Of a DNA stretch of 38,436 nt, positions 1 through 38,436 are shown piece by piece. Origin of the DNA: a virus; the IMG/VR virus record IMGVR_UViG_3300047409_000272, positions 1 to 38,436 of that record; one strand, written 5' to 3'. The position numbers were made by a program, and so were the translations under genes. Below the pieces are notes generated by a model. That model saw only the letters and a program-made list of their open reading frames with translations, was not told the DNA's origin and did not search any database. Numbering within the stretch: the first letter of the stretch is position 1; each line of letters opens with the position of its first letter.

Positions 1-132
1 GCCAGCTAGACGTACCTCACGACGGTTGATTGTGATTCGGCCCTCGACGCGCTGTACCTGGGTTTGCCACACACCATCAAGGAACAGTTCGCCGTAGGAG
101 CCGTTGATAGTACGATCTGGATTTAGTGCCAT
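1..132 (-). CDS. Phage tail tube protein, XkdM-like (partial)
   Basis: The first 44 residues are present (begins MALNPDRTINGSYGELFLDG) and the frame runs off the window edge. The opening 'NPDRTINGSYGELFLDG' followed by 'VEGRITINRREVRLAG' is the pattern of the PBSX XkdM-type tail tube family, whose members polymerise inside the contractile sheath. The start lies 2 bases after the tail-sheath stop codon, the usual sheath-tube gene order in myoviruses. Family recognition is from memory of the motif and the neighbour; the C-terminal part is not visible. Confidence 0.85.
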   Translation of the reverse strand, partial: MALNPDRTINGSYGELFLDGVWQTQVQRVEGRITINRREVRLAG

Positions 133-134
133 CG

Positions 135-1622
135 CTATGTACCAACCTTCACGGTGACAAGGATGACGTCGATGGTGTCAACCACGGTCATCGTAATGTC
201 AAGGTATAGTCGTTCACCTTCTGACGCATAGGTGGCACTGAGGGCCACCGTGTAGTTATTGCGGATGGCGCGTTGCCCCGCCATCACACGCAGAAAGTCG
301 CGCACCACACCAACTATGGCATTCTGACCATCCGTGTCGTTGGGGACTTTCCCGATGTAGTTCGTGCGCGCAGCCAGCTCGATTGCTGCTGCAATAGCGT
401 CGCACGTATTGACAATCGAGACCTTCTTGAAGCCCTGAGGAATTGGGTTGCCGTCAGCAGCGTAGCCAGGGACCACCAGGGTTGTCACTCCCTTTACCAC
501 GTTGAACAAGAGACCTGCCTTGCCCAAGACGGTGACACCATTCTTGATGAGAAGGTCAACCGTGCTGCCCTTGTTCTTGGCTTCGAGCGAAATCACCTCC
601 TGCAATGGGTAGTATGTCATTCCCTGGCCCAACGGCAGGGAAGCACGAATACCTGCAATCTGGGCCGCAAATGCCGAGCCGCGTTTGGTCAACAAGTTAC
701 CAGCGGAATCAGTCTGGTTTGCACCAGGATAGACGTACTGGCAAGCTTCGCTGTTGATACCAGCCGCACTGGCCTGAGCAGTTGTGGCACTCTCGGCAAG
801 ATCACTGCCCACAACCATCGCTACGCGGTAGCCATCGGCGCGCAGGTCTCGCAACCAGGAGGTAAACGTCGCTTCGATGCCAGGCAGGTCTGCGTTCTTG
901 ATGTCGCAGGTGAAGACGTCCCACTCGTCTGCTTCCAACGCAATGGTGGTGAGCAGATCGACGTAGTTCTGCATGGTTGGTGGAGAACCGTTGCTACCGC
1001 TGGTCATCGGCAGGGAAATGGTGGCTGGAATGCTGTTTCCCTCGGCAACCAGTGTGGCGGTGACCCAATAGTTCGCAGGATCTGCGTTGACGAGGTCCAC
1101 CAAGTTCTTCATGTGTCCTACCGTGCCGCGATTCACACTGGTGGTCCATACAGCCATCAGTGTCGCGCCAACTGTGAATAGGATGTCTGTCTTGGTGACG
1201 TCGCCAGGATTGGGTCTGGTCTGCACAGTAAACGAGTTACCGTACACGCCAGCGTTCTTTGCATCGAACCTAATGGCAGTAACGGGTGTTCCAGCCGTGT
1301 CTTGTAGGTTGATCAGCGACTTGGCAGCGCTGGCACCCATGATGCGGTACATACGCAGCTCACGCGCTCCGCCAATGAACGCTTGACGTCCCGCGTAGTA
1401 AGCATTGTTCGGTGCAGTTTCGTCGGCAGTGTAGTAGTTGATCAGATCCGAAAAGCTGTCAACAATCTGTACTGCGTTGGCTGGACCCCACGACGACCGG
1501 ACAATCATCGACACTCTACCGCGAACACCTGTGGTAATCGCAGCAATAGCATCAGAGATGAAGTTGACGTACAGACCCGGACGAGTCGGGGGTGCAGCAG
1601 GAGTCCACGGACCACCTGGCAT
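135..1622 (-). CDS. Contractile tail sheath protein (XkdK-like)
   Basis: A 495-residue protein, the usual size for a sheath subunit. The N-terminus (MPGGPWTPAAPPTRPGLYVN) has the 'RPGxYVNF' motif of phage and PBSX-type tail sheath proteins, followed by 'GVRGRVSMIVRSSWGPANA', the strand-rich domain that opens these proteins. The C-terminal part contains 'FLRVMAGQRAIRNNYTV', the region that in sheath families carries the interlocking arm. The start codon overlaps the upstream stop (TAATG), and the tail tube gene follows at once. It forms the outer contractile tube. The assignment makes the virion a myovirus morphotype. Confidence 0.93.
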   Translation of the reverse strand: MPGGPWTPAAPPTRPGLYVNFISDAIAAITTGVRGRVSMIVRSSWGPANAVQIVDSFSDLINYYTADETAPNNAYYAGRQAFIGGARELRMYRIMGASAAKSLINLQDTAGTPVTAIRFDAKNAGVYGNSFTVQTRPNPGDVTKTDILFTVGATLMAVWTTSVNRGTVGHMKNLVDLVNADPANYWVTATLVAEGNSIPATISLPMTSGSNGSPPTMQNYVDLLTTIALEADEWDVFTCDIKNADLPGIEATFTSWLRDLRADGYRVAMVVGSDLAESATTAQASAAGINSEACQYVYPGANQTDSAGNLLTKRGSAFAAQIAGIRASLPLGQGMTYYPLQEVISLEAKNKGSTVDLLIKNGVTVLGKAGLLFNVVKGVTTLVVPGYAADGNPIPQGFKKVSIVNTCDAIAAAIELAARTNYIGKVPNDTDGQNAIVGVVRDFLRVMAGQRAIRNNYTVALSATYASEGERLYLDITMTVVDTIDVILVTVKVGT

Positions 1623-1933
1623 TATGGGGTCTCCTCAGTTGCAAATTGGTTGTCAGGTACAGCCATCATCTGGTCAATGGCACCCTGTACCTGAGACTGT
1701 GTGTACTGTGCGTCCTGTTCGAGGTATTCCGAAGCGAACACCGCGTCGATGACCCAGGCTGGCTGATTGTACAGCGGCATCGAGTACAGGCGGTGGTCTG
1801 CGTAGCCCAATGGTGTGGACGTTAGCTCCGTCTGCCTTGCAGCAGCTTGAGCATCCTTCTCCGCCTGTGTGGGCGAAGGACCCTCTCCATTGTCTTGTGG
1901 ATTATCCGAAATGTTCGGGGGTGTTCCTGTCAT
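1622..1933 (-). CDS. Small virion-region protein, unknown
   Basis: A 103-residue acidic protein, unrecognised. The first ~35 residues are polar and probably disordered (MTGTPPNISDNPQDNGEGPS). The rest has 'YSMPLYNQPAWVIDAVFASE', which looks structured, and a Gln/Glu/Asp-rich tail. It overlaps both neighbours at TAATG junctions, so it is translated with the sheath and neck genes. Its position between the neck-type genes and the sheath suggests a tail-assembly accessory, but no family signature is visible. Confidence 0.7.
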   Translation of the reverse strand: MTGTPPNISDNPQDNGEGPSPTQAEKDAQAAARQTELTSTPLGYADHRLYSMPLYNQPAWVIDAVFASEYLEQDAQYTQSQVQGAIDQMMAVPDNQFATEETP

Positions 1934-2817
1934 TACTGTCCCTCAACGATGATTGTGAAGCTACCACTGCTATTGACCTCAGTTAGAGCTTCAATGTATT
2001 CGATCGCTGGTAGCTGTACCCGATCATGCTCCTGTTCTACGGTGGTCTGCAGATTGATGTTTCCTGTAAACACGCCGTTTTTGACTTCGTCCTCTCTACT
2101 GCTGGCCGCAAAGGCTGTGACCCTCAGGTGCTGCCAGCGTACCCTTACTGTATCACTTGGCTCCACAGGAGCTGGTCCAGTGCCAAGTAGATCCCTTATC
2201 ACCAGTTCTGGGTACAGCACTCCGGTCCTGTTTGGTAGGCTTATCGATGCTTCCCTGTGCCCATCTACATAGACTATGAACTGCTTGAACAGAGGTGAGC
2301 TATAGGGTACCCTGAGAACACGCACCCTGATAGCATTGTTGGGATCCGCAACCACAATATCTAACGGTACACTGGCAGCGCTTTCGTTGTCACAGATATC
2401 TACCGCACCAACGCGCACGGCGTATGTCCCTGGCGCAAGGTTTCCATCTCCAGAAGGAGCAGCGATAGGAGGTGGATACTGCCAGTCAAACCGCCATGCT
2501 GGTATGAGGTTGACCAGTCGGAAACGTGGCCCTCCTTGTTTCATAGAGCGCTCGAATGCGCCAATTCTGTCCATTACGTCAGCGCGGTTGTTACCGTAGT
2601 AATCTATCGTCCAATCGACCACCTGCCTGTATCTGCGCGACGTTAGCTGCTCATCACGGTGTGTTAGGTAGCTAACGCGCCAACTAGGTCTTACGAGCGT
2701 TACAGGACGATCTTCAAGTACCCGCGTTTTGCTGCCAACAGGGTATAGATTCCAGATAGCATGCTTCACTGAGTGAAACTGCTCGTCTAGATCTAATGTA
2801 ACTGTTGACCTAGGCAC
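1933..2817 (-). CDS. Tail or neck structural protein, unknown family
   Basis: A 294-residue protein. Residues ~20-110 are rich in Arg, Trp and Tyr. Residues ~120-200 ('APGTYAVRVGAVD' through 'FKQFIVYVDGHREAS') read like a beta-sandwich of the Fn3/Ig type, common in phage tail and decoration proteins. It sits between a gp10-like neck gene (8-base overlap with that gene's end) and the sheath operon, where tail terminator or completion proteins are usually encoded. The fold reading is inference; the exact role is unknown. Confidence 0.75.
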   Translation of the reverse strand: MPRSTVTLDLDEQFHSVKHAIWNLYPVGSKTRVLEDRPVTLVRPSWRVSYLTHRDEQLTSRRYRQVVDWTIDYYGNNRADVMDRIGAFERSMKQGGPRFRLVNLIPAWRFDWQYPPPIAAPSGDGNLAPGTYAVRVGAVDICDNESAASVPLDIVVADPNNAIRVRVLRVPYSSPLFKQFIVYVDGHREASISLPNRTGVLYPELVIRDLLGTGPAPVEPSDTVRVRWQHLRVTAFAASSREDEVKNGVFTGNINLQTTVEQEHDRVQLPAIEYIEALTEVNSSGSFTIIVEGQ

Positions 2818-3571
2818 GACGTCTGCCCTTGTACGGCTGCCTACGTCTGCCAGTTTGACCCTCGAACGCAGACTGGATGGACCCCTCTACGATGTCATCT
2901 ATCTGCCCCTCGGTCTTGGCGATACCCTCTTCGATGAAGTGTACACCTTCCCAATGGGCCTGTATCGGAGGCATTTTTCTGTTGCCATATGGGAAGATCC
3001 ACATGGTGCCGCCATCGTTAGCCAGCCCTGCATATGGCAAGAAGGTCCCAACCTCGGCAGTCCAGACATCACCTTTGAGACGCTTGATCTCCGTAATGGC
3101 ACCCATCTGGACCTGTACCATTTCGCCGACGTCTGCGCCCTCTTCACTCTTGGGACTACCAGTTACGCCGTTGTTAGCACACCATTCCTCGTGTAACTCT
3201 TGGATAGGCGTCTTGTCTGCTGGACTGACCTCGCCACGCATGGAATCTGGCGTATATTCACCCCACGCCGCCAGCAACCTGCCCTGGGAGAACTCAAACG
3301 GCTCACCAGTGCTTTCCCTAGAGGTTCTCCTACCAGTAGGCATATGCCTGCGAATGGCGTCTTTGGTGTTGTACGTCAGAGCATCTGCCAGCGCTATTGC
3401 AGAATCTCTATGCACTACTACTAGACGGGCGTTCAATGCCGCCATGTCCGCGATAGCACCCTCAAAGTCTGCAATCTTGTCCTTGGCGTAGGTAACCCCG
3501 CCCCTGCTAGCGCGACCTCTCTGAGTAAACGTCTGCCCAGAGCTCTGATACATCGCTATGGAATTAGCCAT
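2810..3571 (-). CDS. Head-tail joining / tail completion protein (HK97 gp10-like, tentative)
   Basis: A 253-residue protein. It has a central 'DAIRRHMPTGRRTSRESTGEPFEFSQG' type segment and a 'TFLPYAGLANDGGTMW' motif. HK97 gp10-like neck proteins typically have helices, then an 'R..tP..tG.L..S' segment, then 'Y..yvh.GT'; here 'YAGLANDGGTMW' fills the last slot. The C-terminus is very basic (GRRRQPYKGRRRA). It lies directly downstream of the putative head-closure gene, as expected for the neck. The family call is by pattern only. Confidence 0.6.
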   Translation of the reverse strand: MANSIAMYQSSGQTFTQRGRASRGGVTYAKDKIADFEGAIADMAALNARLVVVHRDSAIALADALTYNTKDAIRRHMPTGRRTSRESTGEPFEFSQGRLLAAWGEYTPDSMRGEVSPADKTPIQELHEEWCANNGVTGSPKSEEGADVGEMVQVQMGAITEIKRLKGDVWTAEVGTFLPYAGLANDGGTMWIFPYGNRKMPPIQAHWEGVHFIEEGIAKTEGQIDDIVEGSIQSAFEGQTGRRRQPYKGRRRA

Positions 3572-3930
3572 CAGCGTGTTACCCCCGCTTGACAGTTGAC
3601 TTCGTAGTGGTGCAGGCCAAACAGATCGTCTGCCTCGTCAATGGAGAGAATGTCCCAGCGGATGGTGTTCTGCACGATCCAGTTGTCTTCGTTGAAAGTA
3701 GTGGGGTACAGCAGTCTGTTGTCCTGGATGAAGATGATGGCACGCCTCAAGCCCTGTGCCCCACCTGTAGCCGCAGACTCGATGCTGCGTCTGTACAAGA
3801 TACTGTCCACTCTACAGGGCACACCAGGGAAGACAATGCCCTCTGTGTCTTCGGCATCTTCTACCTCTGGGTCTGCCCGTCTAGGTCCCCAGATGTCGCA
3901 AACCCTGTCCAACAACGCCAGAATAGGCAT
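3571..3930 (-). CDS. Head closure / stopper protein (tentative)
   Basis: A 119-residue protein with 'EGIVFPGVPCRVDSILYRRS', a central strand region and 'IRWDILSIDEADDLFG', the small beta-barrel style of SPP1 gp16-type head-closure proteins ('g..v.cr......D.l.id..d.....g..Y.V'). It abuts the larger connector gene upstream and overlaps the next gene at its end. Its probable role is to seal the portal after packaging and dock the tail. The assignment rests on size, strand pattern and position. Confidence 0.6.
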   Translation of the reverse strand: MPILALLDRVCDIWGPRRADPEVEDAEDTEGIVFPGVPCRVDSILYRRSIESAATGGAQGLRRAIIFIQDNRLLYPTTFNEDNWIVQNTIRWDILSIDEADDLFGLHHYEVNCQAGVTR

Positions 3931-4775
3931 CAGGCTGGATCCTGTACCCTGAACCAGTGATGTGTGCCGAGCAGTATGCCGCGACGGATCTCAAGGTCGG
4001 TGAAATCATGCCACGGGCGCACTTCCACGCCCACATACTGCGGAGTAAGTATGTACCCAGGCGCAGGTGCCAGCTCTGGGAAGACCTGCGTGGTCTTCAT
4101 GTGGATCATGGAGCTTGTGCCGCAGGTGTAGTAGCCCATGATGGCAAGAGGCTCTGCACCGAAGGCATATGGATCGTTGTAGGTCGCGGTTGTAGTGCCC
4201 CCGCCGCCAGTGTTTAGGGTATAGCTGTAGGAGCCTATCTTTTCGCTCTGGACACCACTTACCCGCCTGGCCCGTATGGCACCATCGCTTGTAAGGTACA
4301 GTTGCTCCACGACCATCAGACAGGCTATTCTAGCCATTACGTTCCAGTTGGGCTTACCCTCGGTACAAAACCCCCCGTACTGAAGGCTCCAACTGTACAT
4401 CAAGGCTTCTGCTCGCCAGATGTAGTTCCACAGTTTAGTATCACTCATGGCTGCCAACGCAGGAAAATCTGTGTTGGAGCGAATGTATGCTGGAGTGAGA
4501 ATCCCCAGAGGCCCTTCGGCAGGAATACCTTGAAAGGGTAGCGACTTATCGCTCTCCTCACTTGGTGCCTGGAAGTAACTGGCACGGTACCAGGACGTCT
4601 GTTCGCCAGTTTGGTCCTGGTACTCGTAGTCAGTCTGGCTCATTGTCAGTTGGATAGTCCCGATGGGAGGATCCGCGAAGGGCGCATCCTGGGCAACATC
4701 GCGGTAGATATTGATTGTGTCGTAATCTACTATAATGTCGTTGATGTTCATTACGCGGATGCCCAGGATGATCAT
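3930..4775 (-). CDS. Head-tail connector / adaptor protein (tentative)
   Basis: A 281-residue protein. 'YRASYFQAPSEESDKSLPFQG', then 'LTPAYIRSNTDFPALAAMSD' and helical 'LWNYIWRAEALMYSWSLQYG' resemble connector-adaptor proteins in which a helical bundle follows a statement of input tilt. The start could instead be the in-frame ATG 24 bases downstream at 4751 (MNINDIIVDYDTI). It lies between the capsid-proximal genes and the head-closure candidate. Likely role: first adaptor ring below the portal. No catalytic motif is seen. Confidence 0.6.
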   Translation of the reverse strand: MIILGIRVMNINDIIVDYDTINIYRDVAQDAPFADPPIGTIQLTMSQTDYEYQDQTGEQTSWYRASYFQAPSEESDKSLPFQGIPAEGPLGILTPAYIRSNTDFPALAAMSDTKLWNYIWRAEALMYSWSLQYGGFCTEGKPNWNVMARIACLMVVEQLYLTSDGAIRARRVSGVQSEKIGSYSYTLNTGGGGTTTATYNDPYAFGAEPLAIMGYYTCGTSSMIHMKTTQVFPELAPAPGYILTPQYVGVEVRPWHDFTDLEIRRGILLGTHHWFRVQDPA

Positions 4776-4776
4776 A

Positions 4777-4893
4777 CTAGCTGGCCTTCTTCGCGCCCTG
4801 GGTCCCCTTGAGAGGACCCATCTTCACACCAGGAACTCCAGGCTGCTTCGAGCCGCCCGACTTGGACGGTTTGCTGCCGACGGTCTTCGCCAT
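4777..4893 (-). CDS. 38-residue basic Lys/Gly/Ser peptide
   Basis: A complete small ORF (begins MAKTVGSKPSKSGGSKQPGV) with 9 Lys and no acidic residue. It ends TAG one base before the connector gene's ATG and starts at the base next to the stop of the upstream gene, so it fills an otherwise empty 118-base gap. The tight packing and strongly basic composition suggest a real gene rather than spacer. The function is unknown; a capsid-interior DNA-binding peptide is a guess. Confidence 0.6.
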   Translation of the reverse strand: MAKTVGSKPSKSGGSKQPGVPGVKMGPLKGTQGAKKAS

Positions 4894-5508
4894 CTACGTC
4901 GTCTCCTCGTGCTCTTCGGGAACGTTCTGGTGCTGTGCGCGAGATCTGCGCGCGGGAGGACTCCCGCCGCCGCCAGCTTGTCCCGTTGCCAGTTCGTTGT
5001 TCTTCTCGATCTCTTCCTTGGCAGATGCCCTGCGCTTGGCAACCACCTCAGGCTCGTCGCGGTCCTCGCCAGGCTCGGCGAGCTTCTTGTTGATGGCGCC
5101 GATCATCTGGTCGCGGTCGGTGTCCTCTGGGAAGTTGAGGCCGAGGCCCTTGGCCTTCTTGCGCAGTTCCTGACGGCTGAGTACTTCCAGTGGCGCTTCG
5201 CTGATTTGGATCGGGTCCACGGGCGGCATGCCAGGACTCTGCATACCCATCAAAACCCGAGCTACCACGCCCCTCTGCTGGATAGGAACGAGGTCCTCGT
5301 CGTCGTCAGGCGTGTACTCCTTGTACATCACCTGCCCGTACTTCTCGAGCTGCTCTTCTTCGGTCAGTGGTGGGTTGGTCTCCGAGAACCCCATCGCGCT
5401 GCCTTCGACGACATCGCCCTCTTGGCAAACGTTGACGCCGATGGTGAGGCCAGCCGTACACTCGTAGTAGTCGGCGTACTCGACTTCGTTCTGTGTTGCT
5501 TCTGCCAT
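4894..5508 (-). CDS. Capsid-operon protein with HeH/SAP-like helical motif
   Basis: A 204-residue acidic protein. Residues ~105-145 ('LEVLSRQELRKKAKGLGLNF' followed by 'DTDRDQMIGAINKKL') match the helix-extended-helix pattern shared by SAP, LEM and Rho-N-like motifs, often found in a small protein next to phage capsid genes. The tail is disordered (Gly/Pro/Arg, then Glu-rich). It follows the major capsid gene by 3 bases. Likely a capsid-associated or head-fibre-base protein that touches DNA or capsomers; the motif is visible, the role is inferred. Confidence 0.7.
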   Translation of the reverse strand: MAEATQNEVEYADYYECTAGLTIGVNVCQEGDVVEGSAMGFSETNPPLTEEEQLEKYGQVMYKEYTPDDDEDLVPIQQRGVVARVLMGMQSPGMPPVDPIQISEAPLEVLSRQELRKKAKGLGLNFPEDTDRDQMIGAINKKLAEPGEDRDEPEVVAKRRASAKEEIEKNNELATGQAGGGGSPPARRSRAQHQNVPEEHEETT

Positions 5509-5511
5509 GAC

Positions 5512-6513
5512 CTATCCTACCGTTGCAATGCCGACGTTGTCGGGCTTGGGGAGGATCGGGATGAACGGGTACTCCTCGAGAACTACCCGCGTGCTGGGAT
5601 CCTTCTCCTTCCAGGACTTGGTGTACTTGCCAGTGTTACCTGACGGTGCCTCGTCGTCCGCGGTTGGCCCCTCCATGATACCGTATGCAGCCCGATCCTC
5701 GGCCAGCAACAGGATCTTGTTGTTGGGGATGAACAACTGCGTGCTCGGCGTGCCAGGAACCGTCCAGTCGTCGGTGTAGGTGTTGTCGTACGTCACCCAA
5801 TCGACACCCGCCAGCCCCTGAATGACACCCGTCTTCAGGAACGAGTCACGCATCTCGTTGCTGAGCAGTTGCTGGATCTTCTGGTTCGCGAACACCGTGG
5901 CGTACATGGTGGTGCTGTTGAGGAAGACGCGCCGCACCGTGGTATTGCTGTCGATGAGAATCTGCAGCTTCCACGCGTTCATGTTCGCCAGGATGTTGCT
6001 GTTGACCAGGTCCGTCCACAGTGGCGAAGGGGTGAAGAGGTGGTTGGCTGGGATCTGGTAATTGACGTTCACACGCGGGGCGTCGGGGCGATTGACGACC
6101 AGGGTGCCCGTGATGAGCATCTGCCAGGTTGCCCATTCGACGAATCTTTCGATGCCGTCGTCCAGGTCCGAAACCTCTTCAGCCACCTTTGCCTCTGCTG
6201 CACTCCGGGCGATGTCGCCAGGTGTGCGCAGCCAGTGGATAGCGGTCGGCGTGAAGACCTTCTTGTCGCGCATGTAGATGAACGAGCCAGCCACTTGCCC
6301 CAGACCGCGCTGTGGTCGGATGTGGGCTTCCTGGTTGGGCACGTTCGGCTTGGACATGAGCTGATTGCCCTGGACGATATCGTACGCCCAAGTTGGGAAC
6401 GGGTAACCCGTCCTTGCGCCCATCAGCTGAAGGCCGAGCATGTTCTGCGGGAACGGCTTGCGGCGAACAAAGCCGTTGAGGACCGTCGGCTGGAGAAGAC
6501 TAATTTCTGGCAC
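5512..6513 (-). CDS. Major capsid protein, lambda gpE family
   Basis: A 333-residue protein, close to lambda gpE (341). The N-terminus 'LNGFVRRKPFPQNMLGLQLM', the 'YDIVQGNQLMSKP' strand, 'RPQRGLGQVAGSFIYMRDKK' and the helix 'GIERFVEWATWQMLITGTLV' are typical of the gpE-type HK97-fold capsid family. The late 'PNNKILLLAEDRAAYG' and 'RVVLEEYPFIPILPKPDNVG' match the family's axial domain and C-terminus ('..P.lP.....'). It is paired with a small upstream decoration gene, as in lambda. It builds the icosahedral shell. Confidence 0.92.
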   Translation of the reverse strand: MPEISLLQPTVLNGFVRRKPFPQNMLGLQLMGARTGYPFPTWAYDIVQGNQLMSKPNVPNQEAHIRPQRGLGQVAGSFIYMRDKKVFTPTAIHWLRTPGDIARSAAEAKVAEEVSDLDDGIERFVEWATWQMLITGTLVVNRPDAPRVNVNYQIPANHLFTPSPLWTDLVNSNILANMNAWKLQILIDSNTTVRRVFLNSTTMYATVFANQKIQQLLSNEMRDSFLKTGVIQGLAGVDWVTYDNTYTDDWTVPGTPSTQLFIPNNKILLLAEDRAAYGIMEGPTADDEAPSGNTGKYTKSWKEKDPSTRVVLEEYPFIPILPKPDNVGIATVG

Positions 6514-6522
6514 CGTTAGCTC

Positions 6523-6927
6523 CTAACCCGTGACGATAACGGCGTCAAGATTGATGTGAATCTTGCTGCCAACGAAGACGGTTGCGATCTGGCCTGCTGT
6601 GTACAGCTTCAGCAGCTCCGAGTACTTGAAAATACCCGTGAGATAGACGTCGCACACCTGCTGCTCGGTAGCACTGGTGTAGACGTAGTTCGCTGCTACG
6701 AGCTCCGCGGCTTCCGTGGCAGGCAGTACCGGACGATACTGGCCCGTGCCGCCATCGCGAATCAACCCCATACCAGGGACGATGGCGGGCGTACCCGGAG
6801 CAACGCTGGCAGCACCCGAGATCTTGCACTGGAGAGCCGTGCTGCGAAGGATCTCGACAGGGTTGACGACGGCGATGTTGGTTACCGTGCCGTAAGCACG
6901 GGTGTTTCCGGTGGGGACTGCTGGCAT
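6523..6927 (-). CDS. Head decoration / stabilising protein (gpD-like, tentative)
   Basis: A 134-residue protein, mostly beta-strand and loop, with 'GMGLIRDGGTGQYRPVLPAT' followed by 'GIFKYSELLKLY'. Small proteins with a 'G.vL...g..y.p' pattern directly before a gpE-type capsid gene are usually trimeric decoration proteins such as lambda gpD (110 aa). No stronger signature is visible. It lies between the protease/scaffold and the capsid gene. Confidence 0.7.
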   Translation of the reverse strand: MPAVPTGNTRAYGTVTNIAVVNPVEILRSTALQCKISGAASVAPGTPAIVPGMGLIRDGGTGQYRPVLPATEAAELVAANYVYTSATEQQVCDVYLTGIFKYSELLKLYTAGQIATVFVGSKIHINLDAVIVTG

Positions 6928-6930
6928 CGT

Positions 6931-7494
6931 CTACTTCCTCTTGGCCGCGAGGCGGTCCTCAAGCTCGGGAACCAGATTCATGTAGCGCTCGGCCTCCTCG
7001 GTGGCCTTGGCTGGCTCCAGGAACTTTTCCATCGCATTGCGCCCTGGCTCCTGGGGAATGCCGTCGCCGCCAATCTCGCTGAGGTCGACGTAGGGCTGCA
7101 TGTCCTTGGTCAGGTCGTCGAAGAGCTCGTGGTTGGTGTTGAACAGCTTGACGTAGCTGTCGCGCTTCGCAGGGGGTAGCTTGCCAGAGTCCACCAGCTT
7201 GTCCACCGCCGTGTTGGCCTTGGTGTCGTCCAGTTCCTGGCGAATGGCAGTGATGGCTGCTGTGTTCTCGGTGTTCTGCGTCTTCAGGGTGTTGTACCCC
7301 GCGAGAACAACGTCGGCAATGTCCACGCCGTTTTCGAACTTGAAGCCCGCATCAGCAAACTTCTTGCGCGTGCGGGCCAGGACAGCCTGACTGCCGAACG
7401 CATGCTCGACGGCCTCGGCGGTGCTGTCGTCTTCTTCGCTCAACGTGAGACCAAACTCTTTGTTGAGCTTTGTAATCAGATCCGCGTACTTCAT
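6931..7494 (-). CDS. Nested scaffold protein from an internal start (predicted)
   Basis: Inside the protease gene, directly after the acidic hinge, there is an in-frame ATG (MKYADLITKLNKEFGLTLSE) preceded by GAGGAAGGCGAC, a good purine-rich ribosome-binding site. Starting here would give a 187-residue protein made only of the helical scaffold half. Mu gpI/gpZ and lambda C/Nu3 use exactly this arrangement to supply excess scaffold. The start site is visible; its use is inferred by analogy. Confidence 0.5.
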   Translation of the reverse strand: MKYADLITKLNKEFGLTLSEEDDSTAEAVEHAFGSQAVLARTRKKFADAGFKFENGVDIADVVLAGYNTLKTQNTENTAAITAIRQELDDTKANTAVDKLVDSGKLPPAKRDSYVKLFNTNHELFDDLTKDMQPYVDLSEIGGDGIPQEPGRNAMEKFLEPAKATEEAERYMNLVPELEDRLAAKRK

Positions 7495-8361
7495 GTCGCC
7501 TTCCTCAATGTCGTCATCTTCCTCGACGTCGTCCTCTTCTTCGATGTCTTCGTCTGTTTCCGGGTCTGCTTCGTACCCAACGAAGAAAGAACGACCTTGA
7601 TCCTCGTCGTTTTCGGCAGGGCTGTCATCGAATTCCCACAGGACGTCGCTAAACAACCCGATATGGTACCTGTCCTGCGCTTGTCCCTCACCGAACTGTA
7701 CTGGAGGCATCTGCTTGAAAAACGGACGGTTGGTAAGACCGCCGCCGAACAGAACGTTTTTGACCGTCTTGCCGTCTGATCCAGTAAACGAGCCAATCTC
7801 GGCGCTGAAGTAGCGGTAGATGTCCCGCTCCAACAGGCTGCGACCTGCATCCGTCCACTCGACGTCAGCAAACAGCCCAACGTGGTTCTGCCCGCCTATT
7901 TCGCTGGCACCGTGGTGTACAGACTTGAACCATCCCAGCGCCTTGCCTCTATCATGGCCCTCATCAACCATGATGTCGGTTCCGAGCACTCTCTTGTCGA
8001 AATTACGCTTGGCAGCACGTAACATCGGCGCTGAGAAGTCCAAATCGCCATACCAGGGATGCTTGAATTTGCCTTCCGGCAAAACAGGTATGCGACTGGT
8101 ATACCGTCCGCCTTCCTCCTTTAGTACGATTGTTGGTAGTGCGTAGAACTGAGCAATCGTGGCATCGGCAGAGTGCTCAGTACTCTTCTTGCCGATTGCC
8201 GTCGGATGTGCCTTCTTCACGGCACCAATGCACGCGATAATCGCATCTTTATCCGAGCCTCCCTTAGCGAGTACTCCGTTTGCTACCCGTATGCACAGGG
8301 ACTGCGCAGCGGGAGACCAATTCTTGGACGGTCCTGGTGGGTTCTTCTTGCTCCAAGGCAT
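6931..8361 (-). CDS. Prohead protease with scaffold domain (Mu gpI-like)
   Basis: A 476-residue protein starting at MPWSKKNPPG, 1 base after the portal stop; the longer open frame overlaps portal coding sequence and is rejected. Residues 1-50 form a ChaB-like small helical module ('PWSKKNPPGPSKNW...DAIIACIGAVKKA'). Residues ~60-210 match the Mu gpI protease pattern: 'RIPVLPEGKFKHPWYGDLDF', 'DIMVDEGHDRGKALGW', 'RYFSAEIG' and 'GLTNRPFF'. An acidic hinge (~residues 250-290) precedes a helical scaffold ('LITKLNKEFGLTLSEEDDST' onward). It should cleave scaffold and capsid during head maturation. Confidence 0.85.
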   Translation of the reverse strand: MPWSKKNPPGPSKNWSPAAQSLCIRVANGVLAKGGSDKDAIIACIGAVKKAHPTAIGKKSTEHSADATIAQFYALPTIVLKEEGGRYTSRIPVLPEGKFKHPWYGDLDFSAPMLRAAKRNFDKRVLGTDIMVDEGHDRGKALGWFKSVHHGASEIGGQNHVGLFADVEWTDAGRSLLERDIYRYFSAEIGSFTGSDGKTVKNVLFGGGLTNRPFFKQMPPVQFGEGQAQDRYHIGLFSDVLWEFDDSPAENDEDQGRSFFVGYEADPETDEDIEEEDDVEEDDDIEEGDMKYADLITKLNKEFGLTLSEEDDSTAEAVEHAFGSQAVLARTRKKFADAGFKFENGVDIADVVLAGYNTLKTQNTENTAAITAIRQELDDTKANTAVDKLVDSGKLPPAKRDSYVKLFNTNHELFDDLTKDMQPYVDLSEIGGDGIPQEPGRNAMEKFLEPAKATEEAERYMNLVPELEDRLAAKRK

Positions 8362-8362
8362 C

Positions 8363-9868
8363 TTATTTGACCTGCGCTGGTCTGGTTGGTTGTCGCCTGG
8401 CCGCTGGTGCAGGAGCCGCTGCTGGTCTTGCTGGTGCTGCTCCCGAAGGAGCAATCACTGGTGCTGGTGTTGGCTTGGCTGCTACTTTCGCTGCGGTTTC
8501 CGCCTGCTTCTTTGCGACCTCTGCCTGGGCTTTCTGTGCGTTGTCTGCGGTTGTGGCCTGCTTTTGTGCGACCTTTACCTGGGACACGCCTGACTGTGCT
8601 AGCTGGCGCTCTTCCATCTTGGCGAGCATTTCGGTTTCCAGCTTGTCGTAGTCGATTTCGTCCTCAAACCCGAGCATTTCTGCCATCTTGCGCTCAAGTT
8701 TCAGCCAAAACTGAGCACTGGTGTTTACCTGACGGGCAGCACTGATGTGCTGGAACATCTCTTTGGTCAGAACCTTGAGATCGACACTTGGTGCCAGCAG
8801 TTTGATCTGCGGGTAGCGCTGCGTACCGTAGTTCCAGTCGATAAGCTCTGGGATAACGAAGCTATTGATGACCTGTGCGATGTCATCCCGCATTGCCTGC
8901 AAGAACAACAAAAGCATCTCAAGCTGCGTTTGTCCCAGAGCATACGACCCACCGCTGACAGTGGTCCCCATGTTGATGATTTGCCCGAGGACAGCTTTCG
9001 CCATTTCGATGTCATGATGATCAATCAGGGGCATTGAGTCCGCCACCTGCCTGGTCTCATGGATCTCCATGCTGTAACCTTCGGGCACGATAATGCTGGT
9101 GTTCACTCCAACGTTGTCGAGAGCATCCTGGAAAGCACGTCTCTCGCTTTCCTGTACCCCAGGAGGCATGCTGCCTTCACGAATCGGGATAGCATTCAGG
9201 GCGTAGGCCAGGTGAGAGATGTAGTACAGCTTGTGCTTCATCTCAAAGTGCCTGTATCCTGGCAACATCATACTACGCCCGTACAGCGGGTTGAATTCTT
9301 TGCCAGTTACAAACAGGACACACTTTTCCTTGGGGATTTTGACCGTCCCTGAGGGTAGTATCTGCTTGACGCCGTCAAAGCCACCCTTGTCGTCCATCTG
9401 CATGATGATCGAGTTACGCGGGCGAGGCGCTAGCTTACGCAGGACTGTGTGTCCGTTACGTACTTCGTGTACCTTTTCGAGTACCGCTGCGCCATCGAGC
9501 ACGTACTTTGCTATGTTCTGTATGACCATCGACCAGGGGGAGGTCATACCACCTAGCTCTGGGGGGTTTACCAGTTGAGCCTGTATAAAGGCAGCTTCCT
9601 GGGTGCCACCATCCACAGCCTTTACCCTGAGCTCGCCCGCCCGAATAGGCATAGTCAGGACGCGGTAGAGTGATTGCGCTTGCCCATCGGTCTGGATCAT
9701 GCGGTCCAGATCCCACAACGTTACCGATGCTTCATCGAATAGCTCATCGATATCGAACAGTGAGAACGGGGATATGACAGCCTTCCCAATCTCGGCAAGA
9801 TTGGGCTTTTCCCTGGTTTCGTCAGGCTGCAAATCCTTGACTATGTTTCTGGGTCGTCCTACGGGCAT
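8363..9868 (-). CDS. Portal protein (Mu gp29 / DUF935-like)
   Basis: A 501-residue protein. Features of the Mu-type portal: 'DLDRMIQTDGQAQSLYRVLT' and 'PIRAGELRVKAVDGG' near the N-terminus, 'WSMVIQNIAKYVLDGAAVLE', 'ILPSGTVKIPKEKCVLF', 'NPLYGRSMM' (the 'np.GrGll' equivalent), then the long helix region ending 'INSFVIPELIDWNYG'. The last ~80 residues are an Ala/Lys/Gln then Ala/Pro low-complexity tail. It forms the dodecameric DNA channel at the capsid vertex, consistent with flanking terminase and protease genes. Confidence 0.88.
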   Translation of the reverse strand: MPVGRPRNIVKDLQPDETREKPNLAEIGKAVISPFSLFDIDELFDEASVTLWDLDRMIQTDGQAQSLYRVLTMPIRAGELRVKAVDGGTQEAAFIQAQLVNPPELGGMTSPWSMVIQNIAKYVLDGAAVLEKVHEVRNGHTVLRKLAPRPRNSIIMQMDDKGGFDGVKQILPSGTVKIPKEKCVLFVTGKEFNPLYGRSMMLPGYRHFEMKHKLYYISHLAYALNAIPIREGSMPPGVQESERRAFQDALDNVGVNTSIIVPEGYSMEIHETRQVADSMPLIDHHDIEMAKAVLGQIINMGTTVSGGSYALGQTQLEMLLLFLQAMRDDIAQVINSFVIPELIDWNYGTQRYPQIKLLAPSVDLKVLTKEMFQHISAARQVNTSAQFWLKLERKMAEMLGFEDEIDYDKLETEMLAKMEERQLAQSGVSQVKVAQKQATTADNAQKAQAEVAKKQAETAAKVAAKPTPAPVIAPSGAAPARPAAAPAPAARRQPTRPAQVK

Positions 9869-9878
9869 TGGACATATC

Positions 9879-11657
9879 CTACAACAGCTTGCTCAGGTTG
9901 CTAAAAGTAGATCGCAAGTCCATACCACGCGGAACTAGGTCAGCAAGGGACATTGCGGCGCTGCCTCCAATGGACCCTCCCACATGAAGATCCTCTATAC
10001 GCCCACGCCCGTATACATTCGCAGCCGCTTTCGCATAATTATCAGCGTGGCGATAATGGTCGTCTCCCACTTTCAACCATACCGCTATGGTGTTACCTTT
10101 TGTGTCCTCCCCCAGGTCGCGCTTCATATTGGTCATCTGTTTGATAAACTCTTCCTGGTCCTCGGACAAATTCTTCAAGGGGTCACCCACCAGGAATGCC
10201 ATGCCATCAATCCAGTCCTGAGCACTATCATCCAGAGTTTCCGTTCTGTCCAGGTGCATAGTGCTGGTTTCGACTTCTTGCTCTTTCTTACGCTTCTCCG
10301 TCTCACGACGCTTGTTCTCGGTTACGTACTTCTTCTCTTCACGCTGGTCCTTGTAGTAGGCCATGTACATGCGGCCCCTGAACCGTTGTACTAGATCTCT
10401 GGCGTTGTGCTTATTGGGGAGAGCGTCAATAATTCCCGACCGCACACGGTACAGACTAATGATGCTATCAATTTTATAGAAGTCATTGGTAACTCCGAAA
10501 GCAACCACGGCCATCCTTCCCGTGGGAAGGACTCTTCGTACAACCCAGTGGAGTAGGTCACCTTGATCGACTCCAATGACATTGAACCCTGTGTCGGGAA
10601 CTGATGCCTGCATTGTCCTGATGATTGCGTCACGAGTTATCAGCCCTTCGCCGCTAAGGTATGGCAGACCAAGGTCAAAGTTGTAGAAGCGCTTGCGCGC
10701 GAAACTGGTGTTCTTTCGTTCTACCTTACGCCATTCACTCCATACGCTTTTCGCAGTGACGTAGGTAAACGTTAGCGGGTTGATCCAGTAACCGCGCATA
10801 CCCTCGGCTGGCGCAACTAGTCGTCCCTGGTCGTCGTAGATGGCATCAGTTGCCTTGTTGGGGTGCTTGGCTACCCACGCCCCCCGCCGTCGATTTAGAC
10901 GTGTCTTGCAGCGTCTACAACCGAAGTACGGCGTGCCCCCCGCCCGTTTTAGCAGGCTGTGCTCGAAAGTTACGTCCTGCCACTTGCCACAGGAGGTACA
11001 TCGTACGAGCCAATGTCTTTCATCCGTATCTTTATATAGCGAGTTGATTCCGAAGTCTGGTATCGACGGAGTACTGAAACGCCAGAACCATTTGAGCTTA
11101 CTGGCACCCACCCTTTTTTCGAAAGTGTCCATGACAGCTTGATCGCTGAAATCGTACTCATCGTTGACGATGATGTCCGCAGGTACAGAAATAGCCTGGC
11201 TGTGTTTCTGAGCACCACGGAAGTAGAGAGTGCTCGCGCCCATACGCTTGAGCGTGGCATTGTCAACGTTGCCCATCCTTGCACTGAGGTATTGTGACGC
11301 CTTTATTACTGGCGCAAATCGCGCCTGGGAGAACTCGAACACGTCCTTGGCAGTAGGCATCGTGTATATGGCTGTGATGTTATGTGTGTCGCAGTAGTAC
11401 AGGAGCTTACAGATCTGGCAGGTGGTCATGCCGATCTGGCTACCCTTTTGGGCCACAATCTGGGGATGCCAGTCCCTGTAGACGTCCACCATAGGCAGGT
11501 GGTCCATAAACTCCAGCGGCTCGAGCTTCTCCGTCTTCAACTGTGCGCGTGCTCTCATCCAGGTAATCGGGTCTATATCACCCAGGATCTCGCCAGCTAC
11601 GTCCGGGTTGTCTTTGATCAGCTCGGCAAAACCAGCGGTTACGTCAGCCAGCGCCAT
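9879..11657 (-). CDS. Terminase large subunit (GpA family)
   Basis: A 592-residue packaging motor. Around residues 65-80 'AQKGSQIGMTT' is the degenerate Walker A of GpA-type terminases (the Lys precedes the loop). 'IIVNDEYDF' is Walker B with the catalytic acid. A zinc ribbon follows (CTSCGKW ... FGCRRCKTRL), as in the GpA family. The nuclease domain opens with 'NVIGVDQGD' and closes with 'HYRHADNYA'. The N-terminal ATPase translocates DNA; the nuclease cuts concatemers. It sits 4 bases after a 25-residue membrane ORF and upstream of portal. Confidence 0.93.
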   Translation of the reverse strand: MALADVTAGFAELIKDNPDVAGEILGDIDPITWMRARAQLKTEKLEPLEFMDHLPMVDVYRDWHPQIVAQKGSQIGMTTCQICKLLYYCDTHNITAIYTMPTAKDVFEFSQARFAPVIKASQYLSARMGNVDNATLKRMGASTLYFRGAQKHSQAISVPADIIVNDEYDFSDQAVMDTFEKRVGASKLKWFWRFSTPSIPDFGINSLYKDTDERHWLVRCTSCGKWQDVTFEHSLLKRAGGTPYFGCRRCKTRLNRRRGAWVAKHPNKATDAIYDDQGRLVAPAEGMRGYWINPLTFTYVTAKSVWSEWRKVERKNTSFARKRFYNFDLGLPYLSGEGLITRDAIIRTMQASVPDTGFNVIGVDQGDLLHWVVRRVLPTGRMAVVAFGVTNDFYKIDSIISLYRVRSGIIDALPNKHNARDLVQRFRGRMYMAYYKDQREEKKYVTENKRRETEKRKKEQEVETSTMHLDRTETLDDSAQDWIDGMAFLVGDPLKNLSEDQEEFIKQMTNMKRDLGEDTKGNTIAVWLKVGDDHYRHADNYAKAAANVYGRGRIEDLHVGGSIGGSAAMSLADLVPRGMDLRSTFSNLSKLL

Positions 11658-11661
11658 TAGA

Positions 11662-11739
11662 TCATACCACCCCTAGAATCCTGAGCAGTACGATGATGAC
11701 CAGAATAGTGATGATCAGCCCGCCAACACCGTACATCAT
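11662..11739 (-). CDS. 25-residue single-pass membrane peptide
   Basis: A tiny ORF beginning MMYGVGGLIITILVIIVLLR, almost wholly hydrophobic with one Arg, i.e. one predicted transmembrane helix. Its ATG overlaps the stop of the upstream gene (ATGATGA arrangement) and is preceded by GAGGAGAAGAAAGC, a strong ribosome-binding site. It ends 4 bases before the terminase start. The strong site and coupled overlap argue that it is translated. The function is unknown; placement inside the packaging operon is unusual for a membrane peptide. Confidence 0.6.
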   Translation of the reverse strand: MMYGVGGLIITILVIIVLLRILGVV

Positions 11740-12026
11740 GCTTTCTTCTCCTCAAGGGCAGCCCGCAGCTTCGTGATCTCGTTTTCAACCAGAACATAGT
11801 ACGGCTCGCCCGTGGCCCAATCAAGACCCAGGCGTTTGATCTGCCGCCGCTGTAGTTCCTTTTCTATTTCCCAGGCTCTCTGGTAGTCGATGATGGCATT
11901 GGCTTGGACTGTATGTACTGAGCCAGTGCCTTCTCCGCTATCTGGTCCAGCGGGTGACAGCTCAGTACGACGCCAGTAATCTCGCCGCGTCGTATCTTGA
12001 TTATCAGCTCCAGGCATTTCGGGCAT
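11736..12026 (-). CDS. Small packaging-operon protein with C-terminal coiled coil
   Basis: A 96-residue protein, unrecognised. The N-terminal ~40 residues are polar and probably disordered. The remainder, from 'IIDYQRAWEIEKELQRRQIK' to 'LRAALEEKKA', is helical and likely coiled coil, with 'RLGLDWATGEPYYVLVENEI' between two helices. It lies between the small and large terminase genes; an accessory in packaging or a second small-terminase-like DNA-binding factor is possible, but no motif decides this. Confidence 0.65.
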   Translation of the reverse strand: MPEMPGADNQDTTRRDYWRRTELSPAGPDSGEGTGSVHTVQANAIIDYQRAWEIEKELQRRQIKRLGLDWATGEPYYVLVENEITKLRAALEEKKA

Positions 12027-12029
12027 TCC

Positions 12030-12674
12030 TCAGGATTCATCTTCGGAAAACGCTTCTCTACGGGCTGCGGCTATAGCCCTGCTGGCCTGCCCACTGACAT
12101 TGGACATCTGGCCAATGAGTAGTCGCTGCTGCTCTGGAGGCAACTGGTCGAAGGAGACCTTTAGCTCTTGCTTCCGGTTGTCGTAGTAAGTGACTGCCCC
12201 ACCAGTGGATGTGGTGATCGGCTGGCCGTTCGTTTTCTTCAGGATGCGCTCGCGCTCCTCGCGGGTAAACTTCATGAGGTTGATGGCTTCCCCAACGTTC
12301 TTGGGAAACATACCGTAGCGCTTGGGGTAGCGCAGTACCTCACGCATGATATGCTGGATTTGACTGAGTACCTTGGCGGTCTCAATGTCGTCCATAGCCA
12401 ACTGCTGCAAGACCGGGTCCTCGCTGGTGCGCAGCATCCTCTGTAGCTCGTTGTGGTAGACGGCTGCTTTGGCTTCCCAGTCAAACTTGTCGCGCCATCT
12501 GGTGATCGTAACAACGGGTACGTCCGTCTTCAGCTTGTCACTGCAGACCCTGCTGGTCTGGCTACTATTTTGCTCGTTGTGAAGCCAGATGCGGAATACC
12601 TTCTCGCGGAAAGCTGGCAGGTAGTGCGTCTGTTGCGCTCTCATCCTACCGTTCCGCAATACTTTTCGGCCCAT
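12030..12674 (-). CDS. Terminase small subunit (HTH type, tentative)
   Basis: 214 residues from MGRKVLRNGRMRAQQT. Residues ~30-65 contain a helix-turn-helix ending 'VVTITRWRDKFDWEAKA', the pattern of small terminases that recognise the packaging site ('s..Ti.rW.k...W..ra'). A helical middle and a polar C-terminus follow. The start at 12674 is chosen because a promoter (TTGCAT, 17 bp, TATCAT) ends 6 bases upstream, implying a leaderless mRNA; an alternative ATG is at 12644, and the longer open frame crosses the promoter. First gene of the virion operon. Confidence 0.75.
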   Translation of the reverse strand: MGRKVLRNGRMRAQQTHYLPAFREKVFRIWLHNEQNSSQTSRVCSDKLKTDVPVVTITRWRDKFDWEAKAAVYHNELQRMLRTSEDPVLQQLAMDDIETAKVLSQIQHIMREVLRYPKRYGMFPKNVGEAINLMKFTREERERILKKTNGQPITTSTGGAVTYYDNRKQELKVSFDQLPPEQQRLLIGQMSNVSGQASRAIAAARREAFSEDES

Positions 12675-12680
12675 GCGCTT

Positions 12681-12709
12681 ATGATACACTACGGACAATA
12701 TCCATGCAA
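12681..12709 (-). promoter_or_regulatory. Promoter of the virion operon
   Basis: -35 TTGCAT (12704-12709), 17-bp spacer, -10 TATCAT (12681-12686). The predicted transcription start falls at or next to the A of the small terminase ATG, so the message would be leaderless. It is the only promoter seen for the whole packaging/head/tail operon in this window. Confidence 0.65.
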
Positions 12710-12741
12710 AGTACACTTATGTAGAAGACGTTTCAATTTGC

Positions 12742-12747
12742 TATACT
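12742..12747 (+). promoter_or_regulatory. Candidate -10 for the plus-strand cassette
   Basis: TATACT on the plus strand in the divergent gap between the small terminase and the plus-strand genes. No good -35 is visible 16-19 bases upstream, so activation by a phage factor or a different promoter type is possible. A transcript from here would begin about 105 bases before the first gene preferred here. Confidence 0.35.
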
Positions 12748-12861
12748 AACTTGAGATGCCCGTCTATATACTGAGAAAAGGCAGTATCGAAACGGATACC
12801 ACAGGCGAAGTCGTAGGCGCATCTCGCGCATATATACACCTACTATGCGAGGATATAACCA

Positions 12862-13035
12862 ATGTCATCGGAAGAGCCGAAGCAAGTGGAATCCGAAAGG
12901 ATTCCGGTTCACACGAAGAAGCCGGACTGCCTGCTGTGCAAGTCGAACAAAGAGCTTTTCGGAAGTACAATGGTAGTCTGCTATCAGGAAAAGTCAGCAA
13001 GCCCCGTGGCAGGAGAGCAGACTAGGCGGTTCTAA
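12862..13035 (+). CDS. 57-residue CxxC mini-protein
   Basis: Begins MSSEEPKQVESERIPVHTKK, with 'DCLLCKSN' and a later Cys (VVCYQ), so one probable metal-binding or redox site. The start has a good ribosome-binding site (GAGGATATAACC) and the stop overlaps the next gene's ATG (TAATG), which favours this frame over an overlapping 89-residue frame at 12756-13025. That alternative begins 9 bases after the TATACT and could be a near-leaderless gene; it cannot be excluded. Function unknown. Confidence 0.6.
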   Translation: MSSEEPKQVESERIPVHTKKPDCLLCKSNKELFGSTMVVCYQEKSASPVAGEQTRRF

Positions 13036-14318
13036 TGAATCTATACGCTAGCGCTGCAATGTACATCAGCATAGGTGGCCTCGCAGGCGCACTGGCGCTG
13101 AGTTCACTGCAGACGCAGCAAGCAAACACAATCACTCCAGCAGAAGCTACCGCTGGTGTGCAGGTGCAGACAGGGATCGAGGTGGAAGTGGCAACTATAG
13201 AACCAGCAACAATTATACCTTTGACGGCGGTTCCTCCAACGATTGCCACAACCATCGCTCCTCCTACGAACACGCTGGTACCTACAAGTACAGCTACGCC
13301 GACGGAGGATCCCACCCAGACGCCCATTCCTGAAGTGTTGGTTGCAGCATTTGCGACGCTGCCTCTATTCCCAACCAGAGTAGTGGCGTCTGCACCTGTA
13401 CAAGCACCAATCCCCAGGGTACCTACGCCTGTAGCTATAGAAGTGCCCGAGGTAGAAGAGGTACCTACAGAGGCTCCAGTACCTACACTAGCGCCCACTG
13501 CAACACCTATCCCTACGCCTGTCCCAACCAAGACTCCAGTACCGCCAGCCGTGGATGGGCAGACGCTAGCTGGTCAGTCCTGGCAGACGCAACAGGACTT
13601 TCTCGCTCTCCATGGCGATAACGCGCAGGAGGCGTGGGATACCGAGCATAACAACGTTATCGCTCGCGCTCCTATATATACGCCTATATATACGAATACG
13701 CCCGAGCGCGCAACGAGCGCACCCGATGCGCGAACTCCCGTGCGCACGCCTACCTTTATAATGGTCCCACAGGCTACTGCCACTAAAAAACCGACTGGAG
13801 GAGGAGGCTCTCAACCCACCCCCACTGAGACAGCTACTAGCACAAATGTGCTACCAACAGGGACCCCGACGCTACCCACTCTTTTGCCCTCCGTTTCGCC
13901 AACAACAGCGACGTCTACCGTCGTCAGCACGCCCCTCCCGACGCCCACGGTTTCCTCTACGCCCATACCCCCTACGAGCACTGGAGTACCTACTTCAACC
14001 ACCATACCCCCAACGAACACACCTGTTGTTTTGCCCTCTCCAACCCCCACTATTCTGCCGTCTCCAACCCCCTGTGGGAACAACGGTGTCAACTGTCGCA
14101 CACCCCTACCAACAGATACTCTGAGGCCCACATCTACATCAATTCCAACGTTCACTCCACGACCCACAATCACACCTCTACCAACCATTACCCCACGACC
14201 AACAATAACCCCTCGGCCGACGCCGACACCCACCTGCGTCATGCCAGGAAACAGCGGCATGTGTTGTCCAAATCTCGATCCAGGGGACAACTGCGGCGGC
14301 GGTCCCGTTTTGCCATGA
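13035..14318 (+). CDS. Membrane-anchored Thr/Pro-rich low-complexity protein
   Basis: 427 residues. Residues ~7-27 ('AAMYISIGGLAGALALSSLQ') form an N-terminal membrane anchor or uncleaved signal. Almost everything after is Thr/Pro/Ala/Val linker ('PTNTLVPTSTATPTEDPTQT', 'TITPRPTITPRPTPTPT'), broken by one possibly folded stretch at ~175-215 ('QSWQTQQDFLALHGDNAQEA'). The C-terminus has a Cys cluster (CVMPGNSGMCCPNLDPGDNC) that could be disulfide-bonded. TP-repeat linkers of this kind are frequent in Chloroflexota extracellular proteins. A cell-surface stalk, superinfection or lysis-related role is possible; none is shown. Confidence 0.75.
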   Translation: MNLYASAAMYISIGGLAGALALSSLQTQQANTITPAEATAGVQVQTGIEVEVATIEPATIIPLTAVPPTIATTIAPPTNTLVPTSTATPTEDPTQTPIPEVLVAAFATLPLFPTRVVASAPVQAPIPRVPTPVAIEVPEVEEVPTEAPVPTLAPTATPIPTPVPTKTPVPPAVDGQTLAGQSWQTQQDFLALHGDNAQEAWDTEHNNVIARAPIYTPIYTNTPERATSAPDARTPVRTPTFIMVPQATATKKPTGGGGSQPTPTETATSTNVLPTGTPTLPTLLPSVSPTTATSTVVSTPLPTPTVSSTPIPPTSTGVPTSTTIPPTNTPVVLPSPTPTILPSPTPCGNNGVNCRTPLPTDTLRPTSTSIPTFTPRPTITPLPTITPRPTITPRPTPTPTCVMPGNSGMCCPNLDPGDNCGGGPVLP

Positions 14319-14506
14319 TAGGTGCAGACGTCGTCACCGTAGGCACCATCATAGGTGCCCTGATAGGCACAGTAACTTTCCTTCTGAGAATATTGGTCTC
14401 AGCAAAGACAGCCCATATCAAGTCCCTGGAGGCACAACTCTCCGACGTCATCGCAGAGCGCAATCTCTACCGAGACCTCACCTTGTCCAACCGCCACAAC
14501 CCCTGA
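14315..14506 (+). CDS. Small single-pass membrane protein with coiled coil (holin- or spanin-like)
   Basis: 63 residues from MIGADVVTVGTIIGALIGTV. An N-terminal transmembrane helix (about residues 5-27) is followed by a heptad-like polar helix ('KTAHIKSLEAQLSDVIAERN'). The ATG overlaps the stop of the preceding gene (ATGA), so it is translationally coupled. This topology is seen in inner-membrane spanin subunits and in some holins. No endolysin is visible nearby, so the lysis assignment is only an inference from shape. Confidence 0.6.
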   Translation: MIGADVVTVGTIIGALIGTVTFLLRILVSAKTAHIKSLEAQLSDVIAERNLYRDLTLSNRHNP

Positions 14507-14508
14507 AC

Positions 14509-14528
14509 GGGATCATGAGAATGATCCC
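14509..14528 (+). other. Perfect 8-bp hairpin with GNRA loop
   Basis: GGGATCAT, loop GAGA, ATGATCCC. A perfect 8-bp stem closed by a GNRA-class tetraloop, starting 3 bases after the stop of the small membrane gene. There is no T-run on either side, so it is not a classical terminator; mRNA stabilisation, processing or a protein-binding site are possible. Confidence 0.6.
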
Positions 14529-14548
14529 TGGGTAGGGTCAATTGGGCA

Positions 14549-14626
14549 GTGGTGGCGATACTGCTCACCCTTTTACTGATGATGGTATACGTCCTCTATC
14601 TCGTTCATCTGAAGGATCTCCTATGA
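14549..14626 (+). CDS. 25-residue membrane peptide with GTG start (possible)
   Basis: The frame reads (V/M)VAILLTLLLMMVYVLYLVHL then KDLL: a single hydrophobic helix ending in a short polar tail. It starts GTGGTG, with AGGG 12 bases upstream as the only ribosome-binding candidate, and its TGA overlaps the next gene's ATG (ATGA), the same coupling used elsewhere in this cassette. It fills the gap between hairpin and next gene. It could be chance; codon conservation in a relative would settle it. Confidence 0.4.
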   Translation: MVAILLTLLLMMVYVLYLVHLKDLL

Positions 14627-14955
14627 CACGCATAGACAGAGAGCACGGCTACATCGAAGACTCACAACTCGACGGCAACACGCTCATCACGGTAACCGTG
14701 TACGATGTGCAGCCAACCACACCAGACCTCCTGGATCGCGTCCTCCAGATGGTACTGATAGAGGTAGGTGTGGATATTGCCTGGCAGCAGCCACCGCCCG
14801 TGGAGATCAATCCGCTGAATGCTCCGCTAGTTCCTGAAGCGGTGAATGTTCCTATACCTGAAGTAGAGGTAGGACCCACTCTTGAAGCTACGCCTACAGG
14901 GGAGCCACCACCCGTAGGTTCGGAGCCACGTTCAACGCATCCAGAGCCCTCGTGA
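14623..14955 (+). CDS. Small acidic Pro-rich protein, unknown
   Basis: 110 residues from MTRIDREHGYIEDSQLDGNT; start chosen by the AAGGATCTCCT site before it. Residues ~1-65 look like a small alpha/beta domain ('NTLITVTVYDVQPTTPDLLD', 'VLQMVLIEVGVDIAWQQ'). The rest is a Pro/Glu/Val linker-like tail with the same flavour as the Thr/Pro protein upstream. Last gene of the plus-strand cassette. Unrecognised. Confidence 0.65.
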   Translation: MTRIDREHGYIEDSQLDGNTLITVTVYDVQPTTPDLLDRVLQMVLIEVGVDIAWQQPPPVEINPLNAPLVPEAVNVPIPEVEVGPTLEATPTGEPPPVGSEPRSTHPEPS

Positions 14956-15168
14956 GGGTTTAGGGGTACCTTGGGTGTGTGGTAATGGGGGGCCTGCGAG
15001 CCTTAGAATCGTCAACGTCGTTGTCGAGACTAGGATTGGGTCTTGTTCTAGATGGTGGGTACCAGTGGGGTGTGTAGCTGGCGCTTGCGCTGCCCGCGGC
15101 CGGTACCTTGCGCTGGCCAGGGCCGTTTAGAGGCATTCTGGCGCTTAGCTGGCGCGGCGCTTGCGGAC
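14956..15168. other. Convergent intergenic spacer
   Basis: 213 bases between the end of the plus-strand cassette and the terminator of the minus-strand island. A weak CCCT/AGGG hairpin lies directly after the plus-strand stop. The right part (from about 15075) is already rich in TGGCGC and CTTGCG words. No supported gene. Confidence 0.5.
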
Positions 15169-15200
15169 ACAAAAAAGCGCCGACCATTGGGTCGGCGCTT
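15169..15200 (-). terminator. Intrinsic terminator
   Basis: Perfect 11-bp stem AAGCGCCGACC / GGTCGGCGCTT with loop ATTG; read on the minus strand it is followed by a run of T (TTTTTT). It ends the transcript of the gene at 15230-15628. Confidence 0.9.
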
Positions 15201-15221
15201 GCGGTCCGGCGCTGGTGTGGT

Positions 15222-15241
15222 GGCGGAGGCTAACCTCCGCC
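15222..15241 (-). other. Perfect hairpin with stop codon in its loop
   Basis: GGCGGAGG, loop CTAA, CCTCCGCC: a perfect 8-bp stem whose loop holds the TAG stop codon (15230-15232) of the minus-strand gene. A stop in the loop of a strong stem could affect termination or ribosome release; it could also reflect only the word bias of the region. Confidence 0.5.
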
Positions 15242-15628
15242 GCGCTCAACGCATACGCGACAGTGGCATCCGTCAAGCGGCGCGTTAGGCACCGCTGGCG
15301 CGGTGTCCTCCGCCGCGTAGTAGCGCCAGCGCCGCAACTGGCGCACCGCGCCGAGCACCATTGCTGCGAATGGTGAGAACGCTTGCGGCGCTGGTGTCGG
15401 CGCGTAGTAGAGGCTTGCGCCATCTTGAAAGCAATCGACAATCGAGTAACGCGCCACCGCTGCTAGTTCAAACGATGCAAGAGCGCGTCGGCGCTGGTGC
15501 TCAGTGGCGCGGTGGCTGAGGTATCGGTTGCTGCTAACGGTACACATGGTGGAGTCGCACCAGTCCGCATAGCGGACCGCGTGAAACGCGCTTGCTGGCA
15601 CCGCTGGCGCATTGTTGAGGGTAGGCAT
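15230..15628 (-). CDS. Cys-containing island protein, unknown
   Basis: 132 residues from MPTLNNAPAVPASAFHAVRY; the start is set by GGCGGAGGA nine bases upstream. It contains 'YADWCDSTMCTVSSNRYLSH', an Arg-rich helix ('RATEHQRRRALASFELAAVA') and a terminal 'DGCHCRVCVERGGG' with three closely spaced Cys, a possible metal site. Ala is mostly GCG/GCA, unlike the virion genes. It is followed by a stop-in-loop hairpin and a strong terminator. Unrecognised. Confidence 0.65.
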   Translation of the reverse strand: MPTLNNAPAVPASAFHAVRYADWCDSTMCTVSSNRYLSHRATEHQRRRALASFELAAVARYSIVDCFQDGASLYYAPTPAPQAFSPFAAMVLGAVRQLRRWRYYAAEDTAPAVPNAPLDGCHCRVCVERGGG

Positions 15629-15637
15629 GGTATGTGT

Positions 15638-15673
15638 CCTCCGCCAGTGGCGGACCGCGTAGAACGGTCCGCC
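15638..15673 (-). promoter_or_regulatory. Candidate SD-sequestering alternative hairpins
   Basis: On the minus-strand RNA the order is GGCGGACCG (segment 1), CGGTCCGCC (segment 2), then GGCGGAGGA (segment 3, the ribosome-binding site of the gene at 15230-15628). Segments 1 and 2 form a perfect 9-bp hairpin; segment 2 can instead pair with segment 3 (TCCGCC/GGCGGA, 3-base loop), hiding the ribosome-binding site. These pairings exclude each other, as in translational attenuators. The region's GGCGGA word bias is a reason for caution. Confidence 0.4.
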
Positions 15674-15683
15674 AGCAAGCAAA

Positions 15684-16883
15684 TTAGGCCAGTTTGACTC
15701 CGCCAACAATGTGCCAGTCCGCCGCGCCGCAACTGGCGCAATCGGCGGAGGTTACAAAGTTGCGAGCGGTGCAATGCTGGCACCGCGCCGTGGAGGTAAG
15801 AGCGCCGTTCGATTGCGCCGCTTGCGTCGGCGGAGTCGGCGCTTTCGGCGCAACTGGCGCGGTTGCTGGCGCTTGCGTCGGCGCTGGCGCGGCGGAGGCA
15901 CTTGCGGTGCCTCCATTGAATTGCGCGTAAGCGGCGGAGTCCGCGCCGATGAAACGGACACCAGCGGTGCCAATCGGCGCAAGTCGGAATCGTCCGTCAG
16001 GGTAAAGCGCCACCGCGTAGCCTCCGCCCATTGAAACCGTCAGGCTATCGTTACCCTTGACCGCGCCCACCGCATGCGGACCGATGCACGCCAGCCAAAC
16101 GGACGATATGACGGTTTGACCGCCGACGCGAAAACCGAGTTCTTGCAACCGCAAGCGAATCGCGGTGCTGAGCACCACATAGTCGGCGCGATTTGCGACA
16201 CCAGCGCCACCGCTCGCAAGCGCCACTAGGCCAGCGTATCGCGTGCCCGCCAGTTTTTGAGCGACACAAGAGGCATCGTCGGCGGAGCCGCGCCAAACCG
16301 CGATTGTGGCGTTAGCACGCGCCAGCAAATCGGAGTCAACCGCCAGCGCCGATGCGACAGTGGCGTTACGTTCGCTTGCAACCGCGCCGATTGGCCTACG
16401 TCCGTTGAGCACTGGCGCTTGCACTGGCGCTGGCGCGTCCTCCACTGTCGGCGCTGGCGCGTAGTGGCGCTCAATTGCTGCGAGCATGTCCGCGATTACT
16501 GGCGCTGGCATGTCCAGCGACTCCACCGCAGCAATACGCGCCGTTTTCTCAATGTCCAGCGCCGATTGTGCCTCCGCCAGCGCCAGCGTACCCAACGCGG
16601 TTTCACGCGCCGCGTGCAACGTTGCGGTGGCGGGATTGTCGGCGCTGAGCACCGCTAGCGCGGTGTCGATTTGCGCCAGTGCTGCGATTGCGTCGCGGAC
16701 CGCTGGCGCAATTTCAACCGCTGGCGCTTGCGGCTCCACCGCTGGCGCGGTGTCAGTTGCTGGTGTCTCTTGCATTGCTGGTGTGGTGTCCTCTTGCGCC
16801 AGTGGCGCGGTTGTCGCGGTTGTGTCGATCGGCGCGGCGCTGGTGTCCGCTGGTGTGGTGGCGCTGGTGCTCTTGTGAGCCAT
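15684..16883 (-). CDS. Ala/Pro-rich island protein with C-terminal zinc ribbon
   Basis: 399 residues from MAHKSTSATTPADTSAAPID (an upstream in-frame start at 16931 would cross the inverted repeat at 16897-16923). Residues 1-60 are Thr/Ala/Pro linker, ~65-150 helical, ~190-320 a folded domain ('VAQKLAGTRYAGLVALASGG', 'VVLSTAIRLRLQELGFRVGG', 'VKGNDSLTVSMGGGYAVALY'), then an Ala/Pro linker and a C-terminal zinc ribbon (CQHC ... CASC). Codon use is peculiar: Gln almost always CAA, Ala often GCG, Pro often CCA. Function unknown; the ribbon suggests nucleic-acid or protein binding. Confidence 0.7.
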   Translation of the reverse strand: MAHKSTSATTPADTSAAPIDTTATTAPLAQEDTTPAMQETPATDTAPAVEPQAPAVEIAPAVRDAIAALAQIDTALAVLSADNPATATLHAARETALGTLALAEAQSALDIEKTARIAAVESLDMPAPVIADMLAAIERHYAPAPTVEDAPAPVQAPVLNGRRPIGAVASERNATVASALAVDSDLLARANATIAVWRGSADDASCVAQKLAGTRYAGLVALASGGAGVANRADYVVLSTAIRLRLQELGFRVGGQTVISSVWLACIGPHAVGAVKGNDSLTVSMGGGYAVALYPDGRFRLAPIGTAGVRFIGADSAAYAQFNGGTASASAAPAPTQAPATAPVAPKAPTPPTQAAQSNGALTSTARCQHCTARNFVTSADCASCGAADWHIVGGVKLA

Positions 16884-16896
16884 TAGGGTTTCATCC

Positions 16897-16923
16897 GCGC
16901 CGCGTGATATAGGTGTGCGGCGC
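16897..16923. promoter_or_regulatory. Inverted repeat over the putative -10 of the 15684-16883 gene
   Basis: GCGCCGC (16897-16903) and GCGGCGC (16917-16923) are perfect 7-bp arms; between them lies a TATATC, the best -10 candidate for the minus-strand gene starting at 16883. An operator or 5' hairpin are both possible. Confidence 0.45.
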
Positions 16924-16979
16924 AAAAACAAGATAACCGCATCTCAGAATGGCGGAGGCATTATTGGCGCTTGCGCATT

Positions 16980-17002
16980 GTGCTAATGGCGGAGGTTAGC
17001 AC
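16980..17002. promoter_or_regulatory. Inverted repeat GTGCTAA-N9-TTAGCAC
   Basis: Perfect 7-bp arms at 16980-16986 and 16996-17002, centre-to-centre 16 bp, the geometry of a dimeric regulator site. It lies about 100 bases upstream of the 15684-16883 gene. A nearby ATATGTTGTATGC word recurs near 17284-17296. Confidence 0.4.
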
Positions 17003-17157
17003 CATATGTTGTATGCCTTCCGCCTGGACAGCGCCACCGCGTTATCAAATGCAAGCGCCGCCGAGATGCAAGCGCCAGCATTGTTTGTAAAACGGCGTTA
17101 GTCGAATCACAACCGAATCTCAATGTCAAGTCGGCAGCGTTAGCATATGCTTACTCA

Positions 17158-17341
17158 ATCAAGCGATTGATATTTACACCGTTGTAACGCAAGCGTTGTA
17201 TGTCTGTTACTCGATCAAGCGATTGATTGGCACTGCTAGCACACCACACCAGCTAAGCGCAAGTAAAGCGCCGCCGCCGACCGATATGTTGTATGCAAAA
17301 TAGAATATATTCTGTAAGCGCCGCTCGATCAATCGCTTGAT
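17158..17341. repeat. Three palindromic iterons ATCAAGCGATTGAT
   Basis: Copies at 17158-17171 (+), 17214-17227 (+) and 17328-17341 (inverted, ATCAATCGCTTGAT). Each is an inverted repeat in itself (ATCAA-GCGA-TTGAT). Flanks are partly conserved: TACTCA or TACTCG before the first two. Likely binding sites for a phage initiator or regulator. Confidence 0.75.
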
Positions 17342-17371
17342 TGATTGCCTGCGCCAGCGAGTTTTCAGTCT

Positions 17372-17520
17372 TTTCCGAAAGATCGGAAACGTCGTAACCC
17401 GCGGAAAGCGCAAGAATGCCGGAAGTGTCGGAAGTTTCGGAAATTTCCGAAATTTCGGACGTTTCGGAAGCGTCGGACATTTCGGAAATTTCCGAAATTT
17501 CGGACGTTTCGGAAACGGAA
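17372..17520. repeat. 9-bp-periodic TCGGAA/TTCCGA array
   Basis: A block of TTTCGGAAA/TTTCCGAAA units with 9-bp period. It contains two copies of the perfect 18-bp palindrome TTTCGGAAATTTCCGAAA (17435-17452 and 17480-17497) inside a 35-bp direct repeat (17435-17469, 17480-17514) offset by 45 bp. At its left edge TTCCGA-AAGA-TCGGAA forms a hairpin. Both strands stay open in frame and would encode Ser-Glu-Ile-type repeats only because the unit is 9 bp. Confidence 0.85.
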
Positions 17521-17533
17521 AAAACCCTCCCCA

Positions 17534-17762
17534 GAAACTACCGTCTTTCTGGGGTTTCGGGCCAGAATTACAGAAACTACCGTCCCTCTGGGACTCGCGG
17601 CCAGATCGCGATCTGTGGATCGGGATCAGTAGGAGAGAGGTCAGGGATCGGGATCGCGATCAATATGAAACTACCGTCCCTCCTGTCATTCTGGCCAGAA
17701 CTGAAGGAATAAGTAGCAATATAAAGGGCGAAAGTACCGTCTTCTAGCAGATTCTGGCCAGA
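17534..17762 (+). repeat. Four copies of a bipartite motif with invariant spacing
   Basis: GARASTACCRTC, 14 bases, GGCCAGA. Copies start at 17534, 17573, 17667 and 17730; in all four the second block begins exactly 26 bases after the first, while the 14-base middle varies. In copy 1 the first block lies in a perfect 9-bp stem with 8-base loop (CCCCAGAAA ... TTTCTGGGG). In copies 3 and 4 the second block is part of the palindrome TCTGGCCAGA. A fifth copy is at 18188-18220. Confidence 0.85.
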
Positions 17763-17971
17763 TTTAGACGCTTATCATAGCTAGAGGGAGAGACTCGCAC
17801 ACCCAACCACTATATAGACTAGAATTTTCAGGTTGATTTGACTAAGAACATTGCTACTTCACTGCATGCTACTAACCATAACACTGAGGGACTAGGTAGG
17901 GACCGACCTCTTTCGCGACGACTTACAGATCAGATGCCGCCCGCGGAACGCGACCTTTACATGGTCGGATA

Positions 17972-18129
17972 TCTAGACGTGGGGTCTAGACGGGGGGTAT
18001 CTAGACGGGGTATGGTCTCAAATCTAATGCAATTACTTCAGGGGCAATGTGCAAGAAACCTATGGCGAGACGCGTTAGTCTTGAATGCCACAGAGGGTTG
18101 ATTGCAATATCCAGCAGGGGGGTATCTAG
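17972..18129. repeat. TCTAGAC / GGGGGGTATCTAG repeats
   Basis: TCTAGAC at 17972-17978, 17985-17991 and 18000-18006, each followed by a G-rich run. The 13-mer GGGGGGTATCTAG occurs at 17992-18004 and again at 18117-18129. TCTAGA is itself palindromic. Not coding in any supported frame. Confidence 0.65.
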
Positions 18130-18187
18130 TGTGGTTTCCAGTTTCCTTCCTACCAAGCGACCTATTTGTACTGTGGGTAGTAGGCCT

Positions 18188-18220
18188 GAGAGTACCATCT
18201 TTCTAGGAAGTCTGGCCAGA
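18188..18220 (+). repeat. Fifth copy of the bipartite motif
   Basis: GAGAGTACCATC (18188-18199), 14 bases, GGCCAGA (18214-18220) within TCTGGCCAGA. Same orientation and same 26-base offset as the four copies at 17534-17762, about 430 bases away and only 10 bases from the end of the next minus-strand gene. Confidence 0.8.
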
Positions 18221-18229
18221 TTTTGGCGT

Positions 18230-18520
18230 TTACTGAGTAGTAGCTTCCGCCCGCACAACAGCGTTTGCGTCCACAAGGGTTAGGTTCTTGACCCTACATG
18301 TAATCCACACCTTGGCGATGTGTAGTTCCCGCATGCGGATCAGGTATTGCCCACACTTGAAAACATACCAGAGGCCCTCCTCTTCAAATATCTGATAGCC
18401 GTAGTAGGCTATTGTCCCCTGCGCTTCGTTGTAGAAACCCGCCAGGACCGCTTGCCTGTAGATTTCCAGACGCGTGGCCTCATTACGTAGCGCCTCAGTT
18501 GTACTGATAATGCCAGCCAT
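18230..18520 (-). CDS. Small accessory protein, unknown
   Basis: 96 residues from MAGIISTTEALRNEATRLEI. The start follows GAGGGCACT and leaves about 10 bases to the predicted transcription start of a TGGTATAAT promoter; the longer ATG at 18535 would sit on the -10. Residues 8-45 are helical, then 'IAYYGYQIFEEEGLWYVFKC' and further strands. No family recognised. It is the last gene before the repeat region. Confidence 0.65.
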   Translation of the reverse strand: MAGIISTTEALRNEATRLEIYRQAVLAGFYNEAQGTIAYYGYQIFEEEGLWYVFKCGQYLIRMRELHIAKVWITCRVKNLTLVDANAVVRAEATTQ

Positions 18521-18537
18521 AGTGCCCTCGTGCATGA

Positions 18538-18543
18538 ATTATA
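18538..18543 (-). promoter_or_regulatory. Extended -10 promoter TGGTATAAT
   Basis: Perfect TATAAT with an upstream TG (extended -10) on the minus strand, directly before the gene at 18230-18520. The 18-bp -35 position reads TAAAAG, unlike the common family of this phage. Confidence 0.5.
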
Positions 18544-18564
18544 CCATTTTCCCCATATCTACTT

Positions 18565-18981
18565 TTAGTTCCTCAGATCACCGCAATCTTGCCCACACAT
18601 GCAGTTGGTCGCGCGGTAGGGGTAAAAGAGGCCAGGCATTCCAGGCTCTGATTTCTTGTCAAACTTCTCGGAATTGCACCCGTCGCAAATCATAAGCAAT
18701 CCAGCCTTGATTTCCTCAGGGTCACCACACATTCCCGCCTTGCACAACGGGCAAGGAATAAGTCCCAGTGGTGGACTGTGGCACTCACATTCACAAATCT
18801 GTGGCTGAGCACTGTGGTCGCAGCAGGTGTTGGCTTCTGGGGGAGCTTGGCACTCCCCACAGTTGTACGCCCGAAAACCGACGTGGCAATCGCTGCAATA
18901 CCACTTGAACTTCCCACAGGTGGGGCACGCGAGCCGCGTAAGGCTCCCGTCGTAGTGGCACGCGGTGCAGAAGTTATCCAT
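18565..18981 (-). CDS. Multi-zinc-ribbon protein
   Basis: 138 residues from MDNFCTACHYDGSLTRLACP with about 20 Cys. Successive pairs: CTAC, CPTC, CSDC, CGEC, CCDH, CECECH, CPLC, CDGC and CMCGQDC, enough for four or five zinc sites. This reads as a chain of small zinc ribbons with no enzyme motif. The start overlaps the preceding gene by 8 bases and follows GGAAGGG. Probable nucleic-acid or host-protein binder. Confidence 0.75.
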   Translation of the reverse strand: MDNFCTACHYDGSLTRLACPTCGKFKWYCSDCHVGFRAYNCGECQAPPEANTCCDHSAQPQICECECHSPPLGLIPCPLCKAGMCGDPEEIKAGLLMICDGCNSEKFDKKSEPGMPGLFYPYRATNCMCGQDCGDLRN

Positions 18982-19174
18982 CGATGTGTACCCTTCCTTC
19001 ATTCAGCCAGGTGACGCGGGCAGCGTTGATTGCAGGCCCCTTCACATCAGTATACAACACGAAGTAGTTGTACTTCCAGCCCTTGTTGACCATTTGAGTA
19101 AGGGCGCTCTTGCGCGCCGCCTCACTCTTGTACACCCGCCAGAGGCTGGTTTTGCTCTTTATCAGTGTTGCCAT
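18974..19174 (-). CDS. 66-residue protein, unknown
   Basis: From MATLIKSKTSLWRVYKSEAA, after the standard AGGAGTGAGAACA site. It contains an amphipathic basic helix ('SEAARKSALTQMVNKGWKYN') and a strand-turn-strand end ('YFVLYTDVKGPAINAARVTW'). The length and 'Y.s..aA..aL..mv..Gwk' pattern recall small phage proteins that modify host enzymes, but no family is certain. Confidence 0.65.
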   Translation of the reverse strand: MATLIKSKTSLWRVYKSEAARKSALTQMVNKGWKYNYFVLYTDVKGPAINAARVTWLNEGRVHIDG

Positions 19175-19185
19175 TGTTCTCACTC

Positions 19186-19356
19186 CTAACCGTTGAAAGG
19201 GCGATTGTTATCGCCCTGTGCTGGAATTACGTTCAACATCCACGGGTTTTCTGCCACGACGCGCTTGCATCGGCGGCAGCTCGGTGCCTCACGGCACGCT
19301 TCATTGCTGCAACCCTTTGCGGAGCAGCACGCGTCGTTGTAATCTTGCCACTGCAT
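19186..19356 (-). CDS. 56-residue Cys-rich protein
   Basis: From MQWQDYNDACCSAKGCSNEA, start set by GGAGTGAGAAAC. Cys at 'ACCSAKGC', 'EACREAPSCRRC' and basic 'KRVVAEN': six Cys in the first 34 residues, a likely zinc-binding knot. Unrecognised. Confidence 0.6.
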   Translation of the reverse strand: MQWQDYNDACCSAKGCSNEACREAPSCRRCKRVVAENPWMLNVIPAQGDNNRPFNG

Positions 19357-19385
19357 GTTTCTCACTCCAGCCCGTAGACGGGGGG

Positions 19386-19832
19386 CTACTCCCCCCGTGC
19401 TTGCGGTCCTGTCTGCCCGCCCAAGTGCGGGAAACGCTTTGTTGTCGGTGCGGGGCTGCTTGGACCCTTTGGCATCACCCGCCGTTCTCCCGTCCACGGC
19501 CCCTTGGGCATTGACGCACCCTGGTAGTCCCGCGTGGGCTTGGGCATCGGTTTCTGGCCCTTGCCGCTTGGACGGTTGGCCCTGTCGGCCGCCACTTGCT
19601 CGGGCGTGGGGTCATACGGCTTGCTCAGCTCAGCCTGCCGCTTCTTGCTCATGGCCCGCAGCATGTTTACGAACTCTTCGTATTCCTCGGCCTCGACGTA
19701 GCCTTGGGCTTCCATTCGGTCGACCCATGCCAGATAGCGGCCAGGGTCACTGGTTACAAATTCTGCTTTGGGGGCAGAGAACGGGCTGTCTCCCCTGCCC
19801 ATACGAAACATGAAACCGTGGTACTCAGGCAT
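19386..19832 (-). CDS. Accessory protein with disordered Lys/Pro tail
   Basis: 148 residues (MPEYHGFMFRMGRGDSPFSA). Residues ~25-75 are helical ('YLAWVDRMEAQGYVEAEEYE', 'LRAMSKKRQ'); the C-terminal half is Pro/Lys/Gly-rich and disordered ('MPKPTRDYQGASMPKGPWTG'). First gene after the promoter at 19906-19935, with a long leader. Unrecognised. Confidence 0.65.
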   Translation of the reverse strand: MPEYHGFMFRMGRGDSPFSAPKAEFVTSDPGRYLAWVDRMEAQGYVEAEEYEEFVNMLRAMSKKRQAELSKPYDPTPEQVAADRANRPSGKGQKPMPKPTRDYQGASMPKGPWTGERRVMPKGPSSPAPTTKRFPHLGGQTGPQARGE

Positions 19833-19905
19833 TAGACCTTACCATTTCTATACGCAGGCCCACTGCGCCCATGCCGCGTATGAAAACCTTTTTTGGGCAC
19901 ACTAC

Positions 19906-19935
19906 ATTTTGCCCCATGGAAGCTTCTTGCTGCAA
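19906..19935 (-). promoter_or_regulatory. Promoter, TTGCAG-18-CAAAAT
   Basis: -35 at 19930-19935 in GGGATTGCAG context, 18-bp spacer, -10 CAAAAT at 19906-19911. Member of the repeated promoter family; drives 19386-19832 and the genes after it. Confidence 0.65.
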
Positions 19936-19961
19936 TCCCTTGCTGAACCTGTGCCGAGTGT

Positions 19962-19986
19962 AGAAAGGGGGGCCTTTCGACCCCCC
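19962..19986 (-). terminator. Intrinsic terminator
   Basis: GGGGGG / CCCCCC stem (19967-19972 and 19981-19986) with an 8-base loop, followed on the minus strand by TTTCT. Ends the transcript of the gene at 19997-20149, just upstream of the next promoter. Confidence 0.75.
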
Positions 19987-19996
19987 AGACCAGGGG

Positions 19997-20149
19997 CTAC
20001 TTCGCCTCCAGCGCCTGCTCAATTGCATTGAGCGCATTGAAAGCAAACATCATACCGACCTGCTTTTGGTTCGCAAGGAACCATGCACGCATCGTATACA
20101 GCTCCAACCTTGGGCGCAGTTTCAGCGCTTCCACTTCCACGTTGTACAT
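19997..20149 (-). CDS. 50-residue helical protein
   Basis: From MYNVEVEALKLRPRLELYTM, start set by CCAGGAGTGGTTC. The rest is helical with a hydrophobic face ('QVGMMFAFNALNAIEQALEA'). The longer open frame begins inside the promoter (GTGGCATACT) and is rejected. The leader contains a GCCCC-AA-GGGGC hairpin. Unrecognised. Confidence 0.6.
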   Translation of the reverse strand: MYNVEVEALKLRPRLELYTMRAWFLANQKQVGMMFAFNALNAIEQALEAK

Positions 20150-20214
20150 GAACCACTCCTGGCGCAGCGCCCCTTGGGGCCGCGTGAATATCCCACACCT
20201 GCCGCGCACGCCTA

Positions 20215-20244
20215 AGTATGCCACGTGGAAGCGTCTTTAGGCCA
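20215..20244 (-). promoter_or_regulatory. Promoter, TGGCCT-18-CATACT
   Basis: -10 CATACT (20215-20220) in TGGCATACT context; -35 TGGCCT (20239-20244), a variant of the TTGCCT family member, 18-bp spacer. The -35 overlaps the end of the upstream gene. Confidence 0.55.
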
Positions 20245-20422
20245 TCTTGGGAGTGGCACGCTCCAATATCTGCAGAGCAATGTCTGCACCTGTGATTACG
20301 GTGGCTTCTACTGATTCCAGTTTTACTTGCCTATCACCGAGTGCGGCCAAGAACAGCTTGGCAATCTCAATGTCCGCACTGCGGAACGCAGTGGCTGGTC
20401 CCACATGAATTTCAAGTTTCAT
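20237..20422 (-). CDS. 61-residue protein, unknown
   Basis: MKLEIHVGPATAFRSADIEI at the N-terminus, then a helix ('AKLFLAALGDRQVKLESVEA') and a second helix at the end. Start preceded by AAAGGAGTGAGAA. The predicted RNA begins with a perfect 9-bp hairpin (20438-20461). Unrecognised; small alpha/beta fold likely. Confidence 0.65.
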   Translation of the reverse strand: MKLEIHVGPATAFRSADIEIAKLFLAALGDRQVKLESVEATVITGADIALQILERATPKMA

Positions 20423-20437
20423 TTCTCACTCCTTTAT

Positions 20438-20496
20438 GATAGGGTCATGGACGACCCTATCGCGCCAGATTTTACGAGTTGGTCTTATCGTAAAAT
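20438..20496 (-). promoter_or_regulatory. -10 element with 5'-terminal hairpin and second inverted repeat
   Basis: A TAAAAT (20469-20474, minus strand) would start RNA near 20462, exactly where a perfect 9-bp hairpin begins (GATAGGGTC 20438-20446 / GACCCTATC 20453-20461, 6-base loop). A second inverted repeat (ATTTTACGA 20469-20477 / TCGTAAAAT 20488-20496) covers the -10, so an operator is possible. The usual TTGCMN -35 is not seen here. Confidence 0.5.
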
Positions 20497-20552
20497 AGAA
20501 CCAACAATGTCCCAGCCAATGCGAACAGGACAAATACGGTGTGTGGTTCCAT
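20472..20552 (-). CDS. 26-residue membrane peptide
   Basis: Begins MEPHTVFVLFALAGTLLVLF and ends YDKTNS: one transmembrane helix with short polar ends. The ATG immediately follows the TAG of the upstream gene, and there is no separate promoter. The ribosome-binding site is weak, so translation would depend on coupling. Its stop lies within the inverted repeat at 20469-20496. Confidence 0.5.
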   Translation of the reverse strand: MEPHTVFVLFALAGTLLVLFYDKTNS

Positions 20553-21053
20553 CTATGTGCCGTAGTATGTGATGTGGACGGCCGTGACGTAGGCCCCAAG
20601 CGTGCGGTCCCACGCTTCCATGTAGATGTTGCCGTCATTGGAACTAATACCGATGGTGGCCTGAGTGCAACCATGAGATTGGGCCACTAAGAGCGCACCG
20701 TAAATCCAGCCCGCACCCACGCGATAGCCGTCGTACTCAAGCACGCTAGCTGGTGGGTCGTCGTCTTGGAACTGGCTTGGCACGAAGTTCTTCATCTGGA
20801 TGTAGTTGTCCAGAATCAACTGTGCCACTTCTGCGATTGGGCCGTGTGCCCCATCACCATCGTCCACGAGCACGTCGCTGTCAGCCACATCTGCGTCGAT
20901 GAACTTGGCCGTTACTTCAGGCGTGCCGTTGGGGTAGACGTACAAGAAGCACGATTGCCCGTGCCTCTCTACACCTTGGGCATTGACCACGTTTCCCATC
21001 ATGGCCCACAGTTCTTTCGTGGTGTTGCCCTTGAATTCTTCTACCTTACGCAA
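20553..21053 (-). CDS. 166-residue accessory protein, unknown
   Basis: Starts with TTG (MRKVEEFKGNTTKELWAMMG) seven bases after AAGGAG, overlapping the upstream gene by 8 bases. Segments: 'CFLYVYPNGTPEVTAKFIDA' (strands), an acidic loop 'DSDVLVDDGDGAHG', helix 'IAEVAQLILDNYIQMKNF', then 'YRVGAGWIYGALLVAQSHG' and a beta-rich end. A compact alpha/beta domain is likely. No catalytic motif recognised. Confidence 0.7.
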   Translation of the reverse strand: MRKVEEFKGNTTKELWAMMGNVVNAQGVERHGQSCFLYVYPNGTPEVTAKFIDADVADSDVLVDDGDGAHGPIAEVAQLILDNYIQMKNFVPSQFQDDDPPASVLEYDGYRVGAGWIYGALLVAQSHGCTQATIGISSNDGNIYMEAWDRTLGAYVTAVHITYYGT

Positions 21054-21366
21054 GACCCAACTCCTTTAGCTTTTCTTGCAGATGTTTGAGTGCCACTGCG
21101 CGCTCTGGCTGAGCACCCAGGTATTTCAGCCAGTACTCAATTTCACTGCGCATGGTCTTATCATTACTGAACCATGTGGTGGCACCCAACTCCTGCGACA
21201 ATGCCACCCACGCTGGTGACATGGGCTTTCCGTCCACCGTGAGTTTGGGGCCGTTCTGGTCGCAATCACGTGGGCACTGCCCATCAGGGCAGGTGCTCCC
21301 ACACGTGAAGCACCGACCCTGCACATTGTCACCCAGATTTGGGTAACGCTGGTTACGAACTACCAT
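21046..21366 (-). CDS. Cys-rich protein with helical tail
   Basis: 106 residues (MVVRNQRYPNLGDNVQGRCF). 'CFTCGSTCPDGQCPRDCDQN' holds five Cys in a zinc-knuckle spacing; the C-terminus is helical ('LKYLGAQPERAVALKHLQEK'). Start preceded by CTAGGAGCAAGTAC. Belongs to the set of small putative zinc proteins in this region. Confidence 0.65.
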   Translation of the reverse strand: MVVRNQRYPNLGDNVQGRCFTCGSTCPDGQCPRDCDQNGPKLTVDGKPMSPAWVALSQELGATTWFSNDKTMRSEIEYWLKYLGAQPERAVALKHLQEKLKELGLA

Positions 21367-21376
21367 GTACTTGCTC

Positions 21377-21610
21377 CTAGTACCCGATGCTTGCGAAGGT
21401 GATGGTGTTGACCGTTTCCCACAACTGCTGGATGTTGGTTATTTCCAGCCCTTGCAGGTAGTCACCTTCATACGCCTGAGTGATGAGTGCCACCGCGCAA
21501 TTGAGGCAGAACGCATTCTCCCCTCCAGGGACCAACACGTACTGGCTGCCCTCACCCAACGGGGTGCTATCCAACGGGCACTCGGTTGGAACAAACGTTT
21601 CTGTTTCCAT
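21377..21610 (-). CDS. 77-residue protein with Cys pair
   Basis: From METETFVPTECPLDSTPLGE, start set by AAGGAGTGAGACA. 'ECPLDSTPL' and 'AFCLNCAVALITQAYEG' form a likely CxxC-type metal site with the early Cys; the rest is helical. Unrecognised. Confidence 0.6.
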   Translation of the reverse strand: METETFVPTECPLDSTPLGEGSQYVLVPGGENAFCLNCAVALITQAYEGDYLQGLEITNIQQLWETVNTITFASIGY

Positions 21611-21614
21611 TGTC

Positions 21615-21941
21615 TCACTCCTTGCCGTCACATATGTGACAGTACCCTGGGCCATCACAGTCGGGCCGCAGGAAATCTAACATGACCTGGGCAAAATTCC
21701 AGGCCTCCAGCCAGAGCAGATAGGCCACCCACCACTGAAGCTGCGCTTGCAGCTCCAGGTCGGGGCCAGTCTCATCGTACTCGGCTACCACTTCGCGGCC
21801 GTTGCGGCGCGAGAGTTTAGCCATTCTACGCTTTTCCCAACGATAGGGCGTGTTGGCTGGACGCCAACCCTGCGTTCCATCGAAATGGGTAATCTCCTTG
21901 TAGTGGAGATTTACACTAAACTCAAGCGCCAAACGCACCAT
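21615..21941 (-). CDS. 108-residue protein, unknown
   Basis: From MVRLALEFSVNLHYKEITHF after TAGGAGTGTGAGT. It has 'YRWEKRRMAKLSRRNGREVV' (basic), an acidic turn, then a Trp/Leu-rich helix ('QWWVAYLLWLEAWNFAQVML') and a terminal 'CDGPGYCHICDGKE' with three Cys. First gene of the unit from the promoter at 21998-22027; the leader has a perfect 7-bp hairpin. Confidence 0.65.
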   Translation of the reverse strand: MVRLALEFSVNLHYKEITHFDGTQGWRPANTPYRWEKRRMAKLSRRNGREVVAEYDETGPDLELQAQLQWWVAYLLWLEAWNFAQVMLDFLRPDCDGPGYCHICDGKE

Positions 21942-21971
21942 ACTCACACTCCTATGCCCGCAGGCTTTCAT

Positions 21972-21991
21972 AGCGGCCACCTGGGGCCGCT
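21972..21991 (-). other. 5'-terminal mRNA hairpin
   Basis: AGCGGCC (21972-21978) and GGCCGCT (21985-21991), a perfect 7-bp stem with a 6-base loop at the predicted start of the RNA from the promoter at 21998-22027. A clear example of the hairpin used in many leaders of this phage. Confidence 0.7.
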
Positions 21992-21997
21992 AGGCAC

Positions 21998-22027
21998 ATT
22001 ATGCGGCCTAGAATATCTTGCGTGCAA
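21998..22027 (-). promoter_or_regulatory. Promoter, TTGCAC-18-CATAAT
   Basis: -35 TTGCAC (22022-22027) in GGGATTGCAC context, 18-bp spacer, -10 CATAAT (21998-22003). Among the best members of the promoter family. Confidence 0.8.
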
Positions 22028-22038
22028 TCCCGCGGTGA

Positions 22039-22419
22039 CTAACTGCGAGGCCCGATTATGGTTTTCTCGGTGCATGGACCACAACGCCAGTCGCCCATCC
22101 AGTACACCCACCCGTTCTTGTAGTTGCCCTGATACCACCAGTAGCAGTCTTCCTCATACTCCCGTTGGGGTTCTACATTGAATGGGACAAATCTGTGGTT
22201 GATGCCATCACATACCACTGATGGCTGCCCATTCTGCCATTCGAACACCATAGGCCCAGGACTGCAGAAGCTGTTGCACGCCAGGACTGGGAACCACTTG
22301 TTGTCGTTGTTGTAGACCACGGACGTATCCGTGGCCCCACACAAATCACACTGCGCGGTGTCTGGTTCGGCTACCGTGAAACTACCGATAGCCTGGTGTT
22401 CATCTCCCAGTACCTGCAT
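22039..22419 (-). CDS. 126-residue Trp/Cys-rich protein
   Basis: MQVLGDEHQAIGSFTVAEPD at the N-terminus. Cys pairs at 'AQCDLCGATD', 'LACNSFCSPG' and 'WRCGPCTEKT' suggest one or two zinc sites; 'EEDCYWWYQGNYKNGWVYWM' is strongly aromatic. ATG overlaps the stop of the upstream gene (TAATG). Unrecognised. Confidence 0.65.
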   Translation of the reverse strand: MQVLGDEHQAIGSFTVAEPDTAQCDLCGATDTSVVYNNDNKWFPVLACNSFCSPGPMVFEWQNGQPSVVCDGINHRFVPFNVEPQREYEEDCYWWYQGNYKNGWVYWMGDWRCGPCTEKTIIGPRS

Positions 22420-22574
22420 TAGTCGGTGTTAGCCGCCTCGTATTCTGCATCGAGCAGCGCCTGGGTGACTTCCGGGTTCTTGCCCTGGGCGACCCAGACC
22501 TGGCGGACCTTGAGCCAAGCTTGCAGCTTGGGCGTGAGCGGTTCTTGGGGCGGGAGCGTTTTAGCAGTTGCCAT
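22419..22574 (-). CDS. 51-residue helical protein
   Basis: MATAKTLPPQEPLTPKLQAW at the start, then 'LKVRQVWVAQGKNPEVTQAL' and an acidic end. Complete small gene between the promoter at 22617-22646 and the next gene, preceded by AAGAAAGGGCTACATTC and coupled by TAATG. Unrecognised. Confidence 0.65.
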   Translation of the reverse strand: MATAKTLPPQEPLTPKLQAWLKVRQVWVAQGKNPEVTQALLDAEYEAANTD

Positions 22575-22616
22575 GAATGTAGCCCTTTCTTAGGCCGTAC
22601 CTAGTGCGGCAAGCAC

Positions 22617-22646
22617 ATTATGCCACACGGAAGCCTCTTGGGGCAC
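22617..22646 (-). promoter_or_regulatory. Promoter, GTGCCC-18-CATAAT
   Basis: -10 CATAAT (22617-22622) in TGGCATAATGTG context; -35 GTGCCC (22641-22646), 18-bp spacer. A hairpin GCCG-N9-CGGC lies at the 5' end of the predicted RNA. Confidence 0.6.
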
Positions 22647-22896
22647 TCACACCAGGATTAGAAATCCCGCCATTGATCCCGACCTAAGTCTTATTTCTAT
22701 ATATCACAATCACTAAAAGATGGCCAGATTTTAGCCAAGACACCTTGGCTGCGGGTACCCTTGCTAGTGTGCCCAAAACAGGCCTCCAGACACGTCGCCA
22801 GTGCTGCGCGTAGCAAGCAAGCACTACCAGTACCACCCCGCATATGGGATAAGCTGTGACGGCTTGGCGAGCCATAGGTTTCTTGACGTATGGAGG
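22647..22896. other. Intergenic stretch with a possible small membrane ORF
   Basis: Between the promoter at 22617-22646 and the terminator at 22897-22923. The only frame worth noting (22684-22875, minus, 63 residues, MARQAVTAYPICGVVLVVLA) has a hydrophobic N-terminal segment and a basic tail but no ribosome-binding site. TGGCCAGATTTT at 22721-22732 resembles the second block of the bipartite repeat near 18214, without the first block. Confidence 0.35.
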
Positions 22897-22923
22897 CAAA
22901 AAAGAAAGGACGTTAGTCCTTTC
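22897..22923 (-). terminator. Intrinsic terminator
   Basis: GAAAGGAC (22904-22911), loop, GTCCTTTC (22916-22923); on the minus strand the stem is followed by TTTTTT. It overlaps the last codons of the gene at 22913-23299 and ends the 24463-to-22913 unit. Confidence 0.85.
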
Positions 22924-23299
22924 TCTCCTCCCCATAAGGCTCGAACGTGACAATCTTGTTGCCGACGTTGCCCACCTGGTCCAGAATAAGCATGCCAATC
23001 ACGCCCTCCTGGTAGACGGTAAGCTTCTCGGTAAGCACCAGCCTGACCTGCTCCAATGTCATGCCGCCCATTGCATCGGTCATGCCAGTCTTGTCGTCCA
23101 GATTGTTGAACAAGTACTCGGTGCCCCGCCCATTGCATCGGCCGCAAATATCCGCATCGTTGGGTTCCAGCCCGAACCCGCCATCACCGTGACAACTGCG
23201 GCACACGCGGTCAATGTTGACGAAGAAGTGCTGGAGGGGGCGGTCCCACCCTACCAGCACTTCCCAGCCGTCGGTTGTCGGCCACTTGTATTGCGTCAT
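22913..23299 (-). CDS. DnaJ-type zinc-finger protein
   Basis: 128 residues from MTQYKWPTTDGWEVLVGWDR. Two 'CxxCxGxG' motifs, CRSCHGDGGFG and CGRCNGRG, are the zinc module of DnaJ-like proteins; no J domain is present. An N-terminal beta segment precedes it and a C-terminal domain follows ('LVLTEKLTVYQEGVIGMLIL'). ATG overlaps the upstream stop (TAATG). It could bind unfolded proteins or partner with host DnaK; unproven. Confidence 0.75.
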   Translation of the reverse strand: MTQYKWPTTDGWEVLVGWDRPLQHFFVNIDRVCRSCHGDGGFGLEPNDADICGRCNGRGTEYLFNNLDDKTGMTDAMGGMTLEQVRLVLTEKLTVYQEGVIGMLILDQVGNVGNKIVTFEPYGEERKD

Positions 23300-23907
23300 T
23301 ACCCCAACCCGTTGACCGTGGACTCGAATTCGTTCAGCAACTGGCGCACGCCGTTGATGTTCTTGAGCAGTTCCTCCTTCAGGGCAATGGGTGCCCGAAC
23401 GCTGCCGTCGTTGCAGTGCAGTTCGATGGTCTCGTTCATGCCCTGCTGGCAGAGCAGCAGCGCGTAGGTGTGGTCGGTGAGTTTGTCCTGCATGTCCATC
23501 TCTTGCTCCTTCGAAGTGTAGCGCTCGGGCTGGTGCAACCCATCGTTCTCGTGGGCGTCCCAATCGATTTGTACCAGGTCGGCACCTTGACCACCGAATG
23601 CACGCAGCAGGTCTTGCTCAGACATAGCCACTGCACGACCAAACGCCTCTGCGGCGTTGGCATACCGCTGGTTCACGTTGTTGTGGAACTGCCAAAACTC
23701 CCAGTCCGTGTTGTCAATGGCATTGAGCAGGTCGGACATCTCATCGTTGCCATTGCGCGTGTCGGCCTCCATGTCCAGGCCGTACAGTTCAATGTAGTCA
23801 CCCCTGCGCGTAAGCATCTCATCGTATGCCATTTCCCGCGCCGCGTGGGCAAGCCTGTACTCCACGTACAGGCTGACCAGCGTGTTGTTCCCCGAAATGT
23901 CCAGCAT
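23299..23907 (-). CDS. 202-residue helical accessory protein
   Basis: MLDISGNNTLVSLYVEYRLA at the N-terminus. Almost entirely helical, including 'RLAHAAREMAYDEMLTRRGD', 'DLLNAIDNTDWEFWQFHNNV' and 'ALKEELLKNINGVRQLLNEF'. No Cys cluster, no catalytic motif recognised. Overlaps both neighbours by single codons. Confidence 0.7.
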   Translation of the reverse strand: MLDISGNNTLVSLYVEYRLAHAAREMAYDEMLTRRGDYIELYGLDMEADTRNGNDEMSDLLNAIDNTDWEFWQFHNNVNQRYANAAEAFGRAVAMSEQDLLRAFGGQGADLVQIDWDAHENDGLHQPERYTSKEQEMDMQDKLTDHTYALLLCQQGMNETIELHCNDGSVRAPIALKEELLKNINGVRQLLNEFESTVNGLG

Positions 23908-24266
23908 TACTTCAACTTTCTAACCACGTAGGTGCTCTCGTTGCCTTGAGCAGTCATGCGAATGTTGCGTTCCTTCCGCATCTGGTACTCGGTGCCGCGC
24001 ACCACTTCGCTTTCAACTTCCTTGCCATCGACAAGGCTAACGTCACGGCGCACCAGCACATGGGTCGCATCCGACGTGGCCGTGAGAATGGCTGGTTCCT
24101 GGACCAACACCGCAGTCTCCTCGACAACCTCATGCGTGTGGGTGTGCTCAGCGGCACTGCCGTTCACAAACGCCTGCATGCTGATGCGGCGACCCGCCCT
24201 AATGTCGGCACGGACTTTGGCCCGCTTCTGGGCGTGCTTGACGCGCCCTGCAATCCTGCGGTTCAC
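23907..24266 (-). CDS. 119-residue basic-N-terminal protein
   Basis: Starts GTG (MNRRIAGRVKHAQKRAKVRA), coupled to the upstream stop by GTGA. The first 30 residues are strongly basic, then a His-rich turn ('EHTHTHEVVEE') and beta strands ('HVLVRRDVSLVDGKEVESEV'). Possibly nucleic-acid binding through the basic tail. Unrecognised. Confidence 0.65.
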   Translation of the reverse strand: MNRRIAGRVKHAQKRAKVRADIRAGRRISMQAFVNGSAAEHTHTHEVVEETAVLVQEPAILTATSDATHVLVRRDVSLVDGKEVESEVVRGTEYQMRKERNIRMTAQGNESTYVVRKLK

Positions 24267-24463
24267 AGTTTCCTTCTCCAGCCGTCCTGCACGGCGAGCA
24301 GCACCATCATTGTGAGCTGCGGTTTGGTCTTGGCAACCAGTACCAGATTGCCCTTGACCGCTACACTCTTGTAGTAGTCATTGCCGAGGTAGCACCCAAT
24401 CAGTTCATTGCCCGCCTGCCAACGATGCAGGGTAACACTGAACGTGGGCATGTCTTGCGCCAT
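24263..24463 (-). CDS. 66-residue beta-rich protein
   Basis: From MAQDMPTFSVTLHRWQAGNE after AAGGAGTGGAA. Strands around 'FSVTLHRW', 'LIGCYLGNDYYKSVAVKGNL' and 'QLTMMVLLAVQDGWRRKL'. First gene after the promoter at 24514-24543 and its hairpin. Unrecognised. Confidence 0.65.
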   Translation of the reverse strand: MAQDMPTFSVTLHRWQAGNELIGCYLGNDYYKSVAVKGNLVLVAKTKPQLTMMVLLAVQDGWRRKL

Positions 24464-24492
24464 TTCCACTCCTTGTACCCGTTTCATAGTGT

Positions 24493-24508
24493 TGTGCCTA
24501 GTGGCACA
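24493..24508 (-). other. 5'-terminal mRNA hairpin
   Basis: TGTGCC (24493-24498), loop TAGT, GGCACA (24503-24508): a perfect 6-bp stem with a 4-base loop at the start of the RNA from the promoter at 24514-24543. Confidence 0.7.
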
Positions 24509-24513
24509 CCCAA

Positions 24514-24543
24514 AGTATGCCACACAGAACACTCTACCTGCTA
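24514..24543 (-). promoter_or_regulatory. Promoter, TAGCAG-18-CATACT
   Basis: -10 CATACT (24514-24519) in TGGCATACTTTG context; -35 TAGCAG (24538-24543) in GGGATAGCAG context, one base off the family TTGCAG. Spacer 18 bp. Confidence 0.7.
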
Positions 24544-24546
24544 TCC

Positions 24547-24738
24547 CTAGTGGAGTGTCGCTGAACGTAGTGCGACGGGCAGGTTCTCCACAAACCATTC
24601 CTTGGTTTGCTCGGCATTCAAGCCCTGGCGGTGCAGTCGGCGCACCAAGCGCACCAGATCGTCCTTGGACCTGGCTGCCATCTCCTCTGGGGTGAGAGGC
24701 CGCACAATCCTGCTGGTGCCGCGGACCTTAGCGATCAC
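24547..24738 (-). CDS. 63-residue helical protein
   Basis: Starts GTG (MIAKVRGTSRIVRPLTPEEM), coupled to the upstream stop (GTGA). 'LTPEEMAARSKDDLVRLVRR' and 'QGLNAEQTKEWFVENLPV' form helices like a small HTH or Rho-N-like module. Unrecognised. Confidence 0.6.
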   Translation of the reverse strand: MIAKVRGTSRIVRPLTPEEMAARSKDDLVRLVRRLHRQGLNAEQTKEWFVENLPVALRSATLH

Positions 24739-25070
24739 GCCTGCACCCCCACTGGAAAGCTAGCTAGCTCTTCGAGCGCCTTGGCATCCCACTTGGCAGG
24801 CGCTTCGCTCTCACACTTGAAAGCGTAGTCGATGGCCGCAGGCTTGGTGCGGTCATAGTGACAGACTACCTCGTGGTAGCCGTAGTTCCCGTCGCGGGTA
24901 AATTTGAGGGACAGCCGTGCTCCATCCGGTTCCTCTCCCAGGGCACGCCGCAGGAGGGCCTTGAACGCATGGCACTCCGCTCTCATGCGTTCATAGTTCG
25001 TGCCAGAAACGTTGGCCTGTTCGCACTTTTCCTCGTCGGGTGCGCTGCCAATCTCAATGTAGTCCAACAT
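24735..25070 (-). CDS. 111-residue protein, unknown
   Basis: From MLDYIEIGSAPDEEKCEQAN, coupled to the upstream stop (TGATG) with GAGGAGCC before it. A helix ('ERMRAECHAFKALLRRALGE') is followed by strands ('ARLSLKFTRDGNYGYHEVVC') and a helix. An alpha/beta fold is likely. Unrecognised. Confidence 0.65.
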   Translation of the reverse strand: MLDYIEIGSAPDEEKCEQANVSGTNYERMRAECHAFKALLRRALGEEPDGARLSLKFTRDGNYGYHEVVCHYDRTKPAAIDYAFKCESEAPAKWDAKALEELASFPVGVQA

Positions 25071-25246
25071 CAGCGGTTTGGCTCCTCGTCGCTTTCCTGC
25101 ACTTCCCACTCAGTTACGAGTGTCCAGCGCATGAACAGGCCCTCGCCCCACTCCTTGGCGGCAGCTTCGGTGGCGAAGCGCACACCGTTGCTGACCCAAT
25201 CTTTGTCATTGGCCGTTTTTACGGCCACCTTGAAACTCTTTGCCAT
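25070..25246 (-). CDS. 58-residue protein, unknown
   Basis: From MAKSFKVAVKTANDKDWVSN after CCAGGAGTAATCTA, coupled to the upstream stop (TAATG). Basic N-terminal strand, helix 'FATEAAAKEWGEGLFMRWTL', acidic end. The pattern 'vg..fate..A..w...l..rW' recurs in many small phage proteins of unknown role. Confidence 0.65.
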   Translation of the reverse strand: MAKSFKVAVKTANDKDWVSNGVRFATEAAAKEWGEGLFMRWTLVTEWEVQESDEEPNR

Positions 25247-25614
25247 TAGATTACTCCTGGATTGAGGCATTGCCAGCCTGAACCAATGCAGAGCCATACG
25301 GTCTCATTGCTGAGCAATACAATGTCGCCCATGGACATGGTGCGCTCGTTGTAGACAGCCTTGTTCGCGTATGGGTTGTTCCCCTGCGCGTAGTACGCTT
25401 TGTCACACAGGACAATCTGGCTGTCATCGGCGACCACGGGAACGTAGTACATCTTGTACATTCCCTGCGCCATGTACCAGATTGCCCTGGCTGGAAACTT
25501 CTTGTCAAAGTAGACGTCCGAGCCTGGGCGCTGGTTGAAACGCTCAGCGCACATCTCCCAGTCCAGTATACCTACCTGGACCACAACTATGTCCACACTT
25601 GCTTCTGTAGCCAT
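25246..25614 (-). CDS. 122-residue protein, unknown
   Basis: MATEASVDIVVVQVGILDWE start; 'RFNQRPGSDVYFDKKFPARA', 'MYKMYYVPVVADDSQIVLCD' and 'TMSMGDIVLLSNETVWLCIG' give a beta-barrel-like impression. The 'sMGDiv' near the C-terminus matches a short motif in uncharacterised phage proteins. First gene after the promoter at 25654-25659. Confidence 0.65.
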   Translation of the reverse strand: MATEASVDIVVVQVGILDWEMCAERFNQRPGSDVYFDKKFPARAIWYMAQGMYKMYYVPVVADDSQIVLCDKAYYAQGNNPYANKAVYNERTMSMGDIVLLSNETVWLCIGSGWQCLNPGVI

Positions 25615-25629
25615 CTTGCCACTCCTATA

Positions 25630-25659
25630 CGGCAGCTATGGTGCCGCAGCCACAGTATG
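25630..25659 (-). promoter_or_regulatory. CATACT promoter with 5' hairpin
   Basis: -10 CATACT (25654-25659) in TGGCATACTGTG context, then CGGCA (25630-25634)/TGCCG (25642-25646) hairpin at the RNA 5' end. The -35 position 18 bp upstream reads TGGCGC, a weak match; the spacing rule still holds. Confidence 0.55.
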
Positions 25660-25672
25660 CCACAGGGAGCGT

Positions 25673-25927
25673 CTAACGCGCCATCCTGTTGAGAACGATT
25701 GTTGCCGTCTGGGACACTTGCTCGATAAGCCTGATCCAGTGCGGCGGCATCGACTGAGTGCCTGCCAGAGGACGCGCATCGAACAGGTAGTTCCCGCCCT
25801 TACCAGCATGGCTTTCGGTGGTCTCACGGCCAAGGTAGTCCATGATAGAGAACCTGGCCCTGCGCTCCGTATCCGACCTGTGCCAGATACGATAGCGCTT
25901 GCCAATTTCCATCTCCTCAGGCTTCAT
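25673..25927 (-). CDS. 84-residue basic protein
   Basis: From MKPEEMEIGKRYRIWHRSDT. 'EIGKRYRIWHRSDTERRARF' and 'MDYLGRETTESHAGKGGNYL' suggest a small SH3-like or beta-barrel start ('vG..Y.i......a.f.G....'), ending in a helix. Overlaps the upstream gene by 11 bases. Unrecognised. Confidence 0.6.
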   Translation of the reverse strand: MKPEEMEIGKRYRIWHRSDTERRARFSIMDYLGRETTESHAGKGGNYLFDARPLAGTQSMPPHWIRLIEQVSQTATIVLNRMAR

Positions 25928-26192
25928 GTTCAACCACCTGCCCAATAGTCCTTTCCCTCGACAGATTGTAAGCAGCTACGTGGTACTTGACTGCCCACTC
26001 CATAAGAGTCTGGTGCAGCAGGTACGCCTGAAATGGATCAAGCGTGATATGGTGCAGCATCTCGACCTCTTGGCTACGGGTTTCTATATCCTTAGCCATG
26101 ATCTCGATGTGCAGGGCACCTTCGTCTGCGTAGAGGTTCAGGCTCTCTGTGTACCGAATGTTGCTGATTGGTTGGTAGGCCGTTACGCTCAT
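25917..26192 (-). CDS. 91-residue protein, unknown
   Basis: MSVTAYQPISNIRYTESLNL start, beta then helix: 'LHIEIMAKDIETRSQEVEML' and 'PFQAYLLHQTLMEWAVKYHV'. Small alpha/beta domain. Directly follows the helicase gene with a 4-base overlap, so co-translated with it; a helicase partner is a possibility only. Confidence 0.6.
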   Translation of the reverse strand: MSVTAYQPISNIRYTESLNLYADEGALHIEIMAKDIETRSQEVEMLHHITLDPFQAYLLHQTLMEWAVKYHVAAYNLSRERTIGQVVEHEA

Positions 26193-27694
26193 GGGTGTAT
26201 GTGGAGCTCCTGTATCGCCCTGGTGTATGCCACGTATTTCAGGTTCATTTCTTGCTCGATTTCCTCATCCTTCACAGCGCTTGGGTGTGGCATAAGCTCT
26301 GGGTGGATGATGTGGACAATGTGGCTCTCAAGCCCCTTGGCCCGATGCACTGTGCTCATTAGCACAAACTTGGTCCTGTCCGCACCAGCCTGCACATCGG
26401 CAAAGATGAGATTGATACGGTCCAGTACCTGCTGTACCGTTTCCATTCCCTGGCACAGTGCGTCGATGCAATCACACTTGTCTGCCAGTACCTGAAGCTT
26501 GGCTTCGTTGCTGATAGCCTTGTTGGGGTCAGCAGTAAGACGCGTTACTTCCTTGGCACGCCATTCACTTAGGCGCACCCCAAGATCAACGACTGTGTCA
26601 TGGGGTGCTGCGTGACGCTTGATTAGCTTGGCTAGGTCTTGGCCAAACTCACGCCCCTGGATTTTGACGGGCACGTTGTTGGCAATCAGTTGGTAGGCCG
26701 CACTGACCAGTGGTGCATTCGTGCGACACAGCACCATGTGACTGCGCATAAACTCCAGCTTGGAGCTACGCACAACCTCACCAAAGTCTAGGTCTGGCTC
26801 ACCCTCTGCGCCCGCAGCTTTCCACGCTGCATATCGAATCCACAGGTCTTGTGGGCACTCGAACTCGGGTACAATTGATTGTGCCAATTCCACTACAACG
26901 GGTGGGCAGCGTCGCGTGACTGTTAGCGGCAGTACCTTGACTGGCCTGTTGGTCTCTTCCAGCATGCGCTGCATGTTCGCCATGCTACGCGCATCAGCAC
27001 CCCTGAACCTGTAGATGGCTTGGTGCTCATCTCCCACCAAGATAACACGCGCACCAGACGTGAGCACCATTTCTTGCTGCACGCGGTTCAAGTCCTGGCT
27101 CTCGTCCACAAACAACACGTCGAACTTCTCAATGGGCAAGCCTAAGACAACAGGCAGATACAGCATGTCGTCGAAGTCAATGGTACCCAGGTCCGACTTG
27201 CTCTTGGTCAAGCACATGCGCACCAGATTACAGATGGCCTTGGCGCTCTCTTCCAGCTCAATGCCATACTCGGCAGCCAGCCCAACAAGATTCTCGTTGG
27301 TGGGTTCCGTCAGTGTGTTCTTGCACAGGCTCACCAGTTTGAGCGTGGCGCTTCTCACCAGAGGTGCTGCCATTGGCGGCAGCATCTTAGCCACCTTGTC
27401 CTGGTCCAGCAGTTCTTTTATCTGGCGCTTGGTGTGCCTCACAATGGCTTGCCCGCCGAGGCTATGCAATGTCGCCGTACGAACACCACGCGGTACCTTG
27501 GTGAATAATTCGTCAGCGATAATTTTGCTGAAGCAGACAAAGGCCACTTTCTTGCCACGAGGCAGCACTTTCAGTGCCTCGATTATGGTAGTGGTCTTGC
27601 CCGTCCCAGCAAGCGCTTTGATAATGAGGTGGCAGTCTTCGTGCTGACACACCCCCATTATGTCCACCTGCTGTTGACTAAGCGTAAATGCCAC
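26189..27694 (-). CDS. UvrD/Rep-like superfamily 1 DNA helicase
   Basis: 501 residues; GTG start at 27694 after ACGGGAGTGAAC. Motifs in order: Q-motif 'LSQQQVDI', Walker A 'ALAGTGKTTT', Ia 'FVCFSKIIAD', Walker B 'VLFVDESQDL', III 'VILVGDEHQAIYRFRGAD', IV region 'VTRRCPPVVV', V 'STVHRAKGLESH' and VI 'YVAYTRA'. All SF1A motifs are present in a protein shorter than UvrD (about 720 residues), so insert domains are reduced. It should translocate 3'-5' on ssDNA in phage replication, repair or recombination. It is the only replication enzyme visible here. Confidence 0.93.
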   Translation of the reverse strand: MAFTLSQQQVDIMGVCQHEDCHLIIKALAGTGKTTTIIEALKVLPRGKKVAFVCFSKIIADELFTKVPRGVRTATLHSLGGQAIVRHTKRQIKELLDQDKVAKMLPPMAAPLVRSATLKLVSLCKNTLTEPTNENLVGLAAEYGIELEESAKAICNLVRMCLTKSKSDLGTIDFDDMLYLPVVLGLPIEKFDVLFVDESQDLNRVQQEMVLTSGARVILVGDEHQAIYRFRGADARSMANMQRMLEETNRPVKVLPLTVTRRCPPVVVELAQSIVPEFECPQDLWIRYAAWKAAGAEGEPDLDFGEVVRSSKLEFMRSHMVLCRTNAPLVSAAYQLIANNVPVKIQGREFGQDLAKLIKRHAAPHDTVVDLGVRLSEWRAKEVTRLTADPNKAISNEAKLQVLADKCDCIDALCQGMETVQQVLDRINLIFADVQAGADRTKFVLMSTVHRAKGLESHIVHIIHPELMPHPSAVKDEEIEQEMNLKYVAYTRAIQELHIHP

Positions 27695-27746
27695 GTTCAC
27701 TCCCGTACCCTTTCATATGCGCTAGCCCTGGCTGCCGCATGGGTAC

Positions 27747-27776
27747 ATTGTGCGGCATAAGAAGCTCCCAGGGCAA
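27747..27776 (-). promoter_or_regulatory. Promoter, TTGCCC-18-CACAAT
   Basis: -35 TTGCCC (27771-27776) in GGGATTGCCC context, -10 CACAAT (27747-27752), spacer 18 bp. The leader can fold ATGCG...CGCAT before GGGAGTG. Drives the helicase unit. Confidence 0.7.
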
Positions 27777-27781
27777 TCCCG

Positions 27782-28096
27782 TTAGGATAGTACCTTGGAA
27801 TGGTACCTGAACTCGGGGTTCTCCCGAACAATACGTTTCGCTTCTTCACTGAAGCAATCCATAATGTTGCGGAGCTGGATTTCTGCTTCTTCGACGATGT
27901 GTTCCCAGCTCTGATTGCTGGTTTGTCCATCACCCCACTTGGCAGGTAGAACGTCACTGAAATACTCCGACGCCATGCCGTACGGACTAGGGGTGTTGTC
28001 CATCGCGTGGATGGCCTCACGAGTCAGAGCTACTTGAATATATCGTAAGGCCAAAAGTCGGGCCTGATCTGTCGTTAGTCTACGCTTCTTGGGCAC
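27782..28096 (-). CDS. 104-residue protein, unknown
   Basis: GTG start at 28096 (MPKKRRLTTDQARLLALRYI) after CAGGAGTGGAAGG. The opening reads like a helix-turn-helix ('KKRRLTTDQARLLALRYIQV'); the middle has 'SEYFSDVLPAKWGDGQTSNQ' and the end is a charged helix. DNA binding is possible. Its stop lies 6 bases from the helicase promoter. Confidence 0.6.
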   Translation of the reverse strand: MPKKRRLTTDQARLLALRYIQVALTREAIHAMDNTPSPYGMASEYFSDVLPAKWGDGQTSNQSWEHIVEEAEIQLRNIMDCFSEEAKRIVRENPEFRYHSKVLS

Positions 28097-28304
28097 CCTT
28101 CCACTCCTGTAAGGCCGCAATCAAGCGGTCCACTCCTTCTGCATTGAAGTGCAGCGCCGCAGCCGAGCCTGCATCTGGTGCGGTGAACACCCACACACGC
28201 GGCTCTTCCGCACTGCTGGATTCCTGTACGCGCACCATGACACCATACGTGTCCTTGAACTCGTCGTAGATGTCAAACCCGCGTGGGTTCTGCCGTACTG
28301 GCAT
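28080..28304 (-). CDS. 74-residue protein, unknown
   Basis: From MPVRQNPRGFDIYDEFKDTY, coupled to the upstream stop (TAATG). 'VMVRVQESSSAEEPRVWVFT' strands, then helix 'HFNAEGVDRLIAALQEWKGA'. The beta-beta-alpha layout resembles small phage proteins carrying a 'l.l....a..Li.aL..w' helix. Unrecognised. Confidence 0.65.
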   Translation of the reverse strand: MPVRQNPRGFDIYDEFKDTYGVMVRVQESSSAEEPRVWVFTAPDAGSAAALHFNAEGVDRLIAALQEWKGAQEA

Positions 28305-28477
28305 TAGTTGTCCACCTCTTCGACGATGGCCTGCTGTGTGGCATCCATCAGCTTTTCCCACACGTGAGATGGCACAATCACCGACTTTTTGCTGGTTTCC
28401 GACTGGTGTGGCTCTGCCTGTCGCTCAGCCATGCGGCGAGCAGACAACAGGGCGATAAGGGTTTGGTCTTTCATCAT
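28304..28477 (-). CDS. 57-residue helical protein
   Basis: MMKDQTLIALLSARRMAERQ start; then 'KKSVIVPSHVWEKLMDATQQ' and an acidic end. Preceded by GAAAGGCTGCC, coupled at both ends (ATGATGA with the upstream gene, TAATG with the next). The 'VIVPSHVWEKLMDA' segment looks like the strand-helix of ribbon-helix-helix type regulators. Tentative. Confidence 0.6.
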   Translation of the reverse strand: MMKDQTLIALLSARRMAERQAEPHQSETSKKSVIVPSHVWEKLMDATQQAIVEEVDN

Positions 28478-28713
28478 GGCAGCCTTTCTATTGTGGGAAT
28501 TGGGGCGTCCAGCTCAATGCCATTGAGATACCAGCCCATCTTTTGGACGTCCCAGAAGTACCTGGCCTTGCAGGTCATGCACTGCGCGGCGGGGACGTAG
28601 CTGGTCAACTGAAACTTCACGCGGGCAGGCACTGTGACTTTGCCATCACAGCGAGGGCAAGAGGCTTCTCTTGCCGTGCCGTCGATAATCTGTGCCGCAA
28701 GGCTATCGGGCAA
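28474..28713 (-). CDS. 79-residue zinc-ribbon protein
   Basis: TTG start (MPDSLAAQIIDGTAREASCP) with GAGGAAACC upstream. 'SCPRCDGKVTVPARVKF' and 'AQCMTCKARYFWDVQ' give a two-CxxC zinc ribbon of the 'fill-in' type found in nucleic-acid-binding proteins. Overlaps the upstream gene by 11 bases. Confidence 0.65.
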   Translation of the reverse strand: MPDSLAAQIIDGTAREASCPRCDGKVTVPARVKFQLTSYVPAAQCMTCKARYFWDVQKMGWYLNGIELDAPIPTIERLP

Positions 28714-28912
28714 GGCTGGTTTCCTCAGGCTCCACTACCTGGTGACCAGGACTAATGTTGAAGAGCAACGTAGGGTTCTGCTCCGACATAGCAGTTACCA
28801 TTTCGTACACGCTGTCTTCTCGGACATCGTCGTAGATACCAAGAATCTCAAACGCATCGAATGGGTTTTTGGTATCCGCCACATCTGTGCGGTAAATCGT
28901 CACAACAATCAT
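28703..28912 (-). CDS. 69-residue acidic protein
   Basis: MIVVTIYRTDVADTKNPFDA start, strand first, then 'FEILGIYDDVREDSVYEMVT' helix-strand and 'LLFNISPGHQVVEPEETSLA'. First gene after the promoter at 28958-28987 and a GCGG-CCGC leader hairpin, with AAAAGGAGTGTGCT before its ATG. Unrecognised. Confidence 0.6.
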   Translation of the reverse strand: MIVVTIYRTDVADTKNPFDAFEILGIYDDVREDSVYEMVTAMSEQNPTLLFNISPGHQVVEPEETSLAR

Positions 28913-28939
28913 AGCACACTCCTTTTCTTTAGGCGGTAC

Positions 28940-29299
28940 CTAGTGCCGCTTGCCCATAGTATGCAGCATATGAGTGTCCATAGGCAATCCTAGCATGAGT
29001 CTTGCCCTGTACATGGTGGCTGCTTTCTTGCCCGTGGGACTCAGCCTGCGCTGAAGGTACTTAGTCAAGCACTCTTTACAGCGGCCAGATCCATAGAAGC
29101 CCCACACGTCCGTAGCAGACCCAGGCTTGTATCCCTTGAATCTACCCTTGACCAACACCTTATTCTGCTTCACGGTTTTCTTGCCACAAAGCGTCATACC
29201 TTCACGGGCCAATACGTGGCGATTGGTATGGTAGTCCTCGGTCAACATGATGCAGGCACCCTTGAACCCTAGTGCCCAGAGAAGCTGAGTTGGTATCAT
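28940..29299 (-). CDS. 119-residue Cys-containing basic protein
   Basis: ATG at 29299 (MIPTQLLWALGFKGACIMLT); an alternative ATG is at 29248 (MLTEDYHTNRHVLAREGMTL). 'MTLCGKKTVKQNKVLVKGRF' and 'GSGRCKECLTKYL' supply three Cys for a zinc site; overall Lys/Arg-rich. The 'TLCGK...CkeC' pattern occurs in small phage zinc proteins. No clear promoter of its own: it lies just after a terminator and may depend on read-through. Confidence 0.6.
   Translation of the reverse strand: MIPTQLLWALGFKGACIMLTEDYHTNRHVLAREGMTLCGKKTVKQNKVLVKGRFKGYKPGSATDVWGFYGSGRCKECLTKYLQRRLSPTGKKAATMYRARLMLGLPMDTHMLHTMGKRH
28958..28987 (-). promoter_or_regulatory. Promoter, TTGCCT-18-CATACT
   Basis: -35 TTGCCT (28982-28987) in GGATTGCCT context, -10 CATACT (28958-28963), 18-bp spacer. 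It lies inside the last codons of the gene at 28940-29299. Confidence 0.75.
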
Positions 29300-29310
29300 A
29301 ATTCCAGACA

Positions 29311-29344
29311 AAGAAAAGGGGCGGGGCCTGTCACACCCCGCCCC
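29311..29344 (-). terminator. Strong intrinsic terminator
   Basis: Perfect 9-bp GC stem GGGGCGGGG (29318-29326)/CCCCGCCCC (29336-29344), followed on the minus strand by TTTTCTTT. Ends the unit of the gene at 29456-29563. Confidence 0.9.
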
Positions 29345-29350
29345 AATCTC

Positions 29351-29427
29351 GGCGGAGAAAAGGAGCTAACTCCGCCAAGCCAGAAAGCTCGACGGGGATC
29401 GAAGAAGTGTGAACAACACCATCCCCG
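29351..29427 (-). ncRNA. Structured 3' region, possible small RNA
   Basis: Two further hairpins precede the terminator: GGCGGAG (29351-29357)/CTCCGCC (29370-29376) and CGGGGAT (29393-29399)/ATCCCCG (29421-29427). With the terminator they make three stems in a row in about 110 bases with no open frame of note. A structured 3' UTR or a small stable RNA is plausible; no known RNA family is recognised. Confidence 0.4.
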
Positions 29428-29455
29428 CCGAGCCGCTTGCAGCCCACACCACGTT

Positions 29456-29563
29456 TTAGATCTCAGTGTTCTGCCCCACAAGATCCTTACAGGGAAGCCC
29501 TAGCCCTGACAGGCCAATAGGCTTATATGCCCCTGCGTCTTCGGGTGTCAGCCCGAAGTCCAC
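29456..29563 (-). CDS. 35-residue protein with GTG start
   Basis: Reads (V/M)DFGLTPEDAGAYKPIGLS and ends in NTEI. The start lies 10 bases after GGAGTG, in the standard leader (promoter 29628-29656, hairpin, ribosome-binding site), which leaves this as the only frame that continues beyond 17 codons. Soluble, mixed composition. It explains an otherwise empty transcript. Confidence 0.5.
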   Translation of the reverse strand: MDFGLTPEDAGAYKPIGLSGLGLPCKDLVGQNTEI

Positions 29564-29627
29564 ATATATAACGCACTCCTAGCCTCGCCGCATGGAGGGA
29601 GTGAAGCTCGACATGCGGCATGGGCAG

Positions 29628-29656
29628 ACTATACATAGCTTAGGCGTTGTTTCCAA
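29628..29656 (-). promoter_or_regulatory. Promoter, TTGGAA-17-TATAGT
   Basis: -35 TTGGAA (29651-29656), spacer 17, -10 TATAGT (29628-29633). The RNA would begin with a long-loop hairpin CCGCATG/CATGCGG, followed by CTAGGAGTG. Confidence 0.6.
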
Positions 29657-29665
29657 CGGTCTGCT

Positions 29666-29941
29666 CTAAGCCGATATCACGTGTGGTGGCGGGACAGGCA
29701 CATGGAAGATGCGCCCATCCTTATGCTGTATCCTGCGCCCAATGGGCTTGAAACCGCCACGGTTCCACTGGTAGATTGATAGTTCTCTTTCGAAGTTGTG
29801 GTCCCAATACGCCCACGCCTTTTCGTAGTACATTGTGTAGACCACTGGTATCACTCCCTCGCCTAGGGATTTTGGCTTCACTCCAACGACGTACATGCCA
29901 TCTACCATGTACGGCCTGTTTTGATACAGGCGTTCTCCCAT
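29666..29941 (-). CDS. 91-residue aromatic-rich protein
   Basis: MGERLYQNRPYMVDGMYVVG start after AGAGGGCA. Tyr/Trp-rich ('YTMYYEKAWAYWDHNFEREL', 'YQWNRGGFKPIGRRIQHKDG'). Beta-rich with a short helix; no family recognised. Single-gene unit from the promoter at 29992-30021. Confidence 0.6.
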   Translation of the reverse strand: MGERLYQNRPYMVDGMYVVGVKPKSLGEGVIPVVYTMYYEKAWAYWDHNFERELSIYQWNRGGFKPIGRRIQHKDGRIFHVPVPPPHVISA

Positions 29942-29991
29942 TGCCCTCTATGCTCCAGGCTGCCAGTCTTGCCACTGCTACGCCTTGGTAC

Positions 29992-30021
29992 AGTGTAGCA
30001 GCTAAGACTGTTCCGGTGCAA
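29992..30021 (-). promoter_or_regulatory. Promoter, TTGCAC-18-TACACT
   Basis: -35 TTGCAC (30016-30021), 18-bp spacer, -10 TACACT (29992-29997). The -35 lies inside the last codons of the gene at 30002-30274. Confidence 0.65.
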
Positions 30022-30274
30022 GTGGCCTGTTGAGAGGCATTTGATCGTGTTTGCGGTAGCAATCTACGCTGCAGAAGATGTCTGTACCAAACTCAATCGT
30101 TTGGCCCTTCTTCGCTGTTGCGAAGCGGTACACCATCGGTTTCAGCAGGTGGCAGAAGACACAGGGCGTCTTGTTGATAAAGTTCTTGGTCCCCTGGCTG
30201 AACAGTAGGGTATCCTCGTTGTCGTACGTCCCCACTAAACGAAAAGGTTTGCCACGCGGCTTTGCATTGGTCAC
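30002..30274 (-). CDS. Treble-clef/zinc-type protein, frame overlaps its neighbour
   Basis: 90 residues from a GTG start at 30274 (MTNAKPRGKPFRLVGTYDNE) 11 bases after AGGAGG. 'TPCVFCHLLKPMVYRFATAK' and 'DIFCSVDCYRKHDQM' form a CxxC...CxxxC site resembling FCS/treble-clef fingers. The upstream gene's frame stays open across 182 bases of this gene. Either two genes overlap or the upstream Cys-rich segment and this one form a single protein joined by a frameshift. Confidence 0.6.
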   Translation of the reverse strand: MTNAKPRGKPFRLVGTYDNEDTLLFSQGTKNFINKTPCVFCHLLKPMVYRFATAKKGQTIEFGTDIFCSVDCYRKHDQMPLNRPLAPEQS

Positions 30275-30392
30275 AGATGATGTCGCCTCCTGGCACCGAC
30301 ATGCCACAATCGACGCATAACCCTGGCGGGAACTCTAACGAACCATGCGGCAGAGGACAGTCATCCTCGATGCAGTAGCACAGTCGCGTCAT
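30093..30392 (-). CDS. Cys-rich N-terminal protein, frameshift candidate
   Basis: 99 residues as read (MTRLCYCIEDDCPLPHGSLE). The first 45 residues look genuine: 'LCYCIEDDC' and 'GLCVDCGMSVPGGDIICDQC' form a zinc ribbon. The C-terminal ~55 residues, which overlap the gene at 30002-30274, have no fold-like pattern. A +1 shift near the end of the ribbon would join it to the next zinc finger. ATG coupled to the upstream stop (ATGA). Confidence 0.55.
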   Translation of the reverse strand: MTRLCYCIEDDCPLPHGSLEFPPGLCVDCGMSVPGGDIICDQCKAAWQTFSFSGDVRQRGYPTVQPGDQELYQQDALCLLPPAETDGVPLRNSEEGPND

Positions 30393-30595
30393 GCTTTTGA
30401 CTCAAACTGGTCCAGCGTTACCCCACACCTGATTCCGTCATCTGACGAAATTACAGAACTAACCACTTCGACATCCCAGCCAGTGTGGGCGTCATGGTCC
30501 AGCACTCGGACCAGTTCGCGTGGGTTCTCGTAATCTACTTCATCACCAACATGGGTAGCCCGAAGCCACCACAGCTCGCCAACCTCAGGTGTCAC
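30389..30595 (-). CDS. 68-residue SH3-like protein
   Basis: GTG start at 30595 (MTPEVGELWWLRATHVGDEV), coupled to the upstream stop (GTGA). 'VGELWWLRATHVGDEVDYEN' then 'VRVLDHDAHTGWDVEVVSS' is the pattern of small SH3/Tudor-like barrels in phages. The longer open frame upstream overlaps the neighbour and is rejected. Confidence 0.6.
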   Translation of the reverse strand: MTPEVGELWWLRATHVGDEVDYENPRELVRVLDHDAHTGWDVEVVSSVISSDDGIRCGVTLDQFESKA

Positions 30596-30990
30596 GGCAG
30601 GTTGCCATCCCGCTTGTTGCACTCGTCTTCCATCTGCCCGATAAAGGCATCCACTACACCAATCACTGTGGCGGCGGCATTGAGCCACTCGTTTTCGTCT
30701 GGGTCTTCGTCGCCCGTAACCTGCCCCTTGAACAGGTCCTCGGAGCACCCGTCTTCCAGATACTCCAATACGTCCGGAGGTATGACGTCTTCCCATGCTT
30801 CCCACCCAACGGTGCCGTTGAATGTACCAAGCATGACCTTGAACGCCGTGGCCTCAATCCAGCGCCACTGCTCTTCCGTCCATTGGTAGTTGTACTCGAC
30901 CTTTCCCTTTGCCAGAGAATTGCTATCCCACTTGGTAGCCTCTGCCAACTCGATGGTCAATGTCAGCTTGCGCGTTGCTGTATCCGTCAC
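30592..30990 (-). CDS. 132-residue acidic protein
   Basis: GTG start (MTDTATRKLTLTIELAEATK), coupled to the upstream stop, after GGAGAAACGTTGGA. 'KLTLTIELAEATKWDSNSLA' strand-helix, Trp-rich helix 'YQWTEEQWRWIEATAFKVML', acidic helices after ('LEYLEDGCSEDLFKGQ', 'VVDAFIGQMEDECNKRD'). Strongly acidic; unrecognised. Confidence 0.65.
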   Translation of the reverse strand: MTDTATRKLTLTIELAEATKWDSNSLAKGKVEYNYQWTEEQWRWIEATAFKVMLGTFNGTVGWEAWEDVIPPDVLEYLEDGCSEDLFKGQVTGDEDPDENEWLNAAATVIGVVDAFIGQMEDECNKRDGNLP

Positions 30991-31172
30991 TCCAACGTTT
31001 CTCCTGGTACGAACTCACCCTTTACCCACCGCACAAAGAAACCAGCTTGCTCCATGTACGTTTTCTGAGACTTGGGTGTCATCAGGCTACCTTGCACGGT
31101 CTCAATGTACTCTTGCAGCAGACCCTCAAGCTGCTTGAGCGCCCTTGCGCTCACAACAATTTCCTTGTCCAT
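30987..31172 (-). CDS. 61-residue helical protein
   Basis: From MDKEIVVSARALKQLEGLLQ after CCTAGGAGTGTA. Long N-terminal helix ('ARALKQLEGLLQEYIETVQG'), then 'YMEQAGFFVRWVKGEFVPGE'. First gene of the unit from the promoter at 31209-31238 with a CCCC-AAT-GGGG leader hairpin. Unrecognised. Confidence 0.65.
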   Translation of the reverse strand: MDKEIVVSARALKQLEGLLQEYIETVQGSLMTPKSQKTYMEQAGFFVRWVKGEFVPGETLE

Positions 31173-31208
31173 TACACTCCTAGGCCCCATTGGGGGGTGC
31201 CATGCCAA

Positions 31209-31238
31209 AGTATAGCATGGCAGACCCTCCCTGGCGTA
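31209..31238 (-). promoter_or_regulatory. Promoter, TACGCC-18-TATACT
   Basis: -10 TATACT (31209-31214), -35 TACGCC (31233-31238) in GGATACGCC context, 18-bp spacer. Family member with a diverged -35 and a near-consensus -10. Confidence 0.65.
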
Positions 31239-31240
31239 TC

Positions 31241-31774
31241 CTAGATGGCCATCCAAAGGCCAGTGCCGCCAGTGGTCATCTCATTATCCCCGACGTACCC
31301 TTCCAGACACGCGAAGCACAGATACACGAACGGGGCAGTGGTCTCAACCCTGACCAATGTGCTGTCGCACTCGTTGTTGTCTGGAATACTCACCGCCTTG
31401 GTGTCGTCCGTTGGATGCAGGAACTCGATTGCCTTGTACTGGTAGTGGGTCGGTTTTCCACACTCAGCACATTTGTGTGGGTAGTACGGGGAATCTTCCA
31501 GGTTGTCTTCCGGATACGCCCCTTCCCACCACAAAGTGGTGTCTTTGAGACTGGCTTCCACTGCCTCCAGCACCTTGATGATGCCCGCCCCGTCCAACGT
31601 GTCGCTGGCGACTGGGCACATCCAGTTGCACTCGGGCTGAGTTGGTGGTGAAGTCCAACACTCTAGCCCCGCATCTTGCAGGGCCTTCTGGGCCACTTTG
31701 GTCTGCTCGAAAGTGCCGTTCGTCCAGACCAGGTACACACACCATTTCTTGGTGTCTTGCGTTACTGTTGCCAT
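31241..31774 (-). CDS. 177-residue protein with zinc motif, leaderless
   Basis: From MATVTQDTKKWCVYLVWTNG. The ATG lies 5 bases after the TATACT -10, so the mRNA should be leaderless; the longer open frame begins inside the promoter. The N-terminal ~90 residues look like a small alpha/beta domain ('KVAQKALQDAGLECWTSPPT'). 'HKCAECGKPTHYQYKAIEFL' and 'YLCFACLEG' form a four-Cys zinc site. Unrecognised. Confidence 0.65.
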   Translation of the reverse strand: MATVTQDTKKWCVYLVWTNGTFEQTKVAQKALQDAGLECWTSPPTQPECNWMCPVASDTLDGAGIIKVLEAVEASLKDTTLWWEGAYPEDNLEDSPYYPHKCAECGKPTHYQYKAIEFLHPTDDTKAVSIPDNNECDSTLVRVETTAPFVYLCFACLEGYVGDNEMTTGGTGLWMAI

Positions 31775-31779
31775 AGCAA

Positions 31780-31809
31780 AGTATACCACATAGACGGTGT
31801 TGTGTGCCT
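31780..31809 (-). promoter_or_regulatory. Leaderless-type promoter, AGGCAC-18-TATACT
   Basis: -10 TATACT (31780-31785), -35 AGGCAC (31804-31809), 18-bp spacer. The gene's ATG begins 5 bases after the -10, leaving no room for a ribosome-binding site. Confidence 0.65.
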
Positions 31810-31810
31810 C

Positions 31811-32125
31811 CTAGCCCTGGAGTTTTGGAGGCTGAAACATGAGGTCTGTGAGTATGCCCTCAAAGGCTTCGGAGATGAAGTCATCCAAGTGCTCGAAACC
31901 AGTGCTCTGTACGAGAGCTTGACGCTCATCGTCGTCCCCCATAGCAAAGGTCTGCTTCTCGTCATCGGACAACTGGCTGGCCTGAGTCTCTGCCAGTTTC
32001 AGGGACGGAGTTAGGAAGAACGGCAGCTCTATGCTGCTGAATAGTTTCATTTGGTTATCTGCGGCCAGATTTTCCATCGTCTGGTACAGATGCGGGTACT
32101 CCGCCTTGAAGTCTTCCAGCGTCAT
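31811..32125 (-). CDS. 104-residue acidic helical protein
   Basis: MTLEDFKAEYPHLYQTMENL start; helices throughout ('DNQMKLFSSIELPFFLTPSL', 'LDDFISEAFEGILTDLMFQP'). Acidic, no Cys. Overlaps the SLOG gene end by 4 bases. Unrecognised. Confidence 0.65.
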   Translation of the reverse strand: MTLEDFKAEYPHLYQTMENLAADNQMKLFSSIELPFFLTPSLKLAETQASQLSDDEKQTFAMGDDDERQALVQSTGFEHLDDFISEAFEGILTDLMFQPPKLQG

Positions 32126-32556
32126 ACCTTCTCCTTTATCACAGTGCGCTTGCCAGTGCTGTCAATGCCAATGATTGTGGGCACGCCAGCCTTGAGGGCT
32201 TGGTTCACCATGTCTCGGGTGCCCTTGCTCTGGGACAGGTCGTCGTGGAACGCCAGCACAATATCTGGCGCTTCCCTCAACATCTCGCGGTTGCGCAAGG
32301 GACCAGCAGCACGATGGTACTGGTCCCAATTGGCAGGGTGCGGATGCACCGTGTAGCCAAGACCTAACGCAAGGTCTCCAGCGATTGTGTCCACTCCACG
32401 TGCCGCGCCATGCACAATCAATGGCGCGTGCATTAGGAAACCCTGGAGGGCGTCTAACACGACGCCACTATGTCCAGGGGTAGTCCAGTTCCGGTCGCCC
32501 GTAACCAGGATAGTAAGCTGCTTCTCAGGCAGTGACTGGGGTTGTCTTTCGACCAA
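32122..32556 (-). CDS. SLOG-family (DUF2493-type) nucleotide-binding protein
   Basis: 144 residues, TTG start (MVERQPQSLPEKQLTILVTG) after AAAAGGAAGAGCAGCC. Core Rossmann pattern 'ILVTGDRNW', 'PLIVHGAARGVDTIAGDLAL', 'HPANWDQYHRAAGPLRNREM', 'IVLAFHDDLSQSKGTRDMV' matches the DUF2493/YspA-like SLOG family, related to LOG/TIR-associated nucleotide or NAD-derivative binding. In phages these proteins are common but unexplained; sensing or hydrolysing a nucleotide signal in host defence conflict is a plausible inference. Confidence 0.85.
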   Translation of the reverse strand: MVERQPQSLPEKQLTILVTGDRNWTTPGHSGVVLDALQGFLMHAPLIVHGAARGVDTIAGDLALGLGYTVHPHPANWDQYHRAAGPLRNREMLREAPDIVLAFHDDLSQSKGTRDMVNQALKAGVPTIIGIDSTGKRTVIKEKV

Positions 32557-32860
32557 GGCTGCTCTTCCTTTTAGGTGGCTCTACCAGGGCGGCTTTCTCG
32601 TGGTAAATGGCCGTCTCGTACTCCTCGATGGCTTCCGACAGCTCTTCGTTCACGGCCTGAACGTAGCCGCGCATGTAATCCAGTACCTTGACGCTACGAC
32701 GCGCAATAACACTGGCTTTGGGCGTAGAACTCAGGTCGTGTTTGATTGCACGTACCAGTTGGTCTACGGCTTTGTGGCGCAGGATAGCCTTAGCCATCCG
32801 CGTATAAGCCTCGTCTCTTGTGGGAGGCGGTGCTTCAGGTGTTTGTGTAGGCTGTGCCAT
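32525..32860 (-). CDS. 111-residue helical protein, leaderless
   Basis: From MAQPTQTPEAPPPTRDEAYT; the ATG lies 6 bases after TATACT, so the transcript should be leaderless. Pro-rich start, then helices ('AKAILRHKAVDQLVRAIKHD', 'YVQAVNEELSEAIEEYETAI') and a basic end ('PPKRKSSLGRKTTPVTA'). Overlaps the SLOG gene by 32 bases in another frame. Unrecognised. Confidence 0.65.
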   Translation of the reverse strand: MAQPTQTPEAPPPTRDEAYTRMAKAILRHKAVDQLVRAIKHDLSSTPKASVIARRSVKVLDYMRGYVQAVNEELSEAIEEYETAIYHEKAALVEPPKRKSSLGRKTTPVTA

Positions 32861-32866
32861 GTGCAT

Positions 32867-32896
32867 AGTATACCCGTACGAGCGTCTGTAACGCTA
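32867..32896 (-). promoter_or_regulatory. Leaderless-type promoter, TAGCGT-18-TATACT
   Basis: -10 TATACT (32867-32872), -35 TAGCGT (32891-32896) in GGATAGCGT context, 18-bp spacer. Start codon 6 bases after the -10. Confidence 0.65.
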
Positions 32897-32907
32897 TCCA
32901 GGGCACA

Positions 32908-32935
32908 GAAAAGGGGCTGCATGGTTAGCAGCCCC
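32908..32935 (-). terminator. Intrinsic terminator
   Basis: GGGGCTGC (32913-32920)/GCAGCCCC (32928-32935), perfect 8-bp stem, then TTTTCTG on the minus strand. Ends the gene at 32956-33249; the next promoter follows within 12 bases. Confidence 0.88.
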
Positions 32936-32955
32936 ATGTGCCTGGAGACGCAGGG

Positions 32956-33249
32956 CTATTCCTCGTCTTCCTCTTCTTCGGTGTCGGCGTCCTCGTCCTC
33001 GGTTTCCTCGTCCTCATCCGGCTCAGGCTCTGGGGCCTTGTACGCCGTGATAAGTTGGCACGGACGGCGGTAGCCCGTCAGCTTGGTGCTGAGACCAAGT
33101 AGCACCTGTAGGTCTGCGACGACCTCACTAGTCCCGTGCTTGGCGAGAAACGCCACGGTGCGTTTCTTCATCAGGGCCTCTGCTTCGGGTGTTTTCCACT
33201 CCGGAAGCGGGGCTTTCTTGGCCTTGACGGCCGTTTTCACTGCTGCCAC
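32956..33249 (-). CDS. 97-residue protein with extreme acidic tail
   Basis: GTG start (MAAVKTAVKAKKAPLPEWKT) after AAGGAGTAAGAC. Basic Lys/Ala N-terminus, a helical middle ('EALMKKRTVAFLAKHGTSEV', 'VADLQVLLGLSTKLTGYRRP'), and about 24 C-terminal residues almost all Asp/Glu. The charge layout suits a DNA mimic or a nucleoid-protein partner. It resembles the larger protein at 34478-35491 in style. Confidence 0.7.
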   Translation of the reverse strand: MAAVKTAVKAKKAPLPEWKTPEAEALMKKRTVAFLAKHGTSEVVADLQVLLGLSTKLTGYRRPCQLITAYKAPEPEPDEDEETEDEDADTEEEEDEE

Positions 33250-33261
33250 GTCTTACTCCTT

Positions 33262-33274
33262 GCGCCTATGGCGC
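33262..33274 (-). other. Leader hairpin
   Basis: GCGCC-TAT-GGCGC (33262-33266, 33270-33274) immediately before the AAGGAGTAAGAC ribosome-binding site of the gene at 32956-33249, on the RNA from the promoter at 33307-33336. Confidence 0.55.
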
Positions 33275-33306
33275 TTCTATTGGTATGCCTTGCTGCACAC
33301 CCCTAC

Positions 33307-33336
33307 ATAATACTGCCCGCGAGTTCCAACCTGCAA
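33307..33336 (-). promoter_or_regulatory. Promoter, TTGCAG-18-TATTAT
   Basis: -35 TTGCAG (33331-33336) in GGGATTGCAG context, 18-bp spacer, -10 TATTAT (33307-33312). Confidence 0.75.
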
Positions 33337-33360
33337 TCCCAACTGGGATTAGCACTTCTT

Positions 33361-33504
33361 TCAACCTTTCTTCTTGAACTGAACACAGTGTAGGCAGAGC
33401 AGATCCCTGCGCATACGGCACATCTCTCCAGGGGGTGGCTTGTGACTAACAACAACTCCGCCGCAGTTCGTACAGTAGTGAGTACAGAGACCCGATTGAA
33501 TCAT
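33361..33504 (-). CDS. 47-residue zinc-ribbon protein
   Basis: Begins MIQSGLCTHYCTNCGGVVVS and ends with CLHCVQFKKKG. Six Cys ('CTHYCTNC', 'EMCRMRR', 'LLCLHC') form a compact zinc ribbon. ATG coupled to the upstream stop (TGATG). The 'CTNCGG' knuckle and basic middle suggest nucleic-acid binding. Confidence 0.7.
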   Translation of the reverse strand: MIQSGLCTHYCTNCGGVVVSHKPPPGEMCRMRRDLLCLHCVQFKKKG

Positions 33505-33743
33505 CAGACGATTTCCTGTGTGGGAAATTTCTTGATTGTATTCCCGATAAACACACCAGGACTAGGGTGTTTCGCCAGCGTGCAGCACAACCTGGGATGG
33601 TAGCTGTCACCCAACAGATAGGCGTATGCCTTGCGTCCATCGCGAAAGATCACCACCAGTGCCTTCATCCTGTTGTTGCGACCAATGAACAAGATGTGTG
33701 ACGGCAGTGAGATCACATGCCCATGGACGGCCAGGGCGGTCAT
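33504..33743 (-). CDS. 79-residue protein, unknown
   Basis: From MTALAVHGHVISLPSHILFI; an internal start at 33668 (MKALVVIFRDGRKAYAYLLG) is an alternative. Strand-rich 'KALVVIFRDGRKAYAYLLGD' and a basic end. The first start lies directly after a terminator T-run, so expression is unclear. Unrecognised. Confidence 0.5.
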   Translation of the reverse strand: MTALAVHGHVISLPSHILFIGRNNRMKALVVIFRDGRKAYAYLLGDSYHPRLCCTLAKHPSPGVFIGNTIKKFPTQEIV

Positions 33744-33745
33744 AG

Positions 33746-33787
33746 AAAAAGGCCCGCTCCCTTGAGGGCACAAAGGAAACGGGCCTT
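33746..33787 (-). terminator. Intrinsic terminator
   Basis: AAGGCCCG (33749-33756)/CGGGCCTT (33780-33787) with a 23-base loop that can pair further; minus-strand reading ends TTTTTCT. Terminates the gene at 33814-34104 and sits directly before the next start. Confidence 0.75.
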
Positions 33788-33813
33788 CTCGATGACAGCG
33801 GGGATATGGCAAG

Positions 33814-34104
33814 TCACCCTGCTGCTTTGGTAACTATACCACGTTTGTGTTTCGCGGCGTGTAGACATTTGCCTACGATTATCTTCCTTTCCTTCATGAA
33901 CCTGGACCATACTATCACTATTATACGCGCACACGTTGGCGTGTTCCTGCACAACGCCTCAGTTATGGCGCGCTCGTTTGTAAGACCGAAGAACTCTGGT
34001 GTACCCCACACCGTGACAACGTATGGTCGTCTCTCGTTCTGTAACAGGACTCTCCACCCGTGACGCTTGCCATCGTCTGCACGGTAGAGTACGTCTACAA
34101 TCAT
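33814..34104 (-). CDS. 96-residue basic protein
   Basis: MIVDVLYRADDGKRHGWRVL start; strands ('RRPYVVTVWGTPEFFG', 'ARIIVIVWSRFMKERKIIVG') and a basic tail with 'CLHAAKHKRG'. Overall basic, alpha/beta. Unrecognised. Confidence 0.6.
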   Translation of the reverse strand: MIVDVLYRADDGKRHGWRVLLQNERRPYVVTVWGTPEFFGLTNERAITEALCRNTPTCARIIVIVWSRFMKERKIIVGKCLHAAKHKRGIVTKAAG

Positions 34105-34115
34105 TTTGCCCTCAG

Positions 34116-34388
34116 CTAACGCAGTGCGTCTACTTCACTCCAATGCGAGTCTGCCACGTGAATGCCCATCAGCCTCGCTGCACGTACTACTTCGCCCCTA
34201 CCAACGTCATCTCTATCGGTGGTCACTACCGCCCCCACGGTTATGCGTAGGTGATAGTTGCCCTCATCTTTGGGCCTGACGGCGAAGTACCTCTCTGTAC
34301 CTCCTCCTCTTGGTATCTCATGCCAGACACAGGCTGGCACAATCCTACGTGCCAGCATCATCTTGCTCTTGCCCAGGTAAGTAAACAT
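34116..34388 (-). CDS. 90-residue protein, unknown
   Basis: From MFTYLGKSKMMLARRIVPAC. It has 'ERYFAVRPKDEGNYHLRITV' strands and 'GEVVRAARLMGIHVADSHWS' at the end, an alpha/beta layout. The start is 9 bases from the TAGTAT -10, so the leader is almost absent. Unrecognised. Confidence 0.6.
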   Translation of the reverse strand: MFTYLGKSKMMLARRIVPACVWHEIPRGGGTERYFAVRPKDEGNYHLRITVGAVVTTDRDDVGRGEVVRAARLMGIHVADSHWSEVDALR

Positions 34389-34397
34389 ACCTAACAC

Positions 34398-34427
34398 ATA
34401 CTACAGCTTAGCGATGTCTAAATGCAA
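34398..34427 (-). promoter_or_regulatory. Promoter, TTGCAT-18-TAGTAT
   Basis: -35 TTGCAT (34422-34427), 18-bp spacer, -10 TAGTAT (34398-34403). Gene start 9 bases downstream of the -10. Confidence 0.65.
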
Positions 34428-34435
34428 GTGCCACG

Positions 34436-34465
34436 AGAAAAGGGCAGGGGTGCTATCCCCTGCCC
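34436..34465 (-). terminator. Intrinsic terminator
   Basis: Perfect 9-bp stem GGGCAGGGG (34442-34450)/CCCCTGCCC (34457-34465), loop TGCTAT, then TTTTCTC on the minus strand. Ends the 36191-to-34478 unit. Confidence 0.9.
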
Positions 34466-34477
34466 AACCCCCGCTAG

Positions 34478-35491
34478 TTAGTCGGCGTCCGCGTCCTTGG
34501 CTTTCCAGATGCGGTACGTGCCCGCCTCCTCGTTGTGGCGCATGACCAGGCCCAGGTCGTCGGCGTGGTTGTAAATCCAGCCGATGTTCATGCTGGTGTA
34601 GTTCTGGTCCTTCTCCGACAGCGTGGTCTTGGTCGACTTGGCCCATGCACGGTGCAGGCGCTTCGCTTCCGTAATCACGTTCTCGGGCTTGCCAGCGCCG
34701 TCACTGTCGGCCAGCTCAGCCTTGCTCACCAGTTTCAGCGCCTGATACACGAAGTAGCGCTTGGCACCGATGGTGGACGGGTTACCCCACCCGCTGGTGT
34801 CGACCTTCGGCACTGCGGCTTTCTTGACCGCGCCGTTGGCCTTCGCCTTGGTTGGGCGTGCCTCTGGCTCGTCCTCTTCCTCGTAGTCCGCAGCCGCACG
34901 CTTGGTGCTGGTCTTGGCCGCGACCTTGGCGACTGCCGCTTTCTTGGCAGGCCGCGTAACCACGACTTCCTCTTCCTCCTCGTCGGGGACTTCGTCCTCG
35001 TCGTCCTCATCGTCCTCGACAACGGGGGCCTTGGCCTTCACTGGCGCGGCTTTCTTGGCAGGCGCAGCGGTGGCTTTCTTGGCGGCGGGGCGCCCGACGA
35101 CTTCCTCTTCCTCCTCGTCGTCATCCTCGTCGTCCTCATCATCTTCCTCGTCCTCGTCGTCCTCGTCCTCGACTACGACGCGCTTGGCCGTGGGCTTCGT
35201 TGGGGCCTTGGCTGCGGCTTTCTTGGCTGTGGGCTTGACAACGACTTCTTCCTCCTCGTCGTCCTCCTCATCCTCGTCGCCTTCGTCCTCCCCATCGGTG
35301 TCCTCGTCCTCTTCCTCTGCGTCTTCCTCCTCGTCGGTCTCCTCAGCCGCCCCGCTGGACTGCTCCATTGCTTTGGCGCAATCGGCGTGGTACGGGTCGT
35401 CGTCGATAATCACTGGCTTGCCCGTGGCGATTGGTTTGTCACACAGCGTGCAAACCACTGGTGTCTTGCTCTTGCTCTTTGCTTCGGCCAT
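34478..35491 (-). CDS. Chimeric LIM-like / acidic / Lys-Ala-rich chromatin-like protein
   Basis: 337 residues. Residues ~1-45: 'VVCTLCDKPIATGKPVIIDD' then 'YHADCAKAM', a LIM-like half zinc finger. Residues ~45-215: alternating Asp/Glu blocks ('EEDAEEEDEDTDGEDEGDED') and Lys/Ala blocks ('VKPTAKKAAAKAPTKPTAKR'), the latter like histone-H1 tails. Residues ~240-337: a folded domain ('GAKRYFVYQALKLVSKAELA', 'NIGWIYNHADDLGLVMRHNE'), possibly winged-helix. The charge alternation suggests multivalent DNA or nucleoid binding. Last gene of its unit; strong terminator follows. Confidence 0.75.
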   Translation of the reverse strand: MAEAKSKSKTPVVCTLCDKPIATGKPVIIDDDPYHADCAKAMEQSSGAAEETDEEEDAEEEDEDTDGEDEGDEDEEDDEEEEVVVKPTAKKAAAKAPTKPTAKRVVVEDEDDEDEEDDEDDEDDDEEEEEVVGRPAAKKATAAPAKKAAPVKAKAPVVEDDEDDEDEVPDEEEEEVVVTRPAKKAAVAKVAAKTSTKRAAADYEEEDEPEARPTKAKANGAVKKAAVPKVDTSGWGNPSTIGAKRYFVYQALKLVSKAELADSDGAGKPENVITEAKRLHRAWAKSTKTTLSEKDQNYTSMNIGWIYNHADDLGLVMRHNEEAGTYRIWKAKDADAD

Positions 35492-35507
35492 TAGCCCGCT
35501 AAACTCC

Positions 35508-35891
35508 TTAGAATGGCTGGTCGTACTTCAGACGCTTTAGTATCTGGCGGTCACGCACCACACCAGCGATGGTGGTACGTAATGTACAGGTAGGAGAACA
35601 CACCCTCAGCTTTCCGGCTTTCTTGTGCGCCGCAATCTTAGCCTTACCCGCTACCACTGACGTTGCAAGCTCTTGCGCTCTTGTGCGCATTAGCTCACTA
35701 CGCATATACAGGGGGACGGCTTTGCTTGGCACACTACACTTTACCAGCCCAGGCTTCCCTTTGGCAAGGTGGGGCCTGAGCAATGAAGGTGGCTTACTCG
35801 CCGCGCTTACGAACGCATCGGCGGGTATATACTTGACAATCAAGATGATTGCCACAACTAACAGCAATCCGAGTTTGGCTTCTGTGTCCAC
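35508..35891 (-). CDS. 127-residue membrane-anchored basic protein
   Basis: GTG start (MDTEAKLGLLLVVAIILIVK): one N-terminal transmembrane helix (residues 6-23), then a basic region ('LLRPHLAKGKPGLVKCSVPS', 'GKAKIAAHKKAGKLRVCSPT') with Cys. The basic part should face the cytoplasm and could touch DNA or lipid. Unrecognised. Confidence 0.65.
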   Translation of the reverse strand: MDTEAKLGLLLVVAIILIVKYIPADAFVSAASKPPSLLRPHLAKGKPGLVKCSVPSKAVPLYMRSELMRTRAQELATSVVAGKAKIAAHKKAGKLRVCSPTCTLRTTIAGVVRDRQILKRLKYDQPF

Positions 35892-36191
35892 CTATATCTT
35901 CTGCAGTTCTGCCTCCATTAGCTGGAGGATACCTTCAGCTTCGTATTGGCCGTCGATGTGTCCAAAACTGCGCGTGCTCACCTCGGATAAGATACTCATC
36001 ATACCAGTGGTTTCCGACCAGAAATGCGGCCGGTCCTGGTACTCGAGGAACGTGTCAAACGTCGGCCGCAACATTGTATCCACTGTTGCGTATAGCGTAA
36101 CCACACACTCCACGGTATCTACTACCAAGTAGGTGTCGGGGCTATCCTTGCCCTGGTACACCTTCTCACTCGGCTTGCTACCTATATGCAA
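35892..36191 (-). CDS. 99-residue protein with TTG start
   Basis: TTG at 36191 (MHIGSKPSEKVYQGKDSPDT) after TAGGAGGTCTAGC, a near-perfect ribosome-binding site; the longer frame crosses the promoter. Strands 'TYLVVDTVECVVTLYATVDT', then helices to 'AEGILQLMEAELQKI'. First gene of the unit from the promoter at 36250-36279. Unrecognised. Confidence 0.65.
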   Translation of the reverse strand: MHIGSKPSEKVYQGKDSPDTYLVVDTVECVVTLYATVDTMLRPTFDTFLEYQDRPHFWSETTGMMSILSEVSTRSFGHIDGQYEAEGILQLMEAELQKI

Positions 36192-36249
36192 GCTAGACCT
36201 CCTATTTACTTGTTCAAGTGCGCTGCCCCCACTTGGGGCCAACAAAAAC

Positions 36250-36279
36250 AGTATGCCACCAAAGTTATCCGTGCGGCAA
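36250..36279 (-). promoter_or_regulatory. Promoter, TTGCCG-18-CATACT
   Basis: -35 TTGCCG (36274-36279) in GGGATTGCCG context, 18-bp spacer, -10 CATACT (36250-36255). The leader has a GCCCC-AAGT-GGGGGC hairpin before GGAGG. Confidence 0.8.
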
Positions 36280-36624
36280 TCCCAGTGGAGCGTCAAAGAC
36301 GAAGTTCGTTGGGAACGGCTCAAACCCACCCTGCTCATTATACACCAAAATGACAAAGGGGTACCCCAGTCTTTGGCGTAGAGCCTGAACAGCTACCACG
36401 TTGAAGTAGGCATGTCCCGTTACCAGGAAGAATATCCTACTGGAAGGCCAGATCCTCTCCACGCTGGCACGTATCTCGGCGGTCACATCTAGTATGTAAT
36501 CTCGCGTTAGTGGCCGCCGAGCTAGCATGGATAATGGATAGAGAACTACCTGGTCCTTGAGCCACTCCTCAAGGACCGCCTTATCGTGGTGGTGTGGTGT
36601 TGCTGAGACTACCGTTAGCACCAC
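36265..36624 (-). CDS. 119-residue Rossmann-like protein, unknown
   Basis: GTG start at 36624 (MVLTVVSATPHHHDKAVLEE), overlapping the upstream gene by 44 bases. Alternating strands and helices: 'VVLTVVSATP', 'IRASVERIWPSSRIFFLVTG', 'NVVAVQALRQRLGYPFVILV'. 'FFLVTGHAYFNVVAVQALRQ' reads like a nucleotide-binding loop followed by a helix, and 'YNEQGGFEPF' ends the core. CARF/SLOG-type sensor folds have this layout, but the assignment is open. Confidence 0.6.
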   Translation of the reverse strand: MVLTVVSATPHHHDKAVLEEWLKDQVVLYPLSMLARRPLTRDYILDVTAEIRASVERIWPSSRIFFLVTGHAYFNVVAVQALRQRLGYPFVILVYNEQGGFEPFPTNFVFDAPLGLPHG

Positions 36625-36739
36625 TGACCTGCTGTTGGGTCCGTGCTTTCTCCAGCTTCGCTCGCGTACGGTTTGCCTTCGCCATCTGTCGGCCAAGTTT
36701 GATCTCCAGCTTCTCCAGCTTGGAGGTTTGGTCAGCCAC
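36581..36739 (-). CDS. 52-residue coiled-coil protein
   Basis: GTG start (MADQTSKLEKLEIKLGRQMA) coupled to the end of the upstream gene. 'QTSKLEKLEIKLGRQMAKAN' and 'RTRAKLEKARTQQQV' form a Lys/Glu/Leu heptad helix; the tail is Ser/Thr/Pro. A small dimeric coiled coil. Unrecognised. Confidence 0.6.
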   Translation of the reverse strand: MADQTSKLEKLEIKLGRQMAKANRTRAKLEKARTQQQVSGANGSLSNTTPPR

Positions 36740-37202
36740 GTTTCACCTTCTTACGCCGCACAGGCGCGACCTCTTCCTCTTCTTCCTCGTCGTCTTCCTC
36801 GACCTCGGCTACCTCTTCCTCCTCATCATCGTCTGGCTCCTCCTCCTCACGCTTGGTAGCAAACAGCATGAGTACTTCGCCAAGCTCGTCATCATAGTCG
36901 GTGACAGCAGTTAGGTCATACCCGCGCACCCGTAGGGGTTTGCGGACACCCTCGCGGATTTTGACCTTCTCGGTTTTGCTGGCGACAGGGATGACCACTG
37001 CTTTCTCGCCCAGCTCCAGCCTGATAAGCCTGCGCACCAGTTTCTCGTACTCTGGGTTGCGCGACCCAGGCGAGCGCCCCTTTGGCACGTCATCCCTGCG
37101 GATGGTGCGGGCAACGACAATCAAGCCGTTCTTGGGAGCAGCCTGCTCTGGCTCCTCATCGTCCTCTACAGGACGCCGTTTCTTCCTATGGGCTATGACC
37201 AC
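36732..37202 (-). CDS. 156-residue protein with acidic tail
   Basis: GTG start at 37202 (MVIAHRKKRRPVEDDEEPEQ) after AAGGAGATAACCAA. A basic/acidic N-terminus, a folded middle ('KNGLIVVARTIRRDDVPKGR', 'YEKLVRRLIRLELGEKAVVI') and ~45 C-terminal residues mostly Asp/Glu, ending basic (VRRKKVKRG). Same charge style as the proteins at 32956 and 34478. Confidence 0.7.
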   Translation of the reverse strand: MVIAHRKKRRPVEDDEEPEQAAPKNGLIVVARTIRRDDVPKGRSPGSRNPEYEKLVRRLIRLELGEKAVVIPVASKTEKVKIREGVRKPLRVRGYDLTAVTDYDDELGEVLMLFATKREEEEPDDDEEEEVAEVEEDDEEEEEEVAPVRRKKVKRG

Positions 37203-37240
37203 TTGGTTATCTCCTTGCTGGCACTTTTTGCCATAAGGCA

Positions 37241-37270
37241 ACTATACAGCAGCAGGCTTCCCATTTGCAA
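37241..37270 (-). promoter_or_regulatory. Promoter, TTGCAA-18-TATAGT
   Basis: -35 TTGCAA (37265-37270), 18-bp spacer, -10 TATAGT (37241-37246). Drives the unit 37202-to-36265. Confidence 0.75.
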
Positions 37271-37290
37271 GTTGCAGTTTTGCAGTGGAG

Positions 37291-37548
37291 TTAGTAGTCT
37301 CTAGGGATCATGCCAGGAATCTCTTCAGGGTCCTGAGGGCGTTCACGAGCCAGTTCTATTGTGACGGCCCCATCCTTGCGGATGGTAGCAGCATTGCTCA
37401 TCCTGGTCCACTTCGTGGTGAGCTTCGAGTACTCGTCTTCACTCACGTAACCGAATATACGTATCGCTTCGATTATAGACAGTACATCGTTCTCAGCACA
37501 CGCCTGCTGGACCATCTTCAAGAACGGAGCTAAACGGTCTCTAGCCAT
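37291..37548 (-). CDS. 85-residue protein, unknown
   Basis: MARDRLAPFLKMVQQACAEN start, overlapping the end of the thymidylate-synthase-like gene by 19 bases. Helix 'LKMVQQACAENDVLSIIEAI', then 'SEDEYSKLTTKWTRMSNAAT' and 'KDGAVTIELARERPQDPEEI'. Unrecognised; co-expressed with the synthase-like gene. Confidence 0.65.
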   Translation of the reverse strand: MARDRLAPFLKMVQQACAENDVLSIIEAIRIFGYVSEDEYSKLTTKWTRMSNAATIRKDGAVTIELARERPQDPEEIPGMIPRDY

Positions 37549-38436
37549 TTACGTACCTGTTCATAGGGTACCCCGTAGGATGATAGTTCTAGATACGCTG
37601 CTTGAATCAGGTTCGAATACTTCTCTGGGTCTTTGTTCCAACGGTACTGACAGAAGTTACGCATCATCGGTGCCCTGAGCTCTGGATACTCAGGCAGACC
37701 TTCGAATGCTCTTTCGTCGTCGTGTTGCTTGAAGTCACGGTACGCCTGCAACGTTTGTATCACAGCCCGCCAGTACGGACCTATCACGTTCTCCAATCGT
37801 TTGAAGTCGTCGTGGTGGTACTCTATCTGTTCGCGGATGTTGCGCTCTGCCCTGGTTAGCTCAGTGGCAACTAGCGGACCAGTCTTCATCATTGGCGGTG
37901 TGGCTTCGAAATACTGGTACAAGTCAAACGGCTTGACGTCTTCGCACTCTCGGTACTTTTCCCGATACACGTGGAAGCTGTCCTGCACTATGAACATATG
38001 TCCCATTGGCACATGCAATGACGCAGCCACCCACTCCTGGACGTGGCTCCACTGCATAACGTTGTACGGTATCCCCCATACCGCATCGTTGCTACGAATG
38101 ATTTGCATCCAGTCCAGCCTGCCTTCTCTTATCATGGCATGGGCATAGACGTTGCAAGCTCTGTCATTTGTCTGGGCCTGGTAGTTATCCCAATACGGGT
38201 GGCTGAGAACAATACTAGCCTGTCTGCTGTCGGGGTCTGCCACCAGGGTCTGGATTACATGCTCAAGCTGGTCTATTCCAGAATAATCAAGGCTCTTCCT
38301 AGCACCGTAGTCATAATGGCGCATTCTATCCCCATACGCCGCATTGAAACCAACTACATCACGCTGCCAATGGGGTGTACCTCTTGGGCCATCACCCTGG
38401 ATGTCGATGATGCTACTGTTGTAGAAGGCCAGCGCC
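37530..38436 (-). CDS. Thymidylate synthase family enzyme (partial)
   Basis: About 301 residues are visible and the frame leaves the window; the true N-terminus is outside. 'GFNAAYGDRMR' matches the ThyA 'YG..WR' start, 'NDRACNVYAHAMIREGRLDW' holds the catalytic Cys in the usual place, 'QIIRSNDAVWGIPYNVMQWS' is the 'RS.D...G.PfN...Y' signature, and 'IVQDSFHVYREKY' matches 'gD.H.Y.nH'. The Asn in 'GIPYN' indicates a uracil rather than cytosine base. Reductive methylation (dTMP) or dUMP hydroxymethylation cannot be separated by eye. Confidence 0.85.
   Translation of the reverse strand, partial: ALAFYNSSIIDIQGDGPRGTPHWQRDVVGFNAAYGDRMRHYDYGARKSLDYSGIDQLEHVIQTLVADPDSRQASIVLSHPYWDNYQAQTNDRACNVYAHAMIREGRLDWMQIIRSNDAVWGIPYNVMQWSHVQEWVAASLHVPMGHMFIVQDSFHVYREKYRECEDVKPFDLYQYFEATPPMMKTGPLVATELTRAERNIREQIEYHHDDFKRLENVIGPYWRAVIQTLQAYRDFKQHDDERAFEGLPEYPELRAPMMRNFCQYRWNKDPEKYSNLIQAAYLELSSYGVPYEQVRKWLETV

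Follow-up and report, generated by a model that had tools for sequence, protein, structure and literature searches.

The DNA analysed here, a 38,436-base virus record (IMGVR_UViG_3300047409_000272, positions 1 to 38,436; hereafter the window), carries five copies of a two-block element within an interval in which no gene was called (window 16884-18229). As judged from sequence comparison, this element is probably a promoter, and the cluster a tandem array of leftward (- strand) promoters, with putative operators, in a tailed phage of about 90 kb. If this is true, the array would be a first way into the control of transcription in an uncultured phage lineage, and its unusual -35 block would provide a defined target in the search for the factor that recognises it. 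The link between promoter and palindrome would also make a repressor-operator model directly testable with cloned DNA.

The Virus and Its Relatives

A 90,615-base contig (G001) belongs to the same virus as the window, with an identity of 99.997-100%. The ends of G001 overlap by 127 bases, and the window spans that overlap. Nearly all genes called in G001 are on the - strand. The sheath, portal, major head protein, and terminase matched in the window virus are those of a tailed phage with a contractile tail, and family matches of the G001 proteins include a DnaB-like helicase, a primase, Pol III alpha, and RecA. A thymidylate synthase homologue was found at G001 29817-30983. A protein of the 5-hmdU DNA kinase family (PF18723) was found outside the window at G001 41766-42692 on the - strand (L032 1766-2692), where it is adjoined by a radical SAM protein. 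The kinase-family protein and the thymidylate synthase homologue hint at hypermodified thymine.

Relatives were collected by a terminase search, which gave ten contigs, G001 included. Five of them (G001, G002, G003, G006, and G007) reach the array region. The others are fragments of 4.6-7.5 kb, where no more than 1.1 kb separates the start of the terminase match from the upstream end. These five fragments end too close to the terminase to reach the array, which in the window lies 5.9 kb upstream, and they contained no match to the element.

Among phage records, 655 had a terminase match, every one less than 60% identical, the 15 matches listed being 23-26% identical. The phage records gave no DNA match to window 16000-20000 in a distant search or to window 1-25000 in a near search; they gave no match for the zinc-ribbon protein described below, and only distant ones for TerL. 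Peptide-pattern scans found no TerL in genome contigs.

Five Copies of a Bipartite Element in the Window

On the + strand the element reads GARASTACCRTC-N14-GGCCAGA. A preceding sequence-only reading had placed five copies at 17534, 17573, 17667, 17730, and 18188, and all five were exact, with 0 mismatches. At up to 3 mismatches the shuffle mean for the window was 0.04 and none of 100 shuffles reached five. There was no sixth copy in the window at this threshold, and the whole of G001 contained the same five copies only. The same reading had described the copies as co-oriented and restricted to a gene-poor region, which was confirmed for the window and for the whole of G001. Their spacing is irregular (39, 94, 63, and 458). 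A chance origin of the five copies was rejected by the shuffles, the whole-contig count, and the position weight matrix (PWM) scores given below.

The element had been given on the + strand. The flanking genes lie on the opposite strand, so the reverse complement is probably the functional form. Read in this way, the element is AAAATCTGGCC-N13/14-GAYGG-TANNNT-C, and the features of the region are as follows.

15684-16883, - strand: downstream gene, a 399-aa Ala-rich protein that ends in a CxxC...CxxC zinc ribbon
16884-17533, - strand: predicted leader, from the array to the downstream gene, its first part folding more stably than shuffles
17384-17527, no strand assigned: array of CGGAAATTTCCG-type palindromes with a 9-base period, at the start of the predicted leader
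17534-17566, - strand: array copy 1, with block B/-10 at 17534-17545 (predicted -10 hexamer 17535-17540) and block A/-35 region at 17560-17566
17573-17605, - strand: array copy 2, block B 17573-17584, block A 17599-17605
17667-17699, - strand: array copy 3, block B 17667-17678, block A 17693-17699
17730-17762, - strand: array copy 4, block B 17730-17741, block A 17756-17762
17770-17777, - strand: extended -10-like TGATAAGC, separate from the array, just upstream of copy 4
18188-18220, - strand: array copy 5, block B 18188-18199, block A 18214-18220
18230-18535, - strand: upstream gene, a 101-aa protein

Copy 5 is the most upstream in gene direction and stands directly behind the stop of the 101-aa gene. 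The separate TGATAAGC aligns with CATGATATAATG / CATGATATACTC in the relatives.

Conservation of the Array in Five Genomes

All five genomes have the array region, an interval of about 1.3-2.1 kb flanked by the 101-aa gene and the Ala-rich zinc-ribbon gene. The copies are co-oriented with the flanking genes. The downstream gene was homologous in all five, its product being kept at 36-47% identity, and the 101-aa protein was conserved in all five at 45-47%. The G007 homologue of the 101-aa gene had been missed by the gene caller and was located by tblastn. Neither protein could be assigned to a family: the 101-aa protein had no match in Pfam or NCBIfam and the zinc-ribbon protein none in Pfam, PHROG, or NCBIfam. 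The structure model of the latter was poor (pLDDT 60, pTM 0.40).

In the five regions, 49 rows matched GAYGGTANNNTC with at most 2 mismatches, and 22 were kept as copies (20 exact and 2 with one mismatch). Of the 27 rows dropped, 26 had two mismatches; the other, G002 1737, was exact, lacked block A, and lay within an ORF. By our assignment, the 22 copies lie in the homologous noncoding region, five each in G001 and G007 and four each in G002, G003, and G006. The gap between the blocks was 14 bases in 16 copies and 13 in 6; it was 14 throughout in G001, G002, and G006, and 13 in 4 of the 5 G007 copies and 2 of the 4 G003 copies. The offset of 26 bases, which had been called invariant, thus held for all five window copies and within some of the relatives, and was not invariant over the whole set: it was 25 in the six copies with the shorter gap and 26 in the other 16 of the 22. 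With the offset fixed at 26 and up to 3 mismatches, the original pattern was found 5 times in G001, 3 times in G002, 4 times in G006, once in G007, and not in G003. A gap tolerance of 13 or 14 bases is usual for promoters and fits a -35/-10 spacing.

In a PWM scan of the five contigs the array copies scored 21-39 bits and the best other site 16.9, a score gap that is flattering because the matrix was built with the array copies themselves. Shuffles (5 per contig) reached 17.4, about equal to the best non-array site.

Promoter-Like Features of the Element

The consensus over the 22 copies is AAAA-TCTGGCC-N13/14-GAYGG-TANNNT-C, 32-33 bases in length. Counts per position out of 22 were T 22, C 20, T 20, G 21, G 21, C 16, and C 18 in block A. 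In block B they were G 22, A 22, C/T 18/4, G 21, and G 22, followed by the hexamer T 22, A 21, G 17, T 13, T 16, and T 22 and then C 22. The block-B figures are partly built in, since the copies were selected by GAYGGTANNNTC, whose pattern already contained NNN. Numbered as a promoter, and subject to the same selection, the element has T at -12 in 22 of 22 copies, A at -11 in 21, and T at -7 in 22. The G of an extended -10 TG is present at -14 in 21 of 22, whereas at position -15, where T would be expected, 18 copies have C and 4 have T. For gap 14, TGGCC stands at -36 to -32 with the bacterial-type -10 downstream, and an A-tract lies at -39 to -42 (A in 14, 17, 15, and 16 of 22). The commonest hexamer, TAGTTT, is weak; two G006 copies have TATATT and TATACT. 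G-17, A-16, and C-6 were each found in 22 of 22 copies, again partly by selection with GAYGGTANNNTC, and this conservation, which exceeds the needs of sigma-70, counts against the promoter reading to the extent that it was not built in.

Because of this bias, a pattern derived from the window only was added, in which every block B column was specified, with gap 13 or 14 and at most 5 mismatches. It gave 18 sites in the regions of the four relatives, namely all 17 kept copies and G007 5232. Their block-B mismatches fell at -10, -9, and -8 in 17 of 21 cases, in 3 of the 12 columns, which form the variable middle of TANNNT. The remaining four were at -17, -14, -13, and -11, and none was at -12, -7, or -6.

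The array resembles sigma-70-type extended -10 promoters (TGn-TATAAT) in T-12, A-11, T-7, the G at -14, the variable positions -10 to -8, and the presence of an upstream element in the -35 region with an A-tract above it. It differs from them in C-15 (18 of 22), the mostly TAGTTT hexamer, TCTGGCC for TTGACA, and the kept G-17, A-16, and C-6. No TTGACA-like hexamer was found 16-18 bases upstream of the -10, where TGGCC at -36 to -32 stands instead. A sigma-70 consensus scan of the region gave 2 sites against 2.0 expected, neither of which uses TCTGGCC/TANNNT; one of them overlaps copy 3 with other hexamers.

A Palindrome in Phase with One Predicted Start per Genome

The palindrome GATCNNGATC was concentrated in the array regions. 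The five regions, together 3.3% of the contig sequence, contain 24 of the 26 copies found in the five contigs (binomial p 1e-33). The window has four copies, the only ones in the whole 90.6-kb contig, and each is within the array region:

17604-17627 (17604-17613 and 17618-17627), no strand assigned: two GATCNNGATC between copies 2 and 3
17646-17661 (17646-17655 and 17652-17661), no strand assigned: two overlapping GATCNNGATC, a putative operator at the predicted start of copy 3

With the predicted start taken as T-12 plus 12, each genome has one array copy with a GATCNNGATC whose centre falls at +4 or +5 (5 of the 22 copies). Copy 3 is the only window copy with a palindrome so placed, at about +5. 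A GATCNNGATC was found at +4 to +14 in 7 of 22 copies, and overlapping ones sometimes lie 6 bases beyond the start-centred one. Other placements were two at -41, two at -48/-49, and three more than 300 bases off. This phase with the start is as expected of an operator, and GATCNNGATC is a putative one. Common descent of one promoter-operator unit could be an alternative reason for the phase, since the copies that share it are similar DNA.

When GATC palindromes with spacers of 0 to 8 were compared, spacer 8 (5 of 7) and spacer 4 (4 of 4) were also concentrated in the array regions. The former is expected from tandem units with a 6-base period; this period of the GATCNNGATC units gives no explanation for the confinement of spacer 4. 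Among 11 control palindromes, GTACNNGTAC (GTAC) had 2 of 3 copies in the regions, CGCGNNCGCG (CGCG) 2 of 6, and GCGC 4 of 36, and the other eight had none. Dam-type control of the GATC sites was considered and rejected: PF02086 matched none of the 5 records and 4 of the 14 controls, and PF01555 none of the 5 records and 11 of the 14 controls. A ribbon-helix-helix repressor was likewise rejected (PF01402 in 0 of 5 records, with 10 of 14 controls matched).

Predicted Leader and Downstream Gene

The distance from the last copy to the gene start was about 0.55-0.75 kb over the five genomes. The first 150-nt window of this leader was more stable in folding than dinucleotide shuffles in every genome, with z values of -2.8 in G001, -2.5 in G003, -4.8 in G006, -5.1 in G007, and -4.2 in G002. 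Later leader windows were often not more stable than shuffles (z up to +1.1), and 24 random windows of G001 and G003 ranged from -2.4 to +1.5, with one at -4.2. Copy 1 is overlapped by a terminator-like hairpin on the - strand (17529-17554; CCCCAGAAA-GACGGTAG-TTTCTGGGG-AGGGTTTTTT), which has a perfect 9-bp stem, a T6 tail, and a z of -3.2, and a weaker terminator-like match at 17582-17594 overlaps one further copy. Transcripts from the upper copies might end at the copy 1 hairpin.

Short palindromic or near-palindromic words (GCGCTTGCGC, TTAGCATATGCTAA, and CGGAAATTTCCG) are dense in the leader and the Ala-rich gene (window 15000-17530). The same palindrome-rich placement was seen in L007, L012, L013, and L038, with word types that differ between genomes.

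Block A Outside the Array

In the five contigs, array copies included, AAATCTGGC occurs 22 times, 21 times in the sense and once in the antisense orientation, and 16 of the 21 sense copies lie outside called genes. Among the 14 non-array AAATCTGG copies outside called genes, 7 are followed by TG[AG]T[AT] at the array spacing. Shuffles gave a mean of 0.155, and none of 20,000 reached 7; this statistic is too generous, as it covers all 14 copies and 5 of them look coding by eye. A fairer count is that 4 of the 9 non-coding-looking sites keep the -10, the shuffle figure applying to 7 of 14. Of these four, G003 84479 carries T in place of A at -11, and G001 35701 may sit where an ORF ends. Two sites bridge to better extended -10 elements by joining them to block A, namely CGTGGCC-N14-AATGGTATAATG in G002 and TCTGGCA-N13-AATGATACTATC in G007, the latter also being among the four.

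In the converse test, no block-A peak was found upstream of 46 TG[AG]TA...T sites between genes, which indicates that block A marks a minority of promoters at most. Upstream of 163 looser TG[AG]TA sites, block A showed a small rise at -26 to -24 (6, 6, and 5), over a background that was mostly 2-4 yet also reached 7 at -5.

Proposed Mechanism

We propose that RNA polymerase would start at the array copies, with a bacterial-type -10 kept and TCTGGCC in place of the -35. Block A, TCTGGCC, may be read by sigma itself, by a phage activator that stands in for recognition of a -35 (as MotA does in T4; PMC2988021), or by a changed polymerase. The transcripts would cross the hairpin-rich leader and continue into the zinc-ribbon gene, which is conserved in all five genomes. 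A dimeric repressor bound to GATCNNGATC may switch the array, closing the promoters perhaps after the early phase.

A broader claim is tentative and on the doubtful side: TCTGGCC / GAYGGTANNNTC could define a phage-specific promoter class, served by host RNA polymerase remodelled by a phage factor, with 4-5 copies before one gene and the GATCNNGATC operator in phase with the start as on/off control. The factor of such a class would possibly be adapted to hypermodified thymine. Phage sigma region 4 (PF04545) was matched in 0 of 5 records and in 14 of 14 controls, a search from which divergent factors could escape and in which three records (13-54 kb) are presumably partial. T7-type polymerase (PF00940) was also matched in 0 of 5 records, in a search without a positive control since the controls were silent too. 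Promoters of T7-type single-subunit polymerases are contiguous elements of about 23 bases. Like the array they are phage-specific and repeated, whereas the array has two blocks and a variable middle instead.

A close comparison is with the T4 middle promoters, nearly 60 in number, which need an excellent -10 and carry a MotA box, (a/t)(a/t)(a/t)TGCTTtA, separated from the -10 by 12 +/- 1 bases (PMC2988021). As described there, they are like the array in having a phage-specific box for the -35 together with a host-type, often extended, -10 (PMC2988021). The array differs from that description in its block, TCTGGCC, which lies 18-19 bases from the hexamer and is unlike the MotA box in both sequence and distance, and in a poor -10 and an occurrence as one cluster plus a few candidate sites.

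Alternative Explanations

The sequence-only reading had offered three explanations, namely a protein contacting two sites, a phage-specific promoter, and a recombinase or initiator site. It had not included the gene-strand reading, the TANNNT signature, or the GATCNNGATC palindromes. The promoter fits best of the three, and only when the element is read on the gene strand.

It is in our view unlikely that an initiator or partition protein of the phage binds the elements, the region being a replication origin or centromere-like and the -10 likeness incidental. In favour of this reading, the repeats are clustered and co-oriented, are accompanied by palindromes, and keep their position in five genomes over a long interval in which no genes were called. 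A DnaB-like helicase, a primase, and Pol III alpha are encoded by the phage itself, and A+T peaks of 0.67-0.73 per 60 bases occur in the regions (mean 0.49-0.51), as would suit an origin. Against it, the irregular spacings (39, 94, 63, and 458) are unlike those of iterons. Only one DnaA box, with one mismatch, was found, in one of the five regions, and the cumulative skew of G001 and G003 had no global turning point at the region, apart from a small local rise in G003 at 75-80 kb. This left little support for the initiator site, and variable positions inside TANNNT likewise argue against it. Slightly harder to accept is one regulatory protein that contacts both blocks, as a repressor or in a stoperator-like manner, and starts no transcription by itself. 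The asymmetric blocks, about 2.5 turns apart and co-oriented with transcription, would suit such a protein, and bases are kept beyond the needs of sigma; however, all 5 copies lie in one region of 90.6 kb, stoperators being dispersed through the genome, and a separate symmetric candidate operator is present in GATCNNGATC. Cluster A mycobacteriophage stoperators are 13-bp single blocks at several loci per genome (PMC6550527). They share with the array that they are short asymmetric repeats, mostly in one orientation relative to transcription (PMC6550527), and the array differs from this account in being bipartite, 32-33 bases long, and confined to one region.

Two further readings are less credible than these. 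Action in RNA, as hairpins or terminators, is very improbable: no common fold was found over the 22 copies (mean z -0.53), and no Rfam family reached its gathering score in window 15000-20000, where 5 sub-gathering matches to microRNA families all fell on the CGGAAATTTCCG array. The perfect 9-bp hairpin of copy 1, followed by six T (z -3.2), the overlap of a second copy with the 17582-17594 match, and the good folding of a few other copies (z down to -4.2) are what this reading can draw on. A recombinase site, for attachment or resolution, we consider close to negligible. The bipartite layout with a variable middle would suit it. Against it, the core of such a site is normally conserved, and the middle is the least conserved part of the element; there are also multiple unequal copies, and no integrase was found among the proteins scanned, which cover part of the genome. 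The promoter reading remains the preferred one.

Wider Searches and Other Features of the Region

In a viral collection, a relaxed form of the pattern matched at least 120 stretches, and among the matches listed (about 80) only G001 had more than one match. A promoter-plus-operator pattern matched 38 stretches, 5 of which are the known contigs; tblastn of the called G001 proteins against the other 33 found nothing at 1e-8. One of these 33, L175, is protein-coding by eye. Searching the literature for the motif strings gave, among the matches listed, papers on other subjects by title, each with one AAAATCTGGCC occurrence.

At window 12756-14955 a small group of + strand ORFs lies within the otherwise - strand region, convergent with the zinc-ribbon gene. 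It includes a 427-aa Pro/Thr-rich ORF (13035-14318, + strand). The TP-rich style may be reminiscent of Chloroflexota proteins.

ORFs inside the array region of two relatives were recognised after the regions had been cut. Between two array copies of G002 lies an 83-aa ORF (L007 1512-1763, + strand) that looks ribbon-helix-helix-like by eye (E 0.082 against RHH_10). It was seen in G002 only, comparison with the other contigs giving no convincing homologue (best E 0.31), and is a candidate local regulator. A LAGLIDADG-like ORF (L007 736-1164, + strand; E 0.053) and an HNH-like ORF (L038 19314-19703, - strand; E 0.25) gave weak matches and are possible homing endonucleases. Finally, a block near CATCTGATCTATAAGTCGTCGC (window about 17890-17945) aligns in all five regions and lies at least about 150 bases upstream of the main group of array copies.
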